Shown: positions 1-41,165 of the stretch, in pieces
How positions within the stretch are numbered: position 1 is the stretch's first letter
Layout: each line of letters opens with the position of its first letter
NCBI GenBank assembly: GCA_025934025.1
Contig: JAICYU010000004.1
Span: 1-41,165, forward strand
Length of the DNA stretch: 41,165 bases
DNA from: Terriglobales bacterium
GTDB lineage: Bacteria; Acidobacteriota; Terriglobia; Terriglobales; Acidobacteriaceae
Reading direction: 5' to 3'
Notes under the pieces: model-generated
Databases searched by the model: none
What the model was told of the DNA's origin: nothing
What the model saw: the letters and a program-made list of their open reading frames with translations, nothing else
Position numbers and translations under genes: made by a program

Positions 1-438
1 AAGCGCATCTACTTCACCCTGGAAAGCCAGTTCCGCAACTACTTTGAGAAGGCCGCGCGTAAGCCGGGCGTCACCGGCGAACTGCTGTTGCAGCAGTTTG
101 AGCGTCGGCTGGACAACGTCATCTACCGCCTGGGCTTTGCCACATCGCGCCGTCAGGCGCGCCAGTTGGTGCGGCACGGACACGTTGACGTGAACGGGCG
201 CAGGGTCAACATTCCATCGTTTGAAGTCAGCGCCGGCGATGAGATCCAGGTGCGCGAAAAAGCCCGCAAGTTTACCGTGATCGAGGGAGCGCGCGATTTC
301 TCCAGCCATCAGCCCGTGGTGGCGTGGCTTGAGGTAGACCGCGACAACCTGAAAGGCCGCGTGCTGTCATTGCCCAAGCGCGAAGACATCGCGACCCCGG
401 TGAACGAGCAGCTCATCGTGGAGTTGTACTCGAAGTAA
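1..438 (+). CDS. rpsD: 30S ribosomal protein S4, C-terminal part (5' end outside window)
   Basis: The reading frame is open from the first base, so the gene begins upstream; 145 codons are visible of a family that usually has about 200. S4 binds 16S rRNA early in small-subunit assembly and often represses its own operon. The visible part holds the end of the N-terminal domain (GVTGE) and the whole S4 RNA-binding domain ([25 protein letters not shown]). It ends in the usual short C-terminal tail. It precedes rpoA by 170 bp in the common rpsD-rpoA-rplQ order. Identity is secure; only the start is missing. Confidence 0.97.
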
Positions 439-608
439 GCTTCTGCAAGTTGATGTTTGGTTTCGGCACGAACCAGAAACCGTGTTAGCAACGCTAAGAG
501 CTGATGGCTAAAAGCCAAGAGCTGCTGAGCAACAATCGCCCGCACCAGATCAGCCTTTCGCCACCAGGCGAGTGAGCCAAACGGAGCGGGATTGAAAGGA
601 AAAAAGAA

Positions 609-1661
<1,053 letters not shown>

Positions 1662-1812
1662 CGAATCGGGAGATCGGGTGATCTGAACCGATCCCCGATG
1701 CTCCTGTTGTAACATTCCCGGTTTTACTATGAGCTAAAGGCTTCCCTGCCAGGAGCTAAGGAATCGAAAGTTGCAGCTCCTGACCAGCAGAGATTTACTT
1801 AAGGATTACGTT

Positions 1813-2313
1813 ATGCGCCATCGCAATGCAACCAAGAAACTCGGACGAAATACAAGCCACCGGCGCGCGCTGCTGCGCAACCTGGTGACCTCGCTCATCA
1901 TGGAAGAGCGGATTGAGACCACGCCGGCCAAGGCCAAAGCCATGCGCCCGCACGTGGAGAAAATGATCACGCTGGGCAAGCGTGGCGACCTGGCAGCGCG
2001 CCGGCTCGCCCTTGGCTATCTTATGACGCGCGAATCCGTGGACCGGCTGTTTGATAACGTCGCGCCTCGCTTCGGCGATCGCAACGGCGGCTATCTGAGA
2101 ATCATCCACAAAGGCTGGCGTACCGGCGACGGAGCCGACACTTGTTTCATCGAACTGCTGGGTAGCGAGAAAGTCATTGAAGCCAAGCGGGCGAAGCGGG
2201 CGGAAGTTCGGGCCAAGCGCCAGGAAGAAATCCGCAAGCAGATGGAAGAAGAGCAGGCGCAGGCCGGCGGCGAAGCATCAGAGCAGGGCGGCGGCGAAGA
2301 AGAAAGCAAGTAG
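1813..2313 (+). CDS. rplQ: 50S ribosomal protein L17
   Basis: L17, a large-subunit protein near the peptide exit tunnel. The family start MRHRNATKKLGRN is encoded from the ATG at 1813, preceded by AAGGA at 1801-1805. A possible TTG start 42 bases upstream would add residues no L17 has, so it is rejected. The conserved core (HRRALLRNL, TPAKAKAMRPHVEKMITLGK) covers about residues 1-120. The last ~45 residues are a charged Glu/Gln/Lys-rich extension, which is longer than in compact L17 proteins. Last gene of the rpsD-rpoA-rplQ run. Confidence 0.97.
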   Translation: MRHRNATKKLGRNTSHRRALLRNLVTSLIMEERIETTPAKAKAMRPHVEKMITLGKRGDLAARRLALGYLMTRESVDRLFDNVAPRFGDRNGGYLRIIHKGWRTGDGADTCFIELLGSEKVIEAKRAKRAEVRAKRQEEIRKQMEEEQAQAGGEASEQGGGEEESK

Positions 2314-2328
2314 CTCCAACATTTTCTT

Positions 2329-2356
2329 AGCGCGCTCCTTCGGGAGCGCGCTTTTA
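2329..2356 (+). terminator. Rho-independent terminator of rpsD-rpoA-rplQ
   Basis: A perfect 10-bp stem (AGCGCGCTCC, 2329-2338, with its complement at 2343-2352), a TTCG tetraloop and a following T run lie 15 bases after the rplQ stop codon. Confidence 0.93.
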
Positions 2357-2415
2357 TTGTTTGTTACAAAGTTTGGTCTTGTCACCGCCGAAGGGGTTTA
2401 CGAGACCTCGCTAAG

Positions 2416-2658
2416 ACTGTCATTCCGACCGACCGCGAGTCGAGGCTCGAGACGAGCGGGAGCGAAGGAACCCAGCAGATGCTGAGGCTCTTGATTACTG
2501 CCGCAAGGCGTTTCTACGAGAATGTTCGTTTCGATGGGCTATCGGGTTAGTCCTCATTGAAAACTCCCTGAATCAGCATCGTACGGGAGATATCTCCGGG
2601 GTTCCTCCACTCACGCTCGTTCTGCTCCGCATCGCTTGCATTCGGTCGGAATGACAGT
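2416..2658. repeat. 243-bp intergenic element with perfect 17-bp terminal inverted repeats
   Basis: ACTGTCATTCCGACCGA at 2416-2432 is exactly complementary to 2642-2658. The interior is rich in GAGCGAAGGA / TCGTTCTGCTCC-type segments and has no credible gene. A related but more diverged copy lies at 28172-28333, and a short fragment (CACTGTCATCCCG) at about 11669. This resembles the small palindromic mobile repeats common between genes in Acidobacteriota. Confidence 0.7.
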
Positions 2659-2693
2659 ATTTTGGAAGGGGTACAAAACTGGCGCGTTAATGA

Positions 2694-2757
2694 TAGTGGT
2701 TCCTCGTCGCTGCAACTTCAACCTGGAGACCATAAGATCGTGATGAAGAAGAACGAT
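2694..2757 (+). pseudogene. Decayed fragment of a PEGA-domain gene
   Basis: The frame reads SSSLQLQPGDHKIVMKKND. This closely matches the PEGA-type ending encoded at 3857-3987 (SSLQLQPGDHKVAVKEN). No start, no upstream domain and no proper end are visible, so it is a remnant, probably from a duplicated or rearranged copy of the same ancestral gene. Confidence 0.45.
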
Positions 2758-2799
2758 ACGATCATGCCCGCGGCAGCTTTCGGCGAATTCGGTTCCTCT

Positions 2800-2979
2800 T
2801 CATGCGCCGCCAGAACTCCCAACCATTTTTGAGATCAGTGCCGCCACTCCCCAGATAGCCAGCCACCACACCGTATCGGGCATGAACTCTCCAAAGGTCT
2901 CGGCCAGCAACCACCAGCCGTCCGCTCTTCCGGCTGAAGCGGGATGGTGCGATCCTACGCGATCCAGCTTTTCGCTCAT
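2800..2979 (-). CDS. Possible small membrane protein (59 aa)
   Basis: A short reverse-strand frame starting at ATG 2979 encodes a hydrophilic N-terminus and one likely membrane segment (DTVWWLAIWGVAALI). The ribosome-binding site is weak (GAG about 8 bases upstream). It lies downstream of the ExbD-like gene on the same strand. No family is recognised and it may be spurious. Confidence 0.25.
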   Translation of the reverse strand: MSEKLDRVGSHHPASAGRADGWWLLAETFGEFMPDTVWWLAIWGVAALISKMVGSSGGA

Positions 2980-3053
2980 GCAAGTCTCTATAGGATTAGA
3001 CGCGCGACCCGGGCTGATTATTAACCGGCGGTCGCGACTGTACTCATCCTTTC

Positions 3054-3515
3054 CTAAGACATCGGATGCGGGCAGCAGAATGGAGGAGGGTACCAGGCAG
3101 GGGGGTGCTTCAAATCCACGACACAAACACGATCGATAACCGGCATTTGCGCAACCATCCTTGCCAGTTCTGCGGACGCGTTTCCATCGGGACCAGCATC
3201 TTGGAGGACATAAACGATTCGCTCCGTGCGTGTACGGAAGATGTCAGTGAGGTCTTTACCGAGTTGGTTGAGCTGCACGTCTTCCGTGTTGATCTTGATT
3301 ACAGAAGGATCAAGCGTAGTCCGCAGTAGAACCACTCTGTCGTAGGCGAGACCGTGGCGTGGATCGCACTTTGTATTTAGAGCGCTCACGATGTAAGCCG
3401 AGTTCGGTTTTGGCGCTGTTTCCAGGGGGTGAATGCGAAACCGGCGGTACAGAGCGAGACTGAAAACTGCAACCACGGACACAATCGTAACGGCAACCAG
3501 CCACCTCGATCGCAT
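3054..3515 (-). CDS. ExbD/TolR-like single-pass membrane protein
   Basis: A 153-residue protein from ATG 3515: one N-terminal membrane segment (residues about 4-20, WLVAVTIVSVVAVFSLAL), then a periplasmic domain. The segment LTDIFRTRTERIVYVLQDAG followed by AELARMVAQ and VDRVCVVDL resembles the ExbD/TolR periplasmic fold (DIF..R.....Y......F..V...I......DRI). ExbD partners with ExbB in proton-driven energy transduction, but no exbB is nearby. The usual membrane Asp of ExbD is not evident, so this is a diverged relative or a domain reuse. The ATG has no clear Shine-Dalgarno; the frame stays open upstream. Family call moderate, function unknown. Confidence 0.5.
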   Translation of the reverse strand: MRSRWLVAVTIVSVVAVFSLALYRRFRIHPLETAPKPNSAYIVSALNTKCDPRHGLAYDRVVLLRTTLDPSVIKINTEDVQLNQLGKDLTDIFRTRTERIVYVLQDAGPDGNASAELARMVAQMPVIDRVCVVDLKHPPAWYPPPFCCPHPMS

Positions 3516-3739
3516 TCGGATATTGTAGCCGGGCTGGCCCATGTGGCCGTAACTTGCGCTCTGTTCTCCCTCACCCACCGGGCTAAAATCGGGCGCTGTT
3601 CGGCCCCGTGCTGCGCGCGAGCCTTCTGCAGAGCGGTACTGATTTGTTTTTCTCCTGAGCGGCACGACTGAAGGTCGGGCCTCGTTACAAAGCTTCCGGG
3701 GTAAACGGACGTTGCTATCGCTCGGGGTCCCCGCCGCGC

Positions 3740-3780
3740 GCTTCGCGGGGTAGGCTGGAGGCCCGGAGTCCCCGCGAAGC
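3740..3780. repeat. 11-bp perfect inverted repeat in GC-rich intergenic DNA
   Basis: GCTTCGCGGGG (3740-3750) pairs perfectly with CCCCGCGAAGC (3770-3780) around a 19-base loop. No poly-T tract follows, so it is more like a small intergenic palindrome than a terminator. Confidence 0.55.
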
Positions 3781-3812
3781 CCGGTTTTGGCTTAGTGGGG
3801 TGGTGCACGCGC

Positions 3813-3987
3813 GACGGCGCCGATATCGAGGTCGCGGCGTATTCATCGGCGGTACCCTTCGTCCCTGCAACTTCAACCCGGCGACCACAAGGTCGCGGTG
3901 AAGGAAAACCGTTATAAGCCATTGGAGCTGTCGCTCACGGTGGCCGGCGGGAAGGTCAGCATTAAAGCGGAGTCGGAGAAGAACTGA
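3813..3987 (+). pseudogene. Frameshifted C-terminal remnant of a PEGA-domain protein
   Basis: Read with two small frame corrections (around 3830 and 3858), the DNA gives DGADIEV, then GVFIGGTP, then SSLQLQPGDHKVAVKENRY..LELSLTVAGGKVSIKAESEKN and a TGA stop at 3985-3987. The pattern (G..I.VDG.F.G.TP..L.L..G.H.V.V...GY) is that of PEGA domains at the end of secreted or surface proteins. The upstream part of the gene is missing, so this is a broken gene. Confidence 0.55.
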
Positions 3988-4843
3988 AGAATATGTCAGC
4001 AGTTGGGGCGTTGTGTCCAGCAATGAGAGGCTCTGGACAACGTCTCTGATACCCATGCACCTAATTGTGCGCTAAAAGCCTCGCGGATTCTCCCGTTCTC
4101 GTAGAAAGCCTCTGCGCTGACAAATCTCTCGCCAACCGTCTTCCGTGATGCGACCTGGGTTCGATCCTCTCACTTGGCAAATACGTCTCCAGCAGCAACT
4201 GTAAACGAGGACCTCATCGGGGACGGAGCCGTTCATGAGATCCGTCAAAATATTCCATTCACTCAGCTTGCAGTAACAACTCGCTTCTCTGGCCCTTGAA
4301 TGTCGACGTACGTGCCAGAATGGAAGTCTTCGCGCTGAGACCGCTCGATGCGTGGAGGAACTTGCCAGATTTCAATCGAAGGCCGAGATGTTGAATTGGT
4401 AAATGCCTTAAAGCGAATTTTTTCAGATAACAAGAATGACTTGATGAAAGGCTCCGATCTCTCCGCCGCTGGACGGAGCGGTATCACCGTGGTTACTGGA
4501 ATCGGCGTGGTGGGCGGACCAGAGCCGGCGGCTAGTATCACTGTTGGCGTGAATCTGATTAAAGAATAAGCCGACAGCAATTTAATCCTTTCCTTCTGGT
4601 AGTACCGCTGCCCGATTCCGATCTGATCCTGAACATAGATCTTCTCGCAACAGCCTATTAGTCGTACTCTCAGCGTGTTGACTGCGCATCGCGCTCAAGT
4701 GGTCGGGCAGGAACGCAGTTGACAGTTAATATCCTTATCCTGCGTGATAGGGGCGAACAAAAGAGTTAAGCTGACCAGATTTGAACGAAGCTGAAGCACA
4801 CCTTTTTCACCGGATCGACCCAAGGGACGCAGAGAAATGAAAG
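3988..4843. other. Gene-poor region with one weak frame
   Basis: No convincing gene, RNA gene or repeat was found. The forward frame from about 4105 to 4569 is open except for TGA codons at 4297 and 4336. Its last part, from ATG 4348, would encode 73 residues ending in a Gly/Val-rich segment (GITVVTGIGVVGG). No ribosome-binding site or family is recognisable, so it is listed as unexplained rather than as a gene. Confidence 0.3.
4348..4569 (+). CDS. Doubtful hypothetical protein (73 aa)
   Basis: A short frame with ATG at 4348 and no clear Shine-Dalgarno. The middle is charged (VELVNALKRIFSDNKNDLMKG) and the end is Gly/Val-rich. It continues in frame upstream through two TGA codons, so it could be the end of a decayed gene. 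The opposite strand is also open across it, which lowers confidence. Confidence 0.18.
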   Translation: MRGGTCQISIEGRDVELVNALKRIFSDNKNDLMKGSDLSAAGRSGITVVTGIGVVGGPEPAASITVGVNLIKE

Positions 4844-4863
4844 CGCCCGCCTTTCGGCGGGCG
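4844..4863 (-). terminator. Terminator of nrdJ
   Basis: An 8-bp perfect stem (CGCCCGCC with GGCGGGCG) with a GAAA tetraloop on the reverse strand begins 20 bases after the nrdJ stop. A pyrimidine-rich stretch (CTTTCATTTC) follows on the reverse strand rather than a pure T run. Confidence 0.8.
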
Positions 4864-4883
4864 GAAGTCCTTCCCACTACTTC

Positions 4884-7800
4884 TTAACTGCACCCGCTTG
4901 TGCTCCCACAACTCATACACCTGTAACAGCTTCCATTCCTCGTCATGATGGCGCCGCAGAGGTGGCACGAAGGGGCGTCGCCGAGATCAACGATCTCGCG
5001 GAGAGCATCAGCAGAGTGGTACAAGCCTCGGTCAGTCGGAGACGGTACTTGGTAGTTGGTAGTTGGTACTTGACTCTTAGCTCTTGGCTCCTGGCTGGAA
5101 GCAACACCGCCCTGGGGCGGCATTGTTCCACCGAACTCCGCTTCATTCACTTGTGTGCCTTCGCTGAGTACTGACTGCTGACTGCTGACTGCGGCCGCAG
5201 GCTGGAGAGCCCGTTCGACTCCGCTCAGGGCAGGGCTCTGCGTTCCAGCGGCCTGAGCGTTCAGCTGCGGGAACAGCGGGAACTGCTGTCCTGACACGAA
5301 CCGGATCTCCAACCAGCGGAAGATGTAGTCCATTACCGACTTGGCGATGGGGATTTCCTGGTTGCCGGTGAAGCCCGAAGGCTCAAAGCGGGTGTGGGAG
5401 AACTTGTCGCACAGCAGCTTCAGCGGAACGCCGTGCTGAAGAGCCAGCGAGACGGCCGTGGCAAACGAGTCCATCAGGCCGGACACGGTCGAGCCTTCCT
5501 TGGCCATGCGGATGAAGAGCTCGCCCGGGGTGCCATCCTTATACATGCCGACGGTGATGTAGCCTTCATGGCCGGCGATGGAGAACTTGTGCGTAATGGA
5601 GTGCCGCTCGCCGGGCAGGCGATGGCGCAGCGCACGCGGCGGAGCCGTCTCCTGCTCTTCGCGCGTGACGCCCACCAGCCGGCGCACGGAGTCATAGACC
5701 TGGCCTTGGATTTCCTTGGCTGCACCGTTCGCCAACCGGACGACTTCCAGAGCGAAGGCCTGCTGCTCCGGCGAGAGCCGCGTAAACGCCGACTCTTCGT
5801 TCGACACCGGTGCTGCGACCACGCCTGCGGCAGTTTTCTCCTGACGCGTCCCACGCTTCGCGGCTTCTTCTTTCTTCGCCGCGGCCATCAGCGGCTGCGC
5901 CTTCTTCGATCCGTCGCGATAGATGGCAACAGCCTTCAGACCGAGCTTCCATGACTGGACGTACGCGTCAGCAATATCTTCCACCGTCGCATTCTCGGGC
6001 AGGTTCACCGTTTTCGAGATAGCGCCGGAGATGAAGGGCTGCGTGGCGGCCATCATCTTCACGTGGCCCATGTAGGCGATGCTGCGCGTGCCTTTCTGCG
6101 GCTTGAAGCTGCAATCGAAAACAGGATAGTGCTCGTCCTTGATGCCGGGCGCGCCTTCAATGGTTCCGGTGGCGTCAATGTAGCTGACAATGCCGTTCAC
6201 CTGGTCCGGCGAGTAGCCCAGCTTCCACAGCGCCAGCGGCACGGTGTTGTTCACGATTTTGATCATGCCGCCGCCCACGAGCTTCTTGTACTTCACCAGC
6301 GCTAGGTCAGGCTCGATCCCGGTGGTGTCGCAATCCATCATGAAGCCGATGGTTCCCGTGGGCGCAAGCACCGTCACCTGCGAGTTGCGATAGCCAGACT
6401 TCTCGCCCAGCGCGAGCGCCTCGTCCCAGCACTGCTTGGAGCCTTCGAAGAGATTGGCCGGAACATTTTCTTTGGTGATCTTGTTCACCGAAGCCCGGTG
6501 CATGCGGATCACGTCGAGGAACGGCTCGCGATTCACATACCATCCGGGGCAAGCTCCTCCGGTGATTTCCTGCGGAGAGACACGCGAAGTCGCCGGTCCG
6601 AGCGCGGGGCACTGCTCAGCAATGCGCGCCGACTGTAAATACGCTTCGCCGCACATGATGGCCGTAACGCAAGCGGCGTAGTCGCGGCCGGAGTCGGAAT
6701 CGTAAGGCAGGCCGCTGGCCATGAGCAGCGCGCCCAGGTTGGCGTAACCCAGGCCGAGCGGGCGATACTCGTGCGAGTTGCGCGCAATCATCTCCGTGGG
6801 ATAGCCGGCGTTGTCCACCAGGATTTCCTGCGCCGTAATCATCACGTCCACGGCGTAGCGATAGGCGGGCACGTCAAACTCGCCGTTGGCCCTGATGAAC
6901 TTCATCAGGTTGAGCGAAGACAAGTTGCAGGCCGAGTCGTCGAGGAACATGTACTCGCTGCACGGATTGCTGGCGTTGATGCGCGCCGTGTTCTTCGACG
7001 TGTGCCAGCGGTTCACGGTGGTGTCATACTGCATGCCGGGATCGCCGCATTGCCACGTAGCTTCCGCGATCTTGCGCAGCAGCTCGCGCGCCTTGTGCGG
7101 TTTCATCGGATGACTGTCTTTCACCGATTTGGTGAAGAAGGTCTCATCGCGCTCGGCCGCCTGCATGAACTCGTCGGTCACGCGGACCGAGTTGTTGGCG
7201 TTCTGGAAAAAGATGGAGCTGTAGGCTTCCGAATCCGGACCGGAGCCGTCATACCCGGCTTCCACCAGCGCCCAGGCCTTGGCTTCCTCTTTGGCCTTGC
7301 ACTCGATGAAGTCCACGATGTCTGGATGGTCAACGTTCAAGATGACCATCTTGGCGGCGCGGCGCGTCTTGCCGCCGGATTTGATCACGCCGGCAAAAGC
7401 GTCAAAGCCCTTCATAAAGCTCAACGGACCGCTGGCCGACCCGCCGCCGCTCAGCTCTTCCGTGGAGCCGCGCAGCGGAGAAAGATTGGTGCCGGTGCCG
7501 CTGCCCCACTTGAACAGCATGCCTTCGGTTTTGGCCAGCGTGAGGATGGAGTCGAGCGAATCCTTCACCGAGTTGATGAAGCAGGCGGAGCACTGCGGGT
7601 TCTTGTAGCCGGTGGTGGAAAACTCGACGCTTCCCTTCTCGGAAACCCAGTGCCAGTTCTGCGCGTCAGAGAGCGGCTCCAGGCGGTCGCAACCCACGTT
7701 GAACCATACGGGCGAGTTGAAGCTTGCCTTCTGCTGCAGCAGGATGTGCACCAGCTCGTCATGGAAGGTGTCGCGGTCTTCGGCAGTGGCGAAGTAGCCC

Positions 7801-8153
7801 TGGGCCCAGCCCCAGTCGCGGATTGTCTCTGCCACGCGCTCTATCAGCACGCGCACGCCGCTCTCGCGTTGCGGCGTCCCCATCTGCCCGTGCAGATATT
7901 TGCTGGCCACAATGTTGATGGCGGTCATCGTCCAGTCCTTGGGCGACTCCACATCTTTCTGCTCGAAGATGGTGTTGCCCTTGGCGTCAGTAATCAGCGC
8001 GGTTCGACGCTCCCACTCGACTTCGTTGTAAGGCGAGATGCCCGCGCGAGTGAAGTAGCGCGGGAACTTGAGTCCGGGCGCGGTCTTCGTCGCCGGCTGA
8101 AGAGTGGTCCGTGTGGTCTGGGTGGTGGTTGCTTTTGTTGTCGTATCCGCCAT
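4884..8153 (-). CDS. nrdJ: Adenosylcobalamin-dependent (class II) ribonucleoside-diphosphate reductase
   Basis: Reduces ribonucleotides to deoxyribonucleotides with coenzyme B12 as radical source (1089 aa). ATG 8153 is chosen because GGAGT lies 8-9 bases upstream; the frame runs further up, but through a palindromic repeat. Visible motifs: FNSPVWFNVG (about 146-154), CSACFINS (C188, C191), the catalytic NPCSE (C398, E400), APTGTIGF, and a C-terminal Cys-rich ribbon (CHLCGA..CYRCMSCGSTSGC) that in this family shuttles reducing equivalents. The linker before the ribbon (about 975-1050) is low-complexity and coincides with dispersed-repeat DNA. No class I or III reductase is in the window. It lies downstream of the 8490-8945 gene in the same orientation. 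Confidence 0.97.
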   Translation of the reverse strand: MADTTTKATTTQTTRTTLQPATKTAPGLKFPRYFTRAGISPYNEVEWERRTALITDAKGNTIFEQKDVESPKDWTMTAINIVASKYLHGQMGTPQRESGVRVLIERVAETIRDWGWAQGYFATAEDRDTFHDELVHILLQQKASFNSPVWFNVGCDRLEPLSDAQNWHWVSEKGSVEFSTTGYKNPQCSACFINSVKDSLDSILTLAKTEGMLFKWGSGTGTNLSPLRGSTEELSGGGSASGPLSFMKGFDAFAGVIKSGGKTRRAAKMVILNVDHPDIVDFIECKAKEEAKAWALVEAGYDGSGPDSEAYSSIFFQNANNSVRVTDEFMQAAERDETFFTKSVKDSHPMKPHKARELLRKIAEATWQCGDPGMQYDTTVNRWHTSKNTARINASNPCSEYMFLDDSACNLSSLNLMKFIRANGEFDVPAYRYAVDVMITAQEILVDNAGYPTEMIARNSHEYRPLGLGYANLGALLMASGLPYDSDSGRDYAACVTAIMCGEAYLQSARIAEQCPALGPATSRVSPQEITGGACPGWYVNREPFLDVIRMHRASVNKITKENVPANLFEGSKQCWDEALALGEKSGYRNSQVTVLAPTGTIGFMMDCDTTGIEPDLALVKYKKLVGGGMIKIVNNTVPLALWKLGYSPDQVNGIVSYIDATGTIEGAPGIKDEHYPVFDCSFKPQKGTRSIAYMGHVKMMAATQPFISGAISKTVNLPENATVEDIADAYVQSWKLGLKAVAIYRDGSKKAQPLMAAAKKEEAAKRGTRQEKTAAGVVAAPVSNEESAFTRLSPEQQAFALEVVRLANGAAKEIQGQVYDSVRRLVGVTREEQETAPPRALRHRLPGERHSITHKFSIAGHEGYITVGMYKDGTPGELFIRMAKEGSTVSGLMDSFATAVSLALQHGVPLKLLCDKFSHTRFEPSGFTGNQEIPIAKSVMDYIFRWLEIRFVSGQQFPLFPQLNAQAAGTQSPALSGVERALQPAAAVSSQQSVLSEGTQVNEAEFGGTMPPQGGVASSQEPRAKSQVPTTNYQVPSPTDRGLYHSADALREIVDLGDAPSCHLCGAIMTRNGSCYRCMSCGSTSGCS

Positions 8154-8489
8154 GTTTTCAACTCCGCGATCTTGAATGCGATTCAGCTTCTGTTCGCAGC
8201 GGGAGAGGAATCTGCTGTTCCGGGGAGGGTGGATGGCAGATTCCTCTTCGCTGCCTTGCAATCTGTTTTAAAAGAGCAGGGGCTTAAGCCCACTTTCAAA
8301 AATCTCGAGACTGTTACTTGTTGCAAGCACAAAGAGCCTGCAAGTTATTTTCAGCGAGACGCGGCAGGCCGCATCTCTACGTTCGGCTCATTTCCAGATT
8401 GCCCAGAATCACCAGAGCCAATCAGTCATCATCAGCGGTGACGCTTCAATCGTCACTCTTTGGCAATGTTGGCAATCCTGGCAATGTCG
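8154..8489. other. 336-bp nrdJ leader / intergenic region
   Basis: Separates nrdJ from the upstream gene on the same strand. It contains the inverted repeat at 8196-8254 and, at 8459-8487, three TTGGCAAT/CTGGCAAT units of a type also seen near 24086-24106. No gene, no B12-riboswitch core and no second NrdR-like pair were recognised. Confidence 0.5.
8196..8254 (-). repeat. Imperfect ~20-bp inverted repeat in the nrdJ leader
   Basis: Arms at 8196-8215 (GCAGCGGGAGAGGAATCTGC) and 8236-8254 (GCAGATTCCTCTTCGCTGC) are nearly complementary, around a 20-base loop. It would form a strong RNA hairpin about 43-100 bases ahead of the nrdJ start. GAGGAATCTGC is typical of dispersed acidobacterial intergenic repeats, so it may be an inserted element and not an evolved regulator. 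Confidence 0.6.
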
Positions 8490-8945
8490 TCAAGCTCCTG
8501 CGGCTTTAGCCAGTTCGCGGGCGCGGGTCACGCGATCTACGGCACGCTCGGCTACGGTCTTGATTTCCTCGACTTCGGCCGAGATCGCCACCGGCGACAC
8601 CACCGGTTCAAAAATCTGGGCCGCGGCTTGCTTGCGCGAGTCGAGCCAATGTTTCAGCGCTCCAGCGGCGACGCGACGATCGGCCGTGCTGGGCGCAACT
8701 GCATAGCGGACAAAACACTTTCCTTCCGCCAACTTCTCCCGCCACGGGCTGCCCACGGCAAACATGCGGCTCAAAGCCAACGCCAAATCTTCGGCTTCGC
8801 TGACCTCAAAAACGGCCAGCATGCGGCGTCCGTTCGGCCCGGTCATGATCTCTTCCGCCAGGGCAAAAATGCCCGGCTGCTTCGGTACCAGCAGGAGCCC
8901 GAAACTGGACTCGCAACGGAACCAACGTGACCAACTCATCTCCAT
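8490..8945 (-). CDS. Conserved-looking protein of unknown function upstream of nrdJ (151 aa)
   Basis: The ATG at 8945 has GGGAG 7 bases upstream. The protein is soluble, with no signal or membrane segment. Parts: an N-terminal beta-rich stretch (FGLLLVPKQPGIFALAEEI), a central GRRMLAVFEVSEAEDLALALSRMF, then PWREKLAEGKCFVRYAVA, DRRVAAGALKHWL and an amphipathic helical C-terminus. The order (small-protein core, 'PWREKL..G.CFVRY', 'ALKHWL') faintly recalls GIY-YIG-like folds, but the catalytic pattern is not clear, so no function is assigned. A promoter with NrdR-like boxes lies 167 bases upstream and nrdJ lies downstream on the same strand, suggesting co-regulation. Confidence 0.75.
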   Translation of the reverse strand: MEMSWSRWFRCESSFGLLLVPKQPGIFALAEEIMTGPNGRRMLAVFEVSEAEDLALALSRMFAVGSPWREKLAEGKCFVRYAVAPSTADRRVAAGALKHWLDSRKQAAAQIFEPVVSPVAISAEVEEIKTVAERAVDRVTRARELAKAAGA

Positions 8946-9111
8946 ACGCTACTCCCGGATTGTCTGGCCCCCGCCGGACGGCCATCCGGCGGGAACCTGT
9001 TGAGACTTGCAAAAGATCACCGCGATCAACGTTTGCCGGCGTCACCTCTGGCGCCGGTTTTTCTGCTAGTTTCGGGCCGCTTAGGGCTCTTGAATACTGC
9101 GGGTGTTGGAC
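8946..9111 (-). promoter_or_regulatory. Structured 5' leader of the 8945-nrdJ transcript
   Basis: On the reverse strand the leader carries a 9-bp perfect hairpin (arms 8970-8978 and 8985-8993) just upstream of the ribosome-binding site, and a second GC-rich hairpin at about 9036-9058 (CCGGCG paired with CGCCGG). It could affect translation. No B12-box consensus was recognised, so a cobalamin riboswitch is not claimed. Confidence 0.35.
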
Positions 9112-9163
9112 AAGTTACGCCTCTATATGGTGCCTGTCAAGCAGTAAACACCATATATTGTAC
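9112..9163 (-). promoter_or_regulatory. Sigma70-like promoter overlapped by a tandem NrdR-box-like pair
   Basis: On the reverse strand a perfect -35 TTGACA (9135-9140) is 17 bases from a weak -10 TAACTT (9112-9117). Two sites resemble the NrdR box (acaCwAtATaTwGtgt): one at 9148-9163 just upstream of the -35 (13 of 16 on the reverse strand, GTACAATATATGGTGT) and one at 9118-9133 inside the -35/-10 spacer (10 of 16, GCACCATATAGAGGCG). Centres are 30 bp apart, close to the 31-32 bp usual for NrdR pairs. NrdR represses ribonucleotide reductase genes when dATP is high. The promoter points to the 8945 gene and nrdJ. Confidence 0.65.
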
Positions 9164-9596
9164 TATTTTATCAGATGCTCTGTCATGACCATAAGTTTCG
9201 GAGCTTCAGGCAGTTAGCAGCTTTCAAGGGGTGTTTCAGGCGATTTCTGCCTAGGTTTCCACAGCGTTACGTAAGGACTAAGCCCCGGCTAAGGGCGCTC
9301 AGTGCGGAAATGTTACTGGTTTTGGCTGGTTGGATGCTGCTCGATCAAACTTCGGAAGCGGCGGCAACCGGTGAGTGCATTCGACTGTACGCGCTGACCT
9401 AAGTACGGTCAATGCCGGATTGTGGTGCAGAGACTGTGGAGAGGTGTGGATTCGGTGGGAAAAGTGAAGCGAAGGGTTCAGTCAACAGTCTTAATCTGCC
9501 CAGATAAGCCAGCAGCAGTAACCACTACAGAGGCCTCAGCATCTATTGAATAGGAGAGCATTTATCTCGCAATCATCATCTCTAAGGGTCTCATTC
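9164..9596. other. Intergenic region, nothing recognised
   Basis: Short open frames here lack ribosome-binding sites and family features. No RNA gene or long repeat was seen. Confidence 0.4.
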
Positions 9597-9797
9597 ATGC
9601 AAAAGAACTCTGCTGACCTGCGTCAGCGAATCTCTCGTCTTGATAAGTACGTAACTATCGTTGCATTTCTGTGGCTGGCCATGTCGCTGGTTCTGTTTCT
9701 GCTGGCCGCTCCTTCAAGTTTGCACGCTGCCCAGCACGGCATCTCGCCATCGCAGCAGGCGGCAGTAACTCACGCCGCTCGCGCCTTGCGAATGTAA
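9597..9797 (+). CDS. Possible small single-pass membrane protein (66 aa)
   Basis: From ATG 9597, with AAGGG at 9584-9588 as Shine-Dalgarno. The N-terminal ~20 residues are charged, followed by one membrane segment (IVAFLWLAMSLVLFLLAA, about 22-39) and a short Gln/Ala-rich tail. Its last 28 bases overlap the end of the convergent zinc-protein gene. No family recognised; upstream in-frame ATG codons exist but lack a binding site. Confidence 0.45.
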   Translation: MQKNSADLRQRISRLDKYVTIVAFLWLAMSLVLFLLAAPSSLHAAQHGISPSQQAAVTHAARALRM

Positions 9798-10006
9798 TCG
9801 TCCTTGCACTTCTCGGAACACAGGTGGATCGCGCCCAACTCAAGCACCCGGCTGTCGTCCCAGCGGTCGAGGAAGCGCAGCGAGCGCTGAAGCGAGTTGG
9901 CTTTCTCCATCTCGATGTCATAGCCGAGAATCCAGGCGTCGTTTCCCAGCCGCTTTCCCGGGTCAGGCCTCTTTTTGTCGCAAACATCGCAGGTGATCTC
10001 AACCAT
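9770..10006 (-). CDS. Small four-cysteine (zinc-binding-like) protein, 78 aa
   Basis: CxxC near the start (CDVC, residues 6-9) and CxxxC near the end (CSEKC, 63-67) would form one zinc site; between them is a region rich in Leu, Arg and Trp. The ATG at 10006 is preceded by a strong GGAGGA. No signal or membrane segment. It is downstream of inorganic pyrophosphatase on the same strand, with 60 bases between them, so may share its transcript. Function unknown. Confidence 0.7.
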   Translation of the reverse strand: MVEITCDVCDKKRPDPGKRLGNDAWILGYDIEMEKANSLQRSLRFLDRWDDSRVLELGAIHLCSEKCKDDYIRKARAA

Positions 10007-10066
10007 GGTTCCTCCTCCGCGCTTTCCTGAAGGTAAGATGGCTGGCGCAGAGTGGGAGGTTGCGGC

Positions 10067-10582
10067 TCACGAGAACCGCTGCCGGCCTTCGACGATGATC
10101 TTTCTCGCGGCTTCTGCGCCGGACCAGCCGCTGATCTCGGTCTTCTTCCCCTCCAGGCTCTTATAAATGGCGAAGAAGTGCTCGATCTCGCGCAGAGTGT
10201 GAGTGAACACTTCAGAGTATTCCTTCACTTCAGTGTAGAGCGGATCACTCTGCGCCACGGCCAGGATCTTTTCGTCGCTCCGCCCCTGGTCCATCATGCG
10301 CAGCACTCCGATGGGACGCACTTCCATCAGGCATCCGGGAAAGCTGGGCGCTTCCACCAGCACCAGCACGTCGAGTGGATCGCCGTCGAGCCCGAGCGTG
10401 CACGGAATGAAGCCATAGTCGCCGGGATAATGAACAGGCGAGAACAGCGTTCGGTCAAGCCGGAAGACGTGAAGCTCTTTGTCGTATTCGTATTTATTGA
10501 CCGAGTCGCGCGGGATCTCAATCACGGCGTTCACCAGGCGCGGAGCGTCGGAGCCAATGGGCAATCTTACGTAGTCAGGCAT
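10067..10582 (-). CDS. ppa: Inorganic pyrophosphatase (family I)
   Basis: Hydrolyses pyrophosphate to phosphate, pulling biosynthetic reactions forward; cytoplasmic, Mg-dependent. The family signature DGDPLD is at residues 66-71, with the metal-binding Asp residues D66, D68 and D71. Other typical segments: YPGDYGFIP (52-60), KYEYDKE near the start, and the C-terminal HFFAIYKSLEGK. The length of 171 aa is normal for bacterial family I enzymes. Confidence 0.96.
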   Translation of the reverse strand: MPDYVRLPIGSDAPRLVNAVIEIPRDSVNKYEYDKELHVFRLDRTLFSPVHYPGDYGFIPCTLGLDGDPLDVLVLVEAPSFPGCLMEVRPIGVLRMMDQGRSDEKILAVAQSDPLYTEVKEYSEVFTHTLREIEHFFAIYKSLEGKKTEISGWSGAEAARKIIVEGRQRFS

Positions 10583-10668
10583 AGTTCTCTCTAGAGGATT
10601 CCTGGGCCACGGCTAAGGGTTTCCCCAGCGTGTCGCTTTCTCCCGACTGAGCTACCCTTTCCGCCACC

Positions 10669-11619
10669 ATGCGTTTCCTGCTTCCGCTCATTTCCGGTGC
10701 ATTGCTGTTGTCAGCATCCCTTGCCTTGGCTGCGAGTCATCGTGCCGCGGACAACGCGGGACAGACTTGCACGACTCAAGTTGTGGTGAATGCGTTTGAT
10801 TCCGCGACCAAGGCGGACCTTTACGGCTTGCGCGCAGACGATTTTGAAGCCAGCGCAAGCGGCCGTGATTACTCTGTGCTGAAAGCCACTCCTGTGCTGC
10901 ACAACCGCGTGCTGGTGCTGGCCGATGCTCGCGGCGCAAAATCTCTGAGCCAGGCGCGCGCGATTGCCGACCTCATTCGCGAGCAGGCGCCGCCGGAGAT
11001 GCCGGTTGCTTTCGGCGTGATTACGGGCCAGGCGGTCCTCATGCGTCGCTTTTACTCGGATTACGATCTGTTTGGCGCGGCGCTCGCGAACCTCTTTTCA
11101 CATTCTCATGCGGCTCCCGGCAATCATGGAGCGCCGCTCGATGCCGCGTTGCGCCAGGCTTTGCTGCTGTTTGGCCAGCCCCGCAGCGGAGACACCATTC
11201 TGCTCGTCACTCCGGGAAGCCACGATCAAGGCATCAACGTCCGCAAACTGGCCCGCGAGTTCAACCAGCATCAGGTCCGCCTGCAACTGCTGATGCCGTC
11301 GGAGAGCATCTCTTCCGGCGGTCCCCTTGCGGTGTTTTCCTCCTGGGACGGCGCGGACCAGTTCAGCTTGCGCTTGCTAGAACTCGCGTCCCGTACCGGC
11401 GGCGCGCTCATGGGCTTTATGAACTCGGACTGGGTCGGGGCTGCTTCCTCCGGCTACATGCTCTCCATTGACCTTCCGCAGACCGACGGTAAAGGCAAGC
11501 TGCTGAAGCTGGACTTGCGCGAGAAGGAAGGCAATGCCGATCTGTTTTATCCCGAGCAGGTGGCCAGGTGTGCAGCGAACTATTCGGCGTCGGCAGCGAA
11601 GGCGAACCCGCTGCCGTAA
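10669..11619 (+). CDS. Secreted VWA-like protein of the acidobacterial type (316 aa)
   Basis: A signal peptide (residues 1-22, hydrophobic core LLPLISGALLLSASLALA) is followed by a domain laid out like the VWFA-related proteins at 19352-21414. Typical pieces: an early LRADDFEASASG, VLVLADARGAKS where a MIDAS motif would sit, QALLLFG..RSGDTILLVTPGSHDQG, and RLLELASRTGG. The metal-binding DxSxS is not intact (DARGAKS), so metal binding may be lost. Divergent from the ppa gene. Likely extracytoplasmic; ligand unknown. Confidence 0.7.
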   Translation: MRFLLPLISGALLLSASLALAASHRAADNAGQTCTTQVVVNAFDSATKADLYGLRADDFEASASGRDYSVLKATPVLHNRVLVLADARGAKSLSQARAIADLIREQAPPEMPVAFGVITGQAVLMRRFYSDYDLFGAALANLFSHSHAAPGNHGAPLDAALRQALLLFGQPRSGDTILLVTPGSHDQGINVRKLAREFNQHQVRLQLLMPSESISSGGPLAVFSSWDGADQFSLRLLELASRTGGALMGFMNSDWVGAASSGYMLSIDLPQTDGKGKLLKLDLREKEGNADLFYPEQVARCAANYSASAAKANPLP

Positions 11620-11699
11620 AGAACATTACGAGTTTCAACCAGCAACCGGGGTCGCGACAAGTCTCGACCACTGTCATCCCGCGGTTGCTTCTTCGGAAA

Positions 11700-11933
11700 T
11701 TATGGCTTAGGCGGTTCTTTTTGCGAAAACAAGCTTTCTAGATCACGAGCACCGTGGACGACACGCAGAACAAGGATTCCGTGCTCGCGTTGCTGGTAGA
11801 AGATCAAGTGTCGCGGAAACCCCGCCACAGATGCGCGACGCGTCTCATGAAGTTCCTCTGCACTGAACCGGCACAAGGAACCGGATCCCGGCGCTCCCGC
11901 GATGCGCAGCAATGTCGACGCGACCGACCTCAT
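11700..11933 (-). pseudogene. ParE/RelE-family toxin, 5'-truncated
   Basis: The segment RRASVAGFPRHLIFYQQREHGILVLRVVHGARDLESLF is the C-terminal core of ParE toxins, which poison gyrase. The ~30-35 N-terminal residues of the family are missing: upstream, in the same frame, comes the TAG stop of the truncated permease after only a few codons. No antitoxin gene lies next to it. The sequence looks like one half of a deletion junction, so it is probably not functional. Confidence 0.7.
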
Positions 11934-11945
11934 CCCAGCGCTTTG

Positions 11946-12701
11946 CTAGATTGCGACCGGCCGCTTATGCCGCCAAACGCTGTCCTTTATTTCAATGCGA
12001 GCTTCCACGTGAAAAATTGCCGGAAGTTTGTAGCGGGCAACAACCGCGGCGAGCGCGAAGAGCGCCAAGGAGAGGCCAATGTAAGGCATCTTCACCGAAG
12101 CTGCCTCATGGATCTGATAAGCGTGCAGTTGTCCGGAAGACATCGCCTGGCGCATGCCGTGAGTGAGCGGTTCAGCGGCCGTGCCCAAAATGAGGATGCT
12201 GCCGAAGATCGGCGCCAACGTGGTGCCCAGAGAGTTGAAGGCCTGAGTAAGGTTGAGGCGGCTTGAGGCTGTCCTCACCGGCCCCAGTACTGCCACATAA
12301 GGATTGGCTAAGGTCTGGAGCAACGTCATCCCGGCGGCCAGCACAATCAAAGCTGTCAGGAACATCGGAAAGGAAGCGATCGAAGCCGCCGGAACAAAAA
12401 GCGAGGCTCCGCAACCCATCGTCGCCAGGCCTGCGACCATCGAGCGCGAATATCCAATGGTTTCTATGATCCTGCCCGAGGGTAGTGAGAACACGAAATA
12501 GGAGCCGAAGAACGCAAACTGGACCAGCATGGCCTGGGCGTAATTTAGCTCCAAGACGTTCTTCAGATGCGGAATCAGAATGTCATTCAGGCAGGTGAGA
12601 AAGCCCCAAGCAAAGAACAAGCTGGAAAGCATGGCCATTGCCGTCTTGTCGGTTCTAGCGGGCGCTTGGGCTGCAACTGCTGTGGATTCCGGGCCGCTCA
12701 T
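11946..12701 (-). pseudogene. FucP/GluP-type sugar MFS permease, 3'-truncated
   Basis: ATG 12701 has GGAGAG 6 bases upstream. The 251 residues give about six membrane segments, with the family's SSLFFAWGFLTCLNDILIPHLK start, SGRIIETIGYS loop and QTLANPYVAVLG. FucP-type sugar/H+ symporters have 12 segments and over 400 residues. Here the frame continues to KDSVWRHKR, where family members go on into segment 7, then ends at TAG. The half-protein is unlikely to transport. Confidence 0.75.
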
Positions 12702-12827
12702 TATTTACTCTCCAGACGATTGAGAGAGGATGCTGATTGAAGACGATTCTGGCGCATCTGACGCCGATTCTAAACCGGCCAGCCGAAGATTGGATCGGCC
12801 TGTTGCCATGAGCAGAATGGAGGATCT

Positions 12828-13274
12828 GTGGATGTAACTTTGGACTGGTTTTGGGAAGGGAATGTCGTGGATGCTGTCGCACGGAACTTAGAAGCGATGG
12901 GATGGATCATCGAGAATAAGGCGGACACGCGGTCGAAAGCGCGGGGTGTTGACCTGCGAGCAACAAAATCAGGCGTGGTTTTGCTCGTAGAGGCGAAGGG
13001 CTACCCTTCAAAAAGTTATCGGGACCCGCGGCGAGCAGATGAACCCAAGCCAACCAACCCATCAAACCAAGCGCAACAGTGGTATTCCCACGCTTTGCTA
13101 AAAGTGCTTCGTTTACAAACTGAGTATCCGGGGGCAAAGGTCGTCCTCGCATTTCCAGATTTTCCTCGTTATCGCACATTGTTTGAGGAAACCCAAACTG
13201 GGCTGACAAGGCCCGGTCTGGCAGTTCTCATCGTCAACGCCTCGGGCGAGCTTTGGGCATGGGGCCTAGAATAG
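12828..13274 (+). CDS. PD-(D/E)XK nuclease-like protein (148 aa)
   Basis: The region around residues 40-58 (RGVDLRATKSGVVLLVEAKG) has the D-(x)12-E-x-K layout of the restriction-endonuclease-like fold, with D42, E55 and K57 as candidate catalytic residues; an N-terminal helix with E22 precedes it, as in Mrr-type domains. Later parts (NPSNQAQQWYSHALLKVL, VVLAFPDFPRYR) look like the family's supporting core. It starts at GTG 12828 after GGAGGA, a short spacing of about 4. It stands alone between two broken genes with no methyltransferase, helicase or other partner, so a defence or repair role is only possible. Confidence 0.6.
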   Translation: MDVTLDWFWEGNVVDAVARNLEAMGWIIENKADTRSKARGVDLRATKSGVVLLVEAKGYPSKSYRDPRRADEPKPTNPSNQAQQWYSHALLKVLRLQTEYPGAKVVLAFPDFPRYRTLFEETQTGLTRPGLAVLIVNASGELWAWGLE

Positions 13275-13286
13275 GCAGCCGATGGG

Positions 13287-13309
13287 GGTGTGTCGAGCAG
13301 ATAGCGCAT
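13287..13309 (-). pseudogene. vapC remnant: first codons only
   Basis: ATG 13309 overlaps the vapB stop (TAATG), as in intact vapBC operons. The frame starts MRYLLDT, the typical opening of PIN-domain toxins, where the next residue should begin the N-x-x motif. Instead the frame runs into sequence unrelated to PIN domains and into the 3' end of the nuclease gene. The toxin is lost. Confidence 0.6.
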
Positions 13310-13563
13310 TAGAGATCAACCGGACCGGATGCCAATTCCGCAATCCGTGGAAATTTTTCCGGGACCGGACTCAGCTCATGCAGTGCCGCGAGAAGGGACC
13401 TTGGCGAGGTGGGCTCGATGATCAGCCGCTCGCCTTCCTTTCGGATAACAGCATCATTTCCCGGCAGCTCGAATTCCCGTGGAATACGCACAGCCTGATT
13501 TCTGCCATTTCTGAACAGCTTCACATGGTGTTCTTGATTTCGAGAGCGACGCCTGGTCGGCAT
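13309..13563 (-). CDS. vapB: VapB-type antitoxin (AbrB/SpoVT fold), orphan
   Basis: The core KLFRNGRNQAVRIPREFELPG..AVIRKEGERLIIEP is the swapped-hairpin DNA-binding domain of VapB, followed by a C-terminal tail that would wrap the VapC toxin. The start is uncertain: ATG 13563 gives 84 residues with an Arg-rich extension, while GTG 13524 gives 71 residues and matches the usual family start; neither has a good binding site. The partner vapC is cut to about seven codons, leaving an orphan antitoxin. Confidence 0.75.
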   Translation of the reverse strand: MPTRRRSRNQEHHVKLFRNGRNQAVRIPREFELPGNDAVIRKEGERLIIEPTSPRSLLAALHELSPVPEKFPRIAELASGPVDL

Positions 13564-13724
13564 ATGGCTAACTAAGCATCTGCCAACTTCAGCGAACTGT
13601 CCGGCTTCGCCATCGAAGCACTGTCTCCACCATTCTTCCTCCCCCAATCGCTCTTTTCCCTCTCCAACTCTTCAGTTTGAGAGCGCGGGCTTTCCTGATA
13701 TAAAAATCAGCCGGAGAACAACTG

Positions 13725-16700
13725 ATGCGTCTGATCCCACGCCCGTGCCAACGCTTGCCCCTCCTCGCCCTTATTGCGGCGATCTTCTTTTTGCTGCCGC
13801 TCTCCCTGATTTGTGCTGATCGGAGTGCCGGCGCGCAGTTTCCGGGGCTTCGCTGGCGGATGATCGGGCCGTTTCGAGGCGGCAGGGTGACAGCCGTCGA
13901 GGGCGTTCCGGGCGATCGCAACACTTATTATTTCGGAACTCCTGGAGGTGGAGTGTGGAAAACGGTGGATGGAGGGCAGGTCTGGCGGCCCATTTTCGAT
14001 CAGGTGCCGGTTGCTTCTATTGGCGCTCTCGCAGTTGCTCCCTCCAACCCGCAAGTGGTGTATGTGGGCACGGGCGAGCAGACCCGAGGACAAGGCCTGT
14101 ATCGCTCGACCAATGGCGGCGCCAGTTGGAAGCGTGCCGGCCTGCATGACGTGCTGTTCATCCAGGCCATCGTGGTTGATCCGCGCAATCCAAACGTTGT
14201 GGTGGTTGGTGGGAACTCCGTAGGAATGGGACTGCTGTGGCTTCCTCTCCCGCGCTGGGCAAAAACAGCCAATCGCGGGATTTTCAAGACCACCGATGGC
14301 GGCGCAACATGGAAAAAGACTTTTTCCGACGATGAGACGTTGGGCATCGTGGACATGTGCGCGGACCCAGGCAATCCGCGCGTTCTGTATGCCGTGGTTT
14401 ATGGTCCGGCGTCGGGATCGGAAGCATCGCGGACCGAAGCCACATCCGATCTCATCGTCTCGCGCGATGAAGGTTCCACCTGGACGCGGCTCCAGACTCG
14501 CGGTCTTCCTGCAACCGCGCGCAAAAGGATGGGCATTGCAGTGGCTCCGGGAAATGGAGGACGGCGCCTGTATGCAATTCTTGATCAGGGATTTTTCCGC
14601 TCAGACGATGGCGGCGTCAACTGGCAGCAATCAACCAAAGATCCGCGGGTGCTTGGAAGTGAGTACTTCAGCCGCGTGTTCGTGGATCCCAACCATCCTG
14701 ACGTGGTCTATGTTGCGCAAACATCGCTTTATCGCTCCACCGATGGCGGAAAAACTTTGCCGCCTATGTGGGAGCGCCCAGCGGCGATGACTTCCACGTC
14801 TTATGGATTGATCCGCGTGATTCGGCGCGCATGATTTTGGGCGTGGACCAGGGCGCCATCATCAGCGTGAACGGAGGCAAAAGCTGGAGCTCCTGGTATA
14901 ACCAGCCAACCGGCCAGTTCTACCATGTCTCGACCGACCAGACATTTCCGTACCGAGTTTATGGAGCTCAGCAGGATAGTGGCACCGCCGGCGTTCTGAG
15001 CCGCAGCGACTACGGCGAGGTCCTGGCGCAGGACTGGTACTCGGTGGGCGGGTTTGAGTATGCATTCATCGCACCTGATCCGCTGCATCCGGGCGTGGTC
15101 TATAGCGGTGGCTGGTATGGCTCGGTAGTGCGCTTTGACCGGAACACCGGCGAAGTCGCAACCGTCTTTGAAGACGGTCAGAAATACCGCAGCGCACAGA
15201 TGCCTCCGCTGGCGTTTTCTCCCCAGGGTCCCTCCGTGCTCTATCTGGGTACCCAGTTTGTGCTTAAGACTACTGACGGCGGAGCGAACTGGAAGCAGAT
15301 CAGCCCCGATCTCACCGGCTACGTAGAGAAAGTGGAGAAAGAAGGAGCGGCGGGTCCCAGCCGGTCGCGGCCTCCCGCCATCACCGCTCTCTCTCCCTCT
15401 GCCGTTCAAGCTGGGGAGCTATGGGCAGGCACCAGCAATCGCGAGGTGTATCTCACCCGCGATTCCGGAGAGAACTGGGAAAAAGTGTCGCCTCCGGGAT
15501 TGGGTGATCCATTGCAGGTGCTCTACATTGAAGCTTCCCACCACGATCCCGCTACCGCTTACCTGACCGTTGGCGCGACTCGCGAATCCACTCCGCCCAA
15601 CATTCTGCGGACCACTGACGACGGGCGTACGTGGAAAACAATCGTCAACGGATTACCGGGGAATGAGATGGTGCGCGTAGTGCGCGAGGATCCCAATCGC
15701 AAAGGCGTGCTTTACGCCGGCACCGACACCGGAGCTTTTATCTCCTGGAATGATGGCGAGAGTTGGCAATCCATCTCCCTGAATTTGCCGGCCACGCCCG
15801 TGACCGATCTGCAGGTTCACGGCAACGATCTGGTGATTTCCACTTTCGGTCGCGGCTTTTGGATCCTGGACGACATCACGCCCTTGCGCGACATCACGGG
15901 AGAAGCCTCGGCCGCGGATGTCTACTTGTTTCCGCCGGAGACAGGAACAAGGGTGCGCTGGGACAACTACCAGGACACGCCCTATCCGGCGGAAACGCCC
16001 GCAGGGCAGAACCCGCCCGACGGCGCCATCATCAACTATTCCCTCAAGGCGGAGCCCAAGGGTGAGCTGACACTGACCATCTATGACGAAAAGAATGTCG
16101 AGATTGTCAGATTTTCCAGCCAGCCTCCATTCGCCGAGCATCTGCCGGCCAACGTGCCGGATTATTGGTTTGCTCCCGCCGTGGCTCTGCCCAAGGCACC
16201 GGGCGTGAATCGGTTCGTGTGGGACCTGCGCTATCCCGCTCCATCCGCCCTTCCTTACAGCTACTACGGGGAGTTACTGAAATACCAGGAATACACGCTG
16301 GCAGACCATGCCGTTCCCGGTGAAACTCCGCGACAGCAACCGCGCGGTCCTTTGGTGGCGCCGGGGAACTACACGGTTGAGCTCCGTTACGATGGCCGCG
16401 TTTTGCATCAGCCACTGAAGGTGGAACTTGATCCTCGCGTCCACGCCTCGCAGCAAGACCTGCTGGAACAGCGTGATTTGGCGCTGCGAATTGCGCATGG
16501 AATGAAGGCGAGCTATGACGGGTATCAGCAAGTCGCCGCATTGCGGGAAGCGATGAACGCCCATCACGAGAGATCGAAAGCCAGCAACGCCCCAACCGAT
16601 GCAGAGAAACGACTGGAGAAACAGATCGAGGCTCTGGAAAAGGGAACCAGGAAGGAGCCTGGTTTCGGCTTGGTCAACCGCGATCTGGCTCGATTGCTGT

Positions 16701-16879
16701 TCAGTGTAGAAAATGCCGATCAACGTCCCGCGCAGACGGTGCAGGCTGCGGTGGAAGAGAGTTGTGATGCGCTCAACCGCGATTTGCGCAAATGGCAAGA
16801 GCTGAATGACCAGGAAATTAGAGTCATCAACCAGACGCTGCCGGTGGTCACTCCTGCGACGAGCGGCTGCACTCCTTAG
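13725..16879 (+). CDS. Secreted Asp-box beta-propeller (VPS10/sortilin-like) protein, single frameshift
   Basis: One gene in two frames: 13725-14753 and, after a -1 shift, 14753-16879, about 1051 residues in all. A signal peptide (1-36) is followed by many Asp boxes (SxDxGxxW-like: KTVDGGQVW, STNGGASW, KTTDGGATW, SRDEGSTW, SDDGGVNW, SVNGGKSW, TTDGGANW, TRDSGENW, SWNDGESW) forming one or more beta-propellers. A beta-sandwich-like part and a C-terminal helical region follow. Such proteins are often annotated as glycosyl hydrolases, but no catalytic residues are proven; binding of peptides or glycans is as likely. The frameshift sits in an A5 run (14750-14754); restoring one A gives continuous family-like sequence. 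ATG 13725 follows CGGAGA. Confidence 0.85.
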
Positions 16880-16998
16880 TGACGTTATCAACTGGCAGGG
16901 AACCAGAGGCAGTTATCGGCAGAATGAACCACAGCTCTCGTAATCTGCCCTTCCGCCTTCGCTCGTTCGTATAATTCAGAAAACGCGAAAGGGCGGAT

Positions 16999-17979
16999 TT
17001 GATCCTTACTTATTTCTACATCGCTGCCTTCTTCCTCTTTGGGCTGGTGTTTGGCAGCTTTTTGAATGTCTGCATTTACCGCATGCCGCGCGATCTGTCA
17101 GTGGTAAGCCCGCGCTCGGCGTGCCCCGCGTGCGGGATGGCGATCGCTTTTTACGACAACGTTCCGGTTCTGAGCTGGGTAGTGCTGCGCGGCAAGTGCC
17201 GCAATTGCAAGAGCAGAATCTCTCCGCGCTATGCCATCGTGGAGTTTGTAACCGGGCTGCTGTTTGTTGCCGCCTATCTCGCCCCGCAAGCGGCATGGTT
17301 CCAGGAGCATTCCCGCACCGCTTTGCTGAAGTCGTTTCCCGTTGACGTTGCTTACGATCCCACGGCGATTTCGATCCGGCTCTGTGTCCTCTCATTTCTT
17401 CTAGTTGGCCTCATCTTTACTGACGCTGAAACCAAGCTGCTGCCGGACCTGCTCACGAAGCCCGGCATTGTGGCCGGGCTGGCCTTCAGTCTGTGGGCGG
17501 CGGTAGAAGGCCCGGCTGGATACTTTTGGCGGAGCATGGAGAACTGGCGCGTTCTTTCATTGCTGAACTCTCTTGCCGGAGCGGTGATGGGATCCGCTTT
17601 TATCCTGGGAATCGCCTTGGCTTACGAAGCGCTACGCGGAGTTGAAGGGATGGGCCGGGGTGACGTGAAACTGATGGCGCTGATTGGCGCGTTTCTTGGG
17701 GTGAAGCTGACGCTGCTGGTTTTGCTCTTGGGATCGCTGGTCGGGAGCTTGTTTGGAATTTTTCTGATCGTGATTGTCTGGCGCAAGCGGTTGGCGCGGC
17801 GCAAAGGTAAAGTTCGGGGAGAAGCGCCTGCGAAAGCTCGCGGCCGGGCATGGAAATCGGCCATCCTGATCTACCGCAACTTTGAGATTCCGTTTGGCGT
17901 GTTTCTGGGCATCGCGGCGCTGTTTTCTGCGTTCTGTGGGCAGTCCCTGATTGACTGGTACCTGGGCTTCTACCATTAA
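16999..17979 (+). CDS. pilD: Prepilin peptidase / N-methyltransferase (A24)
   Basis: Inner-membrane aspartic protease that cleaves and N-methylates type IV pilin-like and type II secretion pseudopilins. Features: FGLVFGSFLNVCIYRMP at the start, the cytoplasmic zinc loop with CPAC (C42, C45) and CRNC (C67, C70), and the two catalytic aspartates in FTDAE (D142) and GRGDVK (D222). About eight membrane segments, 326 aa. Translation probably starts at TTG 16999 with AAAGGG upstream. No pilin or secretion genes are adjacent here. Confidence 0.92.
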   Translation: MILTYFYIAAFFLFGLVFGSFLNVCIYRMPRDLSVVSPRSACPACGMAIAFYDNVPVLSWVVLRGKCRNCKSRISPRYAIVEFVTGLLFVAAYLAPQAAWFQEHSRTALLKSFPVDVAYDPTAISIRLCVLSFLLVGLIFTDAETKLLPDLLTKPGIVAGLAFSLWAAVEGPAGYFWRSMENWRVLSLLNSLAGAVMGSAFILGIALAYEALRGVEGMGRGDVKLMALIGAFLGVKLTLLVLLLGSLVGSLFGIFLIVIVWRKRLARRKGKVRGEAPAKARGRAWKSAILIYRNFEIPFGVFLGIAALFSAFCGQSLIDWYLGFYH

Positions 17980-18093
17980 CGCGCGCGAAGGTTACTTGCG
18001 GCCGATACGGCGTTTACCCTATCGTTTCCCATTGCCAAATCCCCCAGAATCAAAGCTGGAAATCAGACGTACAATACTTTCAGGAACTCAGGC

Positions 18094-18633
18094 ATGAAAC
18101 GTATTCTTCCTTTATTGATGTTGGTTGCGTTTGCAGCGTCAGCGTGGGCCCAGCAGTCTCTGGGAGAGATCGCGCGCAAGTACCGCGCCCAGAAAAAGCC
18201 TACGTCCACCATCCGCCTGGACGATGACAACATGCCGCGCAAGCTCGACGCCAATCCCGATGAAGATGTGAAAAAGGAGTCGGATTCCGATGATAAGGCT
18301 GCGGCCAACGACCAAGCGAAGAAAGAAGCAACCGACAAAGCAAAGGACGACAAAGACAAGCTGGCTGGCCAAATCAAGGACCAGAAAGAAGAAATTTCCC
18401 GGCTGCAGCGTGAACTGGATGTAACCCAGCGCGAGCAACGCCTGCGGGCGGCCGCTTATTACGCTGACGCCGGAACCCAGCTTCGCGATCAGACCAAGTT
18501 TGCCGACGACAGCCGCAAAGAGCAGGATGAGATTGACAGCAAGAAACAGGCGCTCACCGCTGCCCAGCAAAAACTGGATGATATGCAGGAGCAGGCCCGC
18601 AAATCGGGTGTGCGCACTAACGACAATGAATGA
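18094..18633 (+). CDS. Secreted charged coiled-coil protein, unknown function
   Basis: A clear signal peptide with an Ala-x-Ala-type site (LLMLVAFAASAWAQQ, cleavage near 20) leads to a very charged protein: an Asp/Lys-rich middle (about 55-95) and two helical stretches with heptad character (about 95-135 and 148-170). No enzymatic motif. 179 aa. The lipoprotein gene at 18742 follows on the same strand 108 bases downstream, so they may be expressed together. Possibly a periplasmic structural or envelope protein. Confidence 0.7.
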   Translation: MKRILPLLMLVAFAASAWAQQSLGEIARKYRAQKKPTSTIRLDDDNMPRKLDANPDEDVKKESDSDDKAAANDQAKKEATDKAKDDKDKLAGQIKDQKEEISRLQRELDVTQREQRLRAAAYYADAGTQLRDQTKFADDSRKEQDEIDSKKQALTAAQQKLDDMQEQARKSGVRTNDNE

Positions 18634-18741
18634 TTTTTCATCGTGACTTTGGCCCCGGGTGCGAACGCATTCGGGGTTGATGTTTTAAGCGGCATCATCC
18701 ATTCTCCCCTTCGGTTTCATCTAAACATTGAGGAGCGAGCC

Positions 18742-19344
18742 ATGAGAAGCACGAGATCCGCAGTACTTCTCTTGCTGATAGCCGGATGTCTGGCAGGATG
18801 TGACGAGGGAAACAAGACTTCAAGCGCGCCGACGCAGAAAAAGTCCAACGAATTTGAAACCGGCCGTTTTGCTCTGCAGAAGATGCTTCCTTCAGCCCGG
18901 CTGTGGGCGCCGGACGCTGAACCCATTGAGCTGAAGTCAACCCCCACATCGCAGGACACCGGCCAGGGCGGCAAGTCCGCTAACTGGCGCGCCGTTTTCG
19001 GCTCACCAGGTCGCGGCAAGTCTGAACCGTTTACCTGGAGCGGCATGGCCGATGCGCCTTCCAGAGTGGACCACGGCGTGGAAGACACGTTCAATCCCAA
19101 CAATCGCTCCACCCAACCCTTCGATCTGAATTTTCTCAAGGTTGATACCGACCAGGTGTACGATGTCGCGCAGAAGCATGGTGGCAAAGAGATAACGGAA
19201 AAAGACCCGAAGACCCAGGTCACTTATCTGCTGCAATGGAACGCCCAGGCAGGCGAACTGGAATGGCATGTGATGTATGCGGACCACACTCGGCTAACTG
19301 TACTGGTGGACGCCTCAAGCGCCAGATATCTGAGAAAAGAGTAG
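18742..19344 (+). CDS. Putative lipoprotein, unknown function (200 aa)
   Basis: The start at ATG 18742 is fixed by AGGAG at 18731-18735. The signal has two possible lipoboxes (IAGC at Cys16, LAGC at Cys20), both with a small residue before Cys, so lipidation by Lgt is likely. The mature part begins with a Ser/Lys/Thr-rich linker and continues with a compact domain (LNFLKVDTDQVYDVAQKHGG.., TYLLQWNAQAGELEWHVMY). No known family recognised. The frame upstream of the ATG is open but lacks a binding site. Confidence 0.75.
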   Translation: MRSTRSAVLLLLIAGCLAGCDEGNKTSSAPTQKKSNEFETGRFALQKMLPSARLWAPDAEPIELKSTPTSQDTGQGGKSANWRAVFGSPGRGKSEPFTWSGMADAPSRVDHGVEDTFNPNNRSTQPFDLNFLKVDTDQVYDVAQKHGGKEITEKDPKTQVTYLLQWNAQAGELEWHVMYADHTRLTVLVDASSARYLRKE

Positions 19345-19351
19345 AACCGGC

Positions 19352-20344
19352 TTACTGTTTCGGCACGTAATAGCCCTTTTTTGCGCGGACATGGAGCCTC
19401 TTGCTGTCGGCCACGATTTGGATGGGACGGTACTGGCCATTGGGACTGAACTGATCAGGCTTGTAAGAGACTGAATACTGGCTGCGCAGCTCCTCCTGAA
19501 TATCGCGAAATGCGTCGCTAAGCTGCTCCAGCTTGAAGGGGAAGAAGGCGCGGCCGCCAGTGGCTTCGGCCAGCATTTTCAGATTTTTATCTCCCTGGTC
19601 CTGCATGTCACTGGGATTGGTGCTGATGGTGTACACGATGACCCCGGCGCGCTGGGCCATATCGAGCGCTTCCTGGCGCAGAACACGGCTTTGGTTGTCA
19701 TCGCCGTCAGAGACAATAATGATGGCCTTACGCACGGGAGTGGCGCCCGATTGTTTCAGCAGTTTGTCGCGACAGGCGTAGTAGACTGCGTCCCACATGG
19801 CAGTACCCCCGCCCGGCTGGATCGCCTTGATGCCCTGAGTCAGCTTGTCGAGATCCCCGGTGAAGTCCTGCGTCACATCTGGAACTTCGTCGAAAGCAAG
19901 AACAAAAGCGCGGTCAGTGCGCGGCCGAATAATCTGCTGCAGGAACTCGCTGGCTGCCTGCTGTTCAAACAGAAACCGCTCGCGGATTGAATTGCTGGCA
20001 TCAATCAGCAGGCCCACACGAAGCGGCAGGTCTGTTTCGGCTTCGAAGGCCGTGATCTGGCGTGGAGGAAGGCTGTTGTCGAGAATCTTGAAATCGGTCT
20101 GCTTTAAATCGCGCACAAATTTGCCGTGCTTATCGGTAACCGTAAAAATGACGTTCACTTCGTCGGCGCGGGAGACGAATTTGTACGGAGTGTCCGGTCC
20201 GGGCTTGGTATCAGCAGTCGCGCTGGTGGCGGGCGTGGGCGCGGCTAAAGGCGCAGCGCCGGAACTGGGCTCTTGGGAGTAGCAGCTCAGCGCGCTACAC
20301 AGCAGTAAAACAGGCAGCTGAACGCGAAACATGGCGGTACACAT
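19352..20344 (-). CDS. Secreted VWA-domain protein (acidobacterial VWFA-related type), copy 2
   Basis: An N-terminal signal (about 1-22) and a short Pro/Ala/Thr-rich linker precede a VWA domain. The MIDAS motif DASNS (D115, S117, S119), the later FDEVPDVTQDF and PGGGTAMWDAVY (third MIDAS Thr region) and VSDGDDN are present, so metal-dependent binding is plausible. The C-terminus ends QYSVSYKPDQFSPNGQYR..I.....KRLHVRAKKGYYVP, typical of this acidobacterial family. It lies directly downstream of its paralogue (20416-21414). Start could be ATG 20344 or ATG 20332; neither has a strong binding site. Role: probably adhesion or protein binding outside the cytoplasm. Confidence 0.88.
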   Translation of the reverse strand: MCTAMFRVQLPVLLLCSALSCYSQEPSSGAAPLAAPTPATSATADTKPGPDTPYKFVSRADEVNVIFTVTDKHGKFVRDLKQTDFKILDNSLPPRQITAFEAETDLPLRVGLLIDASNSIRERFLFEQQAASEFLQQIIRPRTDRAFVLAFDEVPDVTQDFTGDLDKLTQGIKAIQPGGGTAMWDAVYYACRDKLLKQSGATPVRKAIIIVSDGDDNQSRVLRQEALDMAQRAGVIVYTISTNPSDMQDQGDKNLKMLAEATGGRAFFPFKLEQLSDAFRDIQEELRSQYSVSYKPDQFSPNGQYRPIQIVADSKRLHVRAKKGYYVPKQ

Positions 20345-20415
20345 CGGCTGCTTACATTATAGGGGAATCGGCGACGCGCCGACATCGCCTTCGGCAGAAG
20401 GAATGGTCACCCCCG

Positions 20416-21414
20416 CTACTGCTTGGGTACGTAATAACCCCGTTTGGCGCGCACGCGGTACTTCTTGTTCTCCGCCATGATCTGGATGGGGCGATACTCC
20501 CCGCCGAGTGTATCGAACTGCTCCGGTTTGTACGAGATTGAATATTGGCTGCGCAGTTCTTCGCGAATATCGCGGAATGCGTCAGTAAGGTCGTGCAGCT
20601 TGGCGGGGAAGAACGCGCGCCCGCCGGTGGAGTCGGCCAGCGCTTTCAGGTTGTGGTCACCGCTGTCCAGAATATTGTTCATATTGGTGCTTACGGTATA
20701 GATGATGACGCCCGCTCGCTGTGCCATGTCTACTGCTTGAGCGCGGCTTAGGCGGCTCTGGTTGTCCGCGCCGTCAGAAACCACAACGATTGCCTTGCGG
20801 AAGCTTTGATCGGGCGAGTCAGGACGTTCCTGCATCAGCTTGTCATGGCAAGCGGAATACACAGCGTCCCACAGTGCGGTCCCGCCGCCGGGACGAATCT
20901 GGTGAAGTCCCCGAGTGAGTTTCACCAGATCACTGGTGAATTCCTGGGTGACGTCGTTGTGATCGTCAAAGGCCAAGACAAAAGCTTTGTCAGTCTGCGG
21001 ACGAATGATTTGCCGCAAGAACTCTGAGGCTGCGCGCTGCTCAAACGTGAACCGATCGGTGATGGAGTCGCTTGCGTCAATCAGAAGGCCGACGCGCAGC
21101 GGCATATTGGTTTCCGCTTCAAAATTCATGATCTGACGCGGAGGAAGGTTGTTGTCCAGGACCTTGAACTGTGTCTCCCGCAAATCTTTGATGAAGTGGT
21201 TGTGCTTGTCTGTGACGGTGAAGATCACGTTCACTTCGTCGGTGCGGGTGCGGAATATCTGCAGCGGCTGGTCCGGACTGCTGATCATGGCCGTGGTGGT
21301 TCCTGCAGGAAATGCATTAGCCGTTGCAGGTGGCTGCGCCTGCGCGAATCCCAAGCTGCCCGTCAGCAGCAGCACTGAAGAGACGAGTATTCTCCGGGAA
21401 GACTTTGCGGTCAT
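20416..21414 (-). CDS. Secreted VWA-domain protein (acidobacterial VWFA-related type), copy 1
   Basis: Same layout as the gene at 19352-20344: signal peptide (1-26), short linker, VWA domain with DASDS (D113), AFDDHNDVTQEF, PGGGTALWDAVYSAC, VVSDGADNQSR, and the QYSISYKPEQF..VRAKRGYYVP ending. ATG 21414 has GAGGAA close upstream. It starts only 9 bases after the rluD stop, so rluD and the two VWA genes probably form one transcription unit. The pair is a recent tandem duplication, judged from extensive shared segments (TVTDKH, LPPRQI, IIRP.TD.AFVLAFD). Confidence 0.88.
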   Translation of the reverse strand: MTAKSSRRILVSSVLLLTGSLGFAQAQPPATANAFPAGTTTAMISSPDQPLQIFRTRTDEVNVIFTVTDKHNHFIKDLRETQFKVLDNNLPPRQIMNFEAETNMPLRVGLLIDASDSITDRFTFEQRAASEFLRQIIRPQTDKAFVLAFDDHNDVTQEFTSDLVKLTRGLHQIRPGGGTALWDAVYSACHDKLMQERPDSPDQSFRKAIVVVSDGADNQSRLSRAQAVDMAQRAGVIIYTVSTNMNNILDSGDHNLKALADSTGGRAFFPAKLHDLTDAFRDIREELRSQYSISYKPEQFDTLGGEYRPIQIMAENKKYRVRAKRGYYVPKQ

Positions 21415-21423
21415 TAGTTCCTC

Positions 21424-22410
21424 TTAGTCCCTTATGCACCGGAGAAACGCCTGCAACTCTGCCGGCAAGGGTTGGTTAAACGAAAGGCGCGTGTTCTTTA
21501 TTGGATGCTCAAATTGTAGCCCGGAACTGTGAAGAAAGTGCCTCCCCAGAGATGCCGATTTTGATGCTGTACCTAAGTAACCCGGCTCGCGGGTTGCCCC
21601 GGACGCGCCGTAAAGAGTGTCGCCGGCCACCGGATGTCCAACAGAGGAAAGGTGAACACGAATCTGGTGGGTGCGTCCGGTTTCGATCTTCACCTCCAGC
21701 AGAGAGAACTTGCCATGCTTACCTTCGTAACGCTCCAGGACCTTCCAGTGAGTTACAGCAGCGCGGCCTTGTGAGCGGCGGGTGGTCATACGCTCTCGCC
21801 GCCGCAGGTCGCGAGAGATGGGATCGGTGATTGTGCCCTGTTCCTGAGGCATCCAGCCATGTATCAGCGCGAGATAAGTCTTGTGGACTTCGTGACGGGA
21901 GAACTGTTCTGCCATCTTGCGGTGAACTTGGTCATGTTTGGCGACGATCATCAAACCGCTGGTTTCCTTATCCAAACGATGGACAATTCCCGGCCTCAAT
22001 TCGCCTCCTGTTTGCGAGAGCGAACCAAAGCGATGCAGCAGAGCGTTCACCAATGTTCCACGGCTGCCACTCTCGTTTTTTCCCGAGCCGGCGTGAACGG
22101 TCATGCCTGCCGATTTGTTGATCACAGCTAGGTCCTCGTCTTCATAAACTACGTCGAGGGGAATGTTTTCTGCGAATGCTTTCAGCGGGGGCAGTTCAAC
22201 TTTGCCGGTAATCGCAATATGCTCGCCGCCTCTCAAGTGCTGAGAAGGCTTAGGAGACTCGCCGTTGAGGGTGACCTTGTTCTGCTCAATCAACTGCCGG
22301 ATGCGGACGCGGCTTACGTCCGGTAACTCCGCCGCCAGCCAGACATCGAGCCGTTTTCCTGCGGCTTCTGAGGGAACAACGAATTCTTTCAGGTGGGCGG
22401 ATTGAGACAC
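21424..22410 (-). CDS. rluD: RluA-family pseudouridine synthase (RluD-like)
   Basis: Converts uridines of 23S rRNA (or tRNA) to pseudouridine. Residues about 12-75 form an S4-type RNA-binding domain (RLDVWLAAELPDVSRVRIRQLI..NKVTLNG). The catalytic domain has the family motif GIVHRLDKETSG with catalytic D147, and the late KIETGRTHQIRVHLSS.GHP..GD..YG. Length 328 aa fits RluD more than RluA or RluC, but the exact target site is inferred. Starts at GTG 22410. Confidence 0.92.
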   Translation of the reverse strand: MSQSAHLKEFVVPSEAAGKRLDVWLAAELPDVSRVRIRQLIEQNKVTLNGESPKPSQHLRGGEHIAITGKVELPPLKAFAENIPLDVVYEDEDLAVINKSAGMTVHAGSGKNESGSRGTLVNALLHRFGSLSQTGGELRPGIVHRLDKETSGLMIVAKHDQVHRKMAEQFSRHEVHKTYLALIHGWMPQEQGTITDPISRDLRRRERMTTRRSQGRAAVTHWKVLERYEGKHGKFSLLEVKIETGRTHQIRVHLSSVGHPVAGDTLYGASGATREPGYLGTASKSASLGRHFLHSSGLQFEHPIKNTRLSFNQPLPAELQAFLRCIRD

Positions 22411-22526
22411 TGAGCTGAATTGTAGAGAAGCACCCGGAACAGCGGCAACATGCGTTACCTAAGGGTGAAAAAAGCTGTGTTGCACTTGCCATCTACTCTG
22501 CTTTTCTTTAGCATCAATCGAGACAA

Positions 22527-22549
22527 CCGGCCTGCAAAGCAGGTGCCGG
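22527..22549 (-). terminator. Hairpin at the 3' end of the putative 6S RNA
   Basis: On the reverse strand CCGG, CCTGC-TTT-GCAGG and CCGG form a stacked hairpin with a 2-base bulge. Only a weak T-containing tail follows, so it may be an imperfect terminator. Confidence 0.4.
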
Positions 22550-22554
22550 ATGGT

Positions 22555-22730
22555 TCCCGTTATTTGAACCGATATTCAAATGAACAGGGGGCTTGACTCG
22601 TAAACACGGCTCGGTGCGCGAGGTTCCGCCAGTACGGAAATGCCTAAAGAGCCGCGGCAGGTTCCCACCGTCTACCGACGGGTTCATTAACGGCCCATTC
22701 GCACGGCCCCGCGGGTCGGTTTCGCTATTT
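22555..22730 (-). ncRNA. ssrS: Probable 6S RNA
   Basis: Located directly downstream of zapA on the same strand, the place where 6S RNA is encoded in many bacteria; 6S binds and sequesters sigma70 RNA polymerase in stationary phase. The ~175-base stretch has no gene. The strand can close terminally (AACCGA with TCGGTT), has a GTGCG/CGCAC inner helix and internal hairpins (CCGTC-GGTA-GACGG), surrounding a large open central region, as expected for 6S. The ends are estimates and the fold was not computed. Confidence 0.55.
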
Positions 22731-22803
22731 CTGCTGATAGTTAGTTGATCTAACCAGCGCAAGAAGTGTCAGGGCATGACTTTAGTCGTGCCGCCTGCTC
22801 TAG

Positions 22804-22829
22804 GAAAAGAAAAAAGGGCTCTTAGCCCT
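22804..22829 (-). terminator. Rho-independent terminator of zapA
   Basis: On the reverse strand AGGGCT, a 3-base loop and AGCCCT are followed by TTTTTTCTTTT, 24 bases after the zapA stop. Confidence 0.9.
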
Positions 22830-22852
22830 GGCAAAGAAGCAAGCCGTCTGCT

Positions 22853-23185
22853 CTAGCCCGCTCTGCGTCCATCTTCCAACACTTCATCGAGCGCTCCCGC
22901 CAAAACTCCCGCCCGCTGGCGGTATTCCGAAGCAAGCAGGTCGTACTTTTTCTTGAGGATGTGATATTCGTCGGCAATATTGAGCGCGGCCAGAACGGCG
23001 AGGCGCAGCGAGTCAATTGTGGAAGTCTGCCCGGCGACGTTGCGCATCTTGGAATCCACGAACTCCGCCAGCTTGGTGATGTACTCCGCATCTACTCCGC
23101 GCAGGTTGTAAACCTGGTCGTAGATCTCCACTCGGATGGAAGAATTGGTTGAGGCTGATTGTGTGGCCAAGCTGCTCTCCTTCAA
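22853..23185 (-). CDS. zapA: Cell division protein ZapA
   Basis: A 110-residue Z-ring stabiliser. The N-terminal globular part shows VEIYDQVYNLRGVDAEYITKLAEFVDSKM, characteristic of ZapA, followed by LRLAVLAALNIADEYHILKKKYD and a C-terminal helix for dimer/tetramer formation. It bundles FtsZ filaments. A ZapB-like coiled-coil gene and ybjQ precede it on the same strand, and a terminator follows. Confidence 0.9.
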   Translation of the reverse strand: MKESSLATQSASTNSSIRVEIYDQVYNLRGVDAEYITKLAEFVDSKMRNVAGQTSTIDSLRLAVLAALNIADEYHILKKKYDLLASEYRQRAGVLAGALDEVLEDGRRAG

Positions 23186-23231
23186 CTGCTTCTGCGATTA
23201 TGCTTTGCTTGCGGCCAGAATCAAGAACTTT

Positions 23232-23576
23232 CTATGTTCGTTTTTGCTCGACGACCACAGCAGTTCCATAGGCCAGGACTTCAGTCACGCCCTGCATGAT
23301 CTCCGTGGCATCGTAGCGAACCCCGATCACTGCATTGGCTCCGAGTTGTGAGGCATGATCCAGCATGACCTCGAAAGCCTCTCCGCGAGTTTTTTCGCAG
23401 AGATTCGTCAGCAGGCTGATATTGCCTCCGACCAGCGTTTGCAGGCTCGCACCGATGGTGCCAAAGACCGATCGCGAGCGAACAATGATTCCGCGCACGA
23501 CGCCCAGGCTGCGCACAACCTGGAACCCCGGCAGCTCGAACTGCGTGGTTGTCATGGGATGCGGAATCACTGACAT
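23232..23576 (-). CDS. ybjQ: YbjQ-family protein (UPF0145, heavy-metal-binding fold)
   Basis: A 114-residue protein whose core matches the YbjQ/UPF0145 family: [16 protein letters not shown]...[47 protein letters not shown]. These form pentameric beta-rich rings of unclear function; some are linked to metal binding. ATG 23576 or the internal ATG at residue 8 may be the true start. Between the zapB-like gene and zapA in the same orientation, with gaps of about 46 bases. Confidence 0.88.
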
Positions 23577-23622
23577 TGCGCTCCACCTTTCTCGCGCGAC
23601 TCAAGACACGGGCGAAGAGTCT

Positions 23623-23919
23623 CTAGGCCTGCTCTACCAGGCTATCAATCTGCTTGAGCATCTTCTCCACACGGCCGCGTACTTCCTCGCGCTCCTTGCG
23701 CAATGTCACTACTTCAGAGCGCAGCATCTCCAGCTCTTCTTCGCGCTGCTCCAGTTGCTCGCGCAGGCGGTTGGAGTCGCGCTCGGCGGCGGACTTGGCT
23801 TCGCGGGCGGATTTTAGCAGCTCAATGGCTTTGTAGATTTTTTCTTCCAGCGCAGGGAAGTCCTCGCCCGCACTGCGGTCGGATTCAGTTTCAAATTCTC
23901 TGACAGCTTTAAAAGACAT
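23623..23919 (-). CDS. ZapB-like coiled-coil protein
   Basis: 98 residues, almost entirely a Glu/Arg/Leu-rich coiled coil (about 24-92: LEEKIYKAIELL, LREQLEQREEELEMLRSEVVTLRKEREEV). Size, composition and position just upstream of ybjQ-zapA suggest a ZapB-type partner that links ZapA to the division apparatus. Coiled coils are hard to assign by sequence alone, so the name rests mostly on context. Confidence 0.65.
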   Translation of the reverse strand: MSFKAVREFETESDRSAGEDFPALEEKIYKAIELLKSAREAKSAAERDSNRLREQLEQREEELEMLRSEVVTLRKEREEVRGRVEKMLKQIDSLVEQA

Positions 23920-24124
23920 GTTTACTCACCGCTTCCGTAACGATGAGCGAAGTATAGCGCAAGAGAAGCTGTGGAAAAGAAGCATTCAGCACCCAGCCCA
24001 TTTGGAACTCATCGCCGAAAATGCCGGAATTGCTAAACAACCTAAATTAAACGGCAACACCGGCAGAAGCAGTTGATTTTCAATTTTCAATCTTTGGCAA
24101 TTGTGGCAATCGCACACAATGGGC

Positions 24125-24153
24125 TGAATGCTGAGTGCTGACTGCTGAGTGCT
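24125..24153. repeat. Short tandem GCTGAGTGCTGACT repeat
   Basis: Near-perfect repeats of TGCTGAGTGCTGACTGC, between the membrane-protein gene and the ZapB-like gene. The same kind of unit (GACTGCTGACTGCTGACTGC) occurs at about 5171-5190 inside nrdJ. Confidence 0.6.
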
Positions 24154-24156
24154 GGA

Positions 24157-24591
24157 TCACGCTGCTCTTTCTTCCACCCGCTCCTGCTGGTTCCGTTCGC
24201 CGGTACCCGTGAAGTCGGTGAGACCGGTGACTGCGGCCAGGCTCATGCCTTGTACGCGGAAGAAGCGCGACTCAGGTTCATCGGCGAAGTGCATCATGTC
24301 CGGCAGGCTGGAGATCAGGCCGGTCATGCCGAAATCAATTGCGCCATGCGTCTCGAAACTAATGGCATCCGCAACCCCGTCCGGATATCTCGTGAGCAGA
24401 GCGACCGTGGTTTCGGCAGCGCCGCAACCGAGGCTGCACAGCGCTGCGCGCTTGTTCCTCTTCCAGAAGAATCCTGCCATGGCCAAGAAGGAAGCTGCCA
24501 TTGCATAGTCAATGATGGCGTGGGCTTTGGGTCCGATGACGCTTGGCATCTTGTTGGTGGCCCAGCGCGTAGCTTGATCGAGGAATGGCAT
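24157..24591 (-). CDS. Small membrane protein, unknown function (144 aa)
   Basis: Hydrophobic segments at about residues 22-40 (AHAIIDYAMAASFLAMAGFF), 50-65 (AALCSLGCGAAETTVALL) and a Gly-rich part near 84-95 indicate two to three membrane spans. The repeated HAIIDY / HGAIDFG pattern around polar residues recalls SPW-repeat-type membrane proteins, but this is weak. Isolated between the zapB-like gene and the aminotransferase. Function unknown. Confidence 0.65.
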   Translation of the reverse strand: MPFLDQATRWATNKMPSVIGPKAHAIIDYAMAASFLAMAGFFWKRNKRAALCSLGCGAAETTVALLTRYPDGVADAISFETHGAIDFGMTGLISSLPDMMHFADEPESRFFRVQGMSLAAVTGLTDFTGTGERNQQERVEERAA

Positions 24592-24680
24592 GAGTCTCTC
24601 CTGAAAGTGCGGTCTATCAGGAAAGATGGAGGGCGGTGGGGCGGAGTTGTCTAGTCTTCACGGCTCACCAACCTGGAGGA

Positions 24681-24763
24681 TTAACCGCAAAGTACGCAAA
24701 GAACGCGACGAAACACCAACTCAATTCTGCTTTGCGACCTTTGCGTCCGTTGCGGTGAGAAAT
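24681..24763. repeat. CGCAAAG-type intergenic palindrome
   Basis: AACCGCAAAGTACGCAAAG on one side and CTTTGCGACCTTTGCGTCC...GCGGT on the other form an imperfect inverted repeat downstream of the aminotransferase. Related elements lie at 36808-36853 and 29598-29656. Confidence 0.6.
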
Positions 24764-24785
24764 CAGCGATGGCTGAGCTGCTTGT

Positions 24786-25913
24786 CTACTCTTTCAGCGC
24801 CGGCAACTTGTCCCACACTGCCCAGAACTGCTTCATCTGCTCCGGAGTGCCGAGCGAGATGCGAGCGTAAGTATCCATGGGCGGAAATGGCCGGCCGATC
24901 AGAATATTGTTGTGCTTGAAATGCTCGATCACTGTCTTCACCGGACGGTAAGTATTGATCATCACAAAATTCGTCCATGACGGAATTGGCCGCAGCTTGC
25001 GTTTTGCCGCTTCGTGCATGAATGTCTCGCGGTCGTTGGCGTTGCGCAACATCGCAATCTGCCGTTCGTCATCGTCGTCGAGCGAGGCAAGAGCGCAGCG
25101 CAGCGCGAAGATGTTGGCGCTGTCTTCCTGCTTGTGGCGCGCGATCAGCTTCGCCGTGGTGGGCGACGTGACGGCATACCCCATGCGCAGTCCGGCAAGA
25201 CCGTAGATTTTTGAGAAAGTTCGAGCGACGATGACGCGGTCCAGGTTTACCGGATGGTCGGCAAACGAGATGTAGTCGGCGGCCACGGGAACAAAGTCGT
25301 GGTAGGCCTCGTCCATCAGCACGTAAACACCTTCGGGCAATTCGCGGACGAGATTCTCCAGCGTTCGCCGCGGCGTGAGACTGCCGGTCGGGTTGTTGGG
25401 GTTGCAGATGTAAATAAGCCCGCCGTTCTTCTGCGCTTCGCTCTGCATGGCCGCGGTGTGGTGGGCCCAGGTATCAGAGACCAGCTCAACTTTCACCACC
25501 TCGGCGCCCGCTGCTTTGCCGTAACCGTCAATCGCTTCAAACGTGGGCAAGGCCATAATGAGCTTCCGGTTCGGCCCAGTGAAAGCGCTGGCGCATATCT
25601 TGAGGATCTCGGTGGACCCGCAACCGAGGACGATGTGGTCAGGTGTGACATTATGCAGCTTTGCTATGCGGGCACGCAGGCGTTCAACCTCGCTGTCGGG
25701 GTAACGGTTTGCGTCCTGAAACGGGTTGGACAGGGCGGCCACGCTGGGGAACGGCCCGTAAGCATTCTCATTGCTGTTGAGCAGGATTGGCCCGCCGGGC
25801 TGCTGCTTGCGCTGCGGCTCCACCCAGGCAAGCAAGTCGGCAGGAAAACTCGATGAGGCTGCCACGGCCGCAGACAGGCCTGCAGCTTTAAAGAATGAAC
25901 GGCGAGAGATCAT
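24786..25913 (-). CDS. Tat-signal PLP-dependent aminotransferase (HisC-like)
   Basis: A fold-type I aminotransferase of 375 residues. The N-terminus has the twin-arginine signal RRSFFK (residues 4-9) plus an Ala-rich hydrophobic stretch, which predicts export by the Tat system. Catalytic features: NSNENAYGP (substrate/PLP region), YPDSE, NPNNPTG (170-176), D201 and the PLP-binding Lys235 in ARTFSKIYGLAGLR. This order matches histidinol-phosphate / aromatic-amino-acid aminotransferases. Exported aminotransferases are unusual; whether it acts on aromatic amino acids is an inference from family and from its position 43 bases after pheT. Confidence 0.85.
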   Translation of the reverse strand: MISRRSFFKAAGLSAAVAASSSFPADLLAWVEPQRKQQPGGPILLNSNENAYGPFPSVAALSNPFQDANRYPDSEVERLRARIAKLHNVTPDHIVLGCGSTEILKICASAFTGPNRKLIMALPTFEAIDGYGKAAGAEVVKVELVSDTWAHHTAAMQSEAQKNGGLIYICNPNNPTGSLTPRRTLENLVRELPEGVYVLMDEAYHDFVPVAADYISFADHPVNLDRVIVARTFSKIYGLAGLRMGYAVTSPTTAKLIARHKQEDSANIFALRCALASLDDDDERQIAMLRNANDRETFMHEAAKRKLRPIPSWTNFVMINTYRPVKTVIEHFKHNNILIGRPFPPMDTYARISLGTPEQMKQFWAVWDKLPALKE

Positions 25914-25955
25914 GGGCGGGATTTTACGACGAAGAGTTCCTGCTTCGCTATCAGG

Positions 25956-28118
25956 TTAGCTTCTAAGGTTTCCGCCGATGGCTTCCAGCCCTTTGATGAT
26001 CTGGGCCGACCATTGTGCCACCTCGTCATCACGCAGTGTGTCCGTGCTGGATTGGAAATCAGCTCGCAGCAGAATTGAGTATTTTCCCGCCGGCACCAAG
26101 CCGCCGCGGAAGATTTCTGCCGGAGAGAAGTCCTGCAAGTCGGAGAGGTTTAATTTCGCCACTGCTTCCTGAATTTGCCCGAAGGTCACGTTCTCAGGAA
26201 ACAGAAATGAGAAGTCACGCGAGACGGCAGGGAACTTTGAAATCGGCCGATAACGCGGTGAGCGCAATGGCAGCGCGAACAGGCAATCAAGGTAAAGCTC
26301 GGCAACGTAAATCTCCTGTTTCAGCTTGCGCGCTGCTGCGACATCGGGGTGCAACTGTCCGAATTGCGCCAGCACTTTGCCGCTGGAAACAATGCGTGCC
26401 GACCGGCCCGGATGGAAGTGACCGCTGGTCTGAGTGTCCAAGCAAGAATTGGGAATTTCAAATTGTGCAAGCAGAGTGCTCACATCGCCTTTCAGATCGA
26501 AGAACGAATGCGATCTGACTTGCGCGTGTACGCTTTGCTCCTGCGCCTTGCCAGTTGCGCCGAGGCTCAGCATCTTTTTCTCTTCTGATTTCCTGTCCGC
26601 GAATTCAAAGACATGCCCCGCTTCGAACAGACGAACATCGTTGGTTCCGCGATTCAGGTTCCAGGCCAGCATGTCGAGCATTCCCGGAAGCAATGAGGTG
26701 CGCATGGCGGACTGCCCTTCGCTAAGCGGATTCGCCAGCATGACAGAAGTCGCGGCGGAGAATGCCTTCGCGTCGGCTGGAGAGATGAAGGTTGGCGAGA
26801 TGGCTTCGTTATAGCCCAGGGCCAGCAACTCTGAGCGCAGGCGGTGTTCCTTGCCAGCATCGGGCAGCTCGATTACACCGCCGGAAAACGAGGGCAGGGT
26901 ATTGGAAAATTTGTTGTAGCCGTAGATGCGTGCGATCTCTTCAATCAGATCAATCTCGCGCTCGATATCGAGACGCCAGGTGGGCAGGTCTACCATCCAG
27001 CTTGCAATCAGCTGCGTGACGCGGGCTGTGCCAAGCCCTGTTTTCTTGGCAACGTCTTGTATGACTGCTGTGCGATTTTCCGGCGACTCTCCTGTCGCCG
27101 CTTTGATCGCGTTCTTCATCTCCTCCGGCATTTCGGCTTTCACAGCTTTGGCTACGAAGCCCAGCCTGCGCAGAATGGTTTCGACCGTTTTATCCGGGAT
27201 TTCCTGGCCAAGATGGCGGAGGATTTCGCTGAGACGCAGCCAGATGCCGTGCCGCACCAGGTGACCCCCGATCACATCCACCGGCTCGCCTTCCAGTTCG
27301 CCTCCGGCGGTTTGCAGGATGAGTTCGGCCACGCGGTTGCAGGCCGGCAGGGTAGCGCCCCAGTCGGCCCCGCGTTCGAAGATGTGCGAAGCATCGGTGT
27401 GCATGCCAAGGCGCCGCGCGGTTTTGCGCACGGTCGCCGGATCAAACCACGCCGACTCAATCAAAATATTTTTTGTTGATTCTGAAATCGCCGAATCGAG
27501 ACCGCCCATCACTCCGGCCAGGGCCACGGGCTTTGCTGCATCAGCGATCACCAGATCTTCGGGATCGAGTTTGCGCTCGACACCATCAAGGGTCTTCAGC
27601 GTTTCGCCGGCGCGAGCACGACGAACAATGATCTTGCCGCCCGCAACCTTGTCCGAGTCGAACGCATGTGTGGGATGGCCAAGCTCCATCAATGTGTAAT
27701 TGCTGGCATCCACGGCATTGCTCACGCCACCGTGGTCATCAATCTTCAGACGTTCCAGCATCCACTTAGGAGAAGGCCCGATTTTCACGTTCCGGACCAC
27801 CTGTGCCGTGTAACGCTTGCAGCCTTCCGCATCTTGAATTTCAATTGGGAAAGGCTTTGCTGCGGGTTTCGCATGAGGCAGCTTCGCTTTGATCGGCTTA
27901 AGCTCAATGTCGTAGATGGCGCAGCACTCGCGCGCCACGCCGTAGTGGCACATGGCATCGGGACGATTGGCCCCGATCTCCATCTCAAAGAGCAACCGGC
28001 CGTCAATCTCTTTGACAGATTCCACCGCAACGCCGGCGAGAGTGAGATCGTTCGCTAGTTTCCGGTCATCGGTCTTGAGATCAACGAATTCGCGCAGCCA
28101 GTTGGGAGAGATACGCAT
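25956..28118 (-). CDS. pheT: Phenylalanine--tRNA ligase beta subunit, short form
   Basis: Charges tRNA-Phe with phenylalanine together with PheS. The start is ATG 28118 with GGAGGAG 5 bases upstream; the frame opens a little earlier but without a binding site. 720 residues against the usual ~800. The normal N-terminal tRNA-binding OB domain is missing: the first ~38 residues (ISPNWLREFVDLKT..ADVTLAGVAVESVKEI) lead straight into EIGANRPDAM..YGVARE. The B3/B4 region, B5 region and C-terminal anticodon-binding domain (about 625-720) are recognisable. An extra ~50-residue segment (about 326-376) interrupts the B5 region. Downstream of pheS. Confidence 0.95.
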   Translation of the reverse strand: MRISPNWLREFVDLKTDDRKLANDLTLAGVAVESVKEIDGRLLFEMEIGANRPDAMCHYGVARECCAIYDIELKPIKAKLPHAKPAAKPFPIEIQDAEGCKRYTAQVVRNVKIGPSPKWMLERLKIDDHGGVSNAVDASNYTLMELGHPTHAFDSDKVAGGKIIVRRARAGETLKTLDGVERKLDPEDLVIADAAKPVALAGVMGGLDSAISESTKNILIESAWFDPATVRKTARRLGMHTDASHIFERGADWGATLPACNRVAELILQTAGGELEGEPVDVIGGHLVRHGIWLRLSEILRHLGQEIPDKTVETILRRLGFVAKAVKAEMPEEMKNAIKAATGESPENRTAVIQDVAKKTGLGTARVTQLIASWMVDLPTWRLDIEREIDLIEEIARIYGYNKFSNTLPSFSGGVIELPDAGKEHRLRSELLALGYNEAISPTFISPADAKAFSAATSVMLANPLSEGQSAMRTSLLPGMLDMLAWNLNRGTNDVRLFEAGHVFEFADRKSEEKKMLSLGATGKAQEQSVHAQVRSHSFFDLKGDVSTLLAQFEIPNSCLDTQTSGHFHPGRSARIVSSGKVLAQFGQLHPDVAAARKLKQEIYVAELYLDCLFALPLRSPRYRPISKFPAVSRDFSFLFPENVTFGQIQEAVAKLNLSDLQDFSPAEIFRGGLVPAGKYSILLRADFQSSTDTLRDDEVAQWSAQIIKGLEAIGGNLRS

Positions 28119-28171
28119 TATCTCCTCCCCTCTATGGCGTTCAAGCAAAAAGGCACAAAAAATGTATGAGG

Positions 28172-28333
28172 TGTCATTTCGACAGTCGCGTTAAGCGAGC
28201 GAGAGTTTTTTTCAGTGCGCGAGTAGCGACGGAGAAATCTGCTCCGGTCAAGCTGCAGCGAGAGCAGATCCCTCGGGTCCTGTTCGCAAGCTGAAGAAAG
28301 CGCTTGCTCACTCGCGGACCTCTCGGGATGACA
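28172..28333. repeat. Inverted-repeat element between pheS and pheT
   Basis: Ends TGTCATTTCGA and CTCGGGATGACA are imperfectly complementary; the interior has GAGCAGATCCCTCGGG and other GAGCGA/GCGAG motifs. A diverged relative of the 2416-2658 element. It separates pheS and pheT by 365 bp, unusual for this gene pair. Confidence 0.6.
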
Positions 28334-28483
28334 GTCGTTAAGAGCGTGGCGAGTCATTTTTTTACATACAGGTAAAAACCACGAACGTGCTTTCTGGTGC
28401 TCCGGTTTGGTACCCTGCTTCCGTGTTTGTAAATTCCGCAGCTCGATCCGAAGCACTTCTGCACGGGGGTTGAGTGCTGATTG

Positions 28484-29587
28484 CTACGCAAACTGCTCCA
28501 AAAACCGCACGTCCCCCTGATAGAACAACTGAATGTCATCAATTCCATACTTCAACATGGTGATTCGTTCCACGCCCATGCCGAAAGCGAAGCCGCTGAT
28601 TTTCTGCGAATCGTAGCCGTTCTGCTCGACGAACTTGAAAACGTTCGGGTCCACCATGCCGCAGCCCAGCAGTTCGATCCAGCCGCTCATCTTGCACAAT
28701 CTGCATCCTTTGCCGCCGCATTTGAAGCATGTGATGGATACGTCAGCGCTTGGCTCGGTGAAAGGGAAGAAGGAAGGAAAGAAGCGCGTTTTCACGTTCG
28801 ACCCAAACAGCGACTTCATCGCATGGTCCAGCGTGCCCTTCAGATCGCAGAAGGTGATGTTTGTATCCACTGCCAGACCTTCAACCTGGTGAAAAATGGG
28901 CGAGTGCGTGGCGTCCGCCGTGTCAGCACGATGCACCTTGCCGGGAATTACAGCTCGCACCGGCGGAGGTTGATTCAGCATGGTGCGGATCTGCACCGGA
29001 GAAGTGTGGGTGCGCAGCAGCAGGCGGTCGCGCTGGGGCTTCTTCTCCTGTCCGGCGACAAACAATGTGTCTTGCGTATCGCGCGCGGGATGATTGGGCG
29101 GGAAGCTCAGGGCTTCAAAATTGTAATAATCGGTCTCGATCTCAGGGCCATCGGCGACGGAGTATCCCATCCTGCGGAATACATCCACGATTTCGGTCAT
29201 GGTGCGGATGACCGGATGCTCGGCCCCAAGCGGACGACGGATGCCTGGCAGGGTGATGTCGAGTCGTTCGGATTCGAGCCGCGAGCTTGCCGCGGTGCTG
29301 GATGTGCGGTGCTGCGCGACACCAACCGCCTTCTCTACCTCAGTTTTAAGCTGATTCACGCGCGCGCCGACTTCGCGTTTGGCAGTGCCCGGAGCCGCCT
29401 TCAGCCATAGGTCGTTGACTTGCGTGAGAATGCCGTTCTTGCGGGCCATCCAGCGATCGCGAAATACTCTCCAATCATTCTCGCCGGCGATGGCAGTCGC
29501 TTCCTGGCGAACTGCCTGTAGAAGTTCGTGAGCAGCCTGATCAAGCGCCGCCGGAGAGTAGTCTTCGAGTTTGGAGACGGTGTACAT
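28484..29587 (-). CDS. pheS: Phenylalanine--tRNA ligase alpha subunit
   Basis: Catalytic subunit of the class II synthetase, 367 residues. N-terminal coiled-coil (about 10-110) followed by the catalytic core: HPVIRTMTEIVDVFRRMGY, GKVHRADTADATHSPIFHQVEG (motif 2), SFFPFTEPSADV, GSGWIELLGCGMVDPNVF and GFAFGMGVERITMLKYGI (motif 3). Start: ATG 29587 is preferred over an upstream GTG, since the latter lies in a palindromic repeat; neither has a good Shine-Dalgarno. Downstream of rplT in the infC-rpmI-rplT-pheST order. Confidence 0.96.
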   Translation of the reverse strand: MYTVSKLEDYSPAALDQAAHELLQAVRQEATAIAGENDWRVFRDRWMARKNGILTQVNDLWLKAAPGTAKREVGARVNQLKTEVEKAVGVAQHRTSSTAASSRLESERLDITLPGIRRPLGAEHPVIRTMTEIVDVFRRMGYSVADGPEIETDYYNFEALSFPPNHPARDTQDTLFVAGQEKKPQRDRLLLRTHTSPVQIRTMLNQPPPVRAVIPGKVHRADTADATHSPIFHQVEGLAVDTNITFCDLKGTLDHAMKSLFGSNVKTRFFPSFFPFTEPSADVSITCFKCGGKGCRLCKMSGWIELLGCGMVDPNVFKFVEQNGYDSQKISGFAFGMGVERITMLKYGIDDIQLFYQGDVRFLEQFA

Positions 29588-29597
29588 TCGATCAACC

Positions 29598-29656
29598 ACA
29601 AAGGACACAAAGGGCGCTTTGAATCCTTCGTGAACCTTTGTGTCCTTGGAGGTTAC
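29598..29656. repeat. AAGGACACAAAGG inverted repeat between rplT and pheS
   Basis: ACAAAGGACACAAAGG (about 29598-29613) is complementary to CCTTTGTGTCCTT (29635-29648) around an AT-richer loop. Looks like the other CAAAG-type dispersed palindromes. Confidence 0.6.
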
Positions 29657-29662
29657 GCTCTT

Positions 29663-30028
29663 TTACGCAGCTTTCGCGTTGGCCTGCTTGGCTGTTGCAG
29701 CCAGAGCCGTGAATCCCGCTGGATCGTTGACCGCGATATCGGCGAGTACCTTGCGATCGAGTTCCACGCCGGCTTTCTTGAGCCCGCTGATGAACTGGTT
29801 ATAGCTGATGCCGTTCATCTTGGCGGCGGCGCCGATGCGCACAATCCAGATAGAGCGGTACTGGCGCTTTTTCTGGCGCCGTCCGGAGTAGGCGAACTTG
29901 AGCCCGCGCTCCACGGATTCTTTGGCGGAGCGATACAACTTGGATTTTGTAAGGAAATATCCGCTTGCGCGCTCTAGTATCTTTTTGCGGCGCTGGCGGC
30001 GTTTGGTACCACGTTTTACGCGAGGCAT
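29663..30028 (-). CDS. rplT: 50S ribosomal protein L20
   Basis: L20 assembles early on 23S rRNA and in many bacteria represses its own infC-rpmI-rplT operon. ATG 30028 has AGGAG 5 bases upstream and begins the family sequence [19 protein letters not shown]. 121 aa; a longer frame upstream is discarded. Typical [14 protein letters not shown] and a C-terminal Ala/Lys tail. Confidence 0.96.
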
Positions 30029-30182
30029 GATGCTCCTTTTCGAGTGCCGGATTTCCGGCGGTTCTGCGGCTGGAGGGAAGGTATCCCTTTTCGCACGTGT
30101 TGTTGATTTCAGATCCTGCCTCAGCGCTGAGATCAACTCAGGCGGGTGGGATTCTGTCCCGTATCGCCAGCGGTTAGCTAGC

Positions 30183-30377
30183 TTAGTACGGAATCATCCT
30201 CGAAACCTTGGCGTGATCGGCATCGCTCACCAGGGTGCTTCCTCCCAGTTGCCGCTTCCGCTTGGTGTCCTTCGAGGTAAGGATATGGCGCTTAAAAGCC
30301 TTGGCCCGCTTGATCTTGCCGGTGGCGGTTTTCTTGAACCGCTTGGCTGCGCCTTTATGTGTTTTCAGTTTGGGCAT
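30183..30377 (-). CDS. rpmI: 50S ribosomal protein L35
   Basis: 64 residues, [33 protein letters not shown], the classic L35 sequence. The gene lies between infC and rplT as usual, but the spacers (152 and 154 bases) are longer than in compact operons and carry several small hairpins (for example CCCAGCG-C..-GCGCTGGG at about 30423-30442). Confidence 0.95.
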
Positions 30378-30529
30378 TGTTGTGTGTTGCCCCGCTGGGG
30401 CTTTCCTGTTTTCTCGACAATTCCCAGCGCTTCCGCGCTGGGCTAACTCGTTCCGCGCTTATGGCGCTGAATTCGCGATCTGCTCTCGACGGCGATTTAG
30501 TTAACAACCTGCGGACCGTTTACGCGGAC

Positions 30530-31123
30530 TTAAGACGTTCTCTGCGCGCCAGCCGCCGGAACTGATTGCTGCTGCGGAGGCCGCTGTTCCGGCTTCTTGG
30601 CGCCGGGGACTTGCTTGGGAGGCGCCATGATCACGTGCATGGTGTTTCCTTCCATGCGCGGCCGGAACTCCACGATTCCTTTATCGCCTACTTCCTTTAC
30701 CAGTCGGTCCAGCACCGCGCGGCCCAGATTTTGATGGGCCATTTCACGACCGCGAAACCGCAGACTGGCTTTCACCTTATCGCCCTCGCCGAGGAAACGC
30801 AGCACGTGGTTGCGCTTGGTCACGTAATCGTGCTCGTCCACGTTGACGCTGAACTTTACTTCCTTCAGGACGATCTGCTTCTGGTTCTTCTTCGCCGCGC
30901 GTTCTTTCTTTTCCTGCTCGTAAAGATATTTGCCGTAATCCATGATGCGGCACACCGGAGGCACCGCATTGGGTGAGATCTCTACCAGGTCAAGGTTCTG
31001 TTCCCGGGCCCGCTTCAGCGCATCGTAGGGCGCGATAACGCCCAATTGATTTCCATCAGCATCAATCACGCGAATTTCCCGCGCGCGGATGCGATCATTC
31101 ATGCGAATAAAACGCTTATCTAT
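30530..31123 (-). CDS. infC: Translation initiation factor IF-3, ATA-type start
   Basis: IF-3 binds the 30S subunit and checks the start codon; family members are known to start at rare codons for autoregulation. GGAGGA (31128-31133) is 5 bases upstream of an ATA at 31123, giving IDKRFIRMNDRIRAREIRVID, which matches typical IF-3 starts; a plain ATG 18 bases further up would run over the binding site. N-domain (about 10-75) and C-domain (90-180: KEVKFSVNVDEHDYVTK, KVKASLRFRGREMAH, MEGNTMHVIMAP) are normal. A Lys/Pro/Gln-rich tail follows. ~197 residues. Confidence 0.93.
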   Translation of the reverse strand: MDKRFIRMNDRIRAREIRVIDADGNQLGVIAPYDALKRAREQNLDLVEISPNAVPPVCRIMDYGKYLYEQEKKERAAKKNQKQIVLKEVKFSVNVDEHDYVTKRNHVLRFLGEGDKVKASLRFRGREMAHQNLGRAVLDRLVKEVGDKGIVEFRPRMEGNTMHVIMAPPKQVPGAKKPEQRPPQQQSVPAAGAQRTS

Positions 31124-31158
31124 ACAATCCTCCAGCCTCATTCTGCTGAACGAGGGTC

Positions 31159-31191
31159 AAAAAAACGTCCCAGCAAGTGTTCTCTGTGGGA
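31159..31191 (-). promoter_or_regulatory. Terminator-like hairpin in the infC leader
   Basis: On the reverse strand TCCCA (31191-31187), a 14-base loop and TGGGA (31172-31168) are followed by CG and a run of seven T (31165-31159), ahead of the infC binding site. A preceding hairpin (TGCCGCG with CGTGGCA, 31215-31193) could compete. This is the layout of an attenuator; L20 control of this operon is known in other bacteria, but direct evidence here is only the structure. Confidence 0.45.
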
Positions 31192-31225
31192 ATGCCACGG
31201 AGCCGACACGCGGCAAGACACAAAA

Positions 31226-31254
31226 ATTATAACATGGCGGCTTTCGAGTAAAGC
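31226..31254 (-). promoter_or_regulatory. Probable infC operon promoter
   Basis: A perfect -10 TATAAT (31226-31231, reverse strand) overlaps the mtaB stop codon; a weak -35 (CTTTAC, spacer ~16) lies upstream. Transcription would start near 31219, giving infC a leader of about 95 bases. Confidence 0.45.
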
Positions 31255-32666
31255 TGTTGTTCCAGCCGTAAATCGGGATCTGGCGTTCCTGAAGGCGATG
31301 CACAAAGCCCATCATCCGTGACCCGCTCGACCTTCACCGCGAGGCTTTCATTCGGAGAGAAACAGCCAGCGATTTTTACCTTCAGGTAATTGTCGCTGAG
31401 GGCTTCTGTTGACTCGGAGTTGCCGGTTTTAAGCGTGATTACCTGAAGCGTTGCACTGATAAATCCCCGCCTGAAAGCAAGGTTCTTTTCTGCCGCCAGC
31501 TCTCGCAGAATCTGGTTGCGTTCGCGTGCGACGTGAACCGGCACCTGGGCGGGCATGGCTGCGGAAGGCGTACCGGGACGCGACGAGTAGGTGAATACAT
31601 GCAAGTACGTAAATGGCAGGCGTTCAATGAAGTCGCGGCTTTCCTCGAACAATTCCCCGGTTTCTCCAGGGAAGCCCACCATCACGTCAGCGCCGATCGC
31701 CGCGTCCGGCATGGCTTCGCGAATTTTCCTGACTTTCTCCGCGTAGTGCCACGGGCGGTATTTGCGGCGCATCAGCCGCAGGATATAGTCGCTGCCGGAT
31801 TGCAGCGGCAGATGCGCATGCCTGGCGATCCGGCGCGAGCCGGCGACCAGCGCGATCAATTCATCGGTCCAGTCCATCGGCTCAACGGAGCTGATCCGTA
31901 TCTTCTGGATATCGGTGTGGTCCAGCAGCGCTCGCAATAGATGGACAAACTGCAGCTGAGGAGTGAAATCGCGGCCCCAGCGACCTAGATTGATGCCGCT
32001 GAGCACGATCTCCTTGTATCCCGCGGCAACCAGCGCGTTCGCTTCCTCGATCACCCGCTCGTGGTGCAACGACCGGCTTTGCCCTCTTACGCTCGGAATA
32101 ATGCAGAACGAGCAGCGGTTGTTGCAGCCATCCTGAACTTTCAGGTTGGGACGTGTCCTGTCTTCAGAAGCCTCTCCGGCAAAAACCGGCGCTGCGATCA
32201 GCTCTGTATGAGCAAAGATGTCGCCAGTCAGAGTGAAAGCGGGCGCGGAAAGCGCGAGGCGTTCAACCGAAACAAAATTCCCATTCGCCCCGGACGCAAT
32301 CGCCGGCACCAGATGCTTGTGCGAATTTCCCACTACCCAGGTAACTCCAGGAAGGGCTGCAACCTCCTCCGGGGCGCGCTGGGCGTAACAGCCGGTCACC
32401 AAAATCCTCGCATCAGGATTCTCCCGCTGGGTGCGCCGGACCGCGGCCCGCGCGTCATGATCTGCCGCCGCTGTGACGGTGCAGGTGTTGAGTACTACAA
32501 TGTCAGCATGGCCCGGCGAGTCGGTGGGCTCAAGACCGCGTTCCCTAAGCTGGCGCTCGATTGCTGCGCCGTCCGCTTGAGTGGCGCGGCAACCAAAGTT
32601 TTGCAGGAAGAACCGAGGCACATTCAGGATTATAATTTCTTCGTGCTTCGTCTGAACCAGCAGCAT
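31227..32666 (-). CDS. mtaB: tRNA (ms2t6A37) methylthiotransferase MtaB, radical SAM
   Basis: Methylthiolates t6A at position 37 of tRNAs. N-terminal UPF0004 domain with three Cys (C26, C62, C93: FFLQNFGCRATQAD, LNTCTVT, VTGCYAQ). Radical SAM domain with CNNRCSFC (C181, C185, C188), then PLQSGSD..LRLMRRKYR. C-terminal TRAM-like region from about 415. It resembles MtaB more than MiaB (NFGCRATQADG, GINLGRWG). 479 residues. ATG 32666 has AAAGG 7 bases upstream. Runs into infC; the infC promoter overlaps its stop. Confidence 0.88.
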   Translation of the reverse strand: MLLVQTKHEEIIILNVPRFFLQNFGCRATQADGAAIERQLRERGLEPTDSPGHADIVVLNTCTVTAAADHDARAAVRRTQRENPDARILVTGCYAQRAPEEVAALPGVTWVVGNSHKHLVPAIASGANGNFVSVERLALSAPAFTLTGDIFAHTELIAAPVFAGEASEDRTRPNLKVQDGCNNRCSFCIIPSVRGQSRSLHHERVIEEANALVAAGYKEIVLSGINLGRWGRDFTPQLQFVHLLRALLDHTDIQKIRISSVEPMDWTDELIALVAGSRRIARHAHLPLQSGSDYILRLMRRKYRPWHYAEKVRKIREAMPDAAIGADVMVGFPGETGELFEESRDFIERLPFTYLHVFTYSSRPGTPSAAMPAQVPVHVARERNQILRELAAEKNLAFRRGFISATLQVITLKTGNSESTEALSDNYLKVKIAGCFSPNESLAVKVERVTDDGLCASPSGTPDPDLRLEQQLYSKAAML

Positions 32667-32738
32667 CTCACAACCTTTGTTAGTTGCTGCTGCATCTCAC
32701 TGACCGCCGTATGAGGGTCAAGTTCCCCGGAGAATCGC

Positions 32739-33173
32739 ATGAAACGCCGCATCCTGCTCGTTGACGACGAACTCGCCATCCTGCTCACGCTGAAGGCAGT
32801 CCTTGAAATTCATGGCTTCGACGTTGAGACCGCCGCCTCAGGAAGAGAAGCTGTTTCAAAACTGAAGGCTTCGAGCTACCACATGGTGATCACGGACATG
32901 AAGATGGAGCACGAACGCGCCGGTTATGACGTGATCCGTTCCGCCAAGAAGACTGATTACAACCCTGCGGTCGCCATTCTTACCGCCTATCCCCTGCTCG
33001 GGAGTGACTGGAAGGATGAAGGCGCCCAGTCCATGCTGGTGAAGCCGATGAATACCGATGATCTGCTTCGCCAGATCGAAGCGCTGCTCATTCAGCATGA
33101 GGACCAGAAGCACCGCCGCGCAGAGCTACGCAGCAAAAATGGCAAGACCCAGGTAGCGAAGCGCCCGGCATAG
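32739..33173 (+). CDS. Single-domain response regulator (CheY-like)
   Basis: A receiver domain with the acidic pocket D9/D10, phosphoacceptor D53 (VITDMKM), conserved T82 (ILTAYP) and K102 (VKP). No DNA-binding output domain follows, only a ~25-residue basic tail, so it probably acts through protein contacts. No histidine kinase is adjacent; partner unknown. 144 aa. Confidence 0.9.
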   Translation: MKRRILLVDDELAILLTLKAVLEIHGFDVETAASGREAVSKLKASSYHMVITDMKMEHERAGYDVIRSAKKTDYNPAVAILTAYPLLGSDWKDEGAQSMLVKPMNTDDLLRQIEALLIQHEDQKHRRAELRSKNGKTQVAKRPA

Positions 33174-33233
33174 TTTTCTCGGTAACGCTCGCCAACTCAT
33201 CCCAGCAATGTGTTGAACCCGGAAGCCCTGTCG

Positions 33234-33551
33234 TTATGCCGAAGCTGCGGTCGTTTTTCTCTGCTGGAAACATTCCCGGCAAAAGACTGGACGACCCTGC
33301 GTAGGCTTGAACGGGACCGTTGTTTCCCGCTGGCATCCGGAACAGATCGCCTTGGTTTCCACGCGCTGAAAGTTTGTGCCGCTGGGGCTGTGCGAGATTC
33401 CCAGCGCCTGGGACCGCTTGGTTTTGCAATTCTTGCAACGCTTGGGTTCGTTTTTGAATTGCTTATCGTGGAAGAAGAGCTGCTCGCCGGCAGTGAAAAT
33501 GAAATCAGCGTCGCAGTCTACACATTTCAGAACCTTATCCTGGAACTCCAT
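33234..33551 (-). CDS. Zinc-ribbon protein with paired CxxC motifs
   Basis: 105 residues with three to four zinc-ribbon pieces: CVDCDADFIFTAGEQLFF (C10, C13), CKNCKTKR (39, 42), CSGCQRE (about 70, 73) and CRECF (90, 93). The order of CxxC groups and the FIFTAGEQ.FF segment fit the small family of CxxC-x17-CxxC proteins common in soil bacteria. Function unknown; nucleic-acid binding is possible. Confidence 0.8.
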   Translation of the reverse strand: MEFQDKVLKCVDCDADFIFTAGEQLFFHDKQFKNEPKRCKNCKTKRSQALGISHSPSGTNFQRVETKAICSGCQRETTVPFKPTQGRPVFCRECFQQRKTTAASA

Positions 33552-33759
33552 TGAGAGTGTCCCCCTTTCCTCTCACTCCCAAAGAACTGGCCCAAAACGA
33601 GAACACTCATCCGTCAGGTCCTCAAGAGTGACACCTACCACCGGGTTCGGCCCCGCGCCTACAGCAAAAACTTACGACTGCAAGACGACTCTTTATGAAT
33701 TCCAGAATTACTGCGAAATGAAGGCCGGACCGCCGGGGGTCACCAGCGGCCCGGTAGGA

Positions 33760-33957
33760 TTAGTCTTGTTCTTTGCGGGCCTTTTTACGGTTCCGCTTTC
33801 TTGCCAATGCTTCTTTCACTCGGCGCTTTTCGCCTGGCTTCAAATAAAACGAGTGCCGCTTTACCTCTTTAATGATGTCCTCTTGCTGGACTTTCCGCTT
33901 AAAACGGCGCAATGCATTCTCAAGAGGCTCTCCCTCTTGAATTCGAACTTCAGCCAA
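33760..33957 (-). CDS. rpsU: 30S ribosomal protein S21
   Basis: 65 residues, highly basic: VRIQEGEPLENALRRFKRKVQQEDIIKEVKRHSFYLKPGEKRR. Helps start-codon selection on the small subunit. Followed by the zinc-ribbon gene on the same strand at a distance of about 200 bases. Confidence 0.95.
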   Translation of the reverse strand: MAEVRIQEGEPLENALRRFKRKVQQEDIIKEVKRHSFYLKPGEKRRVKEALARKRNRKKARKEQD

Positions 33958-34104
33958 GTATGATTACACCCCCCAACTTACCTGGATGGACATTGTGAGT
34001 TTTGCAGCCCAACCGTATCAAGTCAAGGGAATACTGAAGCAAATTTGCGGCACTCGCGTCAAAATCGGCCATCTCTGAAGCGAGTAGCTGCCGGTTGCAA
34101 GGCC

Positions 34105-35475
34105 TCATTCCGGATTCCTCGTTCTTTCGCCCGTTGCCGCGCCTGATCCGGCGCCAAGTCCGTAGAGCTTAGCTGCATTGTCATGCAGGACCATGTGCGC
34201 AAGCTCTAAGGCTCGATCCCGCGAGATCTCGCGATCTTCAATCATGCCGGTTAAGGCGATAGCCAAGGCTTCCCGGCCAGATTGGGTCGTCTGCCAGCCG
34301 ATTTCTTCCCAGTTGATTTCAGGCGTGTTGGGATAGAGGTCAGTTCCAAACAGCGCTTTTTCGGGATACCACTCCAGCCATTCCCGGATCACCTGGCTCA
34401 GAGCACGGGTGGAGATCAGCCAGGTCTGCTCAGAGAAGTCGGTATAGACGTTCGGTTTCATCAGCAGGTAGGAAACATATTTGGTAAATGCTCCGGCTCC
34501 CCCATGCAGCAGAACGAACGTGGTCTTCCGCAGTGCCGGATCATCGAGCACTGATTCGAGCAGGGCCGGATTCGAGCCCATGAGTTGGAAGTACGTTCCG
34601 CAGCCGCCTCCGGTGTGGAAGTGAACGGCCAGTCCCAGCCGACCCGCCTCACCTGCGATGTAGCGGAATAGAAAGTTCTGAAGGCGTGTGTAATCTGCAC
34701 GCGGCGGAATGCCGCCGCGGGCGAAGCGCTGGTAAATGGACTGGACGGCTCCGATCTGCTCGGTTGGTCCAAAATCCAGTGATCGGAGATATGCGGCTTC
34801 AAACTTGACTGCGACAGCCCCGTTCTTCTTCTGCAATTCGAGCGTGGGAGAGATCACCTTGGCGGTGTAGTCCTGGAGCGTTGCCGGAAGCGAATGCAAC
34901 CCGAGATCCTTCAGATAACGCTGAAGAAGGCTAGTCTCGCGGGGGAAGAAAATCTTGCGGTCAGGGGATTCGGCGCCGAGATCGGTATTGTCCAACGGAA
35001 ACATCAAGGCGTCGTCAAAGGGAACCCAACGGAAATGCGGCGGCTGCAAGCCTCGTCCCATCGCCAAGCGGTTGCCAAATTCGGTTTCGATTCCCAGGTG
35101 ATCGAGTACCCAGTTGGGATAGTTGTCACCCTGCTCCTGCATGACTTTCTTTTTGGCTTCGAGCAGTTGCCTTACATGCTCCGGCGTGGCGTCGTTGTAC
35201 TGGTAGCCATAGAGGGCCTTCCATGCCGCCAAATATTGCGGGTTCTCAGGACGCGAGATGGTCGTCGGCGTACTGGGTTCAAGAGGATCGCAGGGAAGTG
35301 CGTCAAATTCCGTATCCTTCTCGCCCGGGCTGACCAGTTTCGGAGGATGCGAGTGGTTATCAATTGCCTTGATGTGGTTGATCACCGCCAGGAGCTGCGG
35401 ATCCGGAGACTGCGCGACCGCCAGACCGAAGGCAAAGCACAGAGCGAATGCTGAAAGAAAAACCCGTCTGATCAT
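34105..35475 (-). CDS. Secreted amidohydrolase-superfamily protein
   Basis: A signal peptide (FLSAFALCFAFGLAVAQ, cleavage near 22) and a TIM-barrel-like metal hydrolase. Metal-binding HxH is in AIDNHSHPPK, other His residues in FHTGGGCGTY and LLHGGAGAF, and a late Asp in LFGTDLYPN. The architecture resembles amidohydrolase family 2 / uronate-isomerase-type enzymes; the substrate cannot be told. ATG 35475 is chosen; a GTG 9 bases upstream is possible; neither has a clear binding site. 456 residues. Confidence 0.8.
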   Translation of the reverse strand: MIRRVFLSAFALCFAFGLAVAQSPDPQLLAVINHIKAIDNHSHPPKLVSPGEKDTEFDALPCDPLEPSTPTTISRPENPQYLAAWKALYGYQYNDATPEHVRQLLEAKKKVMQEQGDNYPNWVLDHLGIETEFGNRLAMGRGLQPPHFRWVPFDDALMFPLDNTDLGAESPDRKIFFPRETSLLQRYLKDLGLHSLPATLQDYTAKVISPTLELQKKNGAVAVKFEAAYLRSLDFGPTEQIGAVQSIYQRFARGGIPPRADYTRLQNFLFRYIAGEAGRLGLAVHFHTGGGCGTYFQLMGSNPALLESVLDDPALRKTTFVLLHGGAGAFTKYVSYLLMKPNVYTDFSEQTWLISTRALSQVIREWLEWYPEKALFGTDLYPNTPEINWEEIGWQTTQSGREALAIALTGMIEDREISRDRALELAHMVLHDNAAKLYGLGAGSGAATGERTRNPE

Positions 35476-35573
35476 ATGCGTCACAATTTCGCCGAAAGAG
35501 TACGCTCACGCATCCTCGATTGCCACAACTTTTTGCGGATGAAATGCGCACAAAACCAGGCTGTCCCCATCGC

Positions 35574-35603
35574 TTGGAAAGTGAGATGAATTTGGAGTAT
35601 AAA
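35574..35603 (+). promoter_or_regulatory. Probable promoter of the citrate synthase gene
   Basis: TTGGAA (35574-35579), an 18-base spacer and TATAAA (35598-35603), 51 bases ahead of the ATG. Confidence 0.5.
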
Positions 35604-35653
35604 GAGGGGTTGCGCGTTCATCGCCTTTCGCACAAGAGAAGACCGGAAAAATT

Positions 35654-36787
35654 ATGTCAACCAGCACTATCTCGCCCAAAGGACTTGAAGGAATCGTCGC
35701 AGCCAGTTCTTCCATTTGCTACATTGATGGCGAGGCCGGCGTTTTAGCGTATCGCGGCATTGATATTCACGATCTTGCGGAGAAATCCACTTTTGAAGAA
35801 ACCTGCCATTTGCTGTGGTACGGCAAGCTGCCCACCCGTTCGGAACTGGACGGACTGAACCGGCAGCTTGCTTCCGAGCGCAAGATTGATCCCGCTGTCA
35901 TTCAGTTGATACGCAATCTTCCGCGTACAGCCATTCCGATGGAAGTGCTGCGCACCGCGGTTTCAGCCCTCTCGCCTTACGATCCTGACGCGGAAAAGAT
36001 GGACCATGCGGCCAACGTGCGCAAAGCGATCCGGCTTACGTCGCAGATCGCGATGATCGTTGCTGCATACGACCGTATTCGGAAGGGCAAGGATGTGGTG
36101 CAGCCTGATCCTTCGCTCTCTCACGCTGGCAACTTCCTGTTGATGCTGAATGGGGAGAGACCGTCTCCGACGGCGCAGAAGGCGTTGGATGTCGCCCTCA
36201 TTCTTCATGCCGACCACGAGCTCAATGCGTCAACCTTTGCTGCGCGCGTGATTGCAGCCACGCTCTCTGATATGCACTCGGCCATTACAGGAGCCATTGG
36301 CGCGCTGAAAGGGCCGCTCCATGGCGGGGCCAACGAAGCTGTGATGCGCATGCTGTTCGAAATAGACAAAAAGGGCGAGGACCCGGTGGAGCATGTGAAG
36401 GACATGCTGGCCAACAAGAAGAAAGTTTCCGGCTTCGGGCATCGTGTGTATCACACCGAGGATCCGCGTGCCACGCATCTGCGGCAGATGTCGCGTGACC
36501 TGGGCCGCGATGCCAATCCCAAGTGGTACGATCTTTCCGCGCGGATCGAGAAGTACATCAACAGCGAAAAGCACCTCAATGCCAACGTGGATTTCTACTC
36601 CGCTTCTACGTACACCACGCTGGGCCTCGACGTGGATCTGTTCACTCCGGTCTTTGCCATCTCGCGTATTAGCGGTTGGGCGGCGCATGTGATCGAGCAA
36701 CTCGATGACAACCGTCTGATTCGGCCGCGCGCAGACTATATCGGACCGAAATATCCGAACCGGTACATTCCCATAGAGCAGCGTTAG
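35654..36787 (+). CDS. gltA: Citrate synthase
   Basis: Condenses oxaloacetate and acetyl-CoA to citrate. Typical segments: RGIDIHDLAEKSTFEE, HADHELNAST (catalytic His), GPLHGGANEAV (substrate His), GFGHRVYHTEDPRA, DFYSASTYTTLGL (catalytic Asp) and the C-terminal RPRADYIGP. 377 aa, the short hexameric/dimeric type common outside gammaproteobacteria; a 2-methylcitrate synthase cannot be excluded from sequence alone. Confidence 0.93.
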   Translation: MSTSTISPKGLEGIVAASSSICYIDGEAGVLAYRGIDIHDLAEKSTFEETCHLLWYGKLPTRSELDGLNRQLASERKIDPAVIQLIRNLPRTAIPMEVLRTAVSALSPYDPDAEKMDHAANVRKAIRLTSQIAMIVAAYDRIRKGKDVVQPDPSLSHAGNFLLMLNGERPSPTAQKALDVALILHADHELNASTFAARVIAATLSDMHSAITGAIGALKGPLHGGANEAVMRMLFEIDKKGEDPVEHVKDMLANKKKVSGFGHRVYHTEDPRATHLRQMSRDLGRDANPKWYDLSARIEKYINSEKHLNANVDFYSASTYTTLGLDVDLFTPVFAISRISGWAAHVIEQLDDNRLIRPRADYIGPKYPNRYIPIEQR

Positions 36788-36807
36788 CGGCGATAGCGAG
36801 ATCTCAG

Positions 36808-36853
36808 CGCAAAGTACGCGAAGTTCGCTCTTTGCAGCCTTTGCGGTTAATTC
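36808..36853. repeat. CGCAAAG-type palindrome downstream of gltA
   Basis: CGCAAAGTACGCGAAG and CTTTGCAGCCTTTGCGG form an imperfect inverted repeat between gltA and the cysteine desulfurase gene. Confidence 0.55.
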
Positions 36854-36886
36854 ATGACATTCTCGTTGTCAGCGTAAAATATTCCC

Positions 36887-38068
36887 ATGCGCCGCGTTTA
36901 TCTCGACAACAACGCCACCACTCCGGTCCTGCCGGAGGTGTTTGAGGCGATGAAGCCCTTTTACCTGGAGCAGTTCGGAAACGCGTCGTCTATCCACCAC
37001 TTTGGGCAGCATGCGCGGGCGGCGGTAGAAAAAGCGCGCACTTCCGTAGCAGCGCTGCTGAATGCGCGTCCGGCTGAAATCGTCTTCACCAGCGGAGGAA
37101 CCGAGGGCGACAACACGGGCATCTTTGGCCTGGTGCAACGCGGCGATCACGTCATCACTTCAACGATTGAGCACAGCGCCGTTCTCAATACCTGCAAGCG
37201 GCTGGAGCAGATGGGCTGCGAGGTCACGTTTGTTCCTGTGAACGACCAGTCACTGGTGGATCCTGAAGACGTTCGGAAGGCCCTGCGCTCAAATACGCGG
37301 TTGATTAGCGTGATGATGGCCAATAACGAAACCGGGGTGGTCCAGCCGGTGGAGGAGATTGGCCGAATCGCGCAGGAAGCTGATGTTTTCTTCCATACCG
37401 ATGCTGTGCAAGCCGCGGGGAAGATTCCGATTGATGTGCAGAAGATCGGTTGCGATGTGCTGACGATTTCCGGTCACAAAATCCACGCTCCGCAAGGAAC
37501 CGGCGCGATCTATGTGAAGAAGGGAACACTGATCCAGCCGCTGATCTATGGCGGCAGCCACGAGCGTCAGCGCCGTGCCGGCACGGAGAATCTTCCCGGC
37601 ATCGCTGGTTTAGGAAAAGCCGCTGAACTGGCCAGAACATGGCTGCAGAGTGGTGGCCCGGCGGAGATGGCAGGAATGCGAGACCGGCTCCAGCGCGCTG
37701 TGCTGGCCGAGGTTGAAGCCGCAGGCGTCAACGGTATGAATGCGCCTCGAGTGCCCAACACCACAAATTTGTGGTTCGATTTCATTGAAGGTGAAGCGCT
37801 GGTAATCGCACTCGACCTGAAGGGACTGGCAGTGTCCAGCGGCGCTGCGTGTTCTTCTGGAGCAATTGAACCCTCGCACGTCCTGTTGGCGATGGGCCTT
37901 CCACACGAGCGGGCGCGGGCCAGCGTGAGGATCAGTTTGGGGAAGCAAACCACAGTGGAAGATACAGATTTTGCCATGCAGGTGATCCCTGAGACAGTAG
38001 CCAGACTGCGCGAGATTTCGCCGCTATTTAGAAAGGCATCCCCCGTCAGCAGCTCCGCTTTGGAATAA
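36887..38068 (+). CDS. iscS: Cysteine desulfurase (IscS/NifS class)
   Basis: PLP enzyme that takes sulfur from cysteine for Fe-S clusters and tRNA thiolation. Features: YLDNNATTPVLPEV at the start, GNASSIHHFGQ, FTSGGTEGDNTGI, H96 in STIEHSAV, D172, PLP-Lys198 (ISGHKIHAPQG), and the active-site Cys in the mobile loop SSGAACSSG. 393 aa. The nearby mnmA (38853) needs exactly this kind of sulfur donor. Confidence 0.95.
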   Translation: MRRVYLDNNATTPVLPEVFEAMKPFYLEQFGNASSIHHFGQHARAAVEKARTSVAALLNARPAEIVFTSGGTEGDNTGIFGLVQRGDHVITSTIEHSAVLNTCKRLEQMGCEVTFVPVNDQSLVDPEDVRKALRSNTRLISVMMANNETGVVQPVEEIGRIAQEADVFFHTDAVQAAGKIPIDVQKIGCDVLTISGHKIHAPQGTGAIYVKKGTLIQPLIYGGSHERQRRAGTENLPGIAGLGKAAELARTWLQSGGPAEMAGMRDRLQRAVLAEVEAAGVNGMNAPRVPNTTNLWFDFIEGEALVIALDLKGLAVSSGAACSSGAIEPSHVLLAMGLPHERARASVRISLGKQTTVEDTDFAMQVIPETVARLREISPLFRKASPVSSSALE

Positions 38069-38099
38069 CAAAGTCAGCAGGGGATTGGTTGGCCCTTTG

Positions 38100-38405
38100 T
38101 TACGCGCGCAGGCGGTCCTGGCGCCGTAGCGTTGGCAAGCTTTTGATGGATCTGCCTGATTTCCGCTGCGCCAGGCGGATCTCATAAAGACTTTGCAGGT
38201 TCAACCAGAACTCTGCACTCGTACCGAAGAAATGAGCCAACCGGAGCGCAGTGTCGCCCGTGATGCTGCGCCGTCCATTTATGATTGCGGTGACGCGATT
38301 TGTGGGAACACCCAATTGTCGCGCCAATTCAGCGGCGCTCATCGGCAGCTCTTTAAGTTCCTCAGCCAAGTGCTCACCTGGATGAATTGGATGTAATGCC
38401 TTCAT
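38100..38405 (-). CDS. higA: HigA-type antitoxin (HTH_XRE/VapI family)
   Basis: 101 residues: HPIHPGEHLAEELKELPMSAAELARQLGVPTNRVTAIINGRRSITGDTALRLAHFFGTSAEFWLNLQ. This is the HTH antitoxin that represses its own operon and neutralises HigB. ATG 38405 has GGGAGG upstream. Downstream of the toxin gene, the normal higB-higA order. Confidence 0.93.
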   Translation of the reverse strand: MKALHPIHPGEHLAEELKELPMSAAELARQLGVPTNRVTAIINGRRSITGDTALRLAHFFGTSAEFWLNLQSLYEIRLAQRKSGRSIKSLPTLRRQDRLRA

Positions 38406-38450
38406 AATGCCGCGCCTCCCTGGCGCGAAATTTCAGCCGTTTGACCTTCC

Positions 38451-38774
38451 TCAGTGGTAATCAACAATTTCTACATTCAGCGGACCTGAAGCCCCGGCGG
38501 GCCATTCAAAACAGATGCGCCAGCGATCGTTGATTCGAATGCTGTATTGACCAGCTCGGTCTCCGCGTACCCGTTCCAGGCGATTGCCGGGCAGGGCGAC
38601 GAGATCGCCCAAGGACGCAGCGGCTTCCAATCGGTCCAGTTTGAGGCGTGCGGCACGTTCAATCGCGGAAAATGCCTTGACTCTCTTCCCGGCCGCGAAA
38701 ATTCTGGTCCGCTCGCCTCGATAATTGACGATCACGCAGCAGGATAAGTGATTGATACGCATTACGTCAAGCAT
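38451..38774 (-). CDS. higB: HigB-type toxin (RelE/ParE superfamily mRNA interferase)
   Basis: The segment VNYRGERTRIFAAGKRVKAFSAIERAARLKLDRLEAAASLGDLVALPGNRLERVRGDRAGQYSIRINDRWRICFEW is the HigB fold; the final NVEIVDYH is characteristic. The start is not settled: ATG 38774, ATG 38762 or GTG 38735; GTG 38735 gives the family's usual ~94 aa, while the longer forms add 13 unrelated residues. Gap of 45 bases to higA. Divergent from mnmA. Confidence 0.88.
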   Translation of the reverse strand: MLDVMRINHLSCCVIVNYRGERTRIFAAGKRVKAFSAIERAARLKLDRLEAAASLGDLVALPGNRLERVRGDRAGQYSIRINDRWRICFEWPAGASGPLNVEIVDYH

Positions 38775-38852
38775 AACGTTTCACAGCAGCAGGCTGCACT
38801 TATGCGCTGCTTACTAACGGCGAATTCTTCCTGTAAGCTAAAGATGGGTTTC

Positions 38853-39977
38853 ATGCCAGCACAGACCATTGCCGTAGCTATGTCGGGCGGTGTGGATTCG
38901 TCCACCGTCGCAGCCATGCTGCGCGCGGAGGGTCATCATGTGGTTGGGTTAACAATGCAACTCTGGAACCAGCGCCGATTGGCCGGTCGCGAGGGCATGC
39001 CGGAGCAGGTGCAGGGGCGCTGCTGCTCGATTGACGACGTTTACGACGCGCGCGCTGTAGCGGAAGAGCTGGGAATTCCATACTACGTGGTCAACCACGA
39101 GGAGCGGTTTGAGCGCGATGTGGTGCGGCCGTTCATTCAAGACTATCTCTCCGGCCGAACCCCGATTCCATGCAGTCTCTGCAATAACCATCTTAAGTTC
39201 GATCAGTTGCTGATTACGGCGCGACAGATCGGCGCGGACCTGCTGGCAACCGGCCACTACGCGCGTTGCGAGTTTTCGCCCGAGCGCAATCGCTGGCTGC
39301 TTCGCCGGGCAGCAGATCCGGCCAAGGACCAAACATATTTTTTGTTCGGACTTACCCAGGAGCAGCTCAGCCGCACGCGCTTTCCTTTAGGGGAGATGAC
39401 TAAGCCTCGGGTGCGCGAGTTGGCGCGCGAGCACGGTCTGGCTTTGGCGGAGAAGCCCGATTCGCAGGAAATTTGTTTCGTACCTGGCGGCGATTACAAG
39501 CGTTTTATTGATGCGTATCTGGCAGAGCAGGGTGAGACCTTACCGAACACCTCAGGCGAGCTCGTGACCGCGGATGGGCAGACCATCGGGCATCACTCCG
39601 GTATTCACAATTTCACAGTAGGGCAGCGCAAGGGGTTGGGTGTGGCCACAGGTTCACCGCTTTACGTCTTGAATATCAATGGCGCTGAAGGGAAGGTCAC
39701 AGTAGGCGGCAATGATGATCTGCTCTCGCGTAAGCTGATCGCCCATCGGATGAACTGGATTGCCATAGACGAACTGCGCGAGCCCATTCAAGTGGAGGCC
39801 AAGATCCGTCACCGGCACCAGCCAGCTCCAGCCACGGTCACCCGGAGGCCCGATGGGGAAATTCTGGTCACATTTGACGAGTCGCAGCGCGCGATCACTC
39901 CTGGCCAGGCGGTGGTGTTCTATGACGGCGATCTGGTGATGGGTGGCGGCTGGATTTCCGCGGTGGAGCGGAATTAG
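38853..39977 (+). CDS. mnmA: tRNA-uridine 2-sulfurtransferase MnmA
   Basis: Thiolates U34 of tRNAs for Lys, Glu and Gln. PP-loop AMSGGVDSS (9-17), catalytic Cys107 in IPCSLCNN, second Cys208 in QEICFVPGG, RTHD-like GHYAR, and a C-terminal region GQRKGLGV..G.PLYV. 374 aa from ATG 38853; ATG 38844 is also possible, the frame further upstream overlaps higB. Sulfur would come from the desulfurase at 36887. Confidence 0.95.
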   Translation: MPAQTIAVAMSGGVDSSTVAAMLRAEGHHVVGLTMQLWNQRRLAGREGMPEQVQGRCCSIDDVYDARAVAEELGIPYYVVNHEERFERDVVRPFIQDYLSGRTPIPCSLCNNHLKFDQLLITARQIGADLLATGHYARCEFSPERNRWLLRRAADPAKDQTYFLFGLTQEQLSRTRFPLGEMTKPRVRELAREHGLALAEKPDSQEICFVPGGDYKRFIDAYLAEQGETLPNTSGELVTADGQTIGHHSGIHNFTVGQRKGLGVATGSPLYVLNINGAEGKVTVGGNDDLLSRKLIAHRMNWIAIDELREPIQVEAKIRHRHQPAPATVTRRPDGEILVTFDESQRAITPGQAVVFYDGDLVMGGGWISAVERN

Positions 39978-40118
39978 TACGAAGCGGTTGTTGCCCAGTT
40001 GGGCCTATAATCGCGTGACCAAAGGCCAAATACCTATGGCCTGATACCCAAGCCAACTATGAACTTAAGATAGACATGACATGGCCCAAATGGCCGAGCC
40101 TGCATCGGTATATTTGCA

Positions 40119-41165
40119 ATGGAACCTGGGACTCACTCAACAGCTACTGCCGGTTACTCGCCGACGTCCACGCCCATTTTGGACGTGCTCCGGCCATTGC
40201 CAAAAGGTGAGCGATGGAAGTTGAGCGCAGGAGAGATCTTCTTCCTCAGCAGTGCATTCATTTTTTCGCTGATTATTGCCCAGGCTATTGGCCCTTTGCC
40301 GGTAGATATTGCGAAACCAGCCACTTTGATTTCTGTCCTGATGGCCGGTGCAGGCCTGTTCGTGTTGGCAGTTCTTGTACACGAAATAGGACATTTTGTA
40401 GCTGCTCGGTTGGCCGGGTTTCATACTGTCCGGGGAGACAGCCAGAAACTGACAGGTTCGGAGGTTAGGATCCTTGGATTCTTAACGATGTACCCCACGA
40501 AGATGGAGAACCTGCCTCGCCGGCTATTCTTCATCTCGGCTGCCGGGCCGCTCGGCAGTCTGCTTCTCCCCATCATTCTGGAAAGCCGCTCATTGACGAA
40601 GCCAGCGTGGCTCCCCAATGGCATTCATTTCCTGGCGGCCTGCTCTGTCCTGTTGGGAGTTGCATCTCTGTTGCCCGATCTCAACCGCGGCGGAAAGTTC
40701 TCCGATGGCGCTCGCCTCATCATGTTGCTTAAGAACGATGCTCATGCCGAGCGCTGGCTTTCCATCGTGCGTATTCAGTGCGCGTGGCGAGAAGGCAAGA
40801 TCCCGCAATTTTGGCCTCAATCGTGGATCGAAAGCCTCACGCGCCCCGATGATGGGTCCCGCGATTCTTTAAACGGCAACTGGCTGGCCTACGTCTGGGC
40901 TACAGAACAGCAGGACACCACGCGCGCGACCTCACATTTGGAAACGGCTCTGGGATCTCAAGTTGCGGTACTGCGGCAACTACGCAAACGCGTGCTCCTT
41001 GAGGCAGCGGTTTTTCAGGCATGGTTTCGCGAGAATCCGGCGCTGGCCCGTTTCTGGGCTGAACAACTCGGAAGTAGAGGCCTGAGCCAGATGCAGCGAC
41101 GGCGACTTGAGATAGCTCTTCTGTGGGCAGACGGGCAACTCTTTGATGCCCAGGAAAAACTTTCT
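40119..41165 (+). CDS. M50-family zinc metalloprotease, partial (3' end outside window)
   Basis: Open from ATG 40119 to the last base, 349 codons, no stop. It starts with a ~30-residue cytoplasmic part, then membrane segments (IFFLSSAFIFSLIIAQAIG, LISVLMAGAGLFVLAVLV). The zinc motif HEIGH follows at the end of the second segment, and FFISAAGPLGSLLLPIIL and LLPDLNRGGKFSDGARL (the M50 second metal-binding N-x-x-P...DG region) come later. A long region after about residue 230 is cytoplasmic and helical. Site-2-protease-like enzymes cut membrane proteins; substrate unknown. The start is weakly supported (no strong binding site). Confidence 0.8.
   Translation, partial: MEPGTHSTATAGYSPTSTPILDVLRPLPKGERWKLSAGEIFFLSSAFIFSLIIAQAIGPLPVDIAKPATLISVLMAGAGLFVLAVLVHEIGHFVAARLAGFHTVRGDSQKLTGSEVRILGFLTMYPTKMENLPRRLFFISAAGPLGSLLLPIILESRSLTKPAWLPNGIHFLAACSVLLGVASLLPDLNRGGKFSDGARLIMLLKNDAHAERWLSIVRIQCAWREGKIPQFWPQSWIESLTRPDDGSRDSLNGNWLAYVWATEQQDTTRATSHLETALGSQVAVLRQLRKRVLLEAAVFQAWFRENPALARFWAEQLGSRGLSQMQRRRLEIALLWADGQLFDAQEKLS

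Follow-up and report, generated by a model that had tools for sequence, protein, structure and literature searches.

The nrdJ gene of a Terriglobales bacterium is preceded by two sites resembling NrdR boxes, and this raises the question of whether NrdR controls the class II ribonucleotide reductase (RNR) encoded behind them. We analyzed the whole 41,165-nucleotide stretch of DNA (hereafter, the window), the draft genome to which it belongs, and related genomes. The data argue for an NrdR operator of the nrdJ operon, at which a dATP/ATP-loaded NrdR tetramer would bind both boxes and block the promoter. We put the probability of this reading at about 0.93 and consider repression of this class II operon by NrdR very likely.

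Operator and promoter architecture

The operator and promoter comprise the following elements.

9148–9163, minus strand: NrdR box 1, GTACAATATATGGTGT, upstream of the −35 hexamer; 13/16 consensus matches, with C4 and G13 present
9135–9140, minus strand: −35 hexamer TTGACA, within the 14-bp spacer separating the boxes and at the same place in relatives
9118–9133, minus strand: NrdR box 2, GCACCATATAGAGGCG, occupying the promoter spacer; 10/16 consensus matches, with C4 and G13 present
9112–9117, minus strand: −10-like hexamer TAACTT, directly abutting box 2

From 9163 to 9112, the minus strand reads GTACAATATATGGTGT TTACTGC TTGACA G GCACCATATAGAGGCG TAACTT, namely box 1, 7 nt, TTGACA, 1 nt, box 2, and TAACTT, with a −35/−10 spacer of 17 nt. 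The centers of the boxes (9155.5 and 9125.5) are 30 bp apart, i.e., separated by a 14-bp spacer, and the 3′ (downstream) half of box 2 is degenerate and not palindromic. Sites were scored against ACACWATATATWGTGT, which we take to be the 16-base NrdR consensus. Rescoring reproduced the two boxes, their scores of 13/16 and 10/16, and the 30-bp center distance reported in the preliminary description, and its perfect TTGACA, weak −10, and 17-base spacer were likewise borne out in the sequence. PMC9110341 gives the GC pairs 9/18 and 40/49 as conserved, and the register of ACACWATATATWGTGT is consistent with them.

Box 1 was the top-scoring consensus site of the whole window, and among window pairs 28–35 bp apart, a summed score of 22 was reached solely by registers of this place. 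A search of the draft genome (97% complete) for the symmetric pair CWATATATWG-N20-CWATATATWG at ≤3 mismatches returned one place, the nrdJ operator, which itself lies at the 3-mismatch limit. The promoter was absent from the list of an automatic promoter scan, which was stricter, because TAACTT fits TATAAT at only three of six positions.

NrdR and RNR complement of the genome

The preliminary description had made its proposal dependent on an nrdR gene, and one was found on a different contig from nrdJ (TIGR00244, E = 5.7e-59), the single NrdR of the genome. The encoded protein has a Zn-ribbon (C3/C6/C31/C34 as Zn ligands) and the DNA-contact residues D15, R17, R26–29, and R37, with Lys at position 12 in place of the R12 (sixth backbone arginine) described in PMC9110341; the same paper ties these residues to DNA binding. 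Matches to TIGR00244 (E ≤ 0.001) were present in 55 of the 61 genomes of the relatives set, including the window's own, and 53 of them exceeded the curated cut-off.

NrdJ is the single RNR large subunit of the PF02867 kind in the draft genome, in which no match to NrdB was found. Assignment of NrdJ to class II RNRs is based on the class II N-terminal domain (PF08471, E = 6.7e-18) and the barrel (PF02867, E = 1.8e-135). Since NrdR carries the sole ATP-cone detected in this genome, this reductase may, by inference, receive dATP feedback through transcription alone.

Conservation of the box geometry

The relatives set of 61 genomes supplied 58 nrdJ upstream regions, including two that belong to second nrdJ copies, and 78 of 80 named loci supplied one each (L073 and L141 start inside nrdJ and were left out of the upstream counts); as 12 named regions were duplicates, 124 regions remained in all. 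We searched these for 60 allowed arrangements, with C4, G13, TTGAC, and minimum scores as selection rules. One of the 60 geometries was present in 107 of the 124 regions; as controls, dinucleotide shuffles gave 12 positives in 2,480 and reverse complements gave 4 in 124. Identical geometry (box 1, 7 nt, TTGAC(A), 1 nt, box 2) was found in 34 of 36 regions of the window's family. The two misses were the second nrdJ of G025 (60% identical) and G036, in which box 2 fell under the score limit and whose operator is still found by the 51-base pattern search described below. The remaining named regions were positive in 61 of 66 cases, 53 of them with the window's geometry, and the arrangement was missing in five. 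In the neighboring family, 8 of 14 regions were positive, with spacers of 15 or 16 bp, and six were without the arrangement; in other families of the class, four of eight regions were positive and four were without it. Two of the named loci, L143 and L122, are titled Bordetella parapertussis and Verrucomicrobia, respectively; their nrdJ genes are 58% and 61% identical to that of the window, and they are possibly mislabeled bins.

Of the 398 family genomes, 274 contained a 51-base pattern of the operator when ≤2 mismatches were allowed and 295 when ≤3 were allowed; the pattern was drawn partly from the same genomes, and its location at nrdJ was checked among the matches listed. A reversed control pattern matched none of the 398. 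The other 103 genomes lacked the pattern even at 3 mismatches, owing to draft gaps, other geometries, or true absence. No exact match to the operator pattern was found in viral contigs. The counts for the geometry and for the 51-base pattern are consistency counts and not independent proof. With spacing and orientation kept in 34 of 36 family regions and the pattern in 274 of 398 genomes, the pair proved to be conserved in relatives, as the preliminary description had proposed to check.

Across 59 non-redundant sequences, the information content per column was 1.20 bits in box 1 and 0.92 bits in box 2, versus 0.05–0.09 bits in the flanks. The conservation of the C4, G13, and TTGAC columns is partly built in, because these were selection rules, and the same holds in part for TTGACA as the most conserved element. 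In the −10 hexamer, T, A, and the final T were each present in 56 of the 59 sequences. Two positions of box 1 that the search did not singly require were nearly invariant (A6 in 59 of 59 sequences and T11 in 58 of 59).

These data bear on two other explanations of the operator. In the window, 9 bases of one box recur in inverted orientation in the other, 16 bases away, and this inverted repeat, TATATGGTG...CACCATATA, could be the operator of another dimeric regulator, with NrdR as a bystander; DNA alone cannot name a regulator. However, by eye, many relatives keep the geometry while the inverted repeat between the boxes is lost, nrdR is present in the genome, and both boxes fit an NrdR site at contacts C4 and G13, so that we regard another regulator as very improbable. 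Still more improbable is a second alternative, in which conservation concerns the sigma-70 promoter alone and the AT-rich boxes come as its by-product. In its favor, TTGACA is the most conserved element and box 2 lies inside the promoter. Against it, box 2 holds 0.92 bits per column within the promoter spacer, and box 1, upstream of the −35 where a plain promoter could vary, holds 1.20 bits versus 0.09 in the preceding 60 bases; the search imposed C4, G13, and a minimum score on the boxes, but neither A6 nor T11 singly.

Comparison with characterized NrdR operators

In published work (PMC9110341; PMC12051234), NrdR carrying dATP and ATP occupies a pair of boxes spaced by about three helix turns and restricts RNA polymerase. 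As classified in PMC12051234, spacers of 14–17 bp form the short class, and those of 24–27 bp also correspond to whole helix turns. Table 5 of that paper gives, for a 14-bp spacer, 2 nM for Listeria NrdR (best 1), 169 nM for E. coli NrdR (best short 45), 154 nM for S. coelicolor NrdR (best 21), and 699 nM for S. pneumoniae NrdR (best 41); for three of the four characterized NrdRs, 14 bp was thus approximately 4- to 17-fold worse than the best short spacer. These values place a 14-bp spacer inside the known class, yet not at its usual optimum. The geometry regarded in the preliminary description as what a repressor pair needs therefore holds with respect to the 14–17 bp class, but its spacer is one base under the usual 15–16 bp.

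The operator resembles that of Streptomyces coelicolor nrdRJ as described in PMC9110341, which likewise serves a class II nrdJ, has two 16-bp palindromic boxes, and overlaps an RNA polymerase site; the GC pairs at box positions 4 and 13 are conserved in both. The distance between the boxes is 31 bp in S. coelicolor (a 15-bp spacer, derived from the positions quoted there) and 30 bp (14) in the window, and nrdR is part of the operon in S. coelicolor, whereas here it lies on another contig and a GIY-YIG-like ORF comes first. In common with the Listeria, Streptococcus, and E. coli operators of PMC12051234, the box pair lies on an RNR promoter with whole helix turns between the centers. Unlike in those operators, box 2 in the window's family is fitted between the −35 and the −10, and the spacer is 14 bp in 34 of 34 sites, whereas the native spacers of the other three are 15–16 or 25–26 bp. 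The locus in the window has two palindromic boxes of approximately 16 bp with C4 and G13 (box 2 at 10/16), a spacer of whole helix turns that at 14 bp is at the short edge of the 14–17 class, an overlap, judged by promoter motif, with the RNA polymerase site upstream of an RNR operon, and a position, spacing, and orientation kept in relatives.

In the mechanism that we propose, an NrdR tetramer with dATP and ATP would bind box 1 and box 2, about three helix turns apart. With box 1 just upstream of the −35 and box 2 in the −35/−10 spacer, the bound repressor would cover the promoter and thereby keep RNA polymerase out. A drop in dATP would release NrdR, and the transcript (the 151-aa ORF, then nrdJ) would be made. 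We infer binding, the nucleotide switch, and repression from work on Streptomyces, E. coli, Listeria, and Streptococcus; the control of a class II reductase by NrdR suggested in the preliminary description is supported by the presence of nrdR and the conserved box pair. Because box 2 fits between the −35 and the −10, the NrdR spacer and the promoter length are coupled; a −35/−10 spacing of 17 goes with an NrdR spacer of 14 in the window's family, and 18 goes with 15 in four of eight neighboring-family sites. The operator represents a known kind of control and expected biology, found family-wide.

Genes of the transcript

The predicted transcript comprises the following features.

9035–9058, minus strand: 5′ leader hairpin, seen by eye in 8/9 same-genus leaders
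8490–8945, minus strand: conserved 151-aa ORF at the head of the transcript, without a Pfam match and with a predicted model resembling the UvrC GIY-YIG domain
4884–8153, minus strand: nrdJ, class II RNR with barrel, class II N-terminal, and TSCPD domains
4844–4863, minus strand: terminator-like hairpin behind nrdJ

The promoter had been described as pointing toward nrdJ, and it does lie upstream on the same strand; the first gene is, however, the 151-aa ORF, and the start of nrdJ is 965 nt from box 2. In the stretch separating the ORF from nrdJ, we found nothing resembling a terminator or a promoter. The ORF was present in 20 of the 61 genomes of the relatives set, the window's own included. 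In the 33 same-family genomes in which the geometry search found the operator, its distance to nrdJ was 740–1850 nt with the ORF (18 genomes) and 219–610 nt without it (15 genomes). G036, outside these 33, is an exception, with approximately 734 nt although the ORF was not found.

The predicted model of the ORF (mean pLDDT 81, 19 sequences) resembles most closely the GIY-YIG domain of UvrC. The nine best Foldseek matches were all UvrC GIY-YIG domains (E from 3.4e-3 to 2.9e-2; TM 0.64–0.69 by target and 0.42–0.43 by query), with none at E ≤ 0.001.

In eight of the nine same-genus leaders, the hairpin carries an AGAGGTG loop and has a TCGCGGTGA-like block behind it. Two-sided change was seen in just one of its seven pairs (G001, poorly aligned, was left out). 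The sole match in an Rfam scan of positions 8000–9800 was sul1 (E = 0.36), under its cut-off, so that no known riboswitch was found in the leader. In the nrdJ promoters, the region 1–14 nt past the −10 showed 0.37 bits per column, versus 0.05–0.09 in the flanks, and the initially transcribed region had ATCCCA or ACTG-like starts.

Copies of the nrdJ promoter and defense genes in relatives

Second copies of the promoter were seen in four genomes (G002, G031, G061, and G062). They matched the nrdJ promoter of their own genome at 48, 47, 44, and 41 of 51 bases, respectively, versus 28–39 of 51 for the nrdJ promoters of the other three genomes, and therefore look like copies made within the lineage. 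Two further second matches to the 51-base pattern were of another kind: that in G022 lies at a second nrdJ fragment, and that in G292 (contig C91, 2 mismatches) was set aside as chance, its box core missing by eye.

In G002, which belongs to the same genus as the window, a 76-bp near-copy of the genome's own nrdJ promoter (72 bases identical, both boxes included) lies upstream of a CBASS operon on a different contig from the known nrdJ pieces (L239:3462–6152; G002:C361). PADLOC models match a cyclase (PDLC00815, E = 1.9e-98), an E2 (PDLC00876, E = 4e-41), and a patatin/phospholipase effector (PDLC00758, E = 1.2e-97), with cyclase and effector in one operon. The gene content is like that of the CBASS operons in the PADLOC models, and the promoter differs in being a near-copy of the NrdR-type nrdJ promoter. 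The copies in G061 (L248) and G062 (L237 and L249) precede small ORFs with HNH-like PF01844 matches (E = 0.0023, below the cut-off, and 1.2e-5, above it) and no PADLOC model, and the G031 copy has no clear gene behind it; just one of the four copies is thus at a recognized defense operon.

With the G002 cyclase as query, 19 matches at E ≤ 1e-10 were obtained in 16 of the 398 family genomes. Within the fetched flanks, nrdJ was present at four of these 19 loci (G262, G292, G302, and G346) and the operator at one (G002). All four have the cyclase gene behind nrdJ in the same orientation; the operator was seen upstream in three, and in G302 it falls outside the contig. Neither nrdJ nor the operator occurred in the fetched flanks of 11 of the 16 genomes (1.5 kb for eight, more for G144, G283, and G355). 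Among the named loci, L107 and L109 have the cyclase gene directly 3′ of nrdJ, and L115 is the G262 locus. In all, six species besides G002 have a CBASS-type cyclase gene immediately 3′ of nrdJ and in the same orientation (L270, L271, L273, L274, L107, and L109), an arrangement that differs from the CBASS operons of the PADLOC models; E2-like ORFs were recognized by eye behind the cyclase in G262, G292, G346, L107, and G302. No defense gene was recognized by eye downstream of the window's own nrdJ.

In 48 loci, 77 co-directional ORFs located up to 3 kb 3′ of nrdJ matched 163 PADLOC models, whereas 100 ORFs taken from either strand on the upstream side of the operator at these loci matched five. 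This tally (142.7 kb downstream, with ORFs of at least 110 aa, versus 107.7 kb upstream) counts models rather than genes, with heavy overlap among the cyclase models; length was the sole criterion for calling an ORF, and 45 opposite-strand downstream ORFs were left out. Scanned singly, 9 of 30 downstream ORFs, in eight loci, had a match at E ≤ 1e-8, which is not a rate because the list was hand-picked, consisting mostly of the nearest ORF and including five second genes. Also matched 3′ of nrdJ were retron reverse transcriptase, PDC-M34, AriA/Old-like ATPase, and methyltransferase models. At two loci (L076:6469–6939 and L085:7191–8576), MazG-like and HD-domain genes, possible nucleotide hydrolases, were observed 3′ of nrdJ.

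The tie of the nrdJ promoter, or of nrdJ itself, to anti-phage genes in some relatives was unexpected, and two explanations deserve consideration. The one that we consider probable is an insertion hotspot at the 3′ end of nrdJ, with no role of NrdR in defense. Among 106 loci, representing 91 distinct nrdJ ends, three (G346, L118, and L088) carry direct repeats of the last 73–89 bp of nrdJ downstream of the gene, which point to insertion at this end; in G346, the 73-bp copy (71 bases identical) lies right behind the CBASS genes (L274:7814–7886). The nrdJ–cyclase gaps of L107 and L109 contain terminator-like hairpins, and that of G292 contains a weak one. Against a hotspot, the gaps in G262, G302, and G346 hold no terminator-like element, and none of the six nrdJ–cyclase gaps holds a sigma-70-like promoter; moreover, the G002 CBASS operon lies on another contig with its promoter near-copy and both boxes, the one case that a hotspot leaves unexplained.

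The other explanation, which we advance tentatively and hold to be rather doubtful, is that the NrdR-controlled nrdJ promoter has been recruited for anti-phage systems, with CBASS placed 3′ in the operon or behind the 76-bp promoter copy. Its expression would then follow the dATP/ATP balance and rise when dNTPs are short. NrdR-linked expression of defense genes is possible, and the insertion hotspot is the safer reading. Nucleotide-sensing defense exists, as described in PMC12265719, where it operates via a dTTP-sensing enzyme and not NrdR. Our search found no literature on NrdR together with CBASS, mentions inside full texts being possible, and the link of the nrdJ promoter to defense operons appears new to us.

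Implications

The operator extends a known kind of control to a large soil family. Given its 14-bp spacers, the window's family provides a natural set for testing the published spacing rules. If recruitment of the nrdJ promoter for defense is true, RNR regulation and phage defense would share one nucleotide sensor.
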